A DNA stretch of 64,000 nt, from positions 1,674,001 to 1,738,000 of the forward strand of contig NZ_CP163423.1 of assembly GCF_041429785.1 (NCBI RefSeq). Direction: 5' to 3'. The position numbers and the translations under genes are program-made. Origin of the DNA: Fretibacter rubidus. GTDB lineage: Bacteria > Pseudomonadota > Alphaproteobacteria > Caulobacterales > Maricaulaceae. Below the pieces are notes generated by a model. The model saw only the letters and a list, made by a program, of their open reading frames with translations, was not told the origin of the DNA and ran no database searches. Positions 1-64,000 of this stretch are shown here, piece by piece (within the stretch, counting starts at the first letter, position 1; every line of letters starts with the position of its first letter).

Positions 1-192
1 CGCCATGGCTGCGTTAGCCGCCGCGATATCGCTCGCCCCCGTATTATACCACGTAGACGCTGACGCATTGCTCGTAATTGCAGCAGGAACGACCGCTGCT
101 TTGACAGGCTCTGTTATCTCGGTTGAGTTTACAGTGGCCTGCGTACAGGCCGTTAAGGCTGTCGCCGCCAATAATCCAAACAATAAACGCAT
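1..192 (-). CDS. Exported lipoprotein, N-terminal part only (possibly an alkaline phosphatase)
   Basis: This gene runs off the left edge; only the first 64 codons are visible on the minus strand, starting at ATG 192-190. An AGGAGA ribosome binding site lies just upstream of the start. The protein begins MRLLFGLLAATALTACTQ, a signal peptide ending in a lipobox (LTAC), so Cys16 should be the lipidated residue and the protein should sit in the outer or inner membrane facing the periplasm. After a low-complexity linker comes SASTWYNTGASDIAAANAAM, which resembles the first helix of bacterial alkaline phosphatases. The lipoprotein call is well supported, the phosphatase identity only weakly. It is divergent from thiE. 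Confidence 0.6.
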   Translation of the reverse strand, partial: MRLLFGLLAATALTACTQATVNSTEITEPVKAAVVPAAITSNASASTWYNTGASDIAAANAAMA

Positions 193-277
193 CTGAGTCT
201 CCTAAATCTTACGCCTCATTACCATAGCCGCGTGGTTAGCTGTAGACCTAATTGCCGCATCAGGTCATAAAGCTTCT

Positions 278-943
278 ATGACCGATAATGACACTATTCC
301 CTGCCAGATTTACCTCATCACGCCGCCGTCCATTCCTGACATGGACGTGTTTTTAAAACATCTGGAGGCCGCAATCACCGCTGCCCCTGTCGCCTGCCTA
401 CAAATTCGGCTAAAAACACCTAACGGAGATGTAATGGATAGTTCAGACGTTGTTCAGGCAGCGCGCGCTATTGTGCCCTTATGTCATAGCCATGGCGTGG
501 ACGTGATTATCAATGACGACCCCACCATTGTCGATGATTGCGGCGCAGACGGCGTTCATATCGGACAAAACGATATGGACTATTTCAGCGCCCGCGAACT
601 GCTAGGCGGGGATGCCATTATTGGTGTGACCTGTCATAACAGTAAAGAATTGGCCTTTAAGGCCGCACAGGCTGGGGCCGACTATGTTGCGTTTGGTGCG
701 TTTTTTGACACGCCAACCAAGACGCCCAAAGCCCGTGCAGAATTGGAGATTTTGGAATGGTGGCAAGAAGCTGTCGAAATACCCTGCGTCGCGATTGGCG
801 GGATAACCGTGGCCAATGCCGCCTCAGTGATAGCGGCGGGCGCGGATTTTATCGCCGTGTCTTCGGGCATATGGGCGCATCCGGACGGACCAGCTTCCGC
901 AGTCTCTGCCTTATCAGCGCTCTGTCACTCAGCGCAGGACTAG
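278..943 (+). CDS. thiE: Thiamine phosphate synthase family protein (ThiE-like)
   Basis: A 221-residue TIM-barrel protein of the ThiE/TenI family, which couples the thiazole phosphate and the pyrimidine pyrophosphate to give thiamine phosphate in the cytoplasm. Family motifs appear in order: QIRLK (phosphate/substrate loop), INDDP, GADGVHIGQNDM, IGVTCHN, FFDTPTKTPKA, and the phosphate-binding AIGGI and GADFIAVSSGIW near the end. The length is normal for ThiE. No thiazole gene is adjacent, so a TenI-like role cannot be excluded. Its 3' end overlaps the start of the next gene by 73 bases in another frame. Confidence 0.88.
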   Translation: MTDNDTIPCQIYLITPPSIPDMDVFLKHLEAAITAAPVACLQIRLKTPNGDVMDSSDVVQAARAIVPLCHSHGVDVIINDDPTIVDDCGADGVHIGQNDMDYFSARELLGGDAIIGVTCHNSKELAFKAAQAGADYVAFGAFFDTPTKTPKARAELEILEWWQEAVEIPCVAIGGITVANAASVIAAGADFIAVSSGIWAHPDGPASAVSALSALCHSAQD

Positions 944-1929
944 CCGCCCCTAGCTTTGCCACGACCAAGCCCGACTGGACATTAAATAGCACCCAAAGCG
1001 TGGTCACATTTGAAGACGCCTTGCGCGCCTATGACGCAAAAAACTATGACCTCGCCCTTGCTAATGCTAAAATCGCCGCCACAGCGGGCAATGATGAAGC
1101 GATGGTACTGGCTGGCAACATGCTGATGAACGGCGAAGCCGGTATCATCAATGACAAAGAGGCTGCTGATTGGTTTCGCCAAGCCGCCAGCTTTGGAAAT
1201 ACCGACGCGCAAGTGCTGCTTGGTAAAATGGCCCTGAAATCACGCGGCGGATTAATGCCGGCCGATGCTTTGGCCTATTTCTCCCAAGCGTCCCAAGCGG
1301 GCCGGACAGATGCACGCCGCGCCATTGGCGAAATGTATCAAAAAGGGATTGGTATCGCCAAAGACCCCGAGAAAGCCAAAGTCTGGCTCCGTCAATCCGC
1401 CGACGCTGGCGATATTAGCGGCGCACGCAAAATGGGAGACAGCCTGATTGAAACTGATCCCAAATCGGCGCTTCAATGGTATGAAAAGGCCGCCGATGCG
1501 GGCGACGCAGAGGCCGCCTATATCGCCGCCGTTATGTATGCCGAAAACCTCGATATCCGTCCGAATGGACGCAAAGCTGCTATGTTAATGCGCCAAGCCG
1601 CAGAGTCTGGCATTGCTGGCGCGCAAGCCGATTACGGTCTTTTGGTTTATCAAGGGGCTGGCGTGGAACGCGACATCGACGCGGCAGCGGATTGGTTTAA
1701 ACGCTCTGCCAATGGCGGCGACAGCGAAGGGCAGTTTCTTTATGCCTTTACCTTGGCCAAAGGCGAAGGCGTGCCGCAAAACTTTGAAGACGCCTATTTC
1801 TGGCTGCTGAAATCGGGTGAAAGCGGTGTCGATGATTATGACACAGACCGCAAAGTGCTGCGTAAGCGTCTTGAGGATAATGTGGACCAAGCCGTCCTAA
1901 TGCGCGCGAGAAACCGCGCCGGATTATAG
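871..1929 (+). CDS. Secreted Sel1-repeat (TPR-like) protein
   Basis: A protein of about 352 residues made almost entirely of Sel1-like repeats, the 36-residue helical hairpins recognised by patterns such as A..WFR.AA..G...AQ..LG..Y..G.G. About seven repeats follow each other after a signal peptide (MGASGRTSFRSLCLISAL, then a hydrophobic stretch ending PSFA). I chose ATG 871 because it gives a clean signal peptide; the open frame extends back to 757 but that part is basic and reads as thiE shadow. The start therefore lies inside thiE. Sel1 proteins usually mediate protein-protein contacts in the envelope; the partner is unknown. Confidence 0.82.
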   Translation: MGASGRTSFRSLCLISALSLSAGLAAPSFATTKPDWTLNSTQSVVTFEDALRAYDAKNYDLALANAKIAATAGNDEAMVLAGNMLMNGEAGIINDKEAADWFRQAASFGNTDAQVLLGKMALKSRGGLMPADALAYFSQASQAGRTDARRAIGEMYQKGIGIAKDPEKAKVWLRQSADAGDISGARKMGDSLIETDPKSALQWYEKAADAGDAEAAYIAAVMYAENLDIRPNGRKAAMLMRQAAESGIAGAQADYGLLVYQGAGVERDIDAAADWFKRSANGGDSEGQFLYAFTLAKGEGVPQNFEDAYFWLLKSGESGVDDYDTDRKVLRKRLEDNVDQAVLMRARNRAGL

Positions 1930-2122
1930 GCAGTCGCTCTTAAACCTCTTTGGATTGCGCCAGATTGTCGCAAATTCATGACATCTTACTAACGGCTAGA
2001 TGACATTTTCGTCAGGTGCAAACTAACGTAATTTTCCCTCCGTAGCCTTTATGTCCTCGCATTTTCGAGGGTCAATTTTGGCCAAGCCTCCTCCCCCTTG
2101 CTCGGCCACCTAGGAGAGAATT

Positions 2123-2773
2123 ATGACAACCCTTTCTAAAACACTACGCATCGCCGCCCTATCAACAGCCAGCCTTGCCTTTGCAGGGACAGCGTTTGCG
2201 GGTGATTGCAGCAGCACGAAAACTGCCAGCAGCACATACATCAAAACAGCCAATGCACACCAAACGACTGTGATGGGCGCAACGATCCAAAATGCAGGCT
2301 ATAAGAAAAAGGCCAAGAAAAATATCGTCGAGACAGCTGTTGCGACAGAGAGCCTCTCGACACTCGTCGCAGCCGTCAAAGCCGCTGACCTCGTCGGCAC
2401 ATTGTCTGGCGAAGGCCCGTTCACAGTATTTGCGCCCGTTAATGACGCGTTCGCAGCCCTCCCCGCTGGCACAGTGGAAACGTTGCTAAAGCCAGAGAAC
2501 AAGGCACAGCTAACAGGCATCCTAACGGCCCACGTTGTCGCTGGTAAACTGAAAGCCAAAGACATTGTAAAGCTCGCCAAAGAAAACGGCGGCTCTGTAT
2601 CAGTCGAGACAGTGTCAGGTGATACCCTAACAGCGGTACTGAACGGCGACACATTGACAGTGCGTGACGAAAACGGCGGTGTTGCTGGCGTCGCCCTCGC
2701 CGATGTCAAAACATCCAATGGTGTTGTGCATGTGGTCGATAGCGTTCTTCTACCGATCCAAGGCAAATCATAG
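2123..2773 (+). CDS. Secreted fasciclin (FAS1) domain protein
   Basis: A 216-residue exported protein. Residues 1-26 are a signal peptide (ending AFAG), followed by a Ser/Thr-rich segment and then a single FAS1 domain from about residue 65 to 212. The domain carries the typical GPFTVFAPVNDAFAALP (H1 region) and the TSNGVVHVVDSVLLP (H2 region) near the C-terminus. FAS1 domains work in cell adhesion or surface attachment. The start is supported by TAGGAGAG eight bases upstream. The gene stands alone, with its own rho-independent terminator directly after it. Confidence 0.9.
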   Translation: MTTLSKTLRIAALSTASLAFAGTAFAGDCSSTKTASSTYIKTANAHQTTVMGATIQNAGYKKKAKKNIVETAVATESLSTLVAAVKAADLVGTLSGEGPFTVFAPVNDAFAALPAGTVETLLKPENKAQLTGILTAHVVAGKLKAKDIVKLAKENGGSVSVETVSGDTLTAVLNGDTLTVRDENGGVAGVALADVKTSNGVVHVVDSVLLPIQGKS

Positions 2774-2797
2774 TCGGTTTGACACCTAACTAATATT

Positions 2798-2826
2798 GGC
2801 GGATCCGAAAGGGTCCGCCTTTTTTA
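2798..2826 (+). terminator. Rho-independent terminator of the fasciclin gene
   Basis: A GGCGGATCC/GGGTCCGCC hairpin with a GAAA loop is followed by a run of T. It lies 25 bases after the fasciclin stop codon. Confidence 0.9.
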
Positions 2827-2943
2827 TTGGTGATTTTGACCGTCCGCAATTTCGCCCAATTAATCCCTTGTAGAGCGCGCTCAAATCACTTTACCACAAT
2901 GCCAAGCGACATAGATCGCATGAAGCAATGGTCGAGTGAGTGC

Positions 2944-3558
2944 ATGTCAAAATTATACTTTAGTTATTCTGCGATGAATGCGGGCAAGACGACCATCTTG
3001 TTGCAATCATCTTATAACTATCTTGAACGCGGCATGCATACGCTACTGCTAAAGCCCGCTATTGATAGCCGTGAAACTGACAGTAGCGAGATTATCTCTC
3101 GCATCGGCCTAAAGGCAACGGCAGAATTGATTAAGCCGACCCATGACCTCGAGGTTTATATTGCCAAAGCCCATAATGATAAACACATTGATTGTGTCTT
3201 CATTGACGAAGCACAGTTTCTGACCCCCAAGCAAGTCTGGCAATTGGGCCGAGTCGCAGATGATTTGAACGTCCCTGTGATGTGCTACGGCCTGCGTACT
3301 GATTTCAAAGGCGAGCTATTCCCTGGTAGCGCGACATTGCTGGCTGTGGCGGACGTCATGCGCGAACTACGCACACTGTGCTGGTGTGGCCGCAAAGCGA
3401 CCATGACTCTTCGCAAAGCCCGCACAGGCGAAGCCGAAACCGAAGGCGCGCAGATTGAGATTGGCGGGAATGAGCGCTACGTTAGCTTATGCCGCAAGCA
3501 CTGGCGCGAACAGGATACAGACGGTATGAAGGCCAAAACCAAACGCTCACTTTTATAG
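2944..3558 (+). CDS. tdk: Thymidine kinase (type II)
   Basis: Phosphorylates thymidine (and deoxyuridine) with ATP in the pyrimidine salvage pathway. From ATG 2944 the protein is 204 residues and starts MSKLYFSYSAMNAGKTT, colinear with E. coli TK; earlier in-frame ATGs (2827, 2899, 2920) would add a non-homologous tail. The P-loop is at residues 9-17, the Walker B-like DCVFIDEAQFL follows, and the structural zinc site is seen in LCWCGRK and later YVSLCRKHW. It is nine bases from the downstream oxygenase gene, so the two are probably co-transcribed, and it belongs to a larger nucleoside-salvage neighbourhood. Confidence 0.93.
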   Translation: MSKLYFSYSAMNAGKTTILLQSSYNYLERGMHTLLLKPAIDSRETDSSEIISRIGLKATAELIKPTHDLEVYIAKAHNDKHIDCVFIDEAQFLTPKQVWQLGRVADDLNVPVMCYGLRTDFKGELFPGSATLLAVADVMRELRTLCWCGRKATMTLRKARTGEAETEGAQIEIGGNERYVSLCRKHWREQDTDGMKAKTKRSLL

Positions 3559-3567
3559 AGTAATGTC

Positions 3568-4506
3568 ATGACAACAATCACGCCCATTGATTACTCCCTG
3601 TGGTCGCGCGACCCCAACGCCTTCGCGGCAGCGCTGGGACAGTCCTTTGTCGAAACAGGCTTTGCCATTATTGACCATCACCCCGTTGATCAATCCGTGA
3701 TTGACGCAGTAAATGCAGCGGCGAAAGATTACTTCGCCCTGCCCGAGGCTGCCAAGAAAGCCTATGAAGATGCGGATGACGGATACCAGCGCGGGCATTC
3801 GTCATTCGGTGTTGAAAACGCCAAAGGCCGTGCGGTGCATGACCTGAAAGAATTTTGGCACACAGGCCGCGCGCTTGATGCGGCTTCGCCCTACCGCGCG
3901 ATTATGAAAGACACACCGTCCGTCACAGAAGTCGCAAGCTTTGACGGCGCGACCCGCGCGCTATATCATGCCTTGGACGATTTTGGCCGCAACCTGATGG
4001 AAGCGGTGGCAATATATTTGGAGCTTGATCAAAACTGGTGGGATAGCCGTGTGGATAACGGTAATTCCATTCTGCGTCTGCTGCATTACCCGCCGCAGAT
4101 GAGCCCCCCACCCGAAGGCACTGTACGGGCGGGTGCGCATGAGGACATTAATTTGATTACATTATTGTTGGGCGCGGAAGAAGCGGGGCTACAGGCCAAA
4201 CATAAAGTGGACGGCTGGATAGATGTGAACCCGTCCCAAGGCTCGCTCGTGGTCAATTGCGGCGATATGCTCCAACGGTTCACCGCTTGCATACTGCCTT
4301 CCACGACGCACCGTGTGTTAAACCCAACACCAGAACGCGCGAAATTCCCGCGTTATTCCATGCCGTTCTTTATGCACTTAAATCCTGATGCAGTAATTAA
4401 ACCCATCCCATCATGCCTTGCGCGCGGCGGCGTGGCAGAACCAGAGATTACAGCGGCAGATTATCTCTATGAGCGGCTCGTCGAAATCGGCCTCATAAAG
4501 CCCTAG
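3568..4506 (+). CDS. Isopenicillin N synthase-family 2-oxoglutarate/Fe(II) oxygenase
   Basis: A 312-residue non-haem iron dioxygenase with the DIOX_N domain (about residues 5-115) and the catalytic double-stranded beta helix. The iron triad can be placed as His191-x-Asp193 (in GAHEDIN) and His248 (in STTHRV), with the 2-oxoglutarate-binding RxS motif at Arg262/Ser264 (FPRYSMP). Members hydroxylate or oxidise small molecules at the expense of 2-oxoglutarate; the substrate cannot be read from sequence. Its position between tdk and nupC suggests a pyrimidine base or nucleoside, since thymine-7-hydroxylase belongs to this family. That is inference. Its stop overlaps the convergent nupC stop. Confidence 0.9.
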   Translation: MTTITPIDYSLWSRDPNAFAAALGQSFVETGFAIIDHHPVDQSVIDAVNAAAKDYFALPEAAKKAYEDADDGYQRGHSSFGVENAKGRAVHDLKEFWHTGRALDAASPYRAIMKDTPSVTEVASFDGATRALYHALDDFGRNLMEAVAIYLELDQNWWDSRVDNGNSILRLLHYPPQMSPPPEGTVRAGAHEDINLITLLLGAEEAGLQAKHKVDGWIDVNPSQGSLVVNCGDMLQRFTACILPSTTHRVLNPTPERAKFPRYSMPFFMHLNPDAVIKPIPSCLARGGVAEPEITAADYLYERLVEIGLIKP

Positions 4507-5765
4507 ATCGCGACGAGGATACCCGCCAAGGCGGCACTCATCAAATTGGCAAGCGAGGCCGCAAACACGGCCTTTATACCCATCTCTGCAATATCAGACA
4601 TACGGTCAGGAATAAGCGCGCCGAGACCACCCAGTAAGATCGCGATAGAGCCAAGATTGGCAAAACCGCAAAGCGCGAAGGTCAAGATAACGACGGTACG
4701 CGGTGACAAATCACCCTGCACGTCAACAAGGCTAAGGTAGGCGATAAATTCGTTCAGCACGACTTTCTCGCCGAAAATAGCGCCCGCTTGTTGGGCTTCC
4801 GCCCACGGCACGTTGAGCATATACATGACGGGCGCGAATATCCATCCAAGGATAGATTGAAGGGTCAAATCCCCTTGCCCGAAAAATCCGCCAGCCCAGC
4901 CCAGCAGCCCGTTACACAGCGCAATCAGCGAGACAAATGCGAGCAACATCGCGCCGATACTGACCGCCAATTGAATACCGTTCTGCGCACCAACAGCCGC
5001 CGCCATGATGACATTGGGATGCTTGCGCTCATCCGCGATGCTAAAGATATCTGTGTCTGGGACAACAGGCGCGTCAGCCGCTTCGACCCCTGCATTTACA
5101 ACGGGGGCAATTGGATCCGGCATGATAATTTTGGCCATCAATAGTCCCGCTGGCGCAGACATAAAACAGGCGGCGATAAGATATTCAAGTTCAATCCCCA
5201 ATTGGATATAGCCCGCCATGACCGTCCCCGAAATAGACGCAAGACCCGAGACCATAATGGTGAAAAGCTCGTTTTTGGAAATACCCGGCAGGTAAGGCTT
5301 GAGGCTTAGCGGGGCTTCGGTTTGGCCCACGAAAATATTGGCCACCACGTTTAGGCTCTCCACAGGCTTTGTTCCCGTCAGCCAGCGAATGCCTTTGCCG
5401 CCGTAACGTACAATGAACTGCATGACTTTTAAATGGTAAAGCACTTCCATCAGGGCCGCGAAGAAAATCACAACAGGCAGAACCCGCACAAGAAAGCTAA
5501 ACCCGATATTGTCGCCGGCCAGCCCGCCAAAGACCATATCAATACCGGCATCCGCATAAGACAGAAGCGTGGTAATCTTTTCAGACATCGTCCCAAGCAA
5601 CGATTGCCCAAAGCTTGAGTAGAGAACGAAAACAGCGATCAGGACTTGCAGCGCAAAACAGACCAGCACAACACGTGGCCGAATAGATTTGCGGTCGTTG
5701 GAGGCTAGAAACGCGACCAACAGGATAAGGGCCATGCCCAAAAGGCCAAAGGCTGGATGATGCAT
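4503..5765 (-). CDS. nupC: Concentrative nucleoside transporter (NupC family), copy 1
   Basis: A 420-residue inner-membrane cation/nucleoside symporter of the CNT family. Domains in order: an N-terminal helical region, the gate domain around GQTEAPLSLKPYL (the nucleoside-binding Q-TE-P segment), and the C-terminal nucleoside recognition domain including GEKVVLNEFIAY and ALCGFANLGSIAI. These motifs are diagnostic. It lies ten bases downstream of udk in the same direction, so imported uridine or cytidine would be phosphorylated by the co-transcribed kinase. A second, related copy is at 11608-12843. Its TAG stop shares a CTAG palindrome with the convergent oxygenase stop. Confidence 0.93.
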   Translation of the reverse strand: MHHPAFGLLGMALILLVAFLASNDRKSIRPRVVLVCFALQVLIAVFVLYSSFGQSLLGTMSEKITTLLSYADAGIDMVFGGLAGDNIGFSFLVRVLPVVIFFAALMEVLYHLKVMQFIVRYGGKGIRWLTGTKPVESLNVVANIFVGQTEAPLSLKPYLPGISKNELFTIMVSGLASISGTVMAGYIQLGIELEYLIAACFMSAPAGLLMAKIIMPDPIAPVVNAGVEAADAPVVPDTDIFSIADERKHPNVIMAAAVGAQNGIQLAVSIGAMLLAFVSLIALCNGLLGWAGGFFGQGDLTLQSILGWIFAPVMYMLNVPWAEAQQAGAIFGEKVVLNEFIAYLSLVDVQGDLSPRTVVILTFALCGFANLGSIAILLGGLGALIPDRMSDIAEMGIKAVFAASLANLMSAALAGILVAI

Positions 5766-5775
5766 GATGGTCCCC

Positions 5776-6417
5776 TTACGGCGCCGTGGCGCTTTTTTCC
5801 ATTGGGGCTAATGCGTTACACCTTGTCACCATTTCGTCAAGAAGGGTGTCAAGATTAGCCGTGTATTGTTCTTGGGCAATAACCGTGTCGGCAAGTTTTG
5901 AGCTTGGTTTGACAAAAGCTTCGTGGGCGGGCTCTACATCTTCAAAAAACTGCTTTTGCACAAATTCTTCCGTGCGGTTGCGCTCTGCTACGTCTCGGGT
6001 CAGCCGCCGCGCAAACCGTAGGTTGGTGGGGCATTCAATATAATAGCTATAGTCAATAAGCTCTCGCATATTGGGACAGGTCAGCAGCAAAAGACCTTCT
6101 ATTATAATGTAAGGGCGCGGCCGAATGGGCGCTGACGCTCTCTCGCGCATGTGGGTGCCAAAATCATAATTGGGGAGCGCCACAGATTGCCCCGCTTTCA
6201 AGGCCGTGACATCATCACGCAGAGCGTCAAAATCAATGGCTTCTGGAATATCAAAATTGGGGATAGTCCCGTCCGATACACGGTCACGGATATCGACGTA
6301 GTAATCGTCCTGCCTGATGACCATGCAGTTCTTGATCCCTAGCTTGGCATGTAAATGCCCCGCAAGCGTCGTCTTCCCAGAGCAACTGCCCCCGACAATG
6401 GCGATAATATATGACAC
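5776..6417 (-). CDS. udk: Uridine kinase
   Basis: A 213-residue P-loop kinase that converts uridine and cytidine to UMP and CMP. The Walker A motif GGSCSGKTT sits at residues 9-17, followed by RQDDYYVD (substrate aspartates), NFDIPEAIDFD and PYIIIEGLLLL (Walker B region). The C-terminal RRLTRDVAERNRT matches the family lid segment. It is the first gene of a two-gene unit with nupC. Length and motif order are normal. Confidence 0.92.
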   Translation of the reverse strand: MSYIIAIVGGSCSGKTTLAGHLHAKLGIKNCMVIRQDDYYVDIRDRVSDGTIPNFDIPEAIDFDALRDDVTALKAGQSVALPNYDFGTHMRERASAPIRPRPYIIIEGLLLLTCPNMRELIDYSYYIECPTNLRFARRLTRDVAERNRTEEFVQKQFFEDVEPAHEAFVKPSSKLADTVIAQEQYTANLDTLLDEMVTRCNALAPMEKSATAP

Positions 6418-6777
6418 AGAAAACCCGTCGTGACCCAGTCTTTACACTTCGCACAATTGTTAGCGCGAAAGCCCCCTTTTGACCAGTGATTATACAGTGT
6501 TTCACATGACGTGTGGATAGAATGCTGACATGGTTTGACAGCCAACATTAATAAAGTTAAGCGGGCCGCGAACTGTTAACAAAAGTTCATAGAGGTTAAT
6601 ATTGTGATAATTATGCCGCAGTCCCCGAAAAACTGCGATGTTTGTGTAAGTTTTGTCATAAAACTGACGCAGATATCGGCTAGGGGGTGGCCACGAGAAA
6701 TACCTCAAAGAATCACCTTTAACACAAACGCTTACTCAACTTCCTTCTCCTAACCCTTCTCCATAAAAGAGCTTACA
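6418..6777 (+). promoter_or_regulatory. Intergenic region driving udk-nupC (left) and the TonB receptor (right)
   Basis: This 360-base gene-free stretch separates two divergent units, so both promoters must lie here. I see no confident -35/-10 pair. Two small inverted repeats are visible: GCAGT/ACTGC (6618-6636) and AGTTTT/AAAACT (6649-6665). The receptor start at 6778 is preceded by AAAGAGCTTACA, a modest ribosome binding site. Confidence 0.45.
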
Positions 6778-9700
6778 ATGAAAAATGTTATCTCAACGAT
6801 TGGCTTTCGCGCAGCCATCACAACCTCTGCCCTCGCGCTTACCGCCGCGCTCTCCTCAGCCGCTTATGCGCAGGTGACGACGTCGTCTGTCCAAGGCTTC
6901 GTAACCAATGAAAACGCAAACCCAATCGCAGGCGCAACAGTTCGCCTCTCAAACGCCGCCACGGGCGTCACGCGGACTGTCACAACCGACGGCACGGGCG
7001 CATTCAGCGTTCGCAACCTGCCTGTTACTGGCCTCTATAGCGTTGAAATTTCTGCTACGGGTTACCAAGGCGAGCAAGTCAATGACATCGCCTTGTCACT
7101 CGGCGGCACAACGGCCCTAAACTTTGCACTCGGCGGCGGGAATATTCAGGACGAAGTAATCGTGGTTGCACAGCGCCAAGTTTTGGCCAATGTGGCCCCT
7201 GGCCCGAACGCAGTATTTGACCTTGTGACATTGGAAAATGCACCAGCGATTAACCGCGACATCAAAGACATCATCCGTCTGGACCCGCGTGTCTTTATCG
7301 ACGAGAGCTTTAACGATTCAATTCAGTGTGCGGGTGCCAACCCCCGCTACAACTCTTTCACAATTGACGGCCTTCGCCTGAACGATAACTTTGGTCTGAA
7401 CTCTAACGGTTACCCGACAGAGCGTATCCCATTCTCATTTGACGCCGTACAGCAGGTTGCTGTCGAGCTATCACCCATCGACGTTGAATATGGATCTTTC
7501 ACGGCCTGTAACGTAAATGCGGTTACGAAATCTGGTACAAACGAAATCTTCGGCAAGGCCTTCATTGACTACACATCTGACAGCCTAAAAGGCGACAAAG
7601 TCCGCGATCTGGACGTCAGCAATGACGGCTTTAAAGAAATCCGTTACGGTTTCTCAATGGGTCTGCCCGTTATTAAGGACAAATTATTCCTTTTTGGTGC
7701 CTATGAAAAACTAGAAGGCGGAAACCTGTTTGGTGGCAACACACCCGAAGCCACAGGCATTACAAATGCGCAGTTTGATCAGATCATCAGCATTGCAGAA
7801 AACCAGTATGGTTATGAGTCCGGTGGCCTTCCGTCCACGGTTGATAACGCTGACGAAAAACTCCTTCTGAAAGCTGACTGGAACATCAACGATATGCACC
7901 GTGCAACGGGTACATTCGTTTACAATGACGGCTTCTCAATCTCTGGTTCTGATACAGGGTCAACGCGTCTGTCTGATGGCAACCACTTCTATGAGCGTGG
8001 CGCCAAGCTTAAATCATACTCTGGTTCACTTTACTCTGATTGGACAGAAAACTTCTCGACTGAATTTACAACCAACTACATTGACTTGGACAATCGCCAA
8101 GACTCTGTGAACGGTGTTGAGTTTGGTGAAATTCAAGTCCGCGTTCCACGCGGCGCAGGCGGCACAACAACGGTTTACCTTGGTGCCGACGATAGCCGTC
8201 ATGCCAATGATTTGAACTACACGCTATTAACATTGAAAGCGGCGGCCAATTACACAATGGGCAACCACAACTTCAAATTCGGTATCGAGCGTGAAGAGTT
8301 TGACGTCTTCAACTTGTTCATCCAAGAAGTGCAAGGCGAATGGGTCTTTAACTCTATCGAAGATTTCCAAGCGGGTCAGTTCAGCGACTTCCGTTATGAA
8401 AACGCGGCAGGCTCCAACGACCAAAATGACGGCGCAGCCAACTTCGGTTACGAAATCACAACAGGCTATGTCCAAGACAAATGGCAAGCAACGCCAGATC
8501 TTGAAATCATAGCAGGTGTCCGTGTTGATGCCTATACAACAAGCGACGCCCCGCGCCGCAACCAGAGCTTCGTTGATGATTTTGGTTTTGGCAATGACGC
8601 GACATTGGACGGCGAAACGCTTATCCAGCCGCGTATCGGCTTTAACTACTCACCCGATGCTGACTGGTCTGTTCGTGGTGGCTTAGGCATCTTCTCTGGT
8701 GGTAACCCGAACGTATGGTTGTCAAACAACTACTCTAACGACGGTGTGACATTGTTTGAATACCGCGTACGCGGTGGTAACATCAATGACTTTACATACC
8801 CTAACAGTGGCAACCCATTCTTTGAAGTGCCGCAAGAAGGTATTGATGCCGTCGCTGCGGCTCAGGGCCGTGGTAATGTCAATGCGCTTGACCCCGATTT
8901 CAAAATCCCATCAATCGTCAAAGCGTCACTTGGCACCACATTTAGTTATGATGCTGGCCGTTTTGGTAGCGATTATCTAGTCAACCTTGATTTCCTCTAC
9001 AGCAGCCTTCGTGATGGTGCATTGACCCAAGGCATCGGCCTCAACCAAGTCGACACAGCTCCGGATGGTCGCCCAATCTACGGCGGCAACCCGTTCACAC
9101 CATATCTTTTGACTAATGCCGAGGAAAACGCAGAAACAATCGTTTTGTCAGCCAACGTTTCAAAAGAGCATGACTTTGGCCTTAACTGGAACATTGGTTA
9201 TGCCTTTACCGATGCAGAAGACGTCAGCCCGATGACATCATCAACAGCGGGTTCGAACTTTGGTAACTTTGCCACTGCGGATGTAAACAACCCCGGCCTG
9301 GCAACATCCAACTATGAAACAAAGCACCGTTTCACAGCGTTCCTCAACTACGGAACAGAGTTCGTGGAAGACTATGAAACACGTTTCTCAGTCTTCGGAA
9401 CCGTGTCATCTGGTCGTCCTTACAGCTACACATTCGGTCGTAACGGAATATTTGAAAGCTTCCGTGATAATTCCCGTCAGTTGGTTTACGTGCCAACAGG
9501 CCCAAATGATCCACTTGTGAACTTTGTTCCTGGCTTTGACCAAACGGGCTTCTTTAACTTCATCGACGAAAATGGTCTCGATCAGTTTGCTGGCGGCATT
9601 GCCGACCGTAACGCATTCAAAGACGACTGGTGGACAAAAATTGACCTTCGCATTAGCCAAGACTTCCCAGGCTTCCGCGAGCAAGACCGTGTCACTGGCT

Positions 9701-9912
9701 TCGTTGTTCTCGAAAATGCATTGAACTTCATCGATAGTGATTGGGGTGTCCTAGAGCAGCATAGCTTCCCAGGAGCACAAGAGCTTGTCGATGTCAGTTA
9801 TGATGGTTCGCAGTATACATATAGCAACTTCAACTCCAATGCAGACGAAGGCGGCCTGTCTGTCGGTGCGTCGACTTGGGAAATCCGTTTCGGTATGAAT
9901 TATGATTTCTAA
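6778..9912 (+). CDS. Oar-like TonB-dependent receptor with N-terminal carboxypeptidase-regulatory-like domain
   Basis: A 1044-residue outer-membrane transporter. Residues 1-32 are a signal peptide ending AAYAQ. A CarboxypepD_reg-like Ig domain follows (about 35-120, SVQGFVTNENANPIAGATVR and later GAFSVRNLPVTG). The plug begins near residue 125 (DEVIVVAQRQ) and contains RYNSFTIDGLRLNDN and NAVTKSGTN. The rest is a long beta barrel ending in ...EIRFGMNYDF, the usual aromatic C-terminus. Such receptors use TonB energy to import bulky substrates. The ligand is not readable from sequence, but the flanking phosphatase, nucleoside transporter and nucleoside kinase genes suggest nucleotides or nucleic-acid fragments. 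A terminator follows directly. Confidence 0.92.
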   Translation: MKNVISTIGFRAAITTSALALTAALSSAAYAQVTTSSVQGFVTNENANPIAGATVRLSNAATGVTRTVTTDGTGAFSVRNLPVTGLYSVEISATGYQGEQVNDIALSLGGTTALNFALGGGNIQDEVIVVAQRQVLANVAPGPNAVFDLVTLENAPAINRDIKDIIRLDPRVFIDESFNDSIQCAGANPRYNSFTIDGLRLNDNFGLNSNGYPTERIPFSFDAVQQVAVELSPIDVEYGSFTACNVNAVTKSGTNEIFGKAFIDYTSDSLKGDKVRDLDVSNDGFKEIRYGFSMGLPVIKDKLFLFGAYEKLEGGNLFGGNTPEATGITNAQFDQIISIAENQYGYESGGLPSTVDNADEKLLLKADWNINDMHRATGTFVYNDGFSISGSDTGSTRLSDGNHFYERGAKLKSYSGSLYSDWTENFSTEFTTNYIDLDNRQDSVNGVEFGEIQVRVPRGAGGTTTVYLGADDSRHANDLNYTLLTLKAAANYTMGNHNFKFGIEREEFDVFNLFIQEVQGEWVFNSIEDFQAGQFSDFRYENAAGSNDQNDGAANFGYEITTGYVQDKWQATPDLEIIAGVRVDAYTTSDAPRRNQSFVDDFGFGNDATLDGETLIQPRIGFNYSPDADWSVRGGLGIFSGGNPNVWLSNNYSNDGVTLFEYRVRGGNINDFTYPNSGNPFFEVPQEGIDAVAAAQGRGNVNALDPDFKIPSIVKASLGTTFSYDAGRFGSDYLVNLDFLYSSLRDGALTQGIGLNQVDTAPDGRPIYGGNPFTPYLLTNAEENAETIVLSANVSKEHDFGLNWNIGYAFTDAEDVSPMTSSTAGSNFGNFATADVNNPGLATSNYETKHRFTAFLNYGTEFVEDYETRFSVFGTVSSGRPYSYTFGRNGIFESFRDNSRQLVYVPTGPNDPLVNFVPGFDQTGFFNFIDENGLDQFAGGIADRNAFKDDWWTKIDLRISQDFPGFREQDRVTGFVVLENALNFIDSDWGVLEQHSFPGAQELVDVSYDGSQYTYSNFNSNADEGGLSVGASTWEIRFGMNYDF

Positions 9913-9942
9913 GGGTGTCCCTTTGATTGAATTATAAAATAG

Positions 9943-9972
9943 AAACGGAAGGTTTTGCCTTCCGTTTTTTTT
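9943..9972 (+). terminator. Rho-independent terminator of the TonB receptor gene
   Basis: A ten-base stem AAACGGAAGG/CCTTCCGTTT with a TTTTG loop ends in a run of T, 31 bases after the receptor stop. It separates the receptor transcript from phoD. Confidence 0.92.
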
Positions 9973-10026
9973 GGTATTTTTTGGTCATTATTTGCCCCTA
10001 ATGCCAAAAACTTCGTATAAGGATTT

Positions 10027-11606
10027 ATGATGAAAACTTCTCGCAGACATATTCTTTCTGGCGCTGGTGCTTTGGGTGCAGGCTTGAGTTTGGGCGCATG
10101 TGCAACGCCAACCAACGGCGCCGCACCCGCGACGCTAAAAATGGGACGCTCGAAATTTGTGCTGGGAGATTTATTTACCCTCGGTGTGGCCAGCGGCGAT
10201 CCTGTCTCTGATGGCTTTGTTATTTGGACGCGCCTTGCCCCCATGCCTATGGCTGAAAACGGCGGTATTGACGGCCCTGTTGACGTCACGTGGGAAGTAT
10301 CCGAGTCCCAAATTTTTCAACCCTTTCCAAAGCTGGTCAGTCTATTGCCACTGGCGATTGGGCGCATAGTGTCCATGTCGAGGTTGAAGGCCTAGAGCCG
10401 CTGCGCCAATATTATTACCGCTTTGTCGCCAATGGCCAGACCAGCCCAACAGGCCGGGCAAAGACGGCCCCGCGCCTAGGTGCCAAAGTTGATAGTCTGC
10501 GTTTTGGTATCGCCTCTTGCCAACATTATGAGCAAGGCTTTTTCAATGCCTATGCCGATATGGTCGAGCAAGACCCGGACCTTATTATCCATTTGGGTGA
10601 CTACATCTATGAAGCCAGCTGGGGCCCGCAGGTCCGCCGCCAAGCCAGTGTTGAAGCCGAGAGCTTGACCGATTACCGCCGCATTCATGCGCAATATAAA
10701 ACAGACCCACATCTCCAAGCCGCCCATGCCTATGCCCCGTGGTTATTCATTTGGGATGACCACGAAGTCGTCAATGATTACGCCAATCTGAATGATGAAA
10801 ACTACATGCCATTGGAGCAGTTCCGCGCCCGCCGCGCAGCCGCCTATAAGGCGTTTTATGAGCATATGCCGGTGCGTCTGCGGTCCAAACCGCATGGCGA
10901 AAACATGCGCATGCATGATTACTTTTATTACGGCGACCTGATGACAATGGCGCTGACCGATGCGCGTCAGTACCGCGACGACCAAGCCTGCCAAACGCCA
11001 GATGACGGCGGCGCGCAAGTCGTCAATTGTCCAGAGCTTCGCGATATGACCCGCTCTATGTTTGGCAAAGCACAAGAACGTTGGTTGATGCCGTCCTTCC
11101 TACGCAGCGGCGCAACATGGGAAGTCCTCGCGCAGCCTACGCTGTTCTCGCGTCTGTTCCAAAAAGACAGAAACGGTGTTCCCGGATCGTGGAGCGACGG
11201 ATGGGATGGTTACCCCGCCACGCGCGATATGATCATCAATGCCGCCGCACGTCGCCGCCCGAAAAATTTCATCTCTATCGGGGGTGACATGCACAGCTGG
11301 TGGCAAGCCGATTTGAAGGAAGATTACAATAACCCTGACTCTCAAACTGTCGGCACAGAATTCGTAACCACATCCGTGACCGCCCATAGCTATGCCTATA
11401 ACCGTTTCATGCGCATGTTGCCTGACAATCCGCACATCAAATTTTTCGATGACCGTAAACGCGGCTATTCTCTTGTCGATGTCACGCCACAGACGTGGAC
11501 GGTGCAGATGAAAGAAATGACCTCGATCTACGACCCAACCGCACGCGCGACGACGCGCAAAACCTTCGTCGTTGAAAACGGCAAAGCCGGAGCGGTAGAC
11601 GCCTAG
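10027..11606 (+). pseudogene. phoD: Alkaline phosphatase D (PhoD), interrupted by a one-base frameshift
   Basis: PhoD is a Tat-exported, metal-dependent phosphodiesterase/phosphatase that releases phosphate from nucleotides and other esters. The frame from 10027 gives a Tat-type signal (TSRRHIL then a hydrophobic stretch and GAC) and the N-terminal domain up to VTWEVSESQ. The frame open to 11606 continues with FSTLSKAGQSIATGDWAHSV and contains the catalytic domain: FGIASCQHYEQGFFNAY, LGDYIYE, WDDHEVVNDYA and GGDMHSWW. The two halves join at a run of five T (10313-10317); one added base would restore a single protein of about 526 residues. It may be a real lesion or a homopolymer error. It is followed one base later by a second nupC. 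Confidence 0.85.
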
Positions 11607-11607
11607 C

Positions 11608-12843
11608 ATGGTTGGTATTCTTGGCATCATTGTCCTGTTGCTCATTGCCTATGTGTGCTCTGAAAACCGCAAACTAATAAAGCCGCTGATAGTCGTTCGG
11701 ATTTTGGCGCTTCAAGTCGCGATTGCCGTCTTCGCCCTTCTGACCCCTGTCGGTGGATTTCTGCTGAGCATTATGAGCGCCGCCGTAGAACAAATGGTCG
11801 GATATGTTGCCGCAGGAACAGGGTTCATGTTCGGCCCGCTATCAGATGCAGGAAACGGCGTTGTCTTTTTCTTTCAAATCTTGCCGATTATTATTTTCAT
11901 TAGTGCGCTTTTCTCTTGCCTATTTTACCTGCGGATTATGGATTATATTATTCGCGGCATTGGCGGGGTCATGCGTTGGGTGACAGGAGCCTCCCGACTA
12001 GAGAGCACATGCGCAGCAGCAAACATCTTCGTCGGCATGGCCGAAGCGCCTTTGACCATTCTCCCTTACCTGTCAAAAATTTCTCGCGCGCAATTATTTG
12101 TGATGATGTCTCTGGGCCTGTCCAGTGTGGCGGGCACGGTTCTGGTCGCCTATAGCGCGCTGGGCATTCGCGCGGATTTATTGATTACGGCCGCTTTCAT
12201 GGCTGCGCCAGGCGGGCTTTTGATGGGACGGATGTTGGTCCCCGAAGACGGAACCCCCTTTGATGTCGATGACGCTGATGCCGATTTCATGGATAGCCAC
12301 CGCGCGGGCAGCCTAGTTGAGGCCGCCACAAATGGTGCGCTGGTCGGGCTGCAAATCATGCTGTCTGTCATGGCGGTGCTGGTGGCTTTCTTGGCTTTGA
12401 TTGCGTTGTTAAACGGCATCCTTGGCGGAATTGGCGGCCTGTTTGGGATGCCAGAATTGTCCTTAGAAGGTATCTTTAGCTATCTGTTTCGACCCATTGC
12501 CTGGCTCATCGGTGTGCCTTGGGCCGAGAGCGCGCAGGCGGGTGTTTACTTAGGCGAAAAAGTCGTTCTGAACGAGTTTCTGGCCTATGCCAATTTCGCA
12601 GGCTCCATGGCCGAGTTCAGCCCCCAAGGTCAAATCGCGATTACTTTGGCGCTCTGCGGCTTTGCCAATTTTGGCGGTCTTGCGATTATGTTGGCGGGTT
12701 TGTCCGCTGTCGTTCCAGAGCGCAAGACGGAGATTTCAAAGCTAGGCTTGCAAGCCGTGCTAGCGGGTAATCTGTCGAATTTTATGAGCGCCGCAATCGC
12801 CAGTGTTGTGTTGGGCCTCGCCGCGCTCATCGGGCTGGGATAG
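11608..12843 (+). CDS. nupC: Concentrative nucleoside transporter (NupC family), copy 2
   Basis: A 411-residue CNT-family nucleoside symporter, clearly related to the protein at 4503-5765. Shared family segments are FVGMAEAPLTILPYL (where copy 1 has FVGQTEAPLSLKPYL), GEKVVLNEFLAYANF and ALCGFANFGGLAIM. The Gln-to-Met and Thr-to-Ala changes in the first segment fall in the nucleoside-contacting region, so the two copies may differ in specificity (inference). The ATG lies one base after the phoD stop, implying translational coupling: phosphatase action outside the cell would feed this importer. Confidence 0.92.
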   Translation: MVGILGIIVLLLIAYVCSENRKLIKPLIVVRILALQVAIAVFALLTPVGGFLLSIMSAAVEQMVGYVAAGTGFMFGPLSDAGNGVVFFFQILPIIIFISALFSCLFYLRIMDYIIRGIGGVMRWVTGASRLESTCAAANIFVGMAEAPLTILPYLSKISRAQLFVMMSLGLSSVAGTVLVAYSALGIRADLLITAAFMAAPGGLLMGRMLVPEDGTPFDVDDADADFMDSHRAGSLVEAATNGALVGLQIMLSVMAVLVAFLALIALLNGILGGIGGLFGMPELSLEGIFSYLFRPIAWLIGVPWAESAQAGVYLGEKVVLNEFLAYANFAGSMAEFSPQGQIAITLALCGFANFGGLAIMLAGLSAVVPERKTEISKLGLQAVLAGNLSNFMSAAIASVVLGLAALIGLG

Positions 12844-12854
12844 CAAAATAGCGC

Positions 12855-12883
12855 TTGACGGGCCGTAGCGTTTTCAGATAGGA
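12855..12883 (+). promoter_or_regulatory. Possible promoter of amn
   Basis: TTGACG at 12855-12860 is a good -35 match. A poor -10 (ATAGGA) sits 17 bases on. The position, about 100 bases before amn, fits, but the -10 is weak. Confidence 0.3.
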
Positions 12884-12932
12884 CGCGAAAATTTTACTCA
12901 AATGTGGCCCATACGGGGTCATGACACAAAGC

Positions 12933-12968
12933 CCTATCGGGCCTCCAAACCGATAGGCAGACGATAGG
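12933..12968 (+). promoter_or_regulatory. Alternative hairpins over the amn ribosome binding site
   Basis: CCTATCGG at 12933-12940 is complementary to CCGATAGG at 12950-12957. Its first seven bases are equally complementary to CGATAGG at 12962-12968, which contains the amn Shine-Dalgarno (AGGAAAAG, eight bases before ATG 12977). The leader can therefore form either an upstream hairpin that leaves the site free or a longer one that buries it. That is the geometry of a translational switch. No riboswitch family is recognised. Confidence 0.45.
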
Positions 12969-12976
12969 AAAAGACT

Positions 12977-14440
12977 ATGAAAGAACTTGGAAGTACCCCT
13001 GAATTTTTTGACGATATGATCCCGTGTAAGACGGTCGCCGCCACGGTGAAAAACTTACAAAGCCTTTACAATGAGGCCGTAGAGCGGCTGAATCACGGCT
13101 TTGCTGAATTTGCAGAGACGGGAGAGCGCCCCGTGCAAACGCCTGTGACCTACCCTTACCTGCTGCTCAATATCAAAGCCCGCCGCGAGGGCAGCTCTGA
13201 CCCGATTGGCTTTGTCAGCATCCGCGGTATGGGTTGGTACGGCAGTTCCGTAACGACCCCTGATATCTTCAAAAGCTACCTGACGGATCAACTGACACGC
13301 ATTGAAAAAGCCTATGAGGTTGATTACTTCGTCGGCTATTGCAATGAGGACATTCCGCTGGCCTTTGCCATTGACCCGTCGACCTTTGAAATGAAAGGCG
13401 ATTTCACACCGAGGATTCCCGACTACTTTCCGCTTCCGAATCTAAAGCTTATCCACGACGATCTAGCCAATGGTGTCTGGGAACCCGATGACAGCCAGCC
13501 CCTGCCGTTATCTTTGTTCCCGGCTTTGCGCACAGATTACTCACTGCAACGGTTGAAGCATTACACGGGTACAAACCCGAATTGCTTTCAGAAATTTGTT
13601 ATCTTCACGAATTATCAGCGCTATGTTGACGAGTTCATTGAGCTAGCCAAAGGCGCGCTAAAGGGTGATGATCACCACGGATTTTGTAGTCCGGGCCAAG
13701 GCATGATCACAAAGGCCGAAGATTACGTCTCTGATCCCAATCAAAAACTGCCGCAAATGCCCGCCTATCACCTGATGGCGGAAAACAATATGGGCATCAC
13801 CTTGATTAATATTGGCGTTGGCCCGTCCAATGCCAAGACGATCACAGACCATGTCGCGGTCCTGCGTTCGCATTGCTGGTTGATGCTGGGGCATTGCGGC
13901 GGTCTTCGTAATACACAGATCCTGGGCGATTTTGTTCTGGCCCATGCTTATCTCCGCGATGATCAAATCCTAGACGAAATCCTGCCGACACAAATCCCCC
14001 TACCGACCATTGCCGAAGTGCAAATCGCGCTGACAGAAGCCATTTCTAACGTCATGGAGTTGTCAGGACATCAGATGAAACGCCATGTCCGCACGGGCAC
14101 AGTGGTAACCACAGACGACCGCAATTGGGAAATGCGTTATGCGGGGCTTCGCACGCGTATCAACCAATCGCGCGCCATTGCCATTGATATGGAAAGCGCG
14201 ACAATTGCCGCCAATGGTTATCGTTACCGTGTGCCCTATGGAACCCTTCTCTGTGTGTCTGACCGCCCTTTGCACGGCGAGATCAAACTGCCCGGCTCTG
14301 CTGAGCAGTTTTACCGCTCCCGCGTTGCGCAGCATCTCAACATCGGGCTAGAAGCGATGTCGATCTTAAAAAGCGCGGCCGAGACGGGAACGCTGCATTC
14401 TCGTAAACTGCGCAGTCTGGACGATCCTGTTTTCCGCTAA
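12977..14440 (+). CDS. amn: AMP nucleosidase
   Basis: A 487-residue enzyme that hydrolyses AMP to adenine and ribose 5-phosphate in purine salvage and adenylate-pool control. The N-terminal half is the AMP nucleosidase-specific regulatory domain. The C-terminal half is a nucleoside phosphorylase fold with NIGVGPSNAKTITDHVAVL, LMLGHCGGLR, and the ribose-contacting AIDMESATIAANGYRYRVPYGTLLCVSDRPLHGE. The length matches the family. It extends the nucleotide-salvage neighbourhood (tdk, udk, two nupC, phoD). The leader carries alternative hairpins, and a strong terminator follows. Confidence 0.93.
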   Translation: MKELGSTPEFFDDMIPCKTVAATVKNLQSLYNEAVERLNHGFAEFAETGERPVQTPVTYPYLLLNIKARREGSSDPIGFVSIRGMGWYGSSVTTPDIFKSYLTDQLTRIEKAYEVDYFVGYCNEDIPLAFAIDPSTFEMKGDFTPRIPDYFPLPNLKLIHDDLANGVWEPDDSQPLPLSLFPALRTDYSLQRLKHYTGTNPNCFQKFVIFTNYQRYVDEFIELAKGALKGDDHHGFCSPGQGMITKAEDYVSDPNQKLPQMPAYHLMAENNMGITLINIGVGPSNAKTITDHVAVLRSHCWLMLGHCGGLRNTQILGDFVLAHAYLRDDQILDEILPTQIPLPTIAEVQIALTEAISNVMELSGHQMKRHVRTGTVVTTDDRNWEMRYAGLRTRINQSRAIAIDMESATIAANGYRYRVPYGTLLCVSDRPLHGEIKLPGSAEQFYRSRVAQHLNIGLEAMSILKSAAETGTLHSRKLRSLDDPVFR

Positions 14441-14468
14441 GCGGGCGTAAAACACGCATGACTATAGG

Positions 14469-14497
14469 CCGCGCCAAAGACCTTTGGCGCGGTGTTT
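14469..14497 (+). terminator. Terminator of amn
   Basis: An 11-base stem CCGCGCCAAAG/CTTTGGCGCGG with a minimal loop is followed by TGTTTTG. It lies between the convergent ends of amn and the minus-strand gene at 14508 and may serve both. Confidence 0.82.
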
Positions 14498-14507
14498 TGT
14501 TTGAAAT

Positions 14508-15188
14508 TTAAAGCTCTGGCCCGTCCCGAATAGAGGCGTGAACGCCGTCATTTAAATCGATGTCGCGTGTATCACATTTCGACATCGTTTGGCTTTGATC
14601 CCGAAAAGCAGACGTGTCGTCGGGCGGTAAATATCTCTGCCGTGGCTCTTCCTTTGCCCAGACCGGTGGACGCGCGCAAATCTCATGTGGATAGACATAG
14701 GCGGGCGGCAAAGCATTAAAGCGCGATACACTGCTGCCGCGACACACCCAACTGCTGACTGTTTCGGACTTGCGCCGCTTATAATCGCGTTTTGGTAACG
14801 GCATAAGGGCGTAGAGGATATCAGTAGTCCCGCATGATTGTGGGCTCGTTTTGGAGCGCGTCTGTGGGCGCGCGTTATATGTCTGTCGCGGCTTTACGGG
14901 GTCTTTGCGGCGATGCCATGCATCCTCCCACCGTAATATCGCAGACAAGCCAATCGCCAGATAAGCCGCACGACGCAAGGCCGGGCTGGCCAAAACCTCT
15001 GCCCGCCGTGCTTTGGCGATCAAGTCACGTTCATAATCCATCATCAACCGCGTGAAACGGGCCAGAATACGCATGGATTTGAGTTGCGCCGACGCGTCGG
15101 ATAATGCCGCCAACCGCGCCACCATCTCCTCAAATAGGGCGCGCATAGACATTGCGGTGCTATCAAGTTTCAAATTTGACATGGCCAC
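14508..15188 (-). CDS. Unrecognised basic protein
   Basis: I do not recognise this 226-residue protein. The first 100 residues look helical and charged (FEEMVARLAALSDASAQLKS, MMDYERDLIAKARRAEVLAS) with a short hydrophobic stretch AAYLAIGLSAI and no signal peptide. The C-terminal half is rich in Pro, Arg and Ser and probably disordered. The start could be ATG 15188 or 15182 (second Met). The opposite strand has only short frames here, so a minus-strand gene is plausible. It sits between the amn terminator and the chaperone locus with no obvious functional link. Confidence 0.55.
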   Translation of the reverse strand: MAMSNLKLDSTAMSMRALFEEMVARLAALSDASAQLKSMRILARFTRLMMDYERDLIAKARRAEVLASPALRRAAYLAIGLSAILRWEDAWHRRKDPVKPRQTYNARPQTRSKTSPQSCGTTDILYALMPLPKRDYKRRKSETVSSWVCRGSSVSRFNALPPAYVYPHEICARPPVWAKEEPRQRYLPPDDTSAFRDQSQTMSKCDTRDIDLNDGVHASIRDGPEL

Positions 15189-15325
15189 ACCCTATAGGCG
15201 TCTATCAGGGCGGGAGGAGAACCGTGACCCCCGACGCAATCAACTGTCATTGGAAAGGCCCCGTTAACCACACGGCAAGACCTTTCGCGCTATTCTACGC
15301 CAAACCATTATGTTGAGGATGACTT

Positions 15326-16165
15326 ATGATGCGTTCCCTGATTGCGACAACGGCCTTGGTGGCCACAGGATTGGCGGCTGTGATGATTGCAGCGCCCTTG
15401 GCCAATGCCTTTGGCGTGGGGGTGCAACCTTCCACCGTTGAAATGACGGTCAAACCCGGTGATCGTCAACGCCAAGTCGTGACCATCGGCAATGTGCATA
15501 AATCAAAAACGATTAGCCTGACGATAGGTCTTGCCGATTGGGCGCTGGATAAAAACGGCAAATTAATCCTAGACCCCCCGGGTGAAACGCCGCGATCAGC
15601 TGCCGATTGGATTCGGTTCTCGCCCGCCTCTGTGACACTAAAACCTGAAACATCTCAAGACGTTACAGTCGAAATCTCAGTCCCTTATAAGCTCGAGCAT
15701 AAAGGCGATCACCGCTTTGCGCTCCTAGCTAGCACCATGTTGCCAGAGTTGAATGAGCGCGGCGAGACATCGGGCGTTTGGAACCGGTATCAGCTGGCGT
15801 CTTTGTTCTATCTGACCCTAACACCTGCCAAAAGTTTGCCCGAAGTGACCAGTGTCGCGATTAATGAAGACCTTGCGGATACGATCACGCTTGAGATTAA
15901 AAACGAAGGCGACGCCCATGCCCGTTTGCAGGGCACAGCCTTTGTCAAAAACCAATCGGGCGATGTCGTTGCGGAAACACCGCTATCCGCCGTTGTGCTA
16001 GACGGGGGGGAGCGGACCTATAATGTGAAGCTAAAAGATATGGACGCGCTGTCGTCGGGCGGCAATTACGTCATTGATTTTCGTATGAACAATACATTCG
16101 CGCCGCAAAACAAATTTCGCGCGATGAATGTGGGTATTGAACCACTTGATTATCCGCGCCCATAA
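15326..16165 (+). CDS. Periplasmic PapD-like pilus chaperone
   Basis: A 279-residue exported protein with a signal peptide (MMRSLIATTALVATGLAA, cleavage near LANA) and an immunoglobulin-like fold of the PapD chaperone type. Seen features are the opening strand FGVGVQPSTVEMTVKPGDRQ, then ADWIRFSPASVTLKPETSQDVTVEISVP, followed by a second Ig-like domain from about residue 175. Such chaperones hold secreted subunits in the periplasm and deliver them to an outer-membrane usher. The start has GAGGATGACTT before it. The next gene overlaps its 3' end, and a usher-like gene converges from the right, so the four genes 15326-20957 form one surface-assembly locus (inference). Confidence 0.78.
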   Translation: MMRSLIATTALVATGLAAVMIAAPLANAFGVGVQPSTVEMTVKPGDRQRQVVTIGNVHKSKTISLTIGLADWALDKNGKLILDPPGETPRSAADWIRFSPASVTLKPETSQDVTVEISVPYKLEHKGDHRFALLASTMLPELNERGETSGVWNRYQLASLFYLTLTPAKSLPEVTSVAINEDLADTITLEIKNEGDAHARLQGTAFVKNQSGDVVAETPLSAVVLDGGERTYNVKLKDMDALSSGGNYVIDFRMNNTFAPQNKFRAMNVGIEPLDYPRP

Positions 16166-17021
16166 CACGGTCTCTCTTCGGCAGGCCTTTAAGGCCGCGC
16201 TGGCTGGCGCAGCGCTAACGGCTGTCATGGCCCAAAGCGCGGCCGCCAGCTTTCTTGATACTGATTTTTGGTGCCGCACTTACGGCTGTGTGGTGGTTCA
16301 TGACGGCGATAATTACGACATTTATGACAATTGGGTCTTTGGGCTGAACAATTGTTGCGTGTCCATGGGCCAGCCGCTGATTTCCTATTATGACCGCGCA
16401 GGCACGCCCAATGTGACAGGCACACTCGACAATGTGATAGGTGCGCGCGCAAGTAGTACCGAGTCTATGATGTTAGGCTTTACCGACGGGAACAACAGCC
16501 TAAGCGCCTTTAATGATGACGGCGACGGATATTTGGATGCGGGCGATAATATGAGCGCCTTTACGCTAAGTTCGGCCACAGATCTGGAACTTGACGGGCC
16601 GGGGCGGCAATATTCACACAGCTTTTTTATCAGCTCTCGTAATATGCGCTTTTCTATGCGGGCGCGGGCCAGTATTGCGAATGTGACAGGTGATTTCGCC
16701 AACACAATTGGGCTCGGCGATATCAAACTCACACCAAGCGTAACGGACCGCGGCAATGACGAAGGCTTTGATTTTGGCCGCCGCGCAAATGCAAACAATA
16801 TTACAATTGTGAACGCGGTAGATGATCTCGGCGACCTATCAGGCACAGCGACGCAGATCATGAATTTTGGTCGTCAAAGCGGTATTCGTGTGCGCAACGG
16901 CGATATTGACGAGCAGACAATCCGGCTCGATATGCTCTACACGATGCCGCAATATGACTTGTCGATGGGTATTGGGTCGCTGGATATAGATGTGGTCTTT
17001 GACTTTTACCGCGAACCGTAA
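16128..17021 (+). CDS. Secreted protein of a chaperone/usher-like locus, function unknown
   Basis: A protein of up to 297 residues with a signal peptide (basic n-region, then AALAGAALTAVMAQSAAAS). ATG 16128 lies 38 bases inside the chaperone gene; TTG 16146 would give a more compact signal peptide and is an alternative start. The mature part has four Cys near its N-terminus (WCRTYGC, NNCC), a calcium-loop-like NDDGDGYLDAGDN around residues 130-142, and a C-terminal beta-rich region. I know no family for it. Overlap with the chaperone gene suggests it is the secreted subunit handled by that chaperone. Confidence 0.7.
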   Translation: MWVLNHLIIRAHNTVSLRQAFKAALAGAALTAVMAQSAAASFLDTDFWCRTYGCVVVHDGDNYDIYDNWVFGLNNCCVSMGQPLISYYDRAGTPNVTGTLDNVIGARASSTESMMLGFTDGNNSLSAFNDDGDGYLDAGDNMSAFTLSSATDLELDGPGRQYSHSFFISSRNMRFSMRARASIANVTGDFANTIGLGDIKLTPSVTDRGNDEGFDFGRRANANNITIVNAVDDLGDLSGTATQIMNFGRQSGIRVRNGDIDEQTIRLDMLYTMPQYDLSMGIGSLDIDVVFDFYREP

Positions 17022-17042
17022 CCCACTGATATTACAACAAAA

Positions 17043-17063
17043 TGGGCACCTAGGCCCAATTTT
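17043..17063 (+). terminator. Possible plus-strand terminator after the secreted-subunit gene
   Basis: TGGGC-ACCTAG-GCCCA forms a short hairpin flanked by AAAA on the left and ATTTT on the right, 22 bases after the stop codon. The stem is short, so the call is tentative. Confidence 0.45.
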
Positions 17064-17104
17064 CAAAATTGCTAAGACGCAAAATTTCCATCCTATTTTA
17101 GAAC

Positions 17105-17134
17105 AAAAAAATGGGCGGGGTTTGAAGCCCGCCC
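17105..17134 (-). terminator. Terminator of the usher-like gene
   Basis: On the minus strand a GGGCGGG/CCCGCCC stem is followed by a run of seven T, 39 bases after the stop of the gene ending at 17173. Confidence 0.85.
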
Positions 17135-17172
17135 GAGGTATGGTGGTGTTACCTGCACGGATTAAAAATCCG

Positions 17173-20100
17173 CTAGGGTGACGCCATGGTAATCGATTGC
17201 GTGGCCGCATCGTCTGGCGGCGGGTCGTTTTCTTTGCCGGGCGGCAGCGTGGTGTCGTCCCGCTCAACAGTCCTAATATCATCATCACTCTGCGGGGCTT
17301 CGCGCGTGACAGGCACGGCAATCTTGGCCATCAGACGGTCGTAGTCCGCCAGGTTGACGGTGACGCCCTGCCCGCCTTTCAGGCCCAGCTTTGGCTGGCC
17401 GGTCGCGACAACGGTGTATTCTCCGCCCGGTAAGTCATCAAAGGCGAACTGACCAAAGCTGGTCGATATGGCGAGTGTTTTATCGCTATCATCCGTTTTG
17501 AGCCCTTTGAGGCGTAAAGAGATACTATCAATGCGTTCCTCTCCGTCATCAAATTCAGCGTTGCCATTGGCATCGACATAGGTAAAGCCGCGAATTTGGC
17601 CGCGTTGCACCACAGGTAGCGGCACGTCAGTAATCTGGCCGTCATGGATTGTCGCGCGCGTCAGAACGTCCTCTGACTGGGCAAACCCAAGCGGCAGGCT
17701 GCGCCCGTCAATGACCACATCATAAAGCCCCACTTTGATATTCTGAACCGTGTAGAAACCCGCCCTATCCGTGCGTAGCGCCATGCGCGTGCCTTTTAAG
17801 CGCACCATAGCGTTTGGCACGGCGGGTTCGTCTTCTTGTTTGATGCCGTCGCGGTTTTTATCGACAAAGGCGCGGCCTTTCAGGACACCGCGACCATCTT
17901 CGGTTTTCTTATATTTGCGCTTCTCATTGAAATCAAAACGTCCATCAAGCTGGAGGCCGATACGTTGATCGCCGTTTAGATTATTCCGATAAGACAAGCC
18001 TAGTGCCATGTTCTTCCCAATCTTGAGACGCCGCGCAACTGACACAGTGAGGTATTTATCCGTGCGTGTTTGGCCTTGGGCATTGGATCCAGCCGCCACG
18101 GATTGCAAAATACCGAGGCTCGCATCAAGGCGGGTCTTGCTGCCCAAAATCTCGCCCGAATTAAAGTTGGCAATGACACCGCCGCGCACAGATTGTGTCT
18201 CTGGCGTCCAGCCTGCGGTGACAGACGGGGCAATGCTGAGCGCCGCGTCCTTGGGTAGCGGCACGTTAAAGCTGCGCGTTGTGACGTTCACATTGGCGGA
18301 TTGCTGCACGGCTTGGCCTTTGACGTTGGAATTTTGATATTGAGCGCGCACTGTGGCGAAATCAAATTGCTTATAGGCGCGGGCGCTAAACCCTTGGCCT
18401 AGGTTATCGGCCCGCCCATCGGCATAGCTTTGCGTGAAGGCATTGGCGTCAAGCGAGACACTAACGCCTGTATCGCCAATGGCGGTCGCGACGCTGACCC
18501 CAACGGACTGCGTTGTGACGGCGTTATCCGTGCCCGATGTCACGCCTGTTGTGGCGACTTGTCCACGCACAGAAGCGGCTGCGTTTTTCAAAAATCCTAA
18601 GTCTTTTGAGGGGGTTAAGCGCAAAGAGCTCGACACGGTCAGCTGGTCAAATCCGCGCGCCCGTGTGTCGGGAATAAGGGTGCCGTCATCCGAGATATCG
18701 CTATCGGGATTTAGGCCCTGCGTGATCGCGTCTTCAGTGTCTTCTGCGTCCAGCTTAGAGCGCAGAAACTCGACACCGTCATATTGCACGAAACTATCGA
18801 CCGTAATGGTTTTATTGACGTCATAGCGCGCCGACAGGCTGGCGCGGGCATCCACGGGTTTAACGCGAGCGGGGCCGTCAAAAACACCTAAGTCCGCGCG
18901 GGCATCCCATTGAAATTTCTTATCTTTTTTGCGACCCAGCGAACCAGAGATAGCCGACAAGACGGCCATTTGATCGTCCGTGACATTGTCGCGGCTTAGG
19001 GATAAGCCTGCTTCCCAGCCTTTGCGGCTAGCGAAACGACCACCAGCGGCAAAACCGCCGTAAGTGACGCGGCTTTGGTCATCGGAAATCTGCACAGCGC
19101 CCTTGGTCGGCACACCTGCGGCCAAGGCCCAGCGGCCTTTGTCGGTGACTTTATTGGCCGATACCCCGCGAATACGCCGAAGGCCGACCCCGTCAAGTTC
19201 GCGGAAGTCGGCCGAATAATCGCCAATGGAGCCAGATACGCCGTTGAGATGGGCATATTCCAAACTGAGCCAACTGGGCTCTAGCTCGGCCGCGCTGGTC
19301 GGCAGGTCCGGCGTTTCATATCGCAATCGCGCATTTAGCTTTTGCACCCGAAAGTCCAAATCGACCGTGTTGATTGTGTCCGGCCCCGCGTGAAAGCTAA
19401 GGCTCTCGATTGTCAAAGGCGTGTTTTTCGCTTCTTCATCGACTGATCCTTTTGGCTTGATGGACCCTGATAGGCGTTCGTCTAGCGTGACTTCTATGCG
19501 GTTTGATCCCCCGACAATGCTAATGTTTGTCCCCGTCAGCGTTTCGATTGCATTGACAGGCAGCAACAAATTCGTCGGGTCGATATAGGTCACGTCTTTG
19601 GTCACGCCGTATGGCACGTCGCGCAGTTTCACCAAACCCGTATCAAGGTTTAACTTAAATTCTGCACTGTCTTGGGCACGGCGCACAAACACTTCATTGC
19701 TGCTATCAAGCACACGCACGTCATGGCCAAGCGCTTCGGCAATCGGTAGCAGCGGCAGGATGAGCACAGGGCCAACAGATTTCGGCGCGGGGTTCAGGTT
19801 ACCGAGCGCAACGTCATTGACGAAAATCTCAAACCCTGTTGCAACGCGCAGACGCGCGTCGAGTTTGAAATCAAAGCTATTGGATTTTTCATTATAACGC
19901 CCATTAGCGCCTGCCATAACCGCGATGGCATTAGGGGTCAGTATAAAGCGGTCAGGCGCAATTTCACCAAAATGACGCAATTTACCCAGCGCTTTGCCAT
20001 TGGCTTTGACGATACCCGTGTCAGTATAAAGCTCCATCACCACGCCGTCTTGTGACCGGCGCACGATCAAGGCCTTAGACACATCGTCATATTCCACGTC

Positions 20101-20499
20101 ATTGCCAAGCGCGGCAAAGATCGGCATGGCATTGACATAAAGCCCGCCTTTATCTGATCTGTGGACTTCAGTGGATTGCAGCGTCTCACCGTCCAATGTC
20201 ACCGTGATAGAGGTGTCAATTTCCGCGATGAGCGTGGTATTGACGATTGTCTCTGGCACTTGGATAGCGGGTTCCGCCGCAGCAGGCTTGGTCGTTTCAG
20301 CCGTTTTAGTGGGTTTTGCGGGCAGTGCAGCCGTGACTTCGGCGGTTTTCACAGGCTCATCCGCATAGGTGTTTAGCGCTGTGATGGGTGTGAACATCGC
20401 AGCAATTGACACAAGCATATTCGCAACAAGACGAGGCAATGTCTTGTTTTTACGCGTTTTTACGCAAATAGGGTTATGAGAGTGAGACCGCCCTAGCAC
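17173..20499 (-). CDS. Usher-like outer-membrane barrel with copper-amine-oxidase-N-like and SdrD-type domains
   Basis: A protein of about 1108 residues. After the signal peptide (VANMLVSIAAMFTPITALNTYA) come a Pro/Thr/Lys-rich linker and two copper-amine-oxidase-N-like repeats (GGLYVNAMPIFAALGNDVEY and LILPLLPIAEALGHDVRVLD regions, residues about 100-360). A central beta-strand-rich segment of about 500 residues is barrel-like. The C-terminus holds two SdrD/carboxypeptidase-regulatory Ig domains (GRAFVDKNRDGIKQEDEPAV and GFTYVDANGNAEFDDGEERI). The layout resembles alternative chaperone/usher ushers, with an expanded periplasmic part. The start is taken as GTG 20499, where GTGCTAG overlaps the upstream stop; the frame stays open to ATG 20544. 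Export of the 16128 product is inferred. Confidence 0.75.
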   Translation of the reverse strand: MLGRSHSHNPICVKTRKNKTLPRLVANMLVSIAAMFTPITALNTYADEPVKTAEVTAALPAKPTKTAETTKPAAAEPAIQVPETIVNTTLIAEIDTSITVTLDGETLQSTEVHRSDKGGLYVNAMPIFAALGNDVEYDDVSKALIVRRSQDGVVMELYTDTGIVKANGKALGKLRHFGEIAPDRFILTPNAIAVMAGANGRYNEKSNSFDFKLDARLRVATGFEIFVNDVALGNLNPAPKSVGPVLILPLLPIAEALGHDVRVLDSSNEVFVRRAQDSAEFKLNLDTGLVKLRDVPYGVTKDVTYIDPTNLLLPVNAIETLTGTNISIVGGSNRIEVTLDERLSGSIKPKGSVDEEAKNTPLTIESLSFHAGPDTINTVDLDFRVQKLNARLRYETPDLPTSAAELEPSWLSLEYAHLNGVSGSIGDYSADFRELDGVGLRRIRGVSANKVTDKGRWALAAGVPTKGAVQISDDQSRVTYGGFAAGGRFASRKGWEAGLSLSRDNVTDDQMAVLSAISGSLGRKKDKKFQWDARADLGVFDGPARVKPVDARASLSARYDVNKTITVDSFVQYDGVEFLRSKLDAEDTEDAITQGLNPDSDISDDGTLIPDTRARGFDQLTVSSSLRLTPSKDLGFLKNAAASVRGQVATTGVTSGTDNAVTTQSVGVSVATAIGDTGVSVSLDANAFTQSYADGRADNLGQGFSARAYKQFDFATVRAQYQNSNVKGQAVQQSANVNVTTRSFNVPLPKDAALSIAPSVTAGWTPETQSVRGGVIANFNSGEILGSKTRLDASLGILQSVAAGSNAQGQTRTDKYLTVSVARRLKIGKNMALGLSYRNNLNGDQRIGLQLDGRFDFNEKRKYKKTEDGRGVLKGRAFVDKNRDGIKQEDEPAVPNAMVRLKGTRMALRTDRAGFYTVQNIKVGLYDVVIDGRSLPLGFAQSEDVLTRATIHDGQITDVPLPVVQRGQIRGFTYVDANGNAEFDDGEERIDSISLRLKGLKTDDSDKTLAISTSFGQFAFDDLPGGEYTVVATGQPKLGLKGGQGVTVNLADYDRLMAKIAVPVTREAPQSDDDIRTVERDDTTLPPGKENDPPPDDAATQSITMASP

Positions 20500-20957
20500 T
20501 CGGGCAACTCCGCAAGTCGGCGACAGTTCGCATCGCTCATGCACGCATCATTGACGCGAACAGGAACTTGCGACCAACCACCCCTTACGGAGTTGTAGAT
20601 ATCTACCGTGACCGGGGTGCTCGCCATGTTAAATCGGAACTGCTGGCGCAATTCCACTTGGCGTGAACCCAATCGGACATCGTTAGAAATCACATTGGAC
20701 AACATTGAATTATTTGAGTTTTTCTGAGACTTGCTAGACGAATTGCGCGCATCAGACATAGGAATGGGCCGCTGGCATTCGCCAACAATCCACCATGCTT
20801 TATTGCGTTTTTCGTCGACTCGAAACGCGGTTTCACCGTCTATTATTTCGAGCATAACAGCCTCGGTCCCAGAGGCATGCGCGGGCGCAAGCATGGGGCC
20901 GGCAAGACTTGCAGCGCAAGCCCAGAACAGCACAGTTATGTGTTTAGATCGTATCAT
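20493..20957 (-). CDS. Small exported protein upstream of the usher-like gene
   Basis: A protein of about 154 residues from ATG 20957 (an in-frame ATG at 20978 is also possible). MIRSKHITVLFWACAASLAG ending APAHAS is a clear signal peptide. The mature part has a predicted strand with WWIVGECQRP, a Ser/Asn-rich linker, a LRQQFRFNM segment and four Cys, the last as the C-terminal residue. I do not recognise a family. Its stop overlaps the GTG start of the usher-like gene, so the two are translationally coupled and it is probably a periplasmic or surface partner of the barrel. Confidence 0.7.
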   Translation of the reverse strand: MIRSKHITVLFWACAASLAGPMLAPAHASGTEAVMLEIIDGETAFRVDEKRNKAWWIVGECQRPIPMSDARNSSSKSQKNSNNSMLSNVISNDVRLGSRQVELRQQFRFNMASTPVTVDIYNSVRGGWSQVPVRVNDACMSDANCRRLAELPEC

Positions 20958-20978
20958 TTGACCCGTTAAAATTACCAT

Positions 20979-21318
20979 TCACACCAAATAGCGGTCTATC
21001 GCCGCCTATGGGTAAACTAGCAAAATGGCGTTTAAATCCCCTTAAAATGGGGGCTTACAAAGAGGAAATTACAGCAATAAAGCCGATTCGAGCGATGTTT
21101 TTACAGCCCAATTTATGCGTTAATAAAGACCCTAAAAAACGCAACTTAAACCACGGATAGCTCACCTACCCCGCTTTTTGCAAGTCTCTGAAAACACATG
21201 TTTTTCGTGGTTAATAGAATTTTTCATTAACCATCAGAACAGGGTAAATAACGCGCTACATTAACTGTAGAAATACACGATAAGATATTGAAATATAACG
21301 ATTTAATGTGCTGTTAAG
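20979..21318 (-). promoter_or_regulatory. AT-rich intergenic region with an 8-bp inverted repeat
   Basis: About 340 bases without a credible gene lie between guaA (3' end) and the surface locus, and must hold the promoter of the small exported protein. The region is visibly AT-rich. A perfect inverted repeat TGGTTAAT/ATTAACCA with a ten-base spacer lies at 21208-21233 and could be an operator. No terminator for guaA is evident. Confidence 0.4.
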
Positions 21319-22908
21319 CTATTCCCACTCAATCGTGCCGGGGGGCTTTGATGTGACGTCATAAACGACCCGGTTCACGCCGCGGACCTCGTTAATAATA
21401 CGCGTCGCCGTCTCGCCGAGGAACTCATGGCTGTAAGGGTAGTAATCCGCTGTCATGCCGTCGGTAGATGTCACCGCACGCAGGGCCAGCACATTTTCAT
21501 AGGTCCGTTCGTCCCCCATGACCCCGACCGTTTGCACAGGCAGGATAACGGCAAAGGCCTGCCAGATTTTATTATAAAGGCCGTGCTTGCGAATTTGGTC
21601 CAGATAGATGGCGTCAGCCTCGCGCAGCACCGCCAGACGCTCGCGCGTAATCTCGCCAGGACAGCGAATGGCCAGACCCGGCCCTGGGAAAGGATGACGT
21701 TCCACAAAATCAGCATGCAGGCCAAGCTCACGGCCGAGTGCCCTCACCTCGTCTTTGAACAATTCGCGTAGAGGTTCCACCAGTGCCATATCCATACGCT
21801 CTGGCAGGCCGCCAACATTGTGATGGGATTTAATCGTAACAGACGGCCCGCCGTCAAAGGATACCGACTCAATCACATCAGGATAAAGCGTGCCTTGGGC
21901 CAAGAATTTCGCGCCGCCCACTTTTTTGGCTTCACGTTCGAAAATATCAATGAACGTCCCGCCGATGATTTTACGTTTGCGTTCGGGATCTGACACACCG
22001 TCAAGCAGGTCGAGAAATTCATCGCCCGCATCCACATGGATCAGGTTCATATCGTAATGTTCTTTGAACAGGCTGACGACGTGATCTGATTCGCCTTTGC
22101 GCATCATGCCCGTATCGACATAAACACAGGTGAGTTGGTCACCAATCGCCTCATGCAACAGCACCGCCACGACAGAGCTATCGACGCCACCAGAAAGCCC
22201 GCAAATGACTTTCCCGTCCCCAACTTGCGCACGAACCGCCGCAATCGCTTCGTCCTTAAAGGCAGCCATAGACCAGTCACCTTTGAAGCCGGCGATACCG
22301 TGAGTGAAGTTACGCAACATTTGTGCGCCGCGCGGTGTATGCACGACTTCGGGATGGAACTGTGTGCCGTAAAAATGGCGCGTGGTGTCACCGATCACCG
22401 CATAGGGCGCGCCGGGGCTGGTTGCGAGCACGTCAAAACCGGGCGCCATTTTGGCGACGTGATCGCCGTGGCTCATCCAAACCTCTTCGCGGCCATCATG
22501 ATCATCTCCGAACATGTCTTTAAACAAAGGCGTCTTGGCATCAGCTTGGATAAAGGCGCGGCCAAATTCTCCGCTGTCGCCTTTTTCTACCGCCCCGCCC
22601 AGTTGCGCCATCATGGTCTGTTGTCCGTAACAAATACCAAGGATCGGCACGCCGAGGCTAAAGACAGCCGCATCTGCGCGCGGGCTTCCTGCGTCCACAA
22701 CACTGCTTGGCCCGCCTGATAGGATGATCGCTTTGGGACTGAACGCGTTTAGCATCGCCGCGTCGACACGGTTATAAGGGTGCACTTCGCAAAACACACC
22801 GCTTTCGCGCACACGCCGCGCGATGAGCTGCGTGACTTGGGATCCAAAATCAATAATCAGCAGCTGCTCGTGATTGGACGGGTCGTGAACGGGGGTATCA
22901 ATACTCAT
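21319..22908 (-). CDS. guaA: GMP synthase (glutamine-hydrolysing)
   Basis: Converts XMP to GMP with glutamine and ATP. From ATG 22908 the protein has 529 residues. The class I amidotransferase domain shows [18 protein letters not shown], the nucleophile loop ILGICYGQQ and [11 protein letters not shown]. The ATP pyrophosphatase domain begins with [12 protein letters not shown], and the C-terminal dimerisation domain ends KPPGTIEWE. The open frame extends to 22953, but that part overlaps the upstream gene and lacks homology; AAGAGA precedes 22908. It is the last gene of the guaB - MAPEG - methyltransferase - guaA series, so both dedicated GMP steps are co-oriented. Confidence 0.95.
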
Positions 22909-22918
22909 GCGGCGTCTC

Positions 22919-24211
22919 TTACTCTTTGGCCATAACGGCAAAATAAAATCCATCTGTGCCTGTGGAGGCTGGTGTCAGGGTCAATGTGCATCCATCTTCG
23001 GACCACGGCTTTGGCGCGTCTACGCCAATGCGTTCTTCATAGACCTCCCCCGCAGACAGCAATGTAAACTCGGGGTTAGCCTCTAGGAATGTATAGACTT
23101 GGCCTTCGTTTTCTTCGGCCAGCATGGAACAGGTCACGTAAAACAACAGCCCGCCGGGTTTGACAAAAGCCTTCGCCCCCGCCAGCACCACGCGTTGTTC
23201 TTTATAGCGTTTCTCTAGGCTATCCTCTGATAGTCGCCATTTCGCATCAGGTTTACGCCGCCACGTGCCGACACCCGAACAGGGCGCATCGATCAGGACT
23301 TTGTCCATCTTACCCAATAGGTTTTCCAAGTTCTTGGACGGTGGCTCGACGACATTGACAATATCTGCACCGTTGCGGGCCGCGCGTTGATAGAGCGGGG
23401 CCAAGCGGCGCTTGTCGATATCAAAGGCATGAACTGCGCCCTCATTATTCATATCCGCCGCCAGCGCCAGTGACTTGCCGCCGCCGCCAGCGCAGTAATC
23501 AAGGATTTGCTCGCCAGGTTGCGCGTTGACCAGAAGGCTGACGATTTGACTGCCTTCGTCTTGGATTTCAATGCCGCCTGTTTGGTATATTTTCTCAATC
23601 TGCACATTAGGCAGACGGCCAGAGCCAACGGCAGGCGCAACGCGAAGGCCTATGGGGCTGCTGGGGCATGGCTGCGCGCCTTGTTCACTGAGGGCTTTGA
23701 GCGCATCACCCACTGTGGCTTTGATGGTATTAACCCGCATATCCAGCGGCGGGCGGGCGGTCAGGGCTTGGCCCTCGGCTATGGCGTCGTCCGTGAAGTT
23801 GTTTTCAAAGGCGGGCCAAAGCCAATCCGGCACATCGGCTTGAACCCAATCGGGGGCCGATGTCAGGTCAATTTTGCCGTTTAGCAGTGCGACTTCATCA
23901 CCGCTAAGCGCGCCCGGGCCGAATTTATCATCCGCGACTAAGGCTACCAATTCATCAACAGCCGTGTCATTCATAAAGACGGTCGCACCTAAAATTAGGT
24001 TACGCGGGCTTTCCCCGCCCATGCGAAAGCCGAGCGAGCTTTTGCACCGCAGCGCATCGTAAACCAGATTCCCAATGGCAGAACGGTCCTTAGACCCCGC
24101 AAAACGGTTGGCCTTACCCCAATCGCGCAGGGCCATAGCAACAGGCGTATGGCGGTCAAGCACATCGGTCAGCACATCAATCGCCGCCTGTATGCGGCCC
24201 GGTTGACGCAT
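22919..24211 (-). CDS. RsmB/NOP-family RNA cytosine-C5 methyltransferase
   Basis: A 430-residue SAM-dependent m5C RNA methyltransferase. An N-terminal NusB-like region is followed by the Rossmann domain with [16 protein letters not shown] (SAM-binding), [19 protein letters not shown] (Cys of the PC motif) and [18 protein letters not shown] (Cys of the TC motif, the nucleophile). The usual target is 16S rRNA, but the exact base cannot be told. The start follows the MAPEG gene stop directly (TAAATG) and the stop lies ten bases before guaA, so it is embedded in the guanine-nucleotide operon. Confidence 0.9.
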
Positions 24212-24622
24212 TTAGAGCACCGCCAGAGCGGCTTGCACGACCAGAGCCGTCAAGGCCAAGGCCCCAATAAGGAAGAATATAAACCGCGTCATGATATGGT
24301 TCACAGTTAAATGCACAGCGGCATGAGCGATACGGCTAGCGACAAAACCCCAAGCCAGCAAGACGGATACATCCGTCACGGATTTTGTTATATAAAGCAA
24401 AAAACAGACCGCAAAGAACAGCAACGGTAATTGATATTGATTATCGAAATTATCGCCCGCGTTTTTCATCCAGCCTTGCCAGCCGTTTTTAGCGACATCG
24501 CGCATGTCGACTTTCTTGAGCATGACAGACCCCACCCGCGCCCAGACAAGCCAAAAGGCAATTAAAATCATCATGATCATTTGAATGACCATAGGCGCAA
24601 AAATATCAGATTGGCTTAGCAT
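24212..24622 (-). CDS. MAPEG-family integral membrane protein
   Basis: A 136-residue protein with four predicted transmembrane helices (around residues 7-28, 65-85, 88-108 and 112-134). The segment DNFDNQYQLPLLFFAVCFLL is typical of bacterial MAPEG proteins, whose eukaryotic relatives are glutathione-dependent membrane enzymes. A catalytic role here is unproven. It is ten bases downstream of guaB and directly abuts the methyltransferase gene. Confidence 0.85.
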   Translation of the reverse strand: MLSQSDIFAPMVIQMIMMILIAFWLVWARVGSVMLKKVDMRDVAKNGWQGWMKNAGDNFDNQYQLPLLFFAVCFLLYITKSVTDVSVLLAWGFVASRIAHAAVHLTVNHIMTRFIFFLIGALALTALVVQAALAVL

Positions 24623-24631
24623 AGTGCGTCC

Positions 24632-26122
<1,491 letters not shown>

Positions 26123-26187
26123 TCAGAGATATCGGTAAGGCGCAAAGGGAAAGTGTTAAAGATGTGTAAAAGCTTTCGCGCGGGGCC

Positions 26188-27900
26188 TTATTGCGTCGCG
26201 TTAAAGATAATTTCGCCGTCAACCACAGTCATCACGGCTTTCGCCTCTAAAATATCAGGACCATCGACGGTCATGATGTCTTTATCAAAAACAGAGATGT
26301 CAGCACGCTTGCCAACCGTCAGAGAACCAAGGCCGTGATCTTGGAACGCGCCGACCGCTGGCCAGAGCGTAAACATCTTCAGCGCGTCATCACGGCTGAC
26401 GACTTCGGACGGATACCACCCCGGCCCGCTAAATCCGTTTAAATCTTTGCGGGTCACGGCGGCGTAAAATTCAATCATCGGGTCACCGACCTCGACGGGG
26501 GCGTCTGTGCCGCCAACAATAATCGCGCCCGCATCAATGAGTGAGCGCCACGCATAAGCCCCTTCAAGGCGGCTTAAGCCCAAACGGTCAACGGCAAAAT
26601 GCAAATCCCCAATCGCGTGGCTCGGCTGCATGGACGGGATGACGCCTAAGGCTTTGAACCGCGCAAGGTCATCAAGCGATAGGATTTGCGCATGTTCAAC
26701 CCGCCAACGCGGCTCGGCTACGGCACGCTCTGATACTGGGACAGCGTCAAAGGCGGCCTCAAACCAATCGAGTAATTCACGATTGGCTTTGTCTCCAATC
26801 GCGTGGGCTGTCACTTGTGTTCCGGTGCGCAGTGCATCTTTAAAAATTGCGATACTAGCGTCCCGCTGCATCCGCATGATGCCTAAATTCCCTGGATCAT
26901 CGCTATAATCTTCAAACAATGCCGCCCCGCGAGAGCCAAGCGCGCCGTCCACGTACAGCTTTATCGCGCGCATAGTGAAATGATTATCCAAATCGGTTTG
27001 CACAGCGTTGCTGCCTGGCATCACTTTTCCATTGGGCGATAAGACAGAGCCGTAGACCCGAAGACCAATATCACCGCCATCGACCAAACCTTCGGCCAGC
27101 GTCATGTCAGCTGGGTCAAAAGAGACCGCATGGATATTCGTCCAGCCGCGCGAGGCATAAAGCGACGCGCCCTTTATATAAGCCTCTCGTTTTCGCGCCT
27201 CTGTCAGCTCTGGATGAAACGGCAGCACAAGGAATGCGGCTTTGTCGATCAGCATACCTGTCGGGGAACCGTCCACCCCTTTTAGGATATCACCCCCATC
27301 AGGGGACGGTGTATCGCCGTCAATCCCAGCCAAGGCCAGCATTGCAGAATTGACCACCACGGCATGACCATCCGCGCGTTCTAAGACGACAGGGTGATCG
27401 GGCGATACCGCGTCCAAATCATCTTTGGTCGGAAATCGTTTTTCTGGCCAATGGGTTTCAATCCATCCACGGCTGAATATCGTTTCGCCTTTGGGGGTTG
27501 TATCAACAGCGGTTTTAAGGCGGGCTTGCAGCTCTGGAATAGACTTTATATCAGTCAGCTTAAGCGACATTTCCTTAATGCCGATTTCCATCAAATGACC
27601 GTGACCATCGGTAAAGCCAGGAAACAGTGCCGCACCCGATAGATCGATATTACGCGCGCCCTTACCCGCGTGCTGCGCGCACCAATTGCCCGCGTCAGGC
27701 CCGACATAAGTAATAGTTTTGCGTGATATAGCCAGCCCTTGCGCCGTAGGATTGCTATCATCGGCGGTATAAATTGGCCCACCCGAAAAACAAAGACCAG
27801 ACGGAAGAGAGGTCGCCGTCACGACCGCATTGTTATCAGCCGCAGAACAGCCCGCTAATAAAGCCAAAGCAGACAATCCCAATAAATAAGCTTGTCTCAT
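26188..27900 (-). CDS. Amidohydrolase lipoprotein (YtcJ-like, amidohydrolase 3 family)
   Basis: A 570-residue exported metal-dependent hydrolase. The signal peptide MRQAYLLGLSALALLAGCSA carries a lipobox (LAGC). The amidohydrolase fold shows FPGFTDGHGHLMEIG (metal-binding HxH), TAHAIGDKANRELLDWFEAA, RVEHAQILSLDD and IVGGTDAPVEVGDP, followed by the C-terminal beta domain with VGKRADISVFDKDI. This family acts on amides, formamides or related C-N bonds; the substrate is unknown. It lies between guaB and rlmE with about 100-base and 18-base gaps. Confidence 0.88.
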   Translation of the reverse strand: MRQAYLLGLSALALLAGCSAADNNAVVTATSLPSGLCFSGGPIYTADDSNPTAQGLAISRKTITYVGPDAGNWCAQHAGKGARNIDLSGAALFPGFTDGHGHLMEIGIKEMSLKLTDIKSIPELQARLKTAVDTTPKGETIFSRGWIETHWPEKRFPTKDDLDAVSPDHPVVLERADGHAVVVNSAMLALAGIDGDTPSPDGGDILKGVDGSPTGMLIDKAAFLVLPFHPELTEARKREAYIKGASLYASRGWTNIHAVSFDPADMTLAEGLVDGGDIGLRVYGSVLSPNGKVMPGSNAVQTDLDNHFTMRAIKLYVDGALGSRGAALFEDYSDDPGNLGIMRMQRDASIAIFKDALRTGTQVTAHAIGDKANRELLDWFEAAFDAVPVSERAVAEPRWRVEHAQILSLDDLARFKALGVIPSMQPSHAIGDLHFAVDRLGLSRLEGAYAWRSLIDAGAIIVGGTDAPVEVGDPMIEFYAAVTRKDLNGFSGPGWYPSEVVSRDDALKMFTLWPAVGAFQDHGLGSLTVGKRADISVFDKDIMTVDGPDILEAKAVMTVVDGEIIFNATQ

Positions 27901-27918
27901 GTAACCCCCGATTAAACC

Positions 27919-28683
27919 CTACTTCGACTTTTTACCGCGGTATCCCAGCGCCACCAAATACATTTCCGGACTGCCGGCGCGAGATGATTTTGGTTTGGCG
28001 TGGCGGACAGTTTTGAAATTATGTTTAAGGCGGTCTAGCAGGGTTTTTTCTGCCCCGCCTTGGAAGACCTTGGTCACGAAATGCCCGCCGGGGGCGAGGA
28101 CATCCATGGCGAACTCTGCTGCCGCCTCGACAAGGGCTACGGTTTTTAAGTGATCTGTTTGCTTATGCCCTGTTGTGTTGGCCGCGAGGTCAGACATGAC
28201 CACATCAGGCGCGCGGCCCAAATGGGATTTAAGGGCATCGGGGGCTTTCTCGCCCATGAAATCCATGTGAAGGATTTCCGCTGTACCAACAGCTTCGACA
28301 GGCAAAATATCAATGCCGACAACCTTTTCCGCGCCGAGTTCCAGCGCGACTTGTAACCACCCGCCGGGCGCACAGCCGAGGTCAACGACATGGCTGTTTT
28401 TCTTAATCAGGTTGAATTTCTCATCGAGTTCTTTCAGCTTAAACGCCGCGCGAGAGCGGTATCCTTGGATTTGCGCTTTGCGCACATAAGGGTCGTTGAT
28501 CTGCCGCTCAATCCAAAGCTTGGAGGACAGTTTGCGTCCCCGCGCCGTCTTGACCTTTTTAGTCATCATACGGGTGGCATCTTCGGCCTTTTCAGGCGCA
28601 GTTTTACGGCCGCGTTTGGGGCCGTCGGGCGCACCACCAGACATCTTACGAGGCCGCGTATTTTTAGGTGTATCATCCGTCAT
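27919..28683 (-). CDS. rlmE: 23S rRNA 2'-O-ribose methyltransferase RlmE (FtsJ)
   Basis: A 254-residue SAM-dependent methyltransferase that modifies the A-loop of 23S rRNA late in 50S assembly. After a basic N-terminal extension, the core shows YRSRAAFKLKELDEKF (catalytic Lys), VVDLGCAPGGWLQVA (SAM site), VVMSDLAANTTGHK (catalytic Asp) and GGHFVTKVFQGG (catalytic Lys), completing the KDKE pattern with the Glu in PEMYLVALGY. ATG 28683 overlaps the ppx 3' end by 11 bases. The longer frame to 28719 is ppx shadow. Confidence 0.93.
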   Translation of the reverse strand: MTDDTPKNTRPRKMSGGAPDGPKRGRKTAPEKAEDATRMMTKKVKTARGRKLSSKLWIERQINDPYVRKAQIQGYRSRAAFKLKELDEKFNLIKKNSHVVDLGCAPGGWLQVALELGAEKVVGIDILPVEAVGTAEILHMDFMGEKAPDALKSHLGRAPDVVMSDLAANTTGHKQTDHLKTVALVEAAAEFAMDVLAPGGHFVTKVFQGGAEKTLLDRLKHNFKTVRHAKPKSSRAGSPEMYLVALGYRGKKSK

Positions 28684-29839
28684 TAGAATTGGTCTTTGAA
28701 TTGTTATCACCCTCGTCATCAGGCTTATTATTATGCGACCCCCGATGCGGTGCCAGTTTTTGCGTTTGCTGCATCAATCCCATTAACATGCCTTCGCGAA
28801 GACCTCTGTCGGCCACGCGGATGCGCTTTGACGGCCACATTTCACAGAGCACATCGGTAATGGCGCAGCCCGCCACGAGGAGCTTTGCGCGGTCAGCCCC
28901 AATAGAGGGCTCGCTCGCGCGCGACTTTAGCGAACGACTGGCCATATCACGCGCAATCGTAACGGCAGCGTCCGCAGGCATCCAAAGACCATCAACCTTG
29001 TCGCGCTGGTAATAAGGCAGCTTCAAATGAATACCCGCGAGTGAGGTGATTGTGCCTGATGTTCCGACCAAATGCCCACGTCCCGCATTAAACACATTAG
29101 TGAACCGCGTCGCGCAGCCTGCATCATCAATACATTCACGGACGCGGTTTTTCATATCTTCATACCATGTGGCGCGGTCATCATGTTCTGGGATTTGTTC
29201 TGATAGGGTCACGACACCCACGGGCAATGACGCCCAAGCGCTAATCGGGGGGCGGTGCACGCGTAATGTCCCGTTCGGATCGCGCAGGCGGCGCACATCT
29301 ACCCATGACAATTCCGTCGAGCCGCCGCCAATATCAACGACCAACACAACGTCTTTGTTCATATCAATCAGGTTTAAGCAGCCCATCACGGCAAGGCGCG
29401 CCTCGACACGCGGCGAAATCACTTCAAGGCTAATGCCCGTTTGCTTTTTGACCTCAGCGAGAAACTCTTCGCCGTTGCTCGCCTGACGGCAAGCTTGGGT
29501 TGCCACACAGCGCCAGCGTTTGACGTTTTTAGATTTCATTTTGCGCGCGCAAACACCAATAGCGTCCACGGCCAGTGACATGCTCTCATCCGACAGGCGG
29601 CCGGTAGCGGACAATCCTTTACCAAGGCGCACAACTTTGGAATAGCTATCGACAACGCGAAATCCATCGCCCGCAGGTCTGGCGACCAGCAAACGGCAAT
29701 TATTCGTCCCTAAATCGAGGGCCGCATAGGTCTTGCCTCGTCCCCCTTGGGAACTCCGGCGGTTATTCCGTTTCCGCACAGAGCCGTCTGATGTATCAGG
29801 GGCTGTGTTTGCGGGCCCGGATGCTTCTTGATCCGGCAT
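28673..29839 (-). CDS. ppx: Ppx/GppA phosphatase family protein
   Basis: A 388-residue member of the actin-like exopolyphosphatase/guanosine-pentaphosphatase family, which shortens polyphosphate or degrades pppGpp. Motifs seen are YAALDLGTNNCRLLVARP (phosphate 1), VVLVVDIGGGSTELSWV (phosphate 2 with the GGGS loop) and LVGTSGTITSLAGI. A charged, Asn/Asp-rich tail ends the protein and an Arg/Gly-rich segment precedes the fold. ppx followed by overlapping rlmE is a common alphaproteobacterial pair. Which of the two substrates dominates cannot be told. Confidence 0.9.
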   Translation of the reverse strand: MPDQEASGPANTAPDTSDGSVRKRNNRRSSQGGRGKTYAALDLGTNNCRLLVARPAGDGFRVVDSYSKVVRLGKGLSATGRLSDESMSLAVDAIGVCARKMKSKNVKRWRCVATQACRQASNGEEFLAEVKKQTGISLEVISPRVEARLAVMGCLNLIDMNKDVVLVVDIGGGSTELSWVDVRRLRDPNGTLRVHRPPISAWASLPVGVVTLSEQIPEHDDRATWYEDMKNRVRECIDDAGCATRFTNVFNAGRGHLVGTSGTITSLAGIHLKLPYYQRDKVDGLWMPADAAVTIARDMASRSLKSRASEPSIGADRAKLLVAGCAITDVLCEMWPSKRIRVADRGLREGMLMGLMQQTQKLAPHRGSHNNKPDDEGDNNSKTNSNDG

Positions 29840-29975
29840 GTCAGTCTTTCATTTACGGTGTCGCCAGAAAGCCCCTAACAGGATACGGCGCCACATCGTT
29901 CTTCTCGACCTTCATATCAACTGTCACGCGCAGGTCAATCGTTATGACCTCTATCCTGCGTTATGTGAAAGCGGC

Positions 29976-31751
29976 TTAGTGCATGTCGATATGATCAGAA
30001 AATTGCGACCAATCCGGTTCAGACCGCAAGGTTTCCATGGCTTCATGCTGGGAGAGGAAAATTTGTCCCGTCAATTGGTCAATGAAATCGGAACGGTGCA
30101 AGCGTTCGCGCACATGGCTGTGAAGCTCTGATATATGGAGCCGCACATTGGCGCTCATCAGACGCTTATTAATCTCGTGCAGCGATGACAGCGCGCTAGC
30201 GTCGATTTTGTTCACAGCAGGACACATCAAAATCAGATCTGTCACCTCTGGAAATTCAACGACAAGCCGCGCGACTTTGTCCTCTAAGTAGCGCGCATTA
30301 GCGTAATAAAGGCTCTCGTCAATGCGAAGCGTGATAACAGCGGGGTCAGTCTCGACGTTAAACCGCTCTGCGTCGCGGTAATGCTCTGTGCCTGGGAAAC
30401 GGCCCACACGCGCCATATGCGGCTTTAACGTCGCGCGAATATGCAACGCCATCGCCAGCACGACACCCACTAGCACGCCCCATTGCACTCCCACCAGTAA
30501 CACGGCCAAGAACGTCGCAACCGCCGTCAAGCCGTCTGTGCGAGAATAGACCCATGTGCGCCACAGGTTCTTAAACTCCATCATCGAAAAACAAGCGACA
30601 ATAATCAGTGCAGCCAATGTCGCCAGCGGCAGCGCGGTCAGATAGGGCGTGAGCAGTAGCGCCGTTAGCGCCATAAAGGCGGCGGCCAAAATACTCGCTA
30701 TGGGGGTTTGCGCGCCTGCACTAAAGTTGACAGCAGAGCGAGAGAGCGACCCGTTCACAGGATAGCCCGCCGTCAATCCAGCCATGACATTTGACGCGCC
30801 GAGGCCCAGTAATTCCTTATCCGCATCGACCCGTGTTCGCGACCGCGCGCCCAAGGTTTGCGCAATGGTCATGCTATCGACAAAGGCCACCACAGCGATG
30901 ACAAGGGCGGGTATCAGTAGCGCCTCATAGGCCACAAGCGATAGCGCGGGAATAGCAAAATTAGGAAGCCCTGCGGGAATATCGCCGACGACACGCAAGC
31001 CGAAGCGCCCTGATAAATCCAGCCCTGCGCTCAGCGCGATACACAGGCCGACGACAAATATCGGTGCAATACGCGTGATAATGCGCGCTGTAGTCGGCTT
31101 TAAATGAAAGATTTTATACAGACCATAAGCGAGATATTTTTTAACCGCCCAAAGCGTCAAAATTGACCCGCCCCCAATGAGCATCGTCACGCTTTTGGCA
31201 TCACCAACATTGCTTAGTAATGTCTGCATCAGCGATAGGGCCGTTTGGCCGTCTGATGAAACGCCAAAGATATGACGAAGTTGGCTGATGATAATCAACA
31301 CCGCCGCCCCTGTGATATAGGCGGACACCACAGGGCGGGACACAAAGTTCATGATGAAGCCTGATTTCAGCAAGCCGAAAATCAGCATAAACCCGCCCGT
31401 CATCAATGCCAGCGCCGCCGCAGAAACTAGCCGCTGCCCCTCGGGAATCGTCGCAATCGCTGCCGCCGTCATAAGCGATACAACCGCCGTCGGGCCAACG
31501 GATAATTGCCGCGACGACCCAAACAAGGCGTAAATCGCGAGCGGGAAAATTGACGCGTAAATACCAGCTTTGGGTGGCAAGCCGGCCAGCAGCGCGTAAG
31601 CCAAAGCTTGCGGGACTAGCAGGATTGTCACGATAATTGCGGCGACCAAATCTTCGGAAAACACGGCAGGGCCGTAGCCGCGCAACCAATCATATTGACG
31701 GTGCAACGCGCTCGATTTCTTTACCGCTGTCGGTTCCGCATCAGAGGCCAT
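29976..31751 (-). CDS. SulP-family anion transporter with STAS domain
   Basis: A 591-residue inner-membrane protein. The transporter domain has about 12-14 helices and includes LLVPQALAYALLAGLPPKAG near the start and the SulP signature region GLTAGYPVNGSLSRSAVNFS. A cytoplasmic STAS domain occupies about residues 450-570 (ALSSLHEINKRL). SulP proteins carry sulfate, bicarbonate or dicarboxylates; the anion is not determinable here. About 136 bases separate its 3' end from ppx, without a recognisable gene. Confidence 0.9.
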   Translation of the reverse strand: MASDAEPTAVKKSSALHRQYDWLRGYGPAVFSEDLVAAIIVTILLVPQALAYALLAGLPPKAGIYASIFPLAIYALFGSSRQLSVGPTAVVSLMTAAAIATIPEGQRLVSAAALALMTGGFMLIFGLLKSGFIMNFVSRPVVSAYITGAAVLIIISQLRHIFGVSSDGQTALSLMQTLLSNVGDAKSVTMLIGGGSILTLWAVKKYLAYGLYKIFHLKPTTARIITRIAPIFVVGLCIALSAGLDLSGRFGLRVVGDIPAGLPNFAIPALSLVAYEALLIPALVIAVVAFVDSMTIAQTLGARSRTRVDADKELLGLGASNVMAGLTAGYPVNGSLSRSAVNFSAGAQTPIASILAAAFMALTALLLTPYLTALPLATLAALIIVACFSMMEFKNLWRTWVYSRTDGLTAVATFLAVLLVGVQWGVLVGVVLAMALHIRATLKPHMARVGRFPGTEHYRDAERFNVETDPAVITLRIDESLYYANARYLEDKVARLVVEFPEVTDLILMCPAVNKIDASALSSLHEINKRLMSANVRLHISELHSHVRERLHRSDFIDQLTGQIFLSQHEAMETLRSEPDWSQFSDHIDMH

Positions 31752-31805
31752 AAACAGGGTGTGTCAGAATTTGGCGGAACTGACAAGACAGCAGGCTCCA
31801 GAAGA

Positions 31806-32258
31806 CTATATCCAGCGCCTGACACGGGTCATGTATTTTTGATACTCAGGGCCAAATTGAGCGAGAAGCGCGACTTCTTCAGGCTTAATTTGAAAGGCGG
31901 TCATATAGGCAACAAACCCGATGATGATCGGGAATGCCAGATAGTTCGGCCATAAAAAGGCTGTGCTAATCAAGACAAGCAGCATACCCAAATACATCGG
32001 GTTGCGCGAGATGCGGTAGGGCCCACCATTGACAACGGTTGATGTCTTTTCAGGCTTAAACGGATTAACCGTTGTTTTATTGAACTTAAACAGCACACCC
32101 GCCCAAAACAACAAAGCGATACCCAAACCAAAAAATAGATAAGAAAACAGGACTAAACCATTCATATTCAACGATAAATTAGGCACAAACATATGGCAAA
32201 TTTTAACAGCGGCAATGGCCATTACCGTTAATATTGGCGGCGGAATACGGTTAGCCAT
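31806..32258 (-). CDS. Isoprenylcysteine carboxyl methyltransferase-family membrane protein
   Basis: A 150-residue membrane protein with three or four hydrophobic helices and the family signature GGPYRISRNPMYLGMLL, followed by a C-terminal EEVALLAQFGPEYQKYMTRV segment that binds SAM. Bacterial members methylate lipids or small molecules; the substrate is unknown. The start ATG 32258 overlaps the previous stop in ATGGCTAA, so it is translationally coupled to the DUF442 gene. Confidence 0.87.
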   Translation of the reverse strand: MANRIPPPILTVMAIAAVKICHMFVPNLSLNMNGLVLFSYLFFGLGIALLFWAGVLFKFNKTTVNPFKPEKTSTVVNGGPYRISRNPMYLGMLLVLISTAFLWPNYLAFPIIIGFVAYMTAFQIKPEEVALLAQFGPEYQKYMTRVRRWI

Positions 32259-32682
32259 TACCTTTATTCCGCCCTTCAAATTCTTCTAACATCGGCTTTA
32301 TCTGCGCGAGGCTATAGCCCGCCTCTGTGACAGCGGCCAGCACGCCGTCCACGCCGAGGCTATCCACGTGAGCAAAGCACCACAGCGCAGCAGAGCGCAT
32401 ACCGCTGGCGCAAAAGGCCACAATCGGGCGCGGCATGGTGGCGAAGGCCTTATGGCTTGCGTCGAGTGTGGTCTGCGGGATGCCGCCCGCCATCGGAATG
32501 TTACGGTAGTCAACACCAAGCTCTTTCGCGGCTGCCGCAAGGCTATCCGCGCTTGGTTGCATGACGGCTTCATTATCGGGGCGGTTATTGATAAAACTCA
32601 TCACGCCTTGTTCGACCAGCGCGGTCATGGTCATGAGGTCAAGCTGACCCGTGACAAAGACATCTCCCGGTAGTTCGCGCAT
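32251..32682 (-). CDS. DUF442/TIGR01244-type phosphatase-like or sulfur-transferase-like protein
   Basis: A 143-residue protein of the dual-specificity phosphatase fold family usually called DUF442. It has GDVFVTGQLDLMTMTALVEQ and SFINNRPDNEA near the N-terminus and the active-site loop VAFCASGMRSAALW, with the Cys and Arg in the expected spacing. Relatives are linked to sulfide oxidation or are found fused to beta-lactamase-like sulfur dioxygenases. It is 15 bases downstream of tkt. Confidence 0.85.
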   Translation of the reverse strand: MRELPGDVFVTGQLDLMTMTALVEQGVMSFINNRPDNEAVMQPSADSLAAAAKELGVDYRNIPMAGGIPQTTLDASHKAFATMPRPIVAFCASGMRSAALWCFAHVDSLGVDGVLAAVTEAGYSLAQIKPMLEEFEGRNKGNG

Positions 32683-32697
32683 TAAGCCAAAGCCCCC

Positions 32698-34689
32698 TTA
32701 AGCCAGCATCGCTTTGGCGGTGGCAACCACGGCATCAGTGGTAATACCGAAATGCTCAAACAGTTCGCCCCCAGGCGCAGACGCGCCGAAGCTGTCCATG
32801 CCAACAAAGCCGTCAGAACGGTTTAGCACCGCGTCCCAGCCTTGGCGAATACCCGCCTCGACCACGATTTTTGGCAGATCTTTGCCAATGACAGAGCGCA
32901 CATAATTCTCGCCCTGCTCTAGGAACAAATCCAGACACGGCACAGACACGACCCGCGCGGACACGCCTTGGGCAGCGAGCTCTTTATGCGCAGCGACGGC
33001 GAGTTGCACCTCTGATCCTGACGCAAGCAAGACAATATCGTCTTTGCCTTCGCCCGGGATAAGCACATAGGCCCCGCGTTCGCACATATTCTTTGACGCG
33101 TCATCCCGCAGCGCTGGCAAGCCTTGGCGGGTCAGCGCCATGACAGACGGCCCCGCTGTGCGCTGCACGGCCAGTTCCCAGCACTCCGCCGTCTCTAAAG
33201 CGTCGGCAGGACGGTAAGTATGGACATTGGGTATCGCGCGCAGGCTCGCCACATGTTCAACGGGTTGGTGCGTTGGGCCGTCTTCGCCGACTCCAATACT
33301 GTCATGGGTCATGACGTAAATCACCCGTGCCCCCATCAATCCCGACAGGCGAATGGCCGGACGGCAATAATCCGCGAAAACAAGGAATGTCCCCGCATAA
33401 GGAATAATCCCGCCGTGCAGCGCCATACCGTTCATCGCGGCCGCCATGGCGTGTTCACGAATACCGTAATTGACGTATCGTCCGCCGTATTCACCCGCCT
33501 GAATATCAGGCACGGTCGACGGGGTGCGCGTTTTATTGGAGCCTTCGAGGTCGGCAGAGCCCGAAATCATGTCAGTCAGAGATTTGGTCAAAACCTTTAA
33601 TGCATTACCCGATGAGGCGCGTGTGGCCAGCGACGGCATGTCTTTGGCAAGGCCGTCTTTATAGGCCTGCATGTCGGCCTCCCAGCCTGCGTTTAATTCA
33701 CCCGCTACGGCGCGGTTAAAGTCATCAGCTTTCCCGTTCGTTTTCAGGCGCGCTTTCCAATCGCGGTGCTCTCGGCGACCTTTGCGGCCCGGACGCGCCC
33801 ACATTTTATACACGTCTTCGGGGACCTCAAATGGGCCGTGGGTCCAGCCCCAGGCTTTGCGCACGCCCGCGATTTCATCATCACCCAGCGGCGCGCCGTG
33901 AGCCTTGTTCGTGCCGGCCTTGGTCGGAGCGCCCTTCCCGATTGTTGTTTTACACGCAATCATCGTCGGCTTGTCCGATTTCTTGGCCGCGCGAATGGCA
34001 TTGGCAACCTTGCGCGGATTATGACCATCCACCGCAATTGTCTTCCAGCCAGATGCTTGGAAACGCTTATGCTGATCGGTGGAATCAGAAAGGATAACAC
34101 TGCCGTCGATCGAGATATTATTATCATCCCAGAGCACAATCAGGCGGTTAAGCTTCAAATGCCCTGCGAGCGCAATCGCCTCTTGCGAAATGCCTTCCAT
34201 CAAGCAGCCGTCACCCGCAATGACGTATGTATAGTGATCGACCAACTCATCCCCGTAGCGCGCATTCATATGACGCTCGGCCAGCGCAAAACCGACCGCA
34301 TTGGCAATCCCCTGCCCCAGCGGGCCTGTTGTTGTCTCTACGCCTTCCAAATGACCATATTCAGGATGCCCCGCCGTGCGAGAGCCAAGCTGGCGAAAGT
34401 TTTTAAGCTCGTCCATCGTGGCTTGCTTGTAGCCTGTCAAATGCAGCAACGAATAAATCAGCATAGAGCCGTGGCCCGCCGACAGAACAAAGCGGTCACG
34501 GTCTGGCCAATGCGGGTCTTTGGGGTCAAATTTTAAAAACTTGGAAAACAACACCGTCGCCGCATCCGCCATACCCATGGGCATACCGGGGTGGCCAGAG
34601 TTGGCGCGCTGCACCGCGTCCATAGACAGAGCCGCAATCGCGCCCGCCATCGCTTTATGCTCAAGTTCAGATTTAGAGAGGTCGGCCAT
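32698..34689 (-). CDS. tkt: Transketolase
   Basis: A 663-residue thiamine-diphosphate enzyme that moves two-carbon units in the pentose phosphate pathway. Recognisable segments are NSGHPGMPMGMADAATVLF at the start, SAGHGSMLIYSLLHLTGY, the ThDP/Mg motif GDGCLMEGISQEAIALAG, the pyrimidine-domain GIREHAMAAAMNGMALHGG, and HDSIGVGEDGPTHQPVEHVA. Length is typical. Its product ribose 5-phosphate connects to the nucleotide pathways nearby, but no direct regulation is visible. It heads a short operon with the DUF442 and methyltransferase genes. Confidence 0.96.
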   Translation of the reverse strand: MADLSKSELEHKAMAGAIAALSMDAVQRANSGHPGMPMGMADAATVLFSKFLKFDPKDPHWPDRDRFVLSAGHGSMLIYSLLHLTGYKQATMDELKNFRQLGSRTAGHPEYGHLEGVETTTGPLGQGIANAVGFALAERHMNARYGDELVDHYTYVIAGDGCLMEGISQEAIALAGHLKLNRLIVLWDDNNISIDGSVILSDSTDQHKRFQASGWKTIAVDGHNPRKVANAIRAAKKSDKPTMIACKTTIGKGAPTKAGTNKAHGAPLGDDEIAGVRKAWGWTHGPFEVPEDVYKMWARPGRKGRREHRDWKARLKTNGKADDFNRAVAGELNAGWEADMQAYKDGLAKDMPSLATRASSGNALKVLTKSLTDMISGSADLEGSNKTRTPSTVPDIQAGEYGGRYVNYGIREHAMAAAMNGMALHGGIIPYAGTFLVFADYCRPAIRLSGLMGARVIYVMTHDSIGVGEDGPTHQPVEHVASLRAIPNVHTYRPADALETAECWELAVQRTAGPSVMALTRQGLPALRDDASKNMCERGAYVLIPGEGKDDIVLLASGSEVQLAVAAHKELAAQGVSARVVSVPCLDLFLEQGENYVRSVIGKDLPKIVVEAGIRQGWDAVLNRSDGFVGMDSFGASAPGGELFEHFGITTDAVVATAKAMLA

Positions 34690-34781
34690 GGTTCACCTAT
34701 GGGGCTGATTCTGTTTTGGATAAGCTACACCGAACCACACAGAATTAAAGCGCAAAGCCGCGCGTTGTTGTGGATGGCATT

Positions 34782-36626
34782 CTACAGCCCAAACGCCATC
34801 GCCACGTGATACGTCACGCCCGCGGCTGCATAAGCCAGCAGCATGAGATAGGTGAAGGCAAATAGCGGCCATTTCCAGCCATTGGTTTCTTTTTTCATCA
34901 CGGCGAGCGTGGACAGGCATTGCGGGGCGAAGACGAACCACGCCAGGAATGCGAGCGCCGTGGGTAGTGACCAGTCGGCGGCGAGCAGCGCGCCAAGTTG
35001 CCCTTCTTCGCCGCCCAGCGCGTAAATTGTCGCGAGCGAGCTGACCGCGACTTCGCGGGCCGCCATGGCGGGGATAAGCGCGATAGACATTTCCAGATTA
35101 AAGCCGATGGGCGCCATGATAGGCTCTAAGATTTGACCGATTTTGCCTGCAAAGGTCTCTCGGATATTGGTCGCGCTAGCGGGGTAACTGGATAGGAACC
35201 AGATGATGATGGAGGCGGGTAGAATGATTTTACCGGCGCGGGTGATGAAGATTTTCGCGCGCTCCCACAGCCCTAAAAAATAGTCCTTTAGGACAGGCAT
35301 TTTATAGCTCGGCATCTCCAGCAGCAGCGACGGCTTCGCGCCTTTGGTCACTGTGCGTTTCAGCACATAGGCCGCGATTAGCGCAAAGACGACCCCCGCC
35401 AGCACGAGCGAGAAGCCAACAAGGCCTTGCAGGTTAAACGGCCCGACTTTGGTGCGCGGAATAAAGGCCGCAATGATAAGCAGGTAAACAGGCCAGCGCG
35501 CCGAGCATGTCATCAGCGGCGCAATCAAAATGGTCGTCAAACGGTCGCGTTCACCCTCGATTGTGCGGGCCGCCATAATGCCGGGAATGGCGCAAGCAAA
35601 ACTGGACAGTAGCGGGATAAACGCCCGCCCGTTGAGGCCCACTTTGGCCATAAGTGTATCAATCAAAAACGCCGCCCGCGCCATATAGCCAGACGCCTCT
35701 AGCATCAGGATGAAGGCAAAAAGGATGATAATCTGCGGCAGGAACACAACAACTGCCCCGACGCCTTCGATGATGCCGTCAGCGAGAAGTGAGCGAAACC
35801 AGCTATCAGGCAGAGCCCCTTCGACCACGCCCTTTAGCCACCCGATACTATTGAGTATGCCGTCCATCAACGGCCCCGCCCACGCAAAGACCGCTTGGAA
35901 CATAACAAACAAAATTGTGGCCAGAATGATAATGCCCATAACGGGATGAAGCACAATGTTATCAACACGTTGCGTGAATGTCTGCGCGTGATCGCTTTGC
36001 TCGACAACGTCGCGCGTGATGGCCCGCGCCTCGGCTTGGAGCACTTTTAAGCTTTGCTCTGATTGGCTAGGCGCTACAGCCGTACCGTCGCTTAGCTTGG
36101 GTAGCCAGCTGTCGAAATAATCCAGCAGAGCCGCCCGCCCCGCGCTACGCACCGCAACCGAGGATATGACAGGTACGCCGAGCTTTTCCTCCAGCGCATT
36201 GACATCAATCTCCATGCCGTCGCGCGCCGCCATATCCATCATATTCAGGACAAGCACCATGGGGATGCCGTAATTTTTGGCTTGCAGGACGTTGTGCAAA
36301 TGGGTGGTGATGTGGCTCGCGTCCATGACAACGACAAGGCCGTCCGGCGCGCGCTCGCCGTCGATGTTGCCGCGAATAGCATCAATGGCCACGCGCTCGT
36401 CGATACTGTGCCCGCAATCGCCGTAAACCCCCGGCAAATCCAAGAGCTCCGCGCCAAGGCCTTGCGGGGTCTTGAACAAGCCCTTTCGGTATTCCACCGT
36501 TACGCCCGGGTAATTGGCGACTTTGGCCCGCCCCCCGGTTAGGGCATTAAAAATGGATGTCTTGCCGCAATTTGGCGCCCCCAGCAGGGCCAAGCGCGGC
36601 ACACGAATGTCGCTAATAACGGTCAT
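34782..36626 (-). CDS. feoB: Ferrous iron transporter FeoB
   Basis: A 614-residue inner-membrane Fe(II) transporter. The N-terminal G domain has LLGAPNCGKTSIFNALTGG (G1), DLPGVYGD (G3) and LVLNMMDMA (G4). Two Gate regions follow (LLSSFACAIPGIMAARTI and ALIPAMAAREVAVSSLATIY), and the C-terminus contains FVFAPQCLSTLAVMKKETN. The protein is shorter than E. coli FeoB, as in many alphaproteobacteria. Its ATG overlaps the feoA stop in ATGA. Confidence 0.95.
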   Translation of the reverse strand: MTVISDIRVPRLALLGAPNCGKTSIFNALTGGRAKVANYPGVTVEYRKGLFKTPQGLGAELLDLPGVYGDCGHSIDERVAIDAIRGNIDGERAPDGLVVVMDASHITTHLHNVLQAKNYGIPMVLVLNMMDMAARDGMEIDVNALEEKLGVPVISSVAVRSAGRAALLDYFDSWLPKLSDGTAVAPSQSEQSLKVLQAEARAITRDVVEQSDHAQTFTQRVDNIVLHPVMGIIILATILFVMFQAVFAWAGPLMDGILNSIGWLKGVVEGALPDSWFRSLLADGIIEGVGAVVVFLPQIIILFAFILMLEASGYMARAAFLIDTLMAKVGLNGRAFIPLLSSFACAIPGIMAARTIEGERDRLTTILIAPLMTCSARWPVYLLIIAAFIPRTKVGPFNLQGLVGFSLVLAGVVFALIAAYVLKRTVTKGAKPSLLLEMPSYKMPVLKDYFLGLWERAKIFITRAGKIILPASIIIWFLSSYPASATNIRETFAGKIGQILEPIMAPIGFNLEMSIALIPAMAAREVAVSSLATIYALGGEEGQLGALLAADWSLPTALAFLAWFVFAPQCLSTLAVMKKETNGWKWPLFAFTYLMLLAYAAAGVTYHVAMAFGL

Positions 36627-36880
36627 GATAATTCCACTAAAACTGCGGCGGCCTCGTTTTTACGCATCGCAATCAGGGCCCCGTTCAGCCTGACCGTCAT
36701 CGGGTTCCGCCCAAACAAACCCCAATGCAGCGGCTCGACAATGTCGCCTTCCGCAAAACCAATTTCGCGCAAGCGGATCTCTAAGTCGGGATCAGAGGCC
36801 TTAAAGCCCAGCACGCGCGCCGTTTGGCCTTTGGTCAAATCACGCAGGACAGTCTTTATTGCTGAAGTTTCTTTGGTCAT
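36623..36880 (-). CDS. feoA: FeoA-domain protein
   Basis: An 85-residue cytoplasmic SH3-like protein that supports FeoB. It contains LTKGQTARVLGFKASDPDLE, LREIGFAEGDIVEPLH and NPMTVRLNGALIAMRKNEAA, the usual FeoA order. ATG 36880 is chosen over 36916, which adds a non-conserved tail. It is coupled to feoB by a four-base overlap. I looked for a convincing Fur operator in the roughly 120 AT-rich bases upstream and found none. Confidence 0.92.
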   Translation of the reverse strand: MTKETSAIKTVLRDLTKGQTARVLGFKASDPDLEIRLREIGFAEGDIVEPLHWGLFGRNPMTVRLNGALIAMRKNEAAAVLVELS

Positions 36881-37006
36881 GTGCCTGCTGATACTGCGAA
36901 TAGGTCGCAAACACAAAGGAAATCGGTCAAAATTTGTCCAAAATACACTGAACTCGAACAGGCATGATTTTTCGAAAATTTCTATGAATTTTTACGAAAC
37001 TTCGCA

Positions 37007-37035
37007 TAGACAGGCCATAAAGCTTCGCCTATAAC
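37007..37035 (+). promoter_or_regulatory. Promoter of tRNA-Phe
   Basis: TAGACA (37007-37012) and TATAAC (37030-37035) each match the sigma-70 consensus in five of six positions and are separated by exactly 17 bases. A GC-rich discriminator (GCGCTCC) follows, as usual for stable-RNA promoters under stringent control. The tRNA begins 25 bases after the -10. Confidence 0.75.
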
Positions 37036-37059
37036 GCGCTCCTCTGACACACCGTCAGC

Positions 37060-37135
37060 GCCCGAATAGCTCAGTTGGTAGAGCAACGGATTGAAAATCC
37101 GTGTGTCCCTGGTTCAAATCCAGGTTCGGGCACCA
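37060..37135 (+). tRNA. tRNA-Phe (anticodon GAA)
   Basis: A complete 76-base tRNA with an encoded CCA end. The acceptor stem is GCCCGAA/TTCGGGC, the D arm contains AGCTCAGTTGGTAGAGC, the anticodon loop TTGAAAA holds GAA at 37093-37095, and the T arm is CTGGTTCAAATCCAG. All four stems pair. The 3' end is a classic integration target. Confidence 0.98.
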
Positions 37136-37186
37136 TTCACACTTAATAACTTATTGTAATATAACAATAAATTGAGTTGTTCAGAA

Positions 37187-37210
37187 TTTGTTCCCTCCTT
37201 TGTTCCCTCC
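37187..37210. repeat. Perfect 12-bp tandem repeat beside tRNA-Phe
   Basis: TTTGTTCCCTCC occurs twice head to tail with no mismatch, 52 bases after the tRNA end. Such short direct repeats next to tRNA genes can be integrase arm sites; here that is inference. Confidence 0.7.
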
Positions 37211-37267
37211 AGCTGCTTAGCGAATCAATTTTCGCTTTGTGCTCATTCTTTATGCAGATTCTCTTTC

Positions 37268-37375
37268 TTATGTTTCTGCGGGTTCCAACTGTTCTATCCA
37301 TTGTTCAATCTCGGATACAGTAAAATTAATAGGATCAAGCTTTGTCCTGAAACAGATCAGGCATCCAGCGACCTG
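37268..37375 (-). pseudogene. Possible C-terminal remnant of an AlpA-type excisionase/regulator
   Basis: On the minus strand an open stretch of 35 codons ends at TAA 37268-37270 and is closed upstream by TAG 37376-37378. It reads ...LICFRTKLDPINFTVSEIEQW... and ends IEQLEPAET. The pattern of strand, Ser-Glu-Ile-x-x-Trp-Ile resembles the C-terminus of AlpA-like phage and island regulators. No start or helix-turn-helix part remains. The match rests on a short motif and may be chance. Confidence 0.25.
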
Positions 37376-37522
37376 CTAGCGCTGTCGGAAAAGCCAAGCG
37401 CAGAGACGCCCGTGGCCCGTCTGAGCTAAAGACGCTTTTATACAGAAGCGCAGAGGAAACCCGGTGCGCGTGGCGAGTCGCATTTACAAAGTCTAATGAA
37501 CTCTGCAGCGGCCAAATTTAGC

Positions 37523-38308
37523 TTAACTGAAGTCGGGACGACGTTTTTCGATAAAAGCTGCAATACCTTCACGTCCATGATCCGAGCCTGCACAGTGTGC
37601 AATCGTGCGGGCTTCAAGCTCCATTTGCGCTTCAAAGCCGTTATTGAATGACTCTAGCAGTAAACGCTTAACGGCAGCATTCGCGTCAGGGGGTCCAAAT
37701 GCCAATTCAACGGCAATCTCTTTTGCTGTATCCAGTAGCGCGTCCGGCTCCGTGACTTGGGTCACCAGACCCCAATTATAAGCTTCAGCCGCGCTGAGTT
37801 GCCGATTCAGCAACATCAGCTCTTGCGTGCGCCGCAGTCCGATTAAACGTGGCAAAACATAAGAAGAGCCACCGTCCGGGCTCAGCCCAGCGCGGGTATA
37901 CGCCATGACAAACTTTGCTTTAGGGTCTGCAAGAACAATATCACCGCTAATGGCGAGACTGAAGCCTGCACCCGCCGCCATACCGTTAACCGCGACAATC
38001 ACGGGAGCTCTCATACGGGCAAATGTCGACAGTGCCGCATGAAGGTCATCCGCCAATACTTTTATCTTGAGACTGACGTCATCACCAAATGAAGCCATCG
38101 CCTTAATATCACCCCCGGCGGAGAAGAATTTACCCTCGCCTGTCAATATGACAGCGCTTATATTATCGTTGCAGTCACAAAACTTGGCCACGCTCGCAAG
38201 CTCTGACGCCATTGTCAGGTCCAGCCCGTTAGCCGCGTCAGGGCGGCTTAGTGTAATCAAAGCCACGCGGTCGTTAACCTCAACTTTCAGAGTTGTATAG
38301 TCAGTCAC
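37523..38308 (-). CDS. Enoyl-CoA hydratase/isomerase (PaaG-like crotonase)
   Basis: A 261-residue crotonase-fold protein. The oxyanion-hole segments are GKFFSAGGDIKAM and VNGMAAGAGFSLAISGDIVL. At the second catalytic position it has GLSPDGGSSYVLPRLIGL, where an Asp replaces the usual Glu pair; this is seen in PaaG-type isomerases and ring-cleaving family members rather than plain hydratases. It is the last gene of the 23-gene steroid operon, two bases after the ferredoxin reductase gene, and probably isomerises or hydrates a CoA intermediate of the steroid C/D rings. The exact step is unknown. Confidence 0.85.
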   Translation of the reverse strand: MTDYTTLKVEVNDRVALITLSRPDAANGLDLTMASELASVAKFCDCNDNISAVILTGEGKFFSAGGDIKAMASFGDDVSLKIKVLADDLHAALSTFARMRAPVIVAVNGMAAGAGFSLAISGDIVLADPKAKFVMAYTRAGLSPDGGSSYVLPRLIGLRRTQELMLLNRQLSAAEAYNWGLVTQVTEPDALLDTAKEIAVELAFGPPDANAAVKRLLLESFNNGFEAQMELEARTIAHCAGSDHGREGIAAFIEKRRPDFS

Positions 38309-38309
38309 T

Positions 38310-39536
38310 TTAAGGTTTTACCACGGTTAGTTTCAAATCAATATCAATGTCTGCGATTTTAGTTTTATCGAGATTAAGCCCTTTAGTCAGAGACATCTTA
38401 CCGAACATGAAATCTCGCGGCGCATTGACGGCGTCCACGGCTATGAACGTGTCGTCTTTAAAGTAATAGGCCGCAAAGCTCCGTCCCGTAGAACTGTCGC
38501 CTCGAATGATAACATCATCAAAATCGGTTGAAAGACCGGCGATTTGAAGCTTCAAATCAAATTGATCAGACCAGAACCAAGGCAAGCTATTATAAGGCTT
38601 TGCATTGCCCGTCATATGGGATGCAATCACCTTCCCCTGCTCCGTAGCATTGGGCACAGATTCGAGCCGAACATGACGGCCATAAATAGTATTGTAATGC
38701 CACGTTACGTCACCGGCAGCATATATTTCCGGATCAGATGTCTGGCAAAATTCATTGACCTCAATGCCGTTACCGATATCCAGCCCGGCCGCCTGTGCCA
38801 ATTCAATATTGGGAATAACGCCAATACCGATAATGACCAAATCGGCAGGCATATCTTTGTCGCATGAGGTCAGAACGCTCAGGGTATCGCCGTCTTTCTT
38901 GATCTCAGACGCGATGACGTTTTCAAGAATGTCTACGCCCTCTTCCATGTGCACGCGCTTGTAAAAATCTGACATGACCGGCGCAGTGACCCGCTGCAAA
39001 ATACGCGGCATGGCCTCAAGCACAGTGACCTCAAGCCCTTGTTTGCGTAAGGAGGCTGCGGTTTCCAGACCGATATAGCCGCCGCCAATAATCACAGCGC
39101 GTTTAGCGGTCTTCGCTTTGTCTTTGATTGCTAGAACATCATCTGTATCGCGCAGATAGAACACATTTTCCAAATCTTCGCCCGGTACGGGCAAACGGCG
39201 AATGCGCGCGCCAGTGGTCAGGACCAGCTTCTCGTAAGGCAGCGTTTCGCCGTCATCGGTCAAAACAGTCTTATCCTTGCGATTAATCGCCCCGACCCGA
39301 ACGCCAAGTTTCATGTCAATATTGGCTGTCTCATAACTCTCCGCCGGTCGGATGAGGATATCGTTGATCGATTTTTGACCAGACAGAAAGTCTTTAGACA
39401 AGGGCGGGCGGTGATAGGGCAGCACGTCCTCATCCCCAATGACCGTAATGCTCCCTGCCCAGCCCGCTTGGCGCAAGCTAACACTTGTTTGCGCCGCAGC
39501 ATGCGACGCGCCAATTATGATGACAGAATCAGACAC
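38310..39536 (-). CDS. FAD-dependent ferredoxin reductase (rhodocoxin/putidaredoxin reductase type)
   Basis: A 408-residue two-dinucleotide-fold flavoprotein that passes electrons from NAD(P)H to a ferredoxin. The FAD motif is VIIIGASHAAAQTSVSLRQA, the NAD motif VIIGGGYIGLETAASLR, and the second FAD motif EIYAAGDVTWH. Such reductases serve cytochrome P450s or Rieske oxygenases. In this operon it could supply a steroid-hydroxylating oxygenase (for example KshA or a P450), neither of which is in the window. No ferredoxin gene is adjacent. Confidence 0.88.
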   Translation of the reverse strand: MSDSVIIIGASHAAAQTSVSLRQAGWAGSITVIGDEDVLPYHRPPLSKDFLSGQKSINDILIRPAESYETANIDMKLGVRVGAINRKDKTVLTDDGETLPYEKLVLTTGARIRRLPVPGEDLENVFYLRDTDDVLAIKDKAKTAKRAVIIGGGYIGLETAASLRKQGLEVTVLEAMPRILQRVTAPVMSDFYKRVHMEEGVDILENVIASEIKKDGDTLSVLTSCDKDMPADLVIIGIGVIPNIELAQAAGLDIGNGIEVNEFCQTSDPEIYAAGDVTWHYNTIYGRHVRLESVPNATEQGKVIASHMTGNAKPYNSLPWFWSDQFDLKLQIAGLSTDFDDVIIRGDSSTGRSFAAYYFKDDTFIAVDAVNAPRDFMFGKMSLTKGLNLDKTKIADIDIDLKLTVVKP

Positions 39537-39554
39537 TATAGGAACACTACCGAC

Positions 39555-40757
39555 TTAAAGAACTTCAAAAAGGCCAGCTGCGCCCATGCCGCCACCAACA
39601 CACATTGTGCTGACCACATATTTAGCACCGCGGCGCTTACCCTCAATCAAAGCGTGACCCACCATTCGGGCACCGCTCATGCCGAATGGATGGCCAATAG
39701 AAATTGCGCCCCCATTTACGTTCAGATTCTCATTTGGAATACCAAGCTTATCACGGCAATAAATCACTTGAACCGCAAAGGCCTCATTCAGTTCCCACAG
39801 ACCAATATCATCCAACTTTAAACCGTGGCGCGAGAGCAATTTTGGGATCGCGAAAACAGGACCAATGCCCATTTCATCAGGATCACATCCTGCAAATTGA
39901 ATACCGACAAAACGGCCCAGAGGTTCAACGCCGCGCCGCTCTGCTAATTTAGCGTCCATCACAACGGCAGCTGAGGCGCCATCAGATAGTTGGCTGGCAT
40001 TTCCTGCCGTAATGAAATTGCCTTGCGTAACGAAGTGGCCGTCTTTCCATACAGGTTTCAGACCAGAGAGGCTTTCGGCCGTCGTTCCGGGGCGGTTTCC
40101 TTCATCCTTTTTGAGTGTCACATCTTGTTTTGATATTTCGCCTGTCTCGCGGTTTTTAACGACCATGGTCGAGGCGAGCGGGACAATTTCATCATCAAAT
40201 TTCCCGGCGTCCTGTGCCGCCGCTGTACGCGCTTGGCTTTGTGCCGAATATTCATCCTGCGCCTCACGCGAGATACCGTAGCGTTCCGCAACAATTTCCG
40301 CCGTTTCAATCATTTGAATATAGGCCTTTGGGGCCGCTTCCACAGCGGCTTGGGATACAGAGCGATGCGTGTTCTTATGCTTTGTCTGCACAAGGCTGAT
40401 GCTTTCCACGCCGCCGCCAACAGCCACATCCGCATTATTCGTCATAATAGACTGCGCCGCCATCGCTATTGCCATCATGCCCGATGAGCATTGGCGGTCT
40501 ACGGTGCTGCCAGATACTGTGCGCGGTAGTCCTGCGGTATAGGTGGCAAGGCGCCCGATATTATAGCCTTGACTACCCTGCTGCGCAGCGCAGCCCAAGA
40601 TGACATCGTCAACCATCGCGCCTTCAATCCCTGCCCGCTCAACCGCATGGCGGACAGCGTGACCTGCCAATGCGGGAGCTTCGGTGTCATTAAAGGCGCC
40701 GCGAAAAGCTTTACCAATGGGTGTTCTAGCGGTCGAAACGATAAGTGCGTCGCGCAT
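39555..40757 (-). CDS. Acetyl-CoA C-acyltransferase (thiolase)
   Basis: A 400-residue degradative thiolase. The acylated Cys lies in [20 protein letters not shown]; the C-terminal catalytic His is in [20 protein letters not shown], and the second Cys in [18 protein letters not shown]. It is distinct from the FadA6-like thiolase at 45600-46751, so the operon carries two thiolases for two different chain-shortening steps. Which acyl-CoA it cleaves is unknown. Confidence 0.9.
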
Positions 40758-40778
40758 AATATATCCTAACTTTTTCTA

Positions 40779-41186
40779 TTATTGTGAGATATTAGACGGG
40801 CCCCAATAGGCCCGCATTTGTGTAATCTTTCCGTCGTCATTAAAATCAAACACGTCAATGACATCGATAATCATTGGCCCTGTCGGCAAAGCAACATCAA
40901 TCGCTGTGTCCTCTGGTTTGATGCCCGCAACATGAACCTTGAAGGAAAACGCTGCTGATTTATCCGCGATGCATGTTGGCCCGGTTCGTTCAAGCTTTGT
41001 CCCGCCCTGTGTGGCCACGGCGTAAAACTCTGAGATAGCAGCCATGCCTAATTTAGGCTCTGTGCCGACAGGGTCAATAACCTGCGCATCCTCAGCGTAC
41101 AGCGCTGCAATCGCTGCCCCATCTCCCGCATTAAATAAATCAAAATAAGCTTGAACGGCTTCTCGCATTTTGGTCTCAATACTCAT
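40779..41186 (-). CDS. ksi: Delta5-3-ketosteroid isomerase
   Basis: A 135-residue NTF2-fold enzyme that shifts the C5-C6 double bond of 3-keto steroids to C4-C5. The catalytic residues line up with the Comamonas enzyme: Tyr14 (VQAYFDLFNAGD), Asp38 (VIDPVGTEP) and Asp111 for the oxyanion Asp (IDVIDVFDFNDDGKI). Surrounding segments (DPVGTEP, AAISEFYA, MRAYWGPSN) also match. This makes it a genuine KSI rather than a generic SnoaL-like protein and identifies the operon's substrates as steroids. It implies that 3beta-hydroxy-delta5 sterols or their ketones are among the substrates (inference). Confidence 0.87.
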   Translation of the reverse strand: MSIETKMREAVQAYFDLFNAGDGAAIAALYAEDAQVIDPVGTEPKLGMAAISEFYAVATQGGTKLERTGPTCIADKSAAFSFKVHVAGIKPEDTAIDVALPTGPMIIDVIDVFDFNDDGKITQMRAYWGPSNISQ

Positions 41187-41645
41187 CTAAGTAAAATACC
41201 GGCTAATTGTGTCGACAACGCAAGCAGGCTTCTCTTCACCTTCAATCTCGATTGTGACGCGAAGGACGGATTGAAAACCACCGCCAGCCTCTTTTATTTC
41301 TAGAAACTCTCCATGCCCGCGTACACGTTTACCAACAAGGACCGGCGAAAGAAAACGAACGCGGTCCGTGCCGTAATTAATGCCCATACTCATGCCGTTA
41401 ATAGTGAGGATTTCATCCATGAACTTCGCCGCTAATGACAGGGTCAAATAGCCATGGGCAATCGTCCCGCCAAAGGGTCCGGTTTTCGCCCGCTCAGGAT
41501 CTACATGGATCCACTGATTATCACCTGTCGCGTCAGCAAATGTGTTTACACGCTCTTGGGTAATTTCAAGCCAGTCAGACGGGCCGATTTTCATGCCTTC
41601 TTTGCCCAACAGGTCTGAGGGTTTCTCGATAATTGTAACAGTCAT
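41187..41645 (-). CDS. MaoC-family enoyl-CoA hydratase
   Basis: A 152-residue single hot-dog domain. The hydratase motif is DATGDNQWIHVDPERAKTGP followed by GGTIAHGYLTLSLAAKFMDE, containing the Asp and His of R-specific hydratases. It probably hydrates an enoyl-CoA of the steroid C/D-ring pathway. It lies directly before the KSI gene with no gap. Confidence 0.9.
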   Translation of the reverse strand: MTVTIIEKPSDLLGKEGMKIGPSDWLEITQERVNTFADATGDNQWIHVDPERAKTGPFGGTIAHGYLTLSLAAKFMDEILTINGMSMGINYGTDRVRFLSPVLVGKRVRGHGEFLEIKEAGGGFQSVLRVTIEIEGEEKPACVVDTISRYFT

Positions 41646-41659
41646 AATCTCGGCTTCCC

Positions 41660-42469
41660 TTATGCGCGCTGTGATGACGTGGAAATCACTTCACCGGTCA
41701 TATAGCTAGAGTAGTCAGAGGCGAGGAAGACCATGACATTGGCTTGCTCCCACACTTCGCTACCGCGGCCAAAGGCTTCTTTTGCTTCAAGCTCGGCGAG
41801 TAATTCTGTACTGGTAACTTTATGTAAAAATGGGTGCAACGCGAGGCTGGGCGCAATAGCATTAACGCGCACACCAAATTCCGCCCCTTCAACGCCTGCG
41901 CAACGGGTGAGCGCCATAACGCCCGCTTTGGCTGCCGCATAATGGGCCTGCCCTTTTTGGGCACGCCAGCCAAGGACCGAGGCATTATTCACGATAACAC
42001 CGCCTGTCCCACCAGAATCATAAGAGGCTTTCATATATTGCATGACAGCGCGATTAATTCGAAAACAACCGTTAAGCGTGACATCGAGGACAACCATCCA
42101 CTGATCATCCCTCATGTCGACCAAGTCGGCTGTCCCGCCTAATCCCGCATTATTGATAACAACATCAATGCCGCCTAACGCCTCAGCTCCCTTAGCTACA
42201 AGATTGTCGACATCGTCTTGTACTGTGACATTACAAATCGCGTAATCTGGACGTTGTCCTGTTTCAGCTTCAAGCGCATCCTGTGCTTTTTGTAAACGTC
42301 CTTCGTGGATATCAGAGATGAAGACCTTAGCCCCCTCTTCGATACATTTTTTAGCTGCGGCAAATCCAATGCCTGTTCCAGCCGCAGCCGTAATAACGAC
42401 GCGCTTTCCTTTTAACAGGCCGTGGCCACCGACATAATCAGGTATTGTCTTTAAATCTCTCATATTCAT
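41660..42469 (-). CDS. ipdF: Short-chain dehydrogenase IpdF-like (HIP catabolism)
   Basis: A 269-residue SDR with VVITAAAGTGIGFAAAKKC (NAD site), NNAGLGG, the catalytic Ser in VIVNNASVLGWRAQKGQ, and Tyr/Lys in AHYAAAKAG. The unusual TAAAGTGIG motif, the NNASVLGWRAQ block and the C-terminal ASDYSSYMTGEVISTSSQRA match the actinobacterial IpdF (Rv3559c) of the KstR2 regulon, which acts on the hydroxyl of the CoA-activated HIP rings C/D. It overlaps or abuts the acyl-CoA dehydrogenase gene upstream. Confidence 0.87.
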   Translation of the reverse strand: MNMRDLKTIPDYVGGHGLLKGKRVVITAAAGTGIGFAAAKKCIEEGAKVFISDIHEGRLQKAQDALEAETGQRPDYAICNVTVQDDVDNLVAKGAEALGGIDVVINNAGLGGTADLVDMRDDQWMVVLDVTLNGCFRINRAVMQYMKASYDSGGTGGVIVNNASVLGWRAQKGQAHYAAAKAGVMALTRCAGVEGAEFGVRVNAIAPSLALHPFLHKVTSTELLAELEAKEAFGRGSEVWEQANVMVFLASDYSSYMTGEVISTSSQRA

Positions 42470-43633
42470 TTAGCCTTTAGTGACCATTTGTCCGCCGCGA
42501 GGTTCCCTGGGCATACCTAGAGCGCGCTCTGCAATGATGTTGCGTTGTATCTGATTTGTGCCGCCGTAAATGGTATCGGCGCGTGAATAAAGGAATAGCT
42601 TTTGAAGAGCGGAAAATTCGCCCTCATTTATAATCTCCGCGCTTGCGCCCATCACATCAGCTGCAAGCTCACCTAAATTTCTGTGCCATGTTGACCAGAA
42701 GATTTTAGATGTAAAATCAGCGCCTGACATCTGGTCACTACTCAGCGTGCGCCTGAAACCAAATTTCATAATCTGAAGCTCAGTATAAGCCTTAGCAATG
42801 CGCGTGCGGATCAATGGGTCATTCGCAGCCCCATTTTGTTTAGCGAGTTTGATGACCGCGTTGAGTTCATTTTTAAAGGTCATTTGCTGACCGATGGTGG
42901 ACGTGCCGCGCTCAAAGGCCAGAAGCGCCATGGCCACACGCCAACCATCCCCGACTTTTCCAACAATATCACCCTCTGCGCATTTTGCCTCAGTAAAGTA
43001 AACCTCGTTAAATTCAGACGAGCCGCTCATTTGTTTGATAGGACGAATGTCTACACCCGGCTGATCGAGTTTCACGAGCAGAAACACCAACCCTTTATTA
43101 CCAACGGACCCTGGCTCGGCTCGCGCAACCACAAAAATATAATCAGATTCAAGCGCGAGAGATGTCCATATTTTTTGACCGTCAATTATCCATTCGCCGT
43201 TTTCAAGTCGTGCCTTTGTTTTTACATTGGCAAGATCTGAGCCGGCCCCCGGCTCTGAATAGCCTTGGCACCAAAACTCCGTGCCGTTTTTAATACCCGG
43301 TAGATATTTGTCTTGTTGTTCTTTTGTGCCGTAAGCCAGCAAAGTCGGCGCCAGTAAAGTTTCGCCAATATGGCCGCAACGTCCCGGACCGCCATGTTCA
43401 GCATATTCCTCGGCCAATTCGATAATATCAGCGTCGCTAGCGCCGCGCCCGCCATACTCGCTGGGCCAATCCAGCCCAATCCAGCCAGCCTCGCCAAGCT
43501 TGGCCTCCCATATCTTGCGAAGCTCCGGATAGGCCTCATCATCACCTGGCATGCCGCGCCAACGCAGGCATTCATATTCGCCTTTTAAGTTATCATTTAA
43601 CCAGTCACGAAACTCGTCTCTCAGGGTACTCAC
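42470..43633 (-). CDS. fadE30: Acyl-CoA dehydrogenase, FadE30-like large subunit
   Basis: A 387-residue flavoprotein dehydrogenase. FAD/substrate segments are FWCQGYSEPGAGSDLANVKT, IIDGQKIWTSLA, FNEVYFTEAKC and ERGTSTIGQQ, and the C-terminus is YGGTNQIQRNIIAERALGMP. These blocks are closest to mycobacterial FadE30, which dehydrogenates the CoA-activated HIP propionate side chain. The usual Glu of YEGTxxIQR is Gly here, as in steroid-type heteromeric dehydrogenases. Its ATG overlaps the stop of the next dehydrogenase by four bases, so the two may form an alpha2beta2 complex. Confidence 0.85.
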   Translation of the reverse strand: MSTLRDEFRDWLNDNLKGEYECLRWRGMPGDDEAYPELRKIWEAKLGEAGWIGLDWPSEYGGRGASDADIIELAEEYAEHGGPGRCGHIGETLLAPTLLAYGTKEQQDKYLPGIKNGTEFWCQGYSEPGAGSDLANVKTKARLENGEWIIDGQKIWTSLALESDYIFVVARAEPGSVGNKGLVFLLVKLDQPGVDIRPIKQMSGSSEFNEVYFTEAKCAEGDIVGKVGDGWRVAMALLAFERGTSTIGQQMTFKNELNAVIKLAKQNGAANDPLIRTRIAKAYTELQIMKFGFRRTLSSDQMSGADFTSKIFWSTWHRNLGELAADVMGASAEIINEGEFSALQKLFLYSRADTIYGGTNQIQRNIIAERALGMPREPRGGQMVTKG

Positions 43634-44712
43634 GCAGCCTCTCCTAATAGAATGGTTGCTAGACGTTCATATTCCCGAGCGGACTGCCCAAAAACGGCAC
43701 GATTAGCTCTTGCCCGTTTAAAGAAATAGTGGAGCGGATATTCCCATGTAAAACCAATCCCGCCATGAAGTTGAATGGCATGGCCGGCAACATCAAAAAA
43801 GGCGTCGGAAGCATAGGCTTTGGCAATAAGCGCCGCTTCGACTTTATCATCACCTTCAGCCATCGCGGCGGCATAGACAGCATTTCTGGCAGCTTCGATG
43901 GCGATATACATATCAGCAGCGCGGTGCTTAATGGCCTGAAAACTTGCGATTGGACGACCAAATTGAACGCGCTGGCCAAGATATTCGAGTGTCATATCCA
44001 AGGCTTTTTGCGCGCCGCCGACGCATTCTGCGGCAAGCCCAATAAAAGAGGTTTTGACAATAGCGTCGAACTGCTCCGGAGTTCCTTCACCTAAATGCAT
44101 GACATCTTTCATCATAACATCTTGGAGCGTTATATTGCTGAAGCTTCGCGTCGGGTCCATCGTCTCAACAGTTTCTGCACCATAACCTTTAACCCCCTGC
44201 GGTATGCCAATGAGTTTAAACTTATCACCATCACGAAAGCTCATGAGAAGGACATCTGCCTGCGCCCCATAGAGCACCATATTGACGCGGCCTGAGAGTT
44301 TACCGCCTTCAACAGTCAGCGCGTGATGACCGTCTGTATAAGCAAATATTGCTTCACCTGCCGCAATTTTAGGAAGCCATTCCTCTTTCGCCTCGTCTGA
44401 ACCAACACCTGCAATCATGTCCGACGCAATCGTGCTGCAGGGCGAAAATGGTATACTTGCGAGCGACGCTCCGAGCTCTTCCATAATTACAACGCGTCCC
44501 AAATCGCCCAGAGCTGCGCCCCCATAAGCCTCATCAATCGCAATGCCCGCCATACCTAAGTCTTGCGCAAAAGATGTCCATAGTTCCGCATCATAGCCGG
44601 CACCCGATTTGTAAATGTGTTCAGGTCCTTTGCCGCCATCATAGGCGTCCTGTAGAACGCCGCGTACAGCTTCCCTAATCATGTCGTGGTCATCTGAAAA
44701 TGGAAAGCTCAT
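43630..44712 (-). CDS. Acyl-CoA dehydrogenase, partner subunit
   Basis: A 360-residue acyl-CoA dehydrogenase-family protein. It has MAGIAIDEAYGGAALGDLGR in the N-terminal domain, REYERLATILLGEAA at the end, and AIQLHGGIGFTWEYPLHYFF in the C-terminal helical domain, but lacks the standard central FAD-loop motif and catalytic Glu. Such shorter partners pair with a full-length subunit in heteromeric steroid dehydrogenases. It is four-base coupled to the FadE30-like gene at 42470, the probable partner. Confidence 0.85.
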   Translation of the reverse strand: MSFPFSDDHDMIREAVRGVLQDAYDGGKGPEHIYKSGAGYDAELWTSFAQDLGMAGIAIDEAYGGAALGDLGRVVIMEELGASLASIPFSPCSTIASDMIAGVGSDEAKEEWLPKIAAGEAIFAYTDGHHALTVEGGKLSGRVNMVLYGAQADVLLMSFRDGDKFKLIGIPQGVKGYGAETVETMDPTRSFSNITLQDVMMKDVMHLGEGTPEQFDAIVKTSFIGLAAECVGGAQKALDMTLEYLGQRVQFGRPIASFQAIKHRAADMYIAIEAARNAVYAAAMAEGDDKVEAALIAKAYASDAFFDVAGHAIQLHGGIGFTWEYPLHYFFKRARANRAVFGQSAREYERLATILLGEAA

Positions 44713-44717
44713 AACAC

Positions 44718-45599
44718 TTAAGTCCCGTAAACTTTCTGCGCAGGCGGCGTAATTTTCACAAGATCTTCAATAACGTCTCCAATTTCAGATGGCTCATAAC
44801 GTGCGCCTTTGTCTTTCATCGGGCCAGTTTTCCACCCTTCCGCGAGGGCAAGCTTGCCGCCCCAACTTTCAAAACAATGCCCCGAAACATGGCTTGATGA
44901 TTCGGAGACAAGATAGACGATCAGAGGCGCAACATTGGCCGGATCCATAACGTCGAAGCTGCCATCTTCCGGCTTTTTCATCATATCCGCCATGACCTCC
45001 TCGGTCATACCCGTGCGGCCTTGCGGTGCGACAGCATTGGCAGTGACGCCGTAACGTCCAAGTTCGGCCGCTTGGTTTATGGTAAGGCCAAGTATGCCCG
45101 CTTTTGCCGCGACGTAATTTGATTGCCCAACAGACCCTTGAAGGCCAGCGCCTGAGCTTGTGTTGATAATACGCGCATTAACGGTCTTGCCCTCTTTGCT
45201 TTGTTGACGCCAGTATTTCGCTGCGTGCGAGCTGATGCAAAAATGTCCTTTAAGATGCACGGCCATGATGGCGTCCCAGTCATCGGGCGATAGTGACGTG
45301 AACATGCGGTCACGGTTTTGGCCTGCATTATTCACAACCGCATGAATATCACCGTAAGTATTAATCGCCATTTTCACGATTTCAAACGCGCTATCATAGT
45401 CTGTAATATCATTCAGGCTTAACGTAGCTTTGCCTCCCGCCGCTTTAATAGCGTCTACGGTTGATTGCCCGGTTTCAGCATTGATATCATTGACAATGAC
45501 ATTGGCCCCATTTTCGCCAAGAGCAAGTGCATAAGCCCGGCCCAGACCTCCGCCTGCGCCTGTTACAATAACTGTTCGGTTATCACATAATTTCGCCAT
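44718..45599 (-). CDS. Short-chain dehydrogenase (17beta-HSD4-type 3-hydroxyacyl-CoA dehydrogenase)
   Basis: A 293-residue SDR resembling the dehydrogenase part of peroxisomal multifunctional enzyme 2 and mycobacterial Rv3548c. It has IVTGAGGGLGRAYALALGE, NNAGQNRDRMF, the Ser in INTSSGAGLQGSVGQ, SNYVAAKAGILGLT and NAVAPQGRTGMTEEV. It probably oxidises a 3-hydroxyacyl-CoA between the hydration and thiolysis steps; it is followed upstream (45600) by the FadA6-like thiolase with no gap. Confidence 0.87.
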   Translation of the reverse strand: MAKLCDNRTVIVTGAGGGLGRAYALALGENGANVIVNDINAETGQSTVDAIKAAGGKATLSLNDITDYDSAFEIVKMAINTYGDIHAVVNNAGQNRDRMFTSLSPDDWDAIMAVHLKGHFCISSHAAKYWRQQSKEGKTVNARIINTSSGAGLQGSVGQSNYVAAKAGILGLTINQAAELGRYGVTANAVAPQGRTGMTEEVMADMMKKPEDGSFDVMDPANVAPLIVYLVSESSSHVSGHCFESWGGKLALAEGWKTGPMKDKGARYEPSEIGDVIEDLVKITPPAQKVYGT

Positions 45600-46751
45600 T
45601 TATAGTCTCTCTATGATTGTGACGTTGGCCACACCGCCGCCTTCACACATTGTTTGAAGGCCATAACGCACTTCGCGCCGTTCCATTTCATGAAGCAAAG
45701 TGGTCATCAGTTTTGTGCCGGTCGACCCAAGCGGATGACCCAGCGCAATGGCGCCGCCATTCACATTTGTCTTTTCATGCGGGATGCCTGTTTCGCGCAT
45801 CCACGCCATTGGCACGGGGGCGAAAGCTTCGTTACACTCGGCTAAGTCAATATCATTAGCGGTCATACCTGCCCGTTTAAGCGCCCGCTTTGTTGCAGCA
45901 ATCGGCCCTGTAAGCATAAGAATAGGGTCATCACCCATAACGTCCAGATGATGAACACGGGCGCGGGGTTTGAGATTATAGCGCTTTACCGCTGCCTCGG
46001 AGGCAATCAACATAGCAGATGAACCGTCGCAGGTCTGGCTTGCAACACCCGCTGTAATTAAGCCATGCTCGTCAAACGCTTCCAAATCCGCCATTTGTTC
46101 CAGCGTTGTGTTGGCCCGAATGGTTTCATCTTGCTTCAGTCCGTTAATGGACGAAATTTCTCTGTCAAACCATCCTTCGCTACGCGCTTTGGCCGCACGC
46201 TGATGAGAGGCCAGAGAGAACTCTTCAAGCTCTTGGCGGGATAATCCCCATTTTTTAGCAATCTCTGACGCGCCGTAAAATTGGTTTACGGGAGCTTTGC
46301 CAAACCGTTCCACCCATCCCGGTGACGTATGGAAAACATGGTCAAACCCAAGGTCTTGCCCGGCAACCATAGCTGCACCAATTGGAATTTTACTCATAGT
46401 TTGGACGCCGCCAGCAATGACGACATCCTGCGTGCCGCTCATCACGGCTTGGGCTGCAAAATGCACCGCTTGTTGTGAGGAGCCGCATTGACGGTCAATC
46501 GTGACCCCCGGAACGCTCAGGTCATAACCTGCAACAAGCCAAGCTGAACGCGCTATATTACCAGCAAGCGGACCCACCGCATCAAGACATCCAAAGATAA
46601 CATCGTCATAGTCAGCTTCGGGAATATCGTTCCGCTCGACGATTTCGCGAATGATATGTGCGCCCAAATCTGCGCCGTGAATATCTTGTAGGCTGCCCCG
46701 GCGTTTCCCGGTCGGTGTGCGTGCGGCGTCAATGATATATGCTTCGGCCAT
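45600..46751 (-). CDS. fadA6: Thiolase FadA6-like
   Basis: A 383-residue thiolase. The active Cys is in VTIDRQCGSSQQAVHFAAQA; the His in NVNGGAIALGHPLGSTGTK; the second Cys in GLQTMCEGGGVANVTIIERL. The block-by-block match to mycobacterial FadA6 (Rv3556c) includes AYIIDAARTPTGKR and RARVHHL...DPILMLTGPI. FadA6 releases acetyl-CoA late in HIP ring degradation. It directly abuts the SDR gene. Confidence 0.88.
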   Translation of the reverse strand: MAEAYIIDAARTPTGKRRGSLQDIHGADLGAHIIREIVERNDIPEADYDDVIFGCLDAVGPLAGNIARSAWLVAGYDLSVPGVTIDRQCGSSQQAVHFAAQAVMSGTQDVVIAGGVQTMSKIPIGAAMVAGQDLGFDHVFHTSPGWVERFGKAPVNQFYGASEIAKKWGLSRQELEEFSLASHQRAAKARSEGWFDREISSINGLKQDETIRANTTLEQMADLEAFDEHGLITAGVASQTCDGSSAMLIASEAAVKRYNLKPRARVHHLDVMGDDPILMLTGPIAATKRALKRAGMTANDIDLAECNEAFAPVPMAWMRETGIPHEKTNVNGGAIALGHPLGSTGTKLMTTLLHEMERREVRYGLQTMCEGGGVANVTIIERL

Positions 46752-46759
46752 GACGGCTC

Positions 46760-47737
46760 CTATGCTGCGAATGTTGTGCCGGCCCCGATTGGAAGGCCGC
46801 CATTTAAGATTAAATTTTCAAGTTTTTTCATGTGATAATTGCGGCTGCCCCATTCATTGGCCAAGGCCCAGACCCGTTTCATAAAGAGGTGAAGATCCAC
46901 TTCGAAAGTATAGCCCATGCCGCCGTGAACTTGGACGGCGGTTTCGGCTGCAAATATAGCTGTATCGATGGCAGCAATTTTGGCCGTGTGAACGGCTCGC
47001 CCACCTTGAAGGGCTGCTAGGTGCACCATAGGCCGCGTAAATTCTATTTGTGTGTAAACGGAAGCAAGGTGATGCTTAATCGCCTGAAAAGACCCAATGG
47101 GTTTACCGAATTGCTGTCTGTCTTTGGCATAGTCTACGGACATATCTACCATGCGAGCTGATAGTCCAACCAGCTGCGCCGCCGTCAAAACCGCGCCGTA
47201 ATGGTTCGCTAATTCATTGTGCTCGCCGGAAATATCGGCTTTCCAAATGGACCTAAGCGGATCAACTGACGCGCGCGCATTCAGGCTTACATCCGCTTTA
47301 TCAACCAACTTACCGCCGGTCTCGGACGTTACGATAAATTTGGTGCAATGCTCCGCTTGATTATTGTATGTCTGAAGCGGCGAGATAACGCCGATAGGTA
47401 ATTTTCCCAGAGCAGCTTGCTCTAGAGCGATTTCCTCTCCCATTTGCTGCAATAGCGGAATAGCAATGCCTGCAAGCTCAACAAAGGGCTCCGGTAGATT
47501 GGCATAACCCGCAGCTTCTGCAACACCCGCCATAACGACGAGTGACTGCTCCAAGCCACCCGCTGACTCGGGCGCCATAAGACCAAACAAACCAAGTTCG
47601 CCCATTTGCCCCCAAATATCAGAGACAGATTCACCTTTGACGATAGCGCGCATACGTTCTGACGTATTTTCACCGTCAAAAACAGCCTTTGCCGCATCAA
47701 TCAGATCTTGCTGATCTTCTGTAAATCGGAAATCCAT
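46760..47737 (-). CDS. Acyl-CoA dehydrogenase, short subunit (FadE32/FadE33-like)
   Basis: A 325-residue acyl-CoA dehydrogenase-family protein, short like FadE32/FadE33 of mycobacteria. It starts MDFRFTEDQQDLIDAAKAVF and has LGLFGLMAPESAGGLEQS, RQQFGKPIGSFQAIKHHLAS and VQVHGGMGYTFEVDLHLFMK. It lacks the full FAD and catalytic-base set, consistent with a heteromeric partner; the adjacent 385-residue dehydrogenase 17 bases upstream is the likely mate. In mycobacteria such pairs act on the ring-opened C/D-ring CoA thioester. Confidence 0.85.
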   Translation of the reverse strand: MDFRFTEDQQDLIDAAKAVFDGENTSERMRAIVKGESVSDIWGQMGELGLFGLMAPESAGGLEQSLVVMAGVAEAAGYANLPEPFVELAGIAIPLLQQMGEEIALEQAALGKLPIGVISPLQTYNNQAEHCTKFIVTSETGGKLVDKADVSLNARASVDPLRSIWKADISGEHNELANHYGAVLTAAQLVGLSARMVDMSVDYAKDRQQFGKPIGSFQAIKHHLASVYTQIEFTRPMVHLAALQGGRAVHTAKIAAIDTAIFAAETAVQVHGGMGYTFEVDLHLFMKRVWALANEWGSRNYHMKKLENLILNGGLPIGAGTTFAA

Positions 47738-47754
47738 AACGCTATTCCCTCTCT

Positions 47755-48912
47755 CTACTTGCGTGGTAATCCAAGCACACGCTCGGATAAGATGTTGCGT
47801 TGGATTTCGTTTGTACCGGCATAAATTAATCCTGCGAGTGAATGCATATAATTATAAATCCAGCGGCCTTCGTCACTCGCGTCAGTCCCGTCTTGAATTT
47901 CGGCATATGCTCCCAGAATTGTAGTGGCCGTGCGGTTCAAGTGCCTATCCATTTCAGACCAAAATATTTTATTGGCGCTCGACTCTGAACTGACGGAAGC
48001 ACCCGCTCCGACACGTGCGACCAACTGATAAGTAGCCGCGCAAAAGCGTTCTGCATTCATCCAAGCCTGCAGGACTTGTTCGCCCACACCCGAAGACAGC
48101 GTGTCTTTATTTTCATTGTAAAGATCAACGAGGCGCGCAGCGGCGGCTTGGAACCGTGAGGGCGAACGTAACAAGAGGCCGCGTTCAAACCCGGCTGTCG
48201 CCATCGCAACGCCCCAACCGCCATGCTCCGGACCTAACAAGTTTTCAACAGGAACGCGGACTTCATCGAAGAATAGCTCGGCAAAACCATCTTTGCCATC
48301 AAGCTGCGCAATCGGGCGAATGGTTAGCCCTGGACTATCAAGCGGAATAAGAAGTTTAGAGAGACCTTTATGACGCTCGCTTCCTTCCTCCGTGCGCACC
48401 AATGCAAAGCACCAATCCGCAAAGACAGCCCGACTTGACCATGTCTTTTGACCGCTAACGATGTAATGGTCACCATCCCGTACGGCTTTGGTACGAATGG
48501 CGGCCATGTCAGAACCAGCTCCCGGCTCACTCCAGGCTTGCGCCCATATCTCATCACCCGACGCCATAGGCGGTAAAAAACGAGCTTTTTGAGCCTCGGT
48601 TCCATATTCCATAATAGTTGGGGCGAGCAAAAAAATACCGTTTTGACTCACGCGTAATGGTCCATCGGCACCGTAATACTCTTCTTCGAAAATAAGCCAT
48701 GAGGTCAAATCGAGGCCGCGCCCGCCATATTCTTTTGGCCAGTTCACATTGCCCCATCGATCTTTAAACAGTACGCGCTCCCATTCGCGGTGCTCTTCAA
48801 AGCCTTCTTGAGTGTCAAAAGATTTTAACCGCTTTTTGGGTAAGTTATCAGCCAGCCAATCTCGCACCTCGGCGCGAAATTCATTTTGCTCTTGTGTGTA
48901 TTGAATATCCAT
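47755..48912 (-). CDS. Acyl-CoA dehydrogenase, full-length subunit (FadE31-like)
   Basis: A 385-residue acyl-CoA dehydrogenase. Motifs are WAQAWSEPGAGSDMAAIRTK, YIVSGQKTWSSRAVFADWCF, FAELFFDEVRVPVENLLG and IYAGTNEIQRNILSERVLGL. The catalytic position of YEG reads YAG, again lacking the standard Glu. Length and place beside a short FadE fit FadE31 of mycobacteria, but the assignment to FadE31 versus another paralogue is tentative. It abuts echA20 with a one-base overlap. Confidence 0.84.
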   Translation of the reverse strand: MDIQYTQEQNEFRAEVRDWLADNLPKKRLKSFDTQEGFEEHREWERVLFKDRWGNVNWPKEYGGRGLDLTSWLIFEEEYYGADGPLRVSQNGIFLLAPTIMEYGTEAQKARFLPPMASGDEIWAQAWSEPGAGSDMAAIRTKAVRDGDHYIVSGQKTWSSRAVFADWCFALVRTEEGSERHKGLSKLLIPLDSPGLTIRPIAQLDGKDGFAELFFDEVRVPVENLLGPEHGGWGVAMATAGFERGLLLRSPSRFQAAAARLVDLYNENKDTLSSGVGEQVLQAWMNAERFCAATYQLVARVGAGASVSSESSANKIFWSEMDRHLNRTATTILGAYAEIQDGTDASDEGRWIYNYMHSLAGLIYAGTNEIQRNILSERVLGLPRK

Positions 48913-49667
48913 TATTTTTTAAACTCAGCTGATTTGCCCGTCTCGACGAAAGCGTCACGCGATTTTTGGCTGTCTTCATGCATATACATTTCAAAAGTGA
49001 ACCCCTGTTCCCAGCGATAGCTAGCATCAACGTCAAAGGGCTCGATGCCGTTTAAAGCTTGTTTGGCAATGCGGATGGCGTCGCGAGATTTTTCTGCAAT
49101 TGTCGTCGCATAGACCTTGGCTTCTTCGACAAGATTTTCTTTGGGAACCACTTTCTCAATACCGCCAAGGCGGTAGGCTTCTTGCGCCGGTATTTTTCCG
49201 CCTGTCAAAAATGCAGCGCGTACTTTTGCAACGCCCAGCATACGCTGTAGATGGGAAGCCCCACCCATAGCGCCCCTGTCAATCTCCGGGAGAGAAAAAT
49301 AGGCATCATCCGAGGCAATGACGATATCCGCTGCACCGCACATCAGCACGCCGCCGCCAATAATAAATTTATGAGCCGCAACAATCACGGGCACTTCACA
49401 CTCATGTATAGCTTTGCCTGTTAGGTAATTTCCTTTGTTAACACCGACAATTGCAGAACCGTCATGGGCAAGTTCTTTTATGTCAACGCCAGCGCAAAAA
49501 CCTTTCCCTTCGGAGCGTATGAGGATTACTTTCACATCCTGACGACGTCCCAATTCAGTAACAATATTAGGAATCTCGTTCCACGTTTCACTGTTGAAGG
49601 CGTTGACGGGCGGAAAATCGAAAACAATCTCAGCGATATTGTTTTGAACATTCGTATGGATAGGCAT
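48912..49667 (-). CDS. echA20: Ring D hydrolase EchA20-like crotonase
   Basis: A 251-residue crotonase homologous throughout to mycobacterial EchA20 (Rv3550), which opens steroid ring D of the intermediate HIEC-CoA. Matching blocks are FDFPPVNAFNSETWNEI, GKGFCAGVDIKELA, the oxyanion region AHKFIIGGGVLMCGAADIVI, SLPEIDRGAMGGASHLQRML and YRWEQGFTFEMYMHEDSQK. It lies between the FadE31-like gene and ipdC, an arrangement also seen in the actinobacterial HIP genes. Confidence 0.88.
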   Translation of the reverse strand: MPIHTNVQNNIAEIVFDFPPVNAFNSETWNEIPNIVTELGRRQDVKVILIRSEGKGFCAGVDIKELAHDGSAIVGVNKGNYLTGKAIHECEVPVIVAAHKFIIGGGVLMCGAADIVIASDDAYFSLPEIDRGAMGGASHLQRMLGVAKVRAAFLTGGKIPAQEAYRLGGIEKVVPKENLVEEAKVYATTIAEKSRDAIRIAKQALNGIEPFDVDASYRWEQGFTFEMYMHEDSQKSRDAFVETGKSAEFKK

Positions 49668-49668
49668 A

Positions 49669-50727
49669 TTAAGCCCTCACTTTATCTAAACTGTGATTAG
49701 CGGATGAGATAATGTCGGCTAATAGCGCTTCACAACTTGGCACATCATCAATGATACCGGCCACTTGCCCGCTCGGCAGCACGCCTTCATGTGGCTTACC
49801 TTGAACAACTGTCTTTTGCAGCATGATTGGCGCATTGGCTGCCATCATCGTTTGACCGAATGTCATATCGGTTTTGCTGGCCATTGCCCAAGATGTTTTA
49901 AGCATCTCCGGCATTGTCATGCCTGTTTCAGCTTTAAACTTCATTCCATTCTTCATAGCCATGATAAGCATGCCTAGCTTGGATGATTTCTCAAGCTTAG
50001 CGAGCGTATCATTCATAATCATACGCTGCGGAAGACCGTCTAATTTCGTAGAGACAGGAATGTTTGTTACGTCTGATTTTAAATACTCGTTCTTTGACGT
50101 CACTGGCATCGGGCTGTCTGACGTCATCATAAAACGCGTCCCCATAGCAATGCCATCAGCCCCGAAAGCCAAAGCCGCGGCAAGACCGCGCCCGTCTTTA
50201 AATCCGCCGCAAGCGACAATCGGAACCCCTAAATTCTGATCAATGACTTGAGCCAGTAAAAGCCATGTCGGTGTGGCGCCAGTATGACCGCCGCCTTCTT
50301 GCCCTTGGCAGACCAGCGCGTCAGCGCCCATTTTAACAGCCCTAGCGGCATGTTTACTTGCGCCAATTGTAGGAACGCATTTCAAGCCTGCGGCTTTAAC
50401 CTTTTCAACAATCTTCGGTGAAGGGCCACGGCCGTAAGATAGCGCCGCAACATCATAATCAATACACATATCAATGATCCGGTCGATCCCGGGCTGAAAG
50501 GCATGAATATTAACGCCAAAGGGCTTGTCAGTGTTTGACTTGATGATTTTGATTTCAGACTCGGCTTCCTCAGGTGTCATAACCGCAGCGGCTAAAAATC
50601 CAAACGCACCCGCCTTTACGCTTGCGCTCACGAGTTGAGACGTCGCCACCCAACCCATAGCCGTTTGAATGACGGGGTATTCGCATCCCAGTAACTCAGT
50701 GAGAGGTGTTTTAAAGGCGGATGACAT
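49669..50727 (-). CDS. ipdC: Flavin-dependent oxidoreductase IpdC-like (nitronate monooxygenase family)
   Basis: A 352-residue FMN TIM-barrel protein of the nitronate monooxygenase/enoyl reductase superfamily. It has YPVIQTAMGWVATSQLVSAS, KPFGVNIHAFQPG, ADALVCQGQEGGGHTGATPT (FMN-binding) and ACGGFKDGRGLAAALAFGAD. Its order with echA20 and ipdAB, and its length, match actinobacterial IpdC (Rv3553), required to process the HIP rings. Alternative: a generic nitronate monooxygenase, unlikely in this context. Confidence 0.86.
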   Translation of the reverse strand: MSSAFKTPLTELLGCEYPVIQTAMGWVATSQLVSASVKAGAFGFLAAAVMTPEEAESEIKIIKSNTDKPFGVNIHAFQPGIDRIIDMCIDYDVAALSYGRGPSPKIVEKVKAAGLKCVPTIGASKHAARAVKMGADALVCQGQEGGGHTGATPTWLLLAQVIDQNLGVPIVACGGFKDGRGLAAALAFGADGIAMGTRFMMTSDSPMPVTSKNEYLKSDVTNIPVSTKLDGLPQRMIMNDTLAKLEKSSKLGMLIMAMKNGMKFKAETGMTMPEMLKTSWAMASKTDMTFGQTMMAANAPIMLQKTVVQGKPHEGVLPSGQVAGIIDDVPSCEALLADIISSANHSLDKVRA

Positions 50728-50729
50728 GA

Positions 50730-51623
50730 TTAAGACTTGTCCTTATTAGCGGCTTCTTTGGCTTTGTTTTTCTCAGCCATTTCCTTGCTGTAATTCCCTG
50801 CAATGAAATCACCCGTAACAATCGTATTATTGGCGTGTGCAAAGTGATGATAGCCATAAGCCGCATCCATTGCGGCGCGTTTTCCTTGCAAATCTTCTGC
50901 TTGATTGAGCGTGAGTTTGGTTAAATTCAGACCCATGCGCGGCTGCTTAGCAATTTTGAGCGCCCAGTCTTTTACAGCATCTTCCAGATCTTCACGCGGA
51001 ACCACTTTGTTGATCATTCCCGCATCACAGACCCGCTGCGCGCTCCAGCGTTCACCCAGCATCAAAAACTCTTTGGCACGCCGCACATTCAGCTCAAATG
51101 GGTGAGCAAAATACTCAACACCCGGGAAACCCATTTGCACAACGGGATCCTGGAAGAAGGCATCATCAGACGCGACAATCAAATCGCAAACCCAAGCCAG
51201 CATAAGCCCGCCTGCAATGCAGCCTTTATGGACTTGGGCAATTGTAGGCTTTGGCACGGATCGCCAGCGGCGACACAGTTCAAGATAGACCTCTTGTTCC
51301 CGTACAAAAGCGAGCTCCGCCCCAGGTTTATTCGCATGATCGTAATTCATTGTACGGCGGTCAGGGCGCCCGACGTGATAATCACGTCCCGGCGTGCCGA
51401 TATCGTGACCCGCAGAGAAATGTTTTCCGTTAGCGCGCAGGACAATAACCTTCACATCATCATCGGCGGTGGCCTTGTAAAACGCATCATCCAGCGCATA
51501 AAGAAGATGTCCATTCTGCGCATTGTGGTATTTCACACGGTTAAGCGTCAGATAAGCAATACCGTCTTCTACGTCGTATAGAACTGGTGGTTCATCTTCA
51601 AAAATAGGATCAACTTTTTCCAT
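50730..51623 (-). CDS. Divergent enoyl-CoA hydratase-family protein
   Basis: A 297-residue crotonase, longer than usual. The oxyanion-hole segments are GKHFSAGHDIGTPGRDY and HKGCIAGGLMLAWVCDLIVA. At the positions of the two catalytic Glu it has FFQDPVVQMGFPGVEYFAHP, so the standard hydratase Glu pair is not in its usual place. A Lys-rich tail (EMAEKNKAKEAANKDK) ends the protein. It is coupled to ipdB by one base and lies three bases before ipdC. It may hydrolyse or hydrate a ring-derived CoA ester; the step is unknown. Confidence 0.82.
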   Translation of the reverse strand: MEKVDPIFEDEPPVLYDVEDGIAYLTLNRVKYHNAQNGHLLYALDDAFYKATADDDVKVIVLRANGKHFSAGHDIGTPGRDYHVGRPDRRTMNYDHANKPGAELAFVREQEVYLELCRRWRSVPKPTIAQVHKGCIAGGLMLAWVCDLIVASDDAFFQDPVVQMGFPGVEYFAHPFELNVRRAKEFLMLGERWSAQRVCDAGMINKVVPREDLEDAVKDWALKIAKQPRMGLNLTKLTLNQAEDLQGKRAAMDAAYGYHHFAHANNTIVTGDFIAGNYSKEMAEKNKAKEAANKDKS

Positions 51624-52420
51624 TACGCCGCCTTCTCTCGTACGCCTGGAGGGTTATCTTTGAATATATAAGCTCGCAGATTATGCGGGTCATATTTCGC
51701 AATAATATCAAGCTGCGCTTGCGTTGGATCAGCCGTTGTAGGAATGTTATCAGGACGCATAAGCTCAAACCCTGTATTCTCTTGAACCTCCTCAAACGTC
51801 ACACCGGGATGCAATGAGCGCACACGAATAGCATGATTAGGCCCTTCAAAATCAAGCACACAAAGATTGGTGATGATTTGGCGATGGTCGAGACCAATCG
51901 GATATTTCCCATTTGGATAACGCGCAGGATTATATCCTGCGCCGCTTACCATGCTCACCTCGTCTGCGACTAAAGCACGTTTATTGTGGCTCGCAAAAAA
52001 CATAGAGGTTCTGTTATTGACTGTATTTCCCGGAAGTCCACGCACACCAAGCATGGTGACCTTTGGCTTTTTGTAATCACCAATACATGACAAGTTCATT
52101 TGGCCGTATTTGTCGACTTGCACAGGGCCCACAAAGGCGTGGCGGTTGCCGGCAGCAACGATAGTAAAAACCCGCTCATATCCGATCCGGCCTTCGCGCT
52201 TGGTTTCAAAGTCAGGACGCGGGCCAACAGGAACAGGCTCGGACGCTAAATAATAAACACCGTCACTCATCATCATTCCGGGCAGGAAAGTTTCCTTAGC
52301 GATATAGCCCGCTAATTTTGGAAGTGTCCCAATCAGCGTTGCAAATACCTCAGGCGTTTCGTCACGAAATATTTCAGATGCGGCGCAAATCGCAAGCTCA
52401 GCAAGAGTATAATCGGTCAT
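51623..52420 (-). CDS. ipdB: COCHEA-CoA hydrolase, IpdB-like beta subunit
   Basis: A 265-residue CoA-transferase-fold subunit. Recognisable blocks are MTDYTLAELAICAASEIFRD, GNRHAFVGPVQVDKYGQMNL, GVRGLPGNTVNNRTSMFFAS and ITNLCVLDFEG. With IpdA it forms the heteromer that hydrolyses steroid ring C in the HIP pathway. It is 11 bases downstream of ipdA. Confidence 0.87.
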   Translation of the reverse strand: MTDYTLAELAICAASEIFRDETPEVFATLIGTLPKLAGYIAKETFLPGMMMSDGVYYLASEPVPVGPRPDFETKREGRIGYERVFTIVAAGNRHAFVGPVQVDKYGQMNLSCIGDYKKPKVTMLGVRGLPGNTVNNRTSMFFASHNKRALVADEVSMVSGAGYNPARYPNGKYPIGLDHRQIITNLCVLDFEGPNHAIRVRSLHPGVTFEEVQENTGFELMRPDNIPTTADPTQAQLDIIAKYDPHNLRAYIFKDNPPGVREKAA

Positions 52421-52431
52421 CTCATTATCTC

Positions 52432-53307
52432 CTAAAATGCCGGCAGTGGTAGGCTGCGGATATGCTCGGCACCGCCAACTTTTTCGGTGTAATTATCTGC
52501 CCCAACAAACTCAGACACGTAATCTTCCCAACCCTCTTTAGCCGTTGCATTGTAAGCTTTAAGATGCGCGACATCGAAGCCGTAATCAGGTCCATTTGAT
52601 GTTGGATGCGCGCCGAACTCAGCCTCTGCTACACCCGCAACACGGCTGCGCTCGATAGGCATTCGCAGAATTTTATAGTCGTCATTAAAGGCACTCGTCT
52701 CAACGATGCGTTCACAGCTAAGGTAAGATTTTTTAGCAGCACGGCAGAACCACTCATCAAAGAACATATCCGGTCCGCCAATCCAACTATTGCCGCGTTG
52801 ATCAGCTTCAGTTACGTGGCAAAGCGCGACATCAAGTTTCAATGCAGGCATAGCAACATAATGTTCATCGCTGTAGGGACTTTTAATGGTTTTAATGTCA
52901 GGATTATAGGTCATGACATCCGTACCAAGTCCCGCGACGCAGGGCAAAAAGTCTAAGCGCTGAGCCGCAGCTTTTAACCCGAGTTGAAACATACCCTCAT
53001 CAATTTCCATGACATCAAACTCCCCTGCGCTCCGTGCACGGCGGAAATGCGCCTCAAGCGGTATGGCGTCCAAAGTTACAAAACTAAACACCAGCTTCTT
53101 GATTTTACCCGCGCTGGCGAGCATGCCCACATCGCAGCCGCCATAAGAGACAATCGTCAAATCTTTCAGATTAGACTTCACAATCTCGCGGATAATCGCC
53201 ATGGGCTTTTGCCGTGCGCCCCATCCGCCTATACCGATTGTCATGCCGTCTTCAAGAGAGGCAACGATACCGGCAACGCTCATGCGTTTATCTAAGATAT
53301 TTGTCAT
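52432..53307 (-). CDS. ipdA: COCHEA-CoA hydrolase, IpdA-like alpha subunit
   Basis: A 291-residue class I CoA-transferase-fold protein. It shows GMTIGIGGWGARQKPMAIIR, LTIVSYGGCDVGMLASAGKI, MEIDEGMFQLGLKAAAQRLD and LPCVAGLGTDVM, in the same order and spacing as mycobacterial IpdA (292 residues). IpdAB hydrolyses ring C of COCHEA-CoA, the last ring opening of steroid degradation. The ATG overlaps the stop of the dioxygenase gene by four bases, linking ring A/B and ring C/D modules in one transcript. Confidence 0.88.
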   Translation of the reverse strand: MTNILDKRMSVAGIVASLEDGMTIGIGGWGARQKPMAIIREIVKSNLKDLTIVSYGGCDVGMLASAGKIKKLVFSFVTLDAIPLEAHFRRARSAGEFDVMEIDEGMFQLGLKAAAQRLDFLPCVAGLGTDVMTYNPDIKTIKSPYSDEHYVAMPALKLDVALCHVTEADQRGNSWIGGPDMFFDEWFCRAAKKSYLSCERIVETSAFNDDYKILRMPIERSRVAGVAEAEFGAHPTSNGPDYGFDVAHLKAYNATAKEGWEDYVSEFVGADNYTEKVGGAEHIRSLPLPAF

Positions 53308-54206
53308 GCGTTTGGCTCCGGAAAATTATATTCATGTCCCCAAATATCACCCTCTGTGGATTTGGTTGGGGTAAAAGCGTCCCAGTCTTCAATCGTCTTG
53401 CCGTCATAACCGACTTCAAAGGCTATCCCGCCAGGGGCCATAAAATAAAAGCTAATCATTTCGTCATTGGAATGACGCCCCAGTGTGGCAAGGATATGAA
53501 GTCCGGCCGCTTTGACGCGGTCCATGCAATGTCCCACTTCGTCCATGCTTCCAACTTCCGCCATAAGGTGAACGACACCTGCGGGGTTTGGAAAATTATA
53601 CAGCGCAAGCGTATGGTGACGCGGATTATTGGCGTGCATGAAATAAACACGCTGATCTGGAAAATCAGGCGCAAAAGGTGGTAATGTTAAATCATCAGAA
53701 CAGCCAAAGCCCATCACATCCTCATAGAAACGAATGGTCGCATCGTTTTCCGGCGCGGGCAAAACGACATGCCCCAAGCCCATTTCACCGGTTTTAAACT
53801 CTTCAATATCGTGTAGCGGTGTAAAAGCGCTGCCCGTCTCGCGTCCGTAAAAAACTTCGACATTGTTGCCCGAAGGGTCCTGGCAAAAGGCAACAGCCTT
53901 AACCGCACGATGAGCCGCGTCCTCATCCGAACCCATAGTCACATCAACGCCAGCATCTTTATAGGCACTCATTTGCGCGTCAAAGACGGCTCTTGATCCC
54001 GCATCATAACCAGATGCGAGGTAACGGTCGCTGTCACCTTTGACAATCATATAACGAAAAGGGGCGTCATCCATACGGAGATATTGCGCATCAGCTTTTC
54101 CGTAGGATTTGCCTATGCCAAAGCCCAAAACATCTTGTGCAAATTCTGCCCAAGACATCGGGTCTGTTACCTGCAATACAGCATAGCCTAAATTTTCAAC
54201 ACTCAT
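53304..54206 (-). CDS. hsaC: Extradiol ring-cleavage dioxygenase (HsaC/TesB type)
   Basis: A 300-residue two-domain vicinal-oxygen-chelate dioxygenase that cleaves the catecholic A ring (3,4-DHSA) of the 9,10-seco steroid. The iron ligands are visible as His in [11 protein letters not shown], His in [13 protein letters not shown] and Glu in [11 protein letters not shown]. Usual Fe-binding C-terminal domain (about 145-290) and degenerate N-terminal domain are both present. It is coupled by four-base overlaps to hsaF upstream and ipdA downstream. Confidence 0.9.
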
Positions 54207-55249
54207 GCTGAAGCCTCCTTTGCCTTTTTCAAATCAAGCGCCACATCAACAATCATATCCTCTTGCCCTCCGACCATACGTCTGCGCCCAAGCTCAACTA
54301 ATATTTCGCGCGTATCCATACCGTAGTCTTCGGCGGCCTTTTCGGCATGACGCAGGAAGCTAGAGTAAACACCTGCATATCCCAGGCTAAGTGTTTCGCG
54401 GTCTACGCGAACAGGACGGTCTTGCAATGGGCGAACGAGCTCTTCTGCGGCGTCCATCAGCTTGAAAACATCACAGCCGTGGTTCCAGCCTTTTTTCTCA
54501 ATAGCCGCGATAAAGACTTCAAGTGGCGCGTTGCCTGCCCCTGCCCCCATAGCGGCGAGTGAGGCGTCCACACGCCGCGCCCCGTTTTGTACCGCAACTA
54601 TCGAATTGGCAACGCCAAGGGATAGGTTATGGTGTGCGTGGACGCCACGTTCTGTCTCTGGCTTTAAGACCTCATTATAGGCTTTAAACCGATCTGCATA
54701 AGCATCCATGTCAAGCGCGCCGCCGGAATCTGTGACGTATACACATGTTGCACCGTAATCCTCCATCAACTTAGCTTGTTGCGCGAGATGGTTAGGCTCG
54801 GCCATATGACTCATCATCAGAAAGCCAATTGTGTCCATGCCGAGATTGCGCGCAAATTCAATATGCTGCTTTGAGACATCCGCTTCAGTGCAATGTGTGG
54901 CAACACGCACGGATCGTACCCCCAGATCATAGGCCCGTTGAAGCTCTTCTGTCGTCGCAATACCCGGCAAAATAAGTGTCGCGACAGTCGCGTTTTTGAC
55001 GACATCGCAAACGGCTTCTATCCATTCCCAATCGGTGTGTGCACCAAAACCATAATTAAATGCGCCGCCATTTAGTCCGTCGCCATGCGCAATTTCAATC
55101 GCATCCACGCCCGCCTCATCAAGAGCTTTCGCAATACTGCGGACATGGTCGATGGAGTATTGATGCCGGATAGCATGCATGCCGTCACGCAGCGTCACGT
55201 CTTGGATGTAAAGACGATCTTTAGTCGGGTCTTTTATGATACCACTCAT
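54203..55249 (-). CDS. hsaF: 4-Hydroxy-2-oxovalerate-type aldolase (HsaF)
   Basis: A 348-residue DmpG-family class II aldolase, a TIM barrel that splits the ring-A-derived 4-hydroxy-2-oxoacid into pyruvate and an aldehyde. It begins [17 protein letters not shown] (metal Asp and catalytic Arg), has [19 protein letters not shown] and [20 protein letters not shown], and the metal-binding [14 protein letters not shown]. The aldehyde is channelled to the partner dehydrogenase HsaG, encoded immediately upstream with a four-base overlap. Confidence 0.93.
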
Positions 55250-56184
55250 GCCGCTGCTCCGAATTTTTTTCGTGCAATCGCTTCTGCAGTGCCCATGCCT
55301 GCCGAAGTCATGATGTCGAGATTTCCAGCATACTTTGGCAAGAACTGCCCTGCGCCTTCAACCTCAATAAATATAGTAACCTTGAGACCTTCAAACGTGC
55401 CTTGCCCTGGAATGTGCAGCTTATTGTTGCCTGTAAAACGCTCAAACTGGACATCTTGTTTAAGTCGGTATCCGGGAACGTAAGATTGCACGTCAGCAGC
55501 CATCTGCGCGACAGAAGCACGGATGTCGTCCTCCTTACCGCCAACAGACAGTACATAAACTGTATCGCGCATCAGCATTGGCGGCTCAGCTGGGTTTAGG
55601 ATGATAATTGCTTTACCTTTATCGGCACCTCCAACTTGCTCAACGCCCCGTGCTGTCGTGCGGGTAAATTCATCAATATTAGCCCGCGTTCCTGGTCCCG
55701 CCGAACGGGATGAAACTGACGCGACTATTTCGGCATATGGGACTGAATCAGACACGCGAGTGACGGCGTAAACCATTGGAATTGTCGCCTGACCACCACA
55801 TGTCACCATATTCACATTGGGCGCGTCTAAGTGCTCATCCATATTGACGACTGGCACGCAAAACGGCCCAATTGCAGCGGGAGTCAAATCCACCATCTGC
55901 TTGCCTTGTGCCGTACAAATATCGGAATGTTTTTTATGGACATATGCCGACGTTGCATCAAAAACGATTTTGATATCGTCCCAGACATCCAGTTTCTGAG
56001 CGCCTTCTATACCCGTATGGCTCGTCGCATAACCATGCTCACGCGCCTTCGCTAAGCCTTCTGAGGCCTCGTCAATACCAATCACGCAACCAACTTCAAG
56101 AACATCAGACATCTCACTGATTTTCATCATTAAGTCTGTACCAATATTCCCTGACCCAATAATCGCTGTTTTAATTTTTGCCAT
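55246..56184 (-). CDS. hsaG: Acylating aldehyde dehydrogenase (HsaG)
   Basis: A 312-residue DmpF-type dehydrogenase that oxidises the aldehyde made by HsaF to acyl-CoA (propanal to propionyl-CoA in steroid pathways). The NAD motif is [16 protein letters not shown] and the catalytic Cys lies in [17 protein letters not shown]. Length and order are standard. Confidence 0.93.
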
Positions 56185-56193
56185 TATAAGCCC

Positions 56194-56976
56194 CTATACA
56201 AACTCAACATCGCAGGAGCCAAAGCCCGCAACCGTCATTGTCATTTTATCACCTGCTACGACCGGCTCTAAAGGAACCAAAGAACCGGAAAGAATGATCT
56301 CGCCTGCCTCGAATGGTATTCCGTATTCTCCCAGAGTATTGGCAAGCCACGCCACGGCATTCTCTGGTGCGCCTTGCACGGCAGAGCCTGCACCGCGGCT
56401 TATCTCAACACCATTTTTTGCGACGACAGCCTCTAAAGCTGACAAGTCCAACTCCTGCGGATCAACTTTTTGCGCGCCGAGCACAAACACGCCGCAAGAC
56501 GCATTATCGGCAACAGTATCGCCGATTTTAATTTTCCAATCTTTGATGCGGCTATCAACGATTTCAAAACAAGGCTGCACATATTCCGTCGCGTCGAGCA
56601 CATCCTGAGCCGTAACGCCCGGCCCCTTCAGACCTTTCTTTAACTTAAACGCGATCTCAGCTTCCGCGCGCGGGGCAATATGATCCTTCATTTGGACTTT
56701 ACCGTTCGCCGCAAACATGGCGTCCGTCAAAAAACCAAAATCAGGCTGGAAGACGCCCAGCATGTCCTGCACAGGCTTGGACGTCACACCAATTTTCTTA
56801 CCAACGACGCGCTCGCCGTCCTGCTTTTGCCGCGCCTTTAAAAAAGCTAGCGATATTGCATATGCATCGTCCACAGTCATTTCAGGATAACGCTCAGTTA
56901 ATGGCGCCATAGGCTCTCCTGAACGCAGAGCGCCGTAAAGTTCCTGCCCTAACCGTTCTGAATTGAACCCGCTCAT
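56194..56976 (-). CDS. hsaE: 2-Hydroxypentadienoate hydratase type enzyme (HsaE)
   Basis: A 260-residue MhpD/DmpE-fold hydratase that adds water to the 2-hydroxydienoate fragment released by HsaD. Seen blocks are GKKIGVTSKPVQDMLGVFQP, PRAEAEIAFKL (metal Glu pair), CFEIVDSRIKDWKIKIGDTV and GEIILSGSLVPLEPV. It directly abuts hsaD (one-base overlap) and precedes hsaG by ten bases. Confidence 0.92.
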   Translation of the reverse strand: MSGFNSERLGQELYGALRSGEPMAPLTERYPEMTVDDAYAISLAFLKARQKQDGERVVGKKIGVTSKPVQDMLGVFQPDFGFLTDAMFAANGKVQMKDHIAPRAEAEIAFKLKKGLKGPGVTAQDVLDATEYVQPCFEIVDSRIKDWKIKIGDTVADNASCGVFVLGAQKVDPQELDLSALEAVVAKNGVEISRGAGSAVQGAPENAVAWLANTLGEYGIPFEAGEIILSGSLVPLEPVVAGDKMTMTVAGFGSCDVEFV

Positions 56977-57809
56977 TATCCGTTCACCAAAAAATCAATC
57001 GAAGCAGCATTAAATATTCGCGCATGCTCAATCATGACCCAATGCCCACATGCATTTAATTCAATCAGGCGAGAGTTTTCATTTGCCTTGATGCATTTCT
57101 CCTTACCTTGCGGGGGCATGAACTCGTCATTTGCCCCCCAAAAAGTCAAAATTGGGCAATTCAGCTCCGTCATCCGAGAGCCAAGCTCGGGCGTTTTCAT
57201 TGTTGTAAGAACTTCTTTAGGCTGCGTCTGCGCAACTGCCCATCGCATATCAATCAGCTCTTGCGTCACGTGTTTTGGATCGTATGTAAATAGCCGCATA
57301 ACCTCAGCCTGCGTCTCTTTGCTAACACCCGCCTTATTAGCCGCCATCATTTTAGCAATACCTGGCATGCCCCAATAATCGTCTTGCGGCTCCAAACATC
57401 CGGGCCCCATTAAAATGAGCTTCTTTACAAAATCCGGATTATTAAGCGCGATTTGAATAGCCACGCCGCCGCCGAGAGAATTCCCAACGAAACTGCACCT
57501 TTCAATACCAATCGCCTTTAGCCCTGCCATCAGCGTATCACAGAAAAGTTTGAGCGTATAATCTCCTAAATTCAATGGTTTATCACTATAACCGAAACCA
57601 ATCATGTCAGGCATGATGACGCGAAACCCTGCGGCAGCAAAGGCGTCTTTATTAAACTGAAAATTCGCCCAAGCGCTATTACCTGGCCCTGAGCCGTGCA
57701 GGAACACAACAGGATGACCCGCTCGGTCACCAAATTCCAAATAGTGCATGCGTATGGGACCGGCGTCGACATATCGACCTTCCGGCGGCCCTTTAATTTC
57801 GGACGACAT
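56976..57809 (-). CDS. hsaD: 4,9-DSHA meta-cleavage product hydrolase (HsaD)
   Basis: A 277-residue alpha/beta hydrolase that cuts the C-C bond of the meta-cleaved steroid A ring, giving HIP and a 2-hydroxydienoate. The oxyanion motif is VVFLHGSGPGNSAWANF, the Ser nucleophile is in SFVGNSLGGGVAIQIAL, the Asp in FWGANDEFMP and the His in NACGHWVMIEH. These are the features of the BphD/HsaD C-C hydrolase group. It overlaps hsaA by one base. Confidence 0.92.
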   Translation of the reverse strand: MSSEIKGPPEGRYVDAGPIRMHYLEFGDRAGHPVVFLHGSGPGNSAWANFQFNKDAFAAAGFRVIMPDMIGFGYSDKPLNLGDYTLKLFCDTLMAGLKAIGIERCSFVGNSLGGGVAIQIALNNPDFVKKLILMGPGCLEPQDDYWGMPGIAKMMAANKAGVSKETQAEVMRLFTYDPKHVTQELIDMRWAVAQTQPKEVLTTMKTPELGSRMTELNCPILTFWGANDEFMPPQGKEKCIKANENSRLIELNACGHWVMIEHARIFNAASIDFLVNG

Positions 57810-58987
57810 TAGAGGAAAAGATCGGTGTTTTCAGCGCCGAGCAATACGGCGCCATAATTACGACCAAAACTCACAGGATTGTTAGCAACATGCGCGCGCG
57901 CAATGTGCACATCATGCCAAATGTCTTGAATAGGGGAACCCTCATAGACACTACGGCCGCCAGCCACATCAAACAACATATCCATTGCCTTGATCATTTT
58001 CTCAATAACCAGACTGGCTTGGTAACGATATTTAATGCGGTCAATTAAAGGAATCTCTTCGCCGCTTTCAACCTGCTCCATCATTTTATCAAAATTACGG
58101 AACAAAACGACTTCAGTCTCATCAATCATATTCGCAACTTCGGCCACACGACGCGTCACATCAGGATCACTCGCAAGACGCGTTACATCCGTTGAGCTTC
58201 CCTGTGCATTATCAATAAAGAGCTGTAAGGCGTGCTTAACACCCCCAATAGCAGCGGAGCAAACCACACGAATGAAAGTCTGCGCCCATGGTATGTTATA
58301 CATTGGGCTTGTTTGAGGGTGCACACCATTAAAACCGTCCATCTGATGATGCGTGCGATAAGTCGGCACAAAGCACGGCTCATCAATGACAATGTCATTG
58401 GACCCTGTAGAGTGTAAACCCATAGGGAACCACGTGTCTTCGATAATGTAATCAGGCTTTGGAACCAGGAATGTGCGGTAATGTATTTTCTCTTTTCCTT
58501 GATCAAAAATGAGGCCCCCTAGGAGCACCCAGTCACAATGCGCGGACCCTGAACTCCACCCCCAACGACCAGAGAGTTTAAACCCACCATCAACCGTCTC
58601 AACTTTAGCGCCAGTAGGGTTATAAGACGATGATATAAGGGTATCAGGACCTGTCTTGCCGTAAACATCATCACAGGCCTTCGGATCCATCATCGCAAGC
58701 TGAAACGCGTGTATTGCAATGATACCCGTTGCCCAAGATGTTCCCATATCACGCTCAGCGATATCGATAGCGGCTCTAAAAAATTCGGAAGGATGGACCT
58801 CCATCCCGCCATACTGCTTTGGCAATACTGAACGGAAAAAACCAGAGTCGCGCAACGCCGTGATAACGGGCTCACTGATTCGTCTATTCTTACGTCCCTC
58901 AGCGGCATATTTTGAAATTACATCCAGAGCAGCAGAGACATCTAAGGTCTCTTCTGTTTCGACAGTTTTTAAAGCAGCTTGTCCCAT
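57809..58987 (-). CDS. hsaA: 3-HSA hydroxylase oxygenase subunit (HsaA), first gene of the steroid operon
   Basis: A 392-residue flavin-dependent monooxygenase with the acyl-CoA dehydrogenase fold. It hydroxylates the phenolic seco-steroid 3-HSA to a catechol, using reduced flavin supplied by HsaB. Signature regions are FRSVLPKQYGGMEVHPSEFF, LSGRWGWSSGSAHCDWVLLG and YRYQASLVIEKMIKAMDMLF, with the C-terminus IWHDVHIARAHVANNPVSFG. An acyl-CoA dehydrogenase role is unlikely because the catalytic Glu loop is absent. A strong ribosome binding site (GGAGGATACC) and a good promoter lie upstream. No hsaB-like reductase gene is in the window. Confidence 0.9.
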   Translation of the reverse strand: MGQAALKTVETEETLDVSAALDVISKYAAEGRKNRRISEPVITALRDSGFFRSVLPKQYGGMEVHPSEFFRAAIDIAERDMGTSWATGIIAIHAFQLAMMDPKACDDVYGKTGPDTLISSSYNPTGAKVETVDGGFKLSGRWGWSSGSAHCDWVLLGGLIFDQGKEKIHYRTFLVPKPDYIIEDTWFPMGLHSTGSNDIVIDEPCFVPTYRTHHQMDGFNGVHPQTSPMYNIPWAQTFIRVVCSAAIGGVKHALQLFIDNAQGSSTDVTRLASDPDVTRRVAEVANMIDETEVVLFRNFDKMMEQVESGEEIPLIDRIKYRYQASLVIEKMIKAMDMLFDVAGGRSVYEGSPIQDIWHDVHIARAHVANNPVSFGRNYGAVLLGAENTDLFL

Positions 58988-59104
58988 AATGGTATCCTCC
59001 GTTTCCTAGAGTATACTCCATATTGCGTAATTATCAACACGTTAAAATACGCATTTATGGATATTATGTCGCAAATTTAATCAAAATGCGTAATAAATTG
59101 GCAT
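58988..59104 (-). promoter_or_regulatory. Control region of the steroid operon with operator-like elements
   Basis: Minus-strand promoter: -35 TTGATA (59037-59032) and -10 TATACT (59015-59010), each five of six matches to consensus with a 16-base spacer. The near-palindrome TTGCGTAA (59023-59030) lies entirely inside the spacer. Related elements are ATACGCAT (59047-59054), TGTCGCAA (59067-59074) and ATGCGTAA (59086-59093). TGCGTA and TACGCA at 59024-59053 form a 30-bp dyad. This fits repression of the operon by a dimeric regulator. Confidence 0.65.
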
Positions 59105-60619
59105 TTAATTGCGCTTCAAAAGATATTTTTGAACTTTTCCAGACGCATTTCTCGGCAAAGAGTCGTGAAAAGTAACGCCGCGCGGCACCTTATAATTTGC
59201 CATATGAGCCCGTGACCAAACAATGATAGCCGCCTCATCCAGTGCAGGCGCAACGATATGGGCATGAGTAACTTCGCCCAGGCGGTCATCCTTCACCCCG
59301 ATAACAGCTACATCCTGCACATCAGGGTGTTGCAGCAAAACCTTCTCAATCTCAGCTGGGTAGCAGTTAAACCCGCCGACAATCACCATATCTTTTTTAC
59401 GGTCTGTGATTTTGACGTAACCTCGGTCATCAGAAATTCCAACATCGCCCGTCTTGAGCCAACCCTCGGGTGTAATCGCCTCAGCTGTCGCGGACGGGTC
59501 ATCCAAATACCCCTGCATGACATTAAAACCCTTCACCCAGATTTCACCAGCCTCACCCGTAGGGACGTCAAATCCTTCATCATCCACAATGCGCACAAAT
59601 GTGCCGTCCAGTGGGCGGCCACACGTTTTGGCTATGGTCTCTACATCATCAGTCGCCGAACACAGACTTACAACACCCGTGGACTCGGTCAGGCCATAGG
59701 CTGAATAAACATTATCAATCGCCAGATCCTCTCGCATTTTTCGGATAAGGTCGACAGGAATCGTCGTTGCTCCAGTTGTCGCAATTCGCAGGGACGAGAT
59801 ATCGAAATCATTGCGTTGCGGATAATCCAGCAATGTTTGAAAAATTGTTGGAGCGCCCGGCATAACAGTAATTTTATCGTCTTGGATTTGCTCCAAAACC
59901 TTAGCGGGATCATAGATCGCAAGCGGATAAATGGCAGCACCCTTTATCAAACAGGCCAGCCAACCTGCTTTATAGCCGAAGCTATGAAAGAAGGGATTGA
60001 CCACCAAATAACGGTCCTTTTCAGTCATACCAATCGCGGATGAAAACGCCTCGAAGACTTTGATATTCTGACCATGTGAGCTCATAGCCCCCTTAGGCGC
60101 GCCCGTCGTGCCGGAGGTAAATATAATATCAGCGAGGTCATCTTCATTTACGCGCGGCTCAGTCACAGCCTCTCCCGCACGGGACAGATAATTTTCAAAC
60201 GGCGCAGTTGATAACCCATCCTGCATGATCACAGTTTGCTTGAGGTCAGGTAAGTCAAACTCGCTTAAAGTTGCCTCGTAATCCTGACCTAAAAACCCGC
60301 GAATCGTGAAGAGAAATCTACACCGCGCACGCTTCAATATGTCTGCGGCTTCACTGCCTTTATACCGCGTGTTGAGCGTCACCAAAACACCCCCCAGCAT
60401 TTGTCCCGCCAGAGCGACAATAACCCATTGCGCGGAATTAGGCGCCCATATCGCAAAGCTGTCGCCCTTTTTCAGCCCCTCTGCCTCCATAACCCCAGCA
60501 ATGCGGCCGACAACGTCAGACAACTCTTGATATGTGAAGGACATATCGCCATCCTGCAATGCAAGGGCGTCAGCTTGCTGCGCCGCTTGTTTTAGCAGAG
60601 CATGTGGAATTGTGAGCAT
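59105..60619 (-). CDS. fadD3: Acyl-CoA synthetase FadD3-like
   Basis: A 504-residue AMP-forming ligase. Start ATG 60619 has AAGG upstream; the open frame to 60703 adds a basic tail that overlaps the divergent operator region and is not conserved. Motifs are IIFTSGTTGAPKGAMSSHG (ATP loop), VYSAYGLTESTGVVSLCS, GWLKTGDVGISDDRGYVKIT and NASGKVQKYLLK with the C-terminal Lys. Mycobacterial FadD3 activates HIP to HIP-CoA, the entry to the C/D-ring pathway encoded here. Other substrates are possible; the identification rests on context. Confidence 0.8.
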   Translation of the reverse strand: MLTIPHALLKQAAQQADALALQDGDMSFTYQELSDVVGRIAGVMEAEGLKKGDSFAIWAPNSAQWVIVALAGQMLGGVLVTLNTRYKGSEAADILKRARCRFLFTIRGFLGQDYEATLSEFDLPDLKQTVIMQDGLSTAPFENYLSRAGEAVTEPRVNEDDLADIIFTSGTTGAPKGAMSSHGQNIKVFEAFSSAIGMTEKDRYLVVNPFFHSFGYKAGWLACLIKGAAIYPLAIYDPAKVLEQIQDDKITVMPGAPTIFQTLLDYPQRNDFDISSLRIATTGATTIPVDLIRKMREDLAIDNVYSAYGLTESTGVVSLCSATDDVETIAKTCGRPLDGTFVRIVDDEGFDVPTGEAGEIWVKGFNVMQGYLDDPSATAEAITPEGWLKTGDVGISDDRGYVKITDRKKDMVIVGGFNCYPAEIEKVLLQHPDVQDVAVIGVKDDRLGEVTHAHIVAPALDEAAIIVWSRAHMANYKVPRGVTFHDSLPRNASGKVQKYLLKRN

Positions 60620-60714
60620 AACAGACCTTAATTTACGCAAAACATATCTTTGGCTATAGATTTTTACCTGAATGCGCAATATATCTATTAAAATTTTACG
60701 CAAAATGAGACTGT
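60620..60714. promoter_or_regulatory. Divergent control region fadD3 / SDR operon with repeated operator elements
   Basis: This 95-bp region carries TTACGCAA twice (60633-60640 and 60696-60703) and ATGCGCAA (60672-60679). TGCGCA and TACGCA at 60673-60702 form a dyad of exactly 30 bp, the same length and half-sites as the one in front of hsaA, and share the TGCGyAAT start. Promoter hexamers are not clear enough to call. Confidence 0.6.
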
Positions 60715-61470
60715 ATGAAATTCAAAGATAAAACGATTATCATCACTGGCGGCGGAAAAGGCATAGGACGCGCCATCACAGAGCGCTTTGTTTCAGAAGG
60801 TGCACACGTCATAATATGTGGCCGTCGAGACCCAGAGACATTGCCGGAAAATACGCATTTCCTTGCGCTCGATATCAGAGAAGCTGAAGCCGCACAGACG
60901 CTAATCGACTTTGCCATCGAAAAGACTGGCCGCATAGATTGCCTGATTAACAATGCAGGCGGCGGCCCGCCCGTTGCCAGTGCAGAGGCCAGCCCACGCC
61001 TGACGGAAAAAATAGTGGCTTTAAACCTGATGGCCCCGATATACCTCTCACAGGCCGCCTACCCTCACCTCAAGAAAACCAACGGCTCAATTGTCAATAT
61101 TTCAAGCGTATCTGCCACCCGGTCCTCACCAGGCAGTGTCGTATATGGCGCGTCAAAGGCAGGGCTTCTGGCCGTGACAACCTCACTCGCTATGGAATGG
61201 GCCCCTGAAATTCGGGTAAACGCTATTATAGTCGGACTTGTCAAAACCGAAGCCAGTGAAGATCATTATGGGGGCGTAAAGGGCATGGCACATTTATCAA
61301 GTGCACTTCCTATGAAACGCATGGGCGCGCCAGATGACATCGCCAAAGCCTGCGCCTTTCTCGCCGATAGTGAAAACAGCTATGTTTCAGGCGCGGCATT
61401 AGAAGTGTTTGGCGGCGGTGAACCGCCCTATTTCCTCAAGATTGCAGAAGAGGCCTATAATCTAAAATGA
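60715..61470 (+). CDS. Short-chain dehydrogenase/reductase (steroid locus)
   Basis: A 251-residue classical SDR with IIITGGGKGIGRAITERF, INNAGGGPP, the Ser in IVNISSVSATRSSPGSVV and Tyr/Lys in YGASKAGLLAVTTSLAMEWA. It probably acts on a hydroxysteroid or hydroxyacyl-CoA. It is the first of three plus-strand genes, divergent from fadD3, and is coupled to the next by ATGA. Confidence 0.87.
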   Translation: MKFKDKTIIITGGGKGIGRAITERFVSEGAHVIICGRRDPETLPENTHFLALDIREAEAAQTLIDFAIEKTGRIDCLINNAGGGPPVASAEASPRLTEKIVALNLMAPIYLSQAAYPHLKKTNGSIVNISSVSATRSSPGSVVYGASKAGLLAVTTSLAMEWAPEIRVNAIIVGLVKTEASEDHYGGVKGMAHLSSALPMKRMGAPDDIAKACAFLADSENSYVSGAALEVFGGGEPPYFLKIAEEAYNLK

Positions 61471-61973
61471 CGGAGTTTGAACACCGTCTCGCCGCCGTTG
61501 AGGCAGAGCTCGCCATTCGGAATGTGATTGCCCGATACGGACTGGCGGCCGATTGCGGCAATATCGAAATCGCACTGACCTGTCATACTAAAGATGCCAC
61601 CTATATCGTCAGCAACCCTGACGCAGGACGGAACAAAGCAGCTGGACGCGACCTTGAACTTGTCGGACATGAAGCCATTACCGCAATGCTACAATCTGAA
61701 CGGCATCAATCCTTACTGCCAAACTGCGCGCATACTATTGGCCCTTTGGTCGTTGAAATCATGCAGGACACTGCCAAGGTCATTGGCTATTCGCGCGTCT
61801 ATAATGCAGTCGACGGGGACGCGCATATAATGAGAGTCGCTTTTAATCGCTGGGATATGCGCAAAGACCTTCACGACTGGAAAATTGCCCGCCGCGAGAG
61901 CCGAGTGATGGGGGAAGAGGCAGCACAAGACCTATTACAAATGGCGTTATCGCCGCATGAGGACAGCCTATGA
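61467..61973 (+). CDS. SnoaL-like (NTF2-fold) protein
   Basis: A 168-residue NTF2-fold protein of the SnoaL-like/scytalone-dehydratase type. It starts with a helical EHRLAAVEAELAIRNVIARY followed by GLAADCGNIEIALTCHTKDA and later VVEIMQDTAKVIGYSRVYNA. The KSI catalytic set is not visible, unlike the protein at 40779. It is bracketed by two SDR genes with ATGA couplings on both sides, suggesting a dehydratase or binding partner for their substrate. Confidence 0.82.
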   Translation: MTEFEHRLAAVEAELAIRNVIARYGLAADCGNIEIALTCHTKDATYIVSNPDAGRNKAAGRDLELVGHEAITAMLQSERHQSLLPNCAHTIGPLVVEIMQDTAKVIGYSRVYNAVDGDAHIMRVAFNRWDMRKDLHDWKIARRESRVMGEEAAQDLLQMALSPHEDSL

Positions 61974-62791
61974 CGGATGTGAACGGCAAAGTAACCTGGA
62001 TTACAGGCGCATCCTCAGGCATTGGGGCGGCTCTCGCCAAAGTGTTTTCCGATGCAGGCTCTGACATTATTTTGTCAGGACGTAATATTGCCGCCCTCGA
62101 AAGTGTTGCCGACGCATTGTCAACCAAAACTCTGATTTTACCTTTTGAGGTCACGGATTATGAGGGCCTGAAATCCCATGTTGATGAGGCCTGGAACTGG
62201 TTGGGTCACGTGGACATATTGATAAACAACGCTGGTGTCAGTCAACGTAGTTTGGCCATTCACACAAAGCCGCAGGTTTATACAGATTTACTAAATATTG
62301 ATCTCATCGCACCGATTTGGCTGACCCAATTAAATCTTCCGAACATGGTAGAGTTAGGCGGAGCGCATATAGTTGCTATTAGCTCTATTGCAGGGCGTAT
62401 TGGCGCACCACTTCGCACAGCATATTCTGCTGCAAAGCATGGGCTCATTGGATATATGGACGCGCTGAGGGCTGAAGTTGAGCTTCACCATAGTATCCAT
62501 GTGACCAATGTTCTTCCCGGGGCAATCGCAACCAATGTTGCCCACAACGCGCTGACGAAGGACGGCACGAAACTCGGTAAGTCCGCCGAGAATATTGATA
62601 ATGGCGATGACCCTTTAGATTGCGCGAGAGCTATATTAGAAGCCGTTCAAAATAGAAAGCCGGAACTTATCCACGCCAATAGCTTTGAACTTAACATCAC
62701 CAATTTGCGCCACAGCGATCCAGATGCATTTTTCAAAATGATTGGAGACGTCGGCGCGCAGACCGCGGCAGGCACAAAGAAGTGGGAGTGA
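61970..62791 (+). CDS. Short-chain dehydrogenase (DHRS7-like)
   Basis: A 273-residue SDR with WITGASSGIGAALAKVFSDA, INNAGVSQRSLAIHT, Ser in IVAISSIAGRIGAPLRTA, YSAAKHGLIGYMDALRAEV and NVLPGAIATNVAHNAL. The family resembles eukaryotic DHRS7, some of which act on steroids or retinoids. It ends the three-gene plus-strand unit. The substrate is unknown. Confidence 0.86.
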   Translation: MTDVNGKVTWITGASSGIGAALAKVFSDAGSDIILSGRNIAALESVADALSTKTLILPFEVTDYEGLKSHVDEAWNWLGHVDILINNAGVSQRSLAIHTKPQVYTDLLNIDLIAPIWLTQLNLPNMVELGGAHIVAISSIAGRIGAPLRTAYSAAKHGLIGYMDALRAEVELHHSIHVTNVLPGAIATNVAHNALTKDGTKLGKSAENIDNGDDPLDCARAILEAVQNRKPELIHANSFELNITNLRHSDPDAFFKMIGDVGAQTAAGTKKWE

Positions 62792-62876
62792 GGATACAAA
62801 AGATAGTAAATAGTGACGACTGTACTTTTTATATTCTCGCCATTCGAAATGTCGTTATTCATCCTGCCCTTTTAAC

Positions 62877-63920
62877 TTAATAATCAATATAACCCTCAGG
62901 CCCGGGCGTATACATCAGCTTGTAATTTGGTTTCGTCAGCTCTTGGTCCAGTTTAAATTTTTCGACCAAATTCGGATTAGAGATGTAATGACGTCCAAAG
63001 CTTATGGCGTCAGCCTGCTCTGCCGCGAGAGCCCGGTTTCCTCGTTCTAAATCATAGCTGTCATTTAAGATAACCGGGCCGTCAAATTCAGATGCAAGCG
63101 CGATATTATCAACGCCCGCCTTCATGCGAATAACATGCAGATAGGCGAGGCGCATTGGGTTTATGATTTTTATAAGGGCGCGGAATGTTTCTTCTGGGTT
63201 ATCATCGCTTAAGTCATTAAATGGATTGCCGGGACAAATACGGATGCCAACACGCCCTGCCCCGACCTCTTGCGTTATTGCGTCTAAGACCTCGATTACA
63301 AACCGCAAACGGTTTTCCAGTGAGCCGCCATACTCATCACTGCGCTTATTCGTTCCCGTCGATAAAAACTGCGCAGGAAGATAGCCACTCGTGCAGTGAA
63401 GTTCTACGCCGTCACACCCCGCCGCCACTGCTTTACGCGCAGCCTCACGGAAATCTTGAACAGTTTGCTTTATATCTGTGAGGGTCATGGCTTCAGGTTC
63501 TTCAAACGGCACCATACCAGCAGCGTCTGTGTACATTTCACCCTCAGCCTTAATCGCACTTGGCGCAAGCGTACGGGAACCATCAGGTTTATTGTGAGCA
63601 CTCGCCACGCGCCCACAATGCATTAACTGCATGACAATTTTGCCACCTTTCGCGTGAACAGCTTGCACGACGGAGGCCCAGCCCTTGACCTGCGCATCCG
63701 TTACGATACCGGGCGTGCGAACATAGCCCTTGCCGTCAAAACTTGGGTAAACACCTTCTGTGATGATTAGCCCCGCGCTTGCACGCTGCGCATAATATTC
63801 GACATTCATCGCTGATGGGGCATCATTCTCATTGGCACGCGAGCGCGTCATCGGCGCCATAAAAATACGGTTCGCACAATGGATATCGCCGAGCTGTATT
63901 GGGTCAAAAAGTGTTGGCAT
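62877..63920 (-). CDS. Old Yellow Enzyme-family alkene reductase with a variant active site
   Basis: A 347-residue FMN-dependent TIM-barrel ene-reductase. FMN and substrate segments are RIFMAPMTRSRANENDAPSA, GKIVMQLMHCGRVA and KRSDEYGGSLENRLRFVIEV. The catalytic loop reads GVELHCTSGYLPAQFLSTGT, so the His-x-x-Asn/His pair of the family is His-x-x-Ser. It may reduce an alpha,beta-unsaturated keto-steroid, but neighbouring genes give only circumstantial support. It is convergent with the SDR unit and its start is at ATG 63920. Confidence 0.88.
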   Translation of the reverse strand: MPTLFDPIQLGDIHCANRIFMAPMTRSRANENDAPSAMNVEYYAQRASAGLIITEGVYPSFDGKGYVRTPGIVTDAQVKGWASVVQAVHAKGGKIVMQLMHCGRVASAHNKPDGSRTLAPSAIKAEGEMYTDAAGMVPFEEPEAMTLTDIKQTVQDFREAARKAVAAGCDGVELHCTSGYLPAQFLSTGTNKRSDEYGGSLENRLRFVIEVLDAITQEVGAGRVGIRICPGNPFNDLSDDNPEETFRALIKIINPMRLAYLHVIRMKAGVDNIALASEFDGPVILNDSYDLERGNRALAAEQADAISFGRHYISNPNLVEKFKLDQELTKPNYKLMYTPGPEGYIDY

Positions 63921-64000
63921 AATCGGGACTATCTCACTCTTATTTTTGGGAATTTTGCATTGCGGCGCATGGTTTTTAGAAACTGTCCAATCGGTGCCGC

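Follow-up and report, generated by a model that had tools for sequence, protein, structure and literature searches.

A rigidly spaced tripartite operator in steroid gene clusters of marine alphaproteobacteria, with a tandem Lrp/AsnC pair as the probable regulator

The control of steroid degradation in alphaproteobacteria is largely unknown, the described regulators being mainly of the TetR family in actinobacteria and of the LuxR type in Comamonas. The window analyzed here, a stretch of 64,000 nucleotides at positions 1674001 to 1738000 of the single 3.45-Mb contig of an alphaproteobacterium from the Hellea balneolensis family (Robiginitomaculaceae, Maricaulales in the NCBI taxonomy), carries in its right part a steroid 9,10-seco cluster that runs on for ∼45 kb past the window end. 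An earlier note had described recurring short elements in two intergenic regions of this cluster and suggested that they may define a new steroid regulon. The locus raises the question of whether these elements are regulatory sites and which protein would read them. Homologues of HsaA, HsaC, HsaD, FadD3, and KstD are found together, and by these predicted functions the target genes are those of a steroid 9,10-seco catabolic cluster (Table 1), with the KstD-like flavoprotein matched by generic models only. The hsaA-like gene is the first of a large steroid operon and lies downstream of one of the operators described below. For the ligase, the ATG start at 60619 was preferred over a TTG further upstream.

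Table 1. Positions of genes, operators, and candidate regulators in the window and in the adjoining genome
Feature	Numbering	Position	Strand	Remark
HsaC-like (bphC/HsaC-type) extradiol dioxygenase	window	53304..54206	-	HsaC model second-best, after biphenyl-diol dioxygenase
HsaD-like	window	56976-57809		best model HsaD, below curated cut-off
HsaA-like monooxygenase	window	57809..58987	-	best NCBIfam/Pfam model HsaA, below curated cut-off
Predicted hsaA promoter, TTGATA-N16-TATACT	window	59010..59037	-	plus-strand 59037-59010
Tripartite operator of hsaA promoter	window	59024..59092	-	exact match
30-bp dyad core, TGCGTA-N18-TACGCA	window	59024..59053		hexamers 59024-59029, 59048-59053
Looser element, GTCGCA	window	59068..59073		at unoccupied 21-bp lattice position between hexamers
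Third hexamer, TGCGTA	window	59087..59092		exactly 63 bp from first hexamer
FadD3 family acyl-CoA ligase	window	59105..60619	-	658 bits vs curated cut-off of 657
Tripartite operator, divergent fadD3-like ligase/SDR	window	60634..60702	+	one mismatch, middle hexamer TGCGCA for TGCGTA
30-bp dyad core, TGCGCA-N18-TACGCA	window	60673..60702
SDR oxidoreductase	window	60715..61470	+	NF005893; divergent from fadD3-like ligase
Tripartite copy	genome	1738640		SnoaL-like/flavin reductase
Exact dyad	genome	1743204		SDR/kstD-like
Candidate regulators, two adjacent Lrp/AsnC genes	genome	1744930-1745400, 1745400-1745864		∼7 kb right of window
Tripartite copy	genome	1747715		fadD/TonB receptor
Exact dyad	genome	1751462		transporter/flavin oxidoreductase
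Tripartite copy	genome	1756504		near flavoprotein
Exact dyad	genome	1761706		TonB receptor
Tripartite copy	genome	1780583		propionyl-CoA carboxylase

All seven reported elements were found at their positions when the sequence was checked, with TTGCGTAA at 59023, ATACGCAT at 59047, TGTCGCAA at 59067, and ATGCGTAA at 59086 in the first region, and TTACGCAA at 60633, ATGCGCAA at 60672, and TTACGCAA at 60696 in the second. The dyads formed by their halves, said to measure exactly 30 bp in both regions, did so. The palindromic 8-mer TTRCGYAA, proposed as the recurring unit, did not hold up; nine copies were found in the window, just three of them in these regions, and since it shows no concentration here within the window, it was rejected as the operator unit. 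A third fixed hexamer had been overlooked, with a direct spacing of 63 bp common to both regions. The 30-bp dyads are the cores of a 69-bp tripartite operator, TACGCA-N33-TGCGTA-N18-TACGCA, and the information lies in the hexamer TGCGTA/TACGCA and its fixed spacings of 24, 39, and 63 bp rather than in the 8-bp palindrome. At the position of the looser GTCGCA element, no strong site was seen in a profile of 77 elements, which is described further below.

Pattern searches of the 3.45-Mb genome returned four exact tripartite matches, against ∼1e-4 expected from uniform base counts. These and two further copies with one mismatch were all located within the steroid region, and when up to three mismatches were allowed, 11 of 12 matches fell in 48 kb of it. 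The same 48 kb contained every exact TGCGTA-N18-TACGCA dyad of the genome (7/7), and the pattern is thus not equally frequent outside the steroid region; equal frequency is what the earlier note had named as speaking against a regulon. The simple site WWWTGCGTAAWWWW occurred 20 times genome-wide, with 12 copies in the 48 kb (binomial p 5e-18). The other eight were solitary, without partner hexamers, and at least two spanned start codons (ATGCGTAAA and similar); for these reasons they were rejected as operators. A solitary TGCGTAA site just downstream of another Lrp/AsnC gene (genome 2913414-2913726) had no partner hexamers and is probably a chance match. TonB-dependent receptors fronted by operators, at genome 1747788-1750118 and 1759088-1761703 and in relatives' stretches (L142, L133, L138, and L141), are probable outer-membrane steroid uptake proteins.

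The tripartite pattern was then searched with up to two mismatches in 137 genomes of the family, with a reversed pattern as control. Between 3 and 11 sites per genome were found in 19 of the 137, that of the window included, and none or one in the rest. The reversed pattern gave counts near zero, and a control with the spacing shifted by 2 bp (N31/N20) gave five scattered singletons in the 137 genomes and none in the window's genome. The expectation that the element should recur upstream of orthologous genes in relatives was borne out in ∼19 of the 137 family genomes. Operators preceded hsaA in 11 of 11 clusters compared, and the further orthologous targets were fadD3/SDR, flavin reductase/SnoaL-like, kstD-like/SDR, fadD, and TonB receptors. 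Compared with the HsaC-like gene across the 137 genomes, 16 had both, 3 the operator only, none the HsaC-like gene only, and 118 neither. By these comparisons, the same rigidly spaced putative control DNA fronts nearly every steroid gene cluster in steroid-eating marine alphaproteobacteria.

A syntenic cluster was also found in the PS1-clade genome G286, with HsaA and HsaC at 68% and 62% identity, respectively, and with the operator or its dyad core kept at two orthologous places. A small (1.9-Mb) PS1-clade genome (IMCC14465 / PS1 clade; L113, L115, L171, and L172) was observed to carry a syntenic steroid cluster, the Lrp pair introduced below, and the operator.

The placement of one hexamer inside the 16-bp spacer of the hsaA promoter, as claimed in the earlier note, was confirmed in the sequence. 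The arrangement was the same at the hsaA operators of 11 of 11 genomes, with the −35 box at columns 56 to 61, a 16-bp spacer containing the third hexamer (columns 64 to 69), and the −10 box at columns 78 to 83. In the hsaB group, the −35 box occupied columns 22 to 27 and the −10 box overlapped the middle hexamer. No promoter as clear as those of hsaA and hsaB was seen in the remaining target groups. The suggestion of a repressor, which had been drawn from promoter overlap, is therefore supported at hsaA and hsaB, and repression is favored because the operators overlap conserved promoters.

The statement that no regulator gene lies in the window was also correct; the candidate Lrp/AsnC pair was missed by the earlier reader because it starts 7 kb beyond the window end. 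Both proteins matched the HTH_AsnC-type domain (2.5e-13 and 1.1e-10) and AsnC_trans_reg (7.3e-12 and 3.2e-10), all above the gathering score, and there were PDB matches to Lrp/AsnC proteins. With an N-terminal AsnC-type helix-turn-helix and a C-terminal AsnC/RAM ligand domain in a protein of ∼150 residues, both are predicted Lrp/AsnC regulators, and the two paralogues are ∼34% identical to each other. The ortholog of the second lrp gene, always accompanied by its neighbor, was found in 18 of the 137 genomes, 17 of them among the 19 bearing operators. Pair and operator thus occurred together in 17 genomes, the operator alone in 2, the pair alone in 1, and neither in 117 (Fisher p 1.4e-18, computed as if the genomes were independent, although they are related). 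Shared ancestry alone is an unlikely cause of the association because of its patchy spread over six genera. Presence or absence was concordant in 134 of 137 genomes, and both were present in 17 of the 20 having either. The operator-only exceptions were two incomplete genomes (77 to 82% complete), and in the Lrp-only exception (G001) the operators were degenerate.

Position also links the pair to the operator. In at least seven relatives, which were most of those inspected, an operator lay directly upstream of the lrp pair, and this suggests autoregulation. The window's genome has no operator immediately before the lrp genes; the pair stands behind a fadD gene with an exact operator 37 bp upstream, and the three genes presumably form one operon. 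The only other regulator gene noticed in the operator-bearing region, a Crp/Fnr-like gene at 1774067, was rejected as the regulator because nothing matching it turned up in the stretches of relatives that were inspected. A TetR or IclR regulator, as the earlier note had envisaged, appears unlikely, since a genome-wide search confined to TetR placed the nearest of six TetR genes ∼440 kb from the cluster and the Lrp/AsnC pair lies inside the regulon. In two genomes of another alphaproteobacterial family (G382 and G462; L174 and L175), a related tandem Lrp pair was present, in G462 close to steroid-like genes. Neither genome contained this operator at up to two mismatches, and no alternative array of inverted hexamers at 24 bp was found in the stretches read, so either the specificity drifts or the link between pair and operator is not strict.

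The architecture of the operator was examined in 38 stretches from relatives (698 kb), in which exact hexamer pairs were separated by 24 bp 37 times, by 39 bp 36 times, and by 63 bp 33 times, with no other distance occurring more than 3 times. The set of 77 elements was reduced to 51 by dropping those that shared ≥60% of spacer bases, and in both sets sequence conservation was restricted to the hexamers. The AT content of the spacers, however, which is not conserved as sequence, oscillated with a period of 10.4 to 10.5 bp. None of 5,000 column permutations was as strong, a rotation null was far below the observed value, and the oscillation was also present in the 51 nonredundant elements. AT maxima were located near columns −13, −3, 8, 17, 28, 38, 49, 60, and 79, and the phasing spanned about −25 to +80, or roughly 105 bp. 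The hexamers lay about half a turn off these maxima, with their TAC ends at columns 2, 44, and 65, at intervals of 42 and 21 bp, which correspond to four and two turns. A fourth, outer hexamer at lattice position −23 was only weakly enriched and is not counted as part of the operator. Taken together, the AT phase and the hexamer placement look like DNA bent around a protein, with the minor grooves of the AT-rich tracts and the specific contacts in the major groove turned toward it. A point against binding by Lrp proteins is that the TGCGTA hexamer is not the canonical 15-bp Lrp palindrome and provides only one strong half-site per unit. The 77 sites form a large natural set of an Lrp-type operator that gives direct access to the spacing and the AT phase. 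Such a set is unusual, since the degeneracy of Lrp sites normally defeats their prediction.

We hold with good confidence that both regions serve as operators in a steroid regulon, most likely bound by the Lrp/AsnC pair, with the DNA wrapped and transcription repressed until a steroid-derived ligand is present; to this extent the proposed new steroid regulon is supported. The products of the pair would bind an extended site, consisting of the 69-bp core within ∼105 bp of phased AT-rich DNA, as several Lrp dimers on one face of the helix, and the DNA would be wrapped around the oligomer, wrapping being proposed because of the 10.5-bp AT periodicity in the spacers. Without inducer, the wrapped complex would cover the −35/−10 region and repress transcription. 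A ligand from the steroid pathway, probably a CoA thioester, would bind the C-terminal domain and open the complex. The simplest fit would place dimers every 31.5 bp (three turns) in alternating orientation with one specific half-site each, which would give the 24/39 alternation. Pairing of the two paralogues in a heterodimer would account for the asymmetry and for the invariable gene pair, and the repeat of such a hetero-oligomer would be 63 bp, or six helical turns, per two sites. We put forward more tentatively that the hetero-oligomer is obligate, with one partner per dimer reading the hexamer, and that alternating dimers every three turns constitute a 24/39-bp wrapping code dedicated to steroid catabolism across orders of marine Alphaproteobacteria.

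Of the other explanations, the one that survives best is activation by the Lrp pair in place of repression, with the wrapped complex aiding RNA polymerase at all targets or at some of them. Promoter positions vary between targets, overlap is compatible with activation at some of them, and a single intergenic region can serve Lrp-type regulators for both activation and repression (PMC10201364). This was nevertheless considered rather unlikely, as the hsaA and hsaB operators of all or almost all genomes in the comparison have hexamers within the promoter spacer or on top of the −10 box, which is where repression usually takes place. Distinctly less probable is that the operators are bound by some other, unlinked regulator of the TetR, LysR, or Lrp/AsnC type and that the tandem lrp genes are just one of its targets. 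The genome does encode seven further Lrp/AsnC proteins besides its six TetR genes, and the pair carries an operator as any target would. Autoregulation is, however, usual among Lrp/AsnC regulators. Against an unlinked regulator also stand the agreement of pair and operator in nearly all genomes, the standing of the pair as the only regulator noticed in the operator region apart from the unmatched Crp/Fnr-like gene, and the rigid helical-phase arrays with AT phasing, which suit Lrp better than TetR or LysR.

Several identically spaced copies in one gene cluster might also have arisen from a dispersed repeat or a mobile element, but this is very improbable and was rejected because the spacers are not conserved; they differ freely, as the number of elements left after redundancy removal indicates, with just the hexamers and the AT phase kept, and the copies precede orthologous genes across genera as well as in the PS1 clade. 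That a common AT-rich motif recurred here by chance, for which the unconcentrated 8-mer and the solitary matches outside the cluster could be cited, has a negligible probability given the spacing statistics, the shifted-spacing control, and the conservation.

The proposed binding of the pair resembles described Lrp-type complexes. Lrp dimers recognize 13- to 17-bp sites that lie two or three helical turns apart and turn an AT center toward the protein, and the DNA is wrapped around the dimers; archaeal BarR wraps DNA with 15-bp sites two helical turns apart on an octamer, and in Ss-LrpB three dimers wrap ∼100 bp (PMC2995911, PMC10201364). Common to the latter two systems and the steroid operator are multiple sites on one helix face, an AT-rich control region with ∼100 bp involved, sites in front of divergent targets and of the gene for the (here candidate) regulator, and a regulator with an AsnC-type helix-turn-helix and a RAM domain. 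The steroid operator differs in having one strong TGCGTA/TACGCA hexamer per site in alternating orientation with a strict 24/39-bp alternation, in its two tandem paralogous candidate regulators, and in targets that belong to steroid catabolism rather than to amino acid metabolism.

Among regulators of steroid degradation, KstR and KstR2 are TetR family proteins that control actinobacterial cholesterol catabolism (PMC6678751). Their regulons share the target functions found here (hsaA-D, fadD3, kstD, and ring C/D genes), and derepression by a pathway CoA thioester is proposed for the present system as well. The operator is, however, a different and longer element unrelated to the short TetR palindrome, in support of the earlier remark that it is not KstR2-like, and a KstR/KstR2 or other TetR explanation was rejected because there is no TetR gene within 440 kb. 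TesR/TeiR (LuxR type), RepA, and HsdR of Comamonas testosteroni regulate proteobacterial steroid degradation but belong to different protein families; the review that covers these and the KstR proteins includes no Lrp-type steroid regulator and no comparable operator array (PMC6678751). A 2026 paper mentions in passing, as annotation, that the bile-salt cluster of Sphingobium sp. Chol11 contains the contiguous Lrp/AsnC genes NCHOL11_RS15865/RS15860 (PMC12882949). The likeness to the present pair, namely that two such genes stand side by side within a steroid cluster, is one of annotation and does not imply orthology, and no operator or regulon is given for the Chol11 pair (PMC12882949). Text searches of the literature, in which subscription journals were mostly uncovered, found no earlier account of steroid catabolism under an Lrp-type operator or regulon, and a search for H. 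balneolensis together with steroids returned nothing relevant.

The gain is an operator that is now defined, a pair of candidate regulators, and a predicted regulon that comprises ring degradation, fadD3, kstD-like, TonB receptor, transporter, and propionyl-CoA carboxylase genes. Testing is possible in culture with the type strain Hellea balneolensis DSM 19091, and the operator could be used as a marker of steroid degradation genes in marine metagenomes.

Two minor observations bear on the history of the cluster. The closest Lrp pair (87% identity) was found in a different genus, in G001, while two incomplete genomes of the same genus were without the pair (G000, G001, G005, and G006). This relation and the patchy distribution over genera suggest that the whole steroid system was moved by horizontal transfer or repeatedly lost. 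The last operator to the right of the window, that of propionyl-CoA carboxylase (genome 1780583-1780651), adjoins a tyrosine-recombinase/integrase-like gene (1781087-1782301), and given this neighbor the end of the steroid region may be an island boundary.
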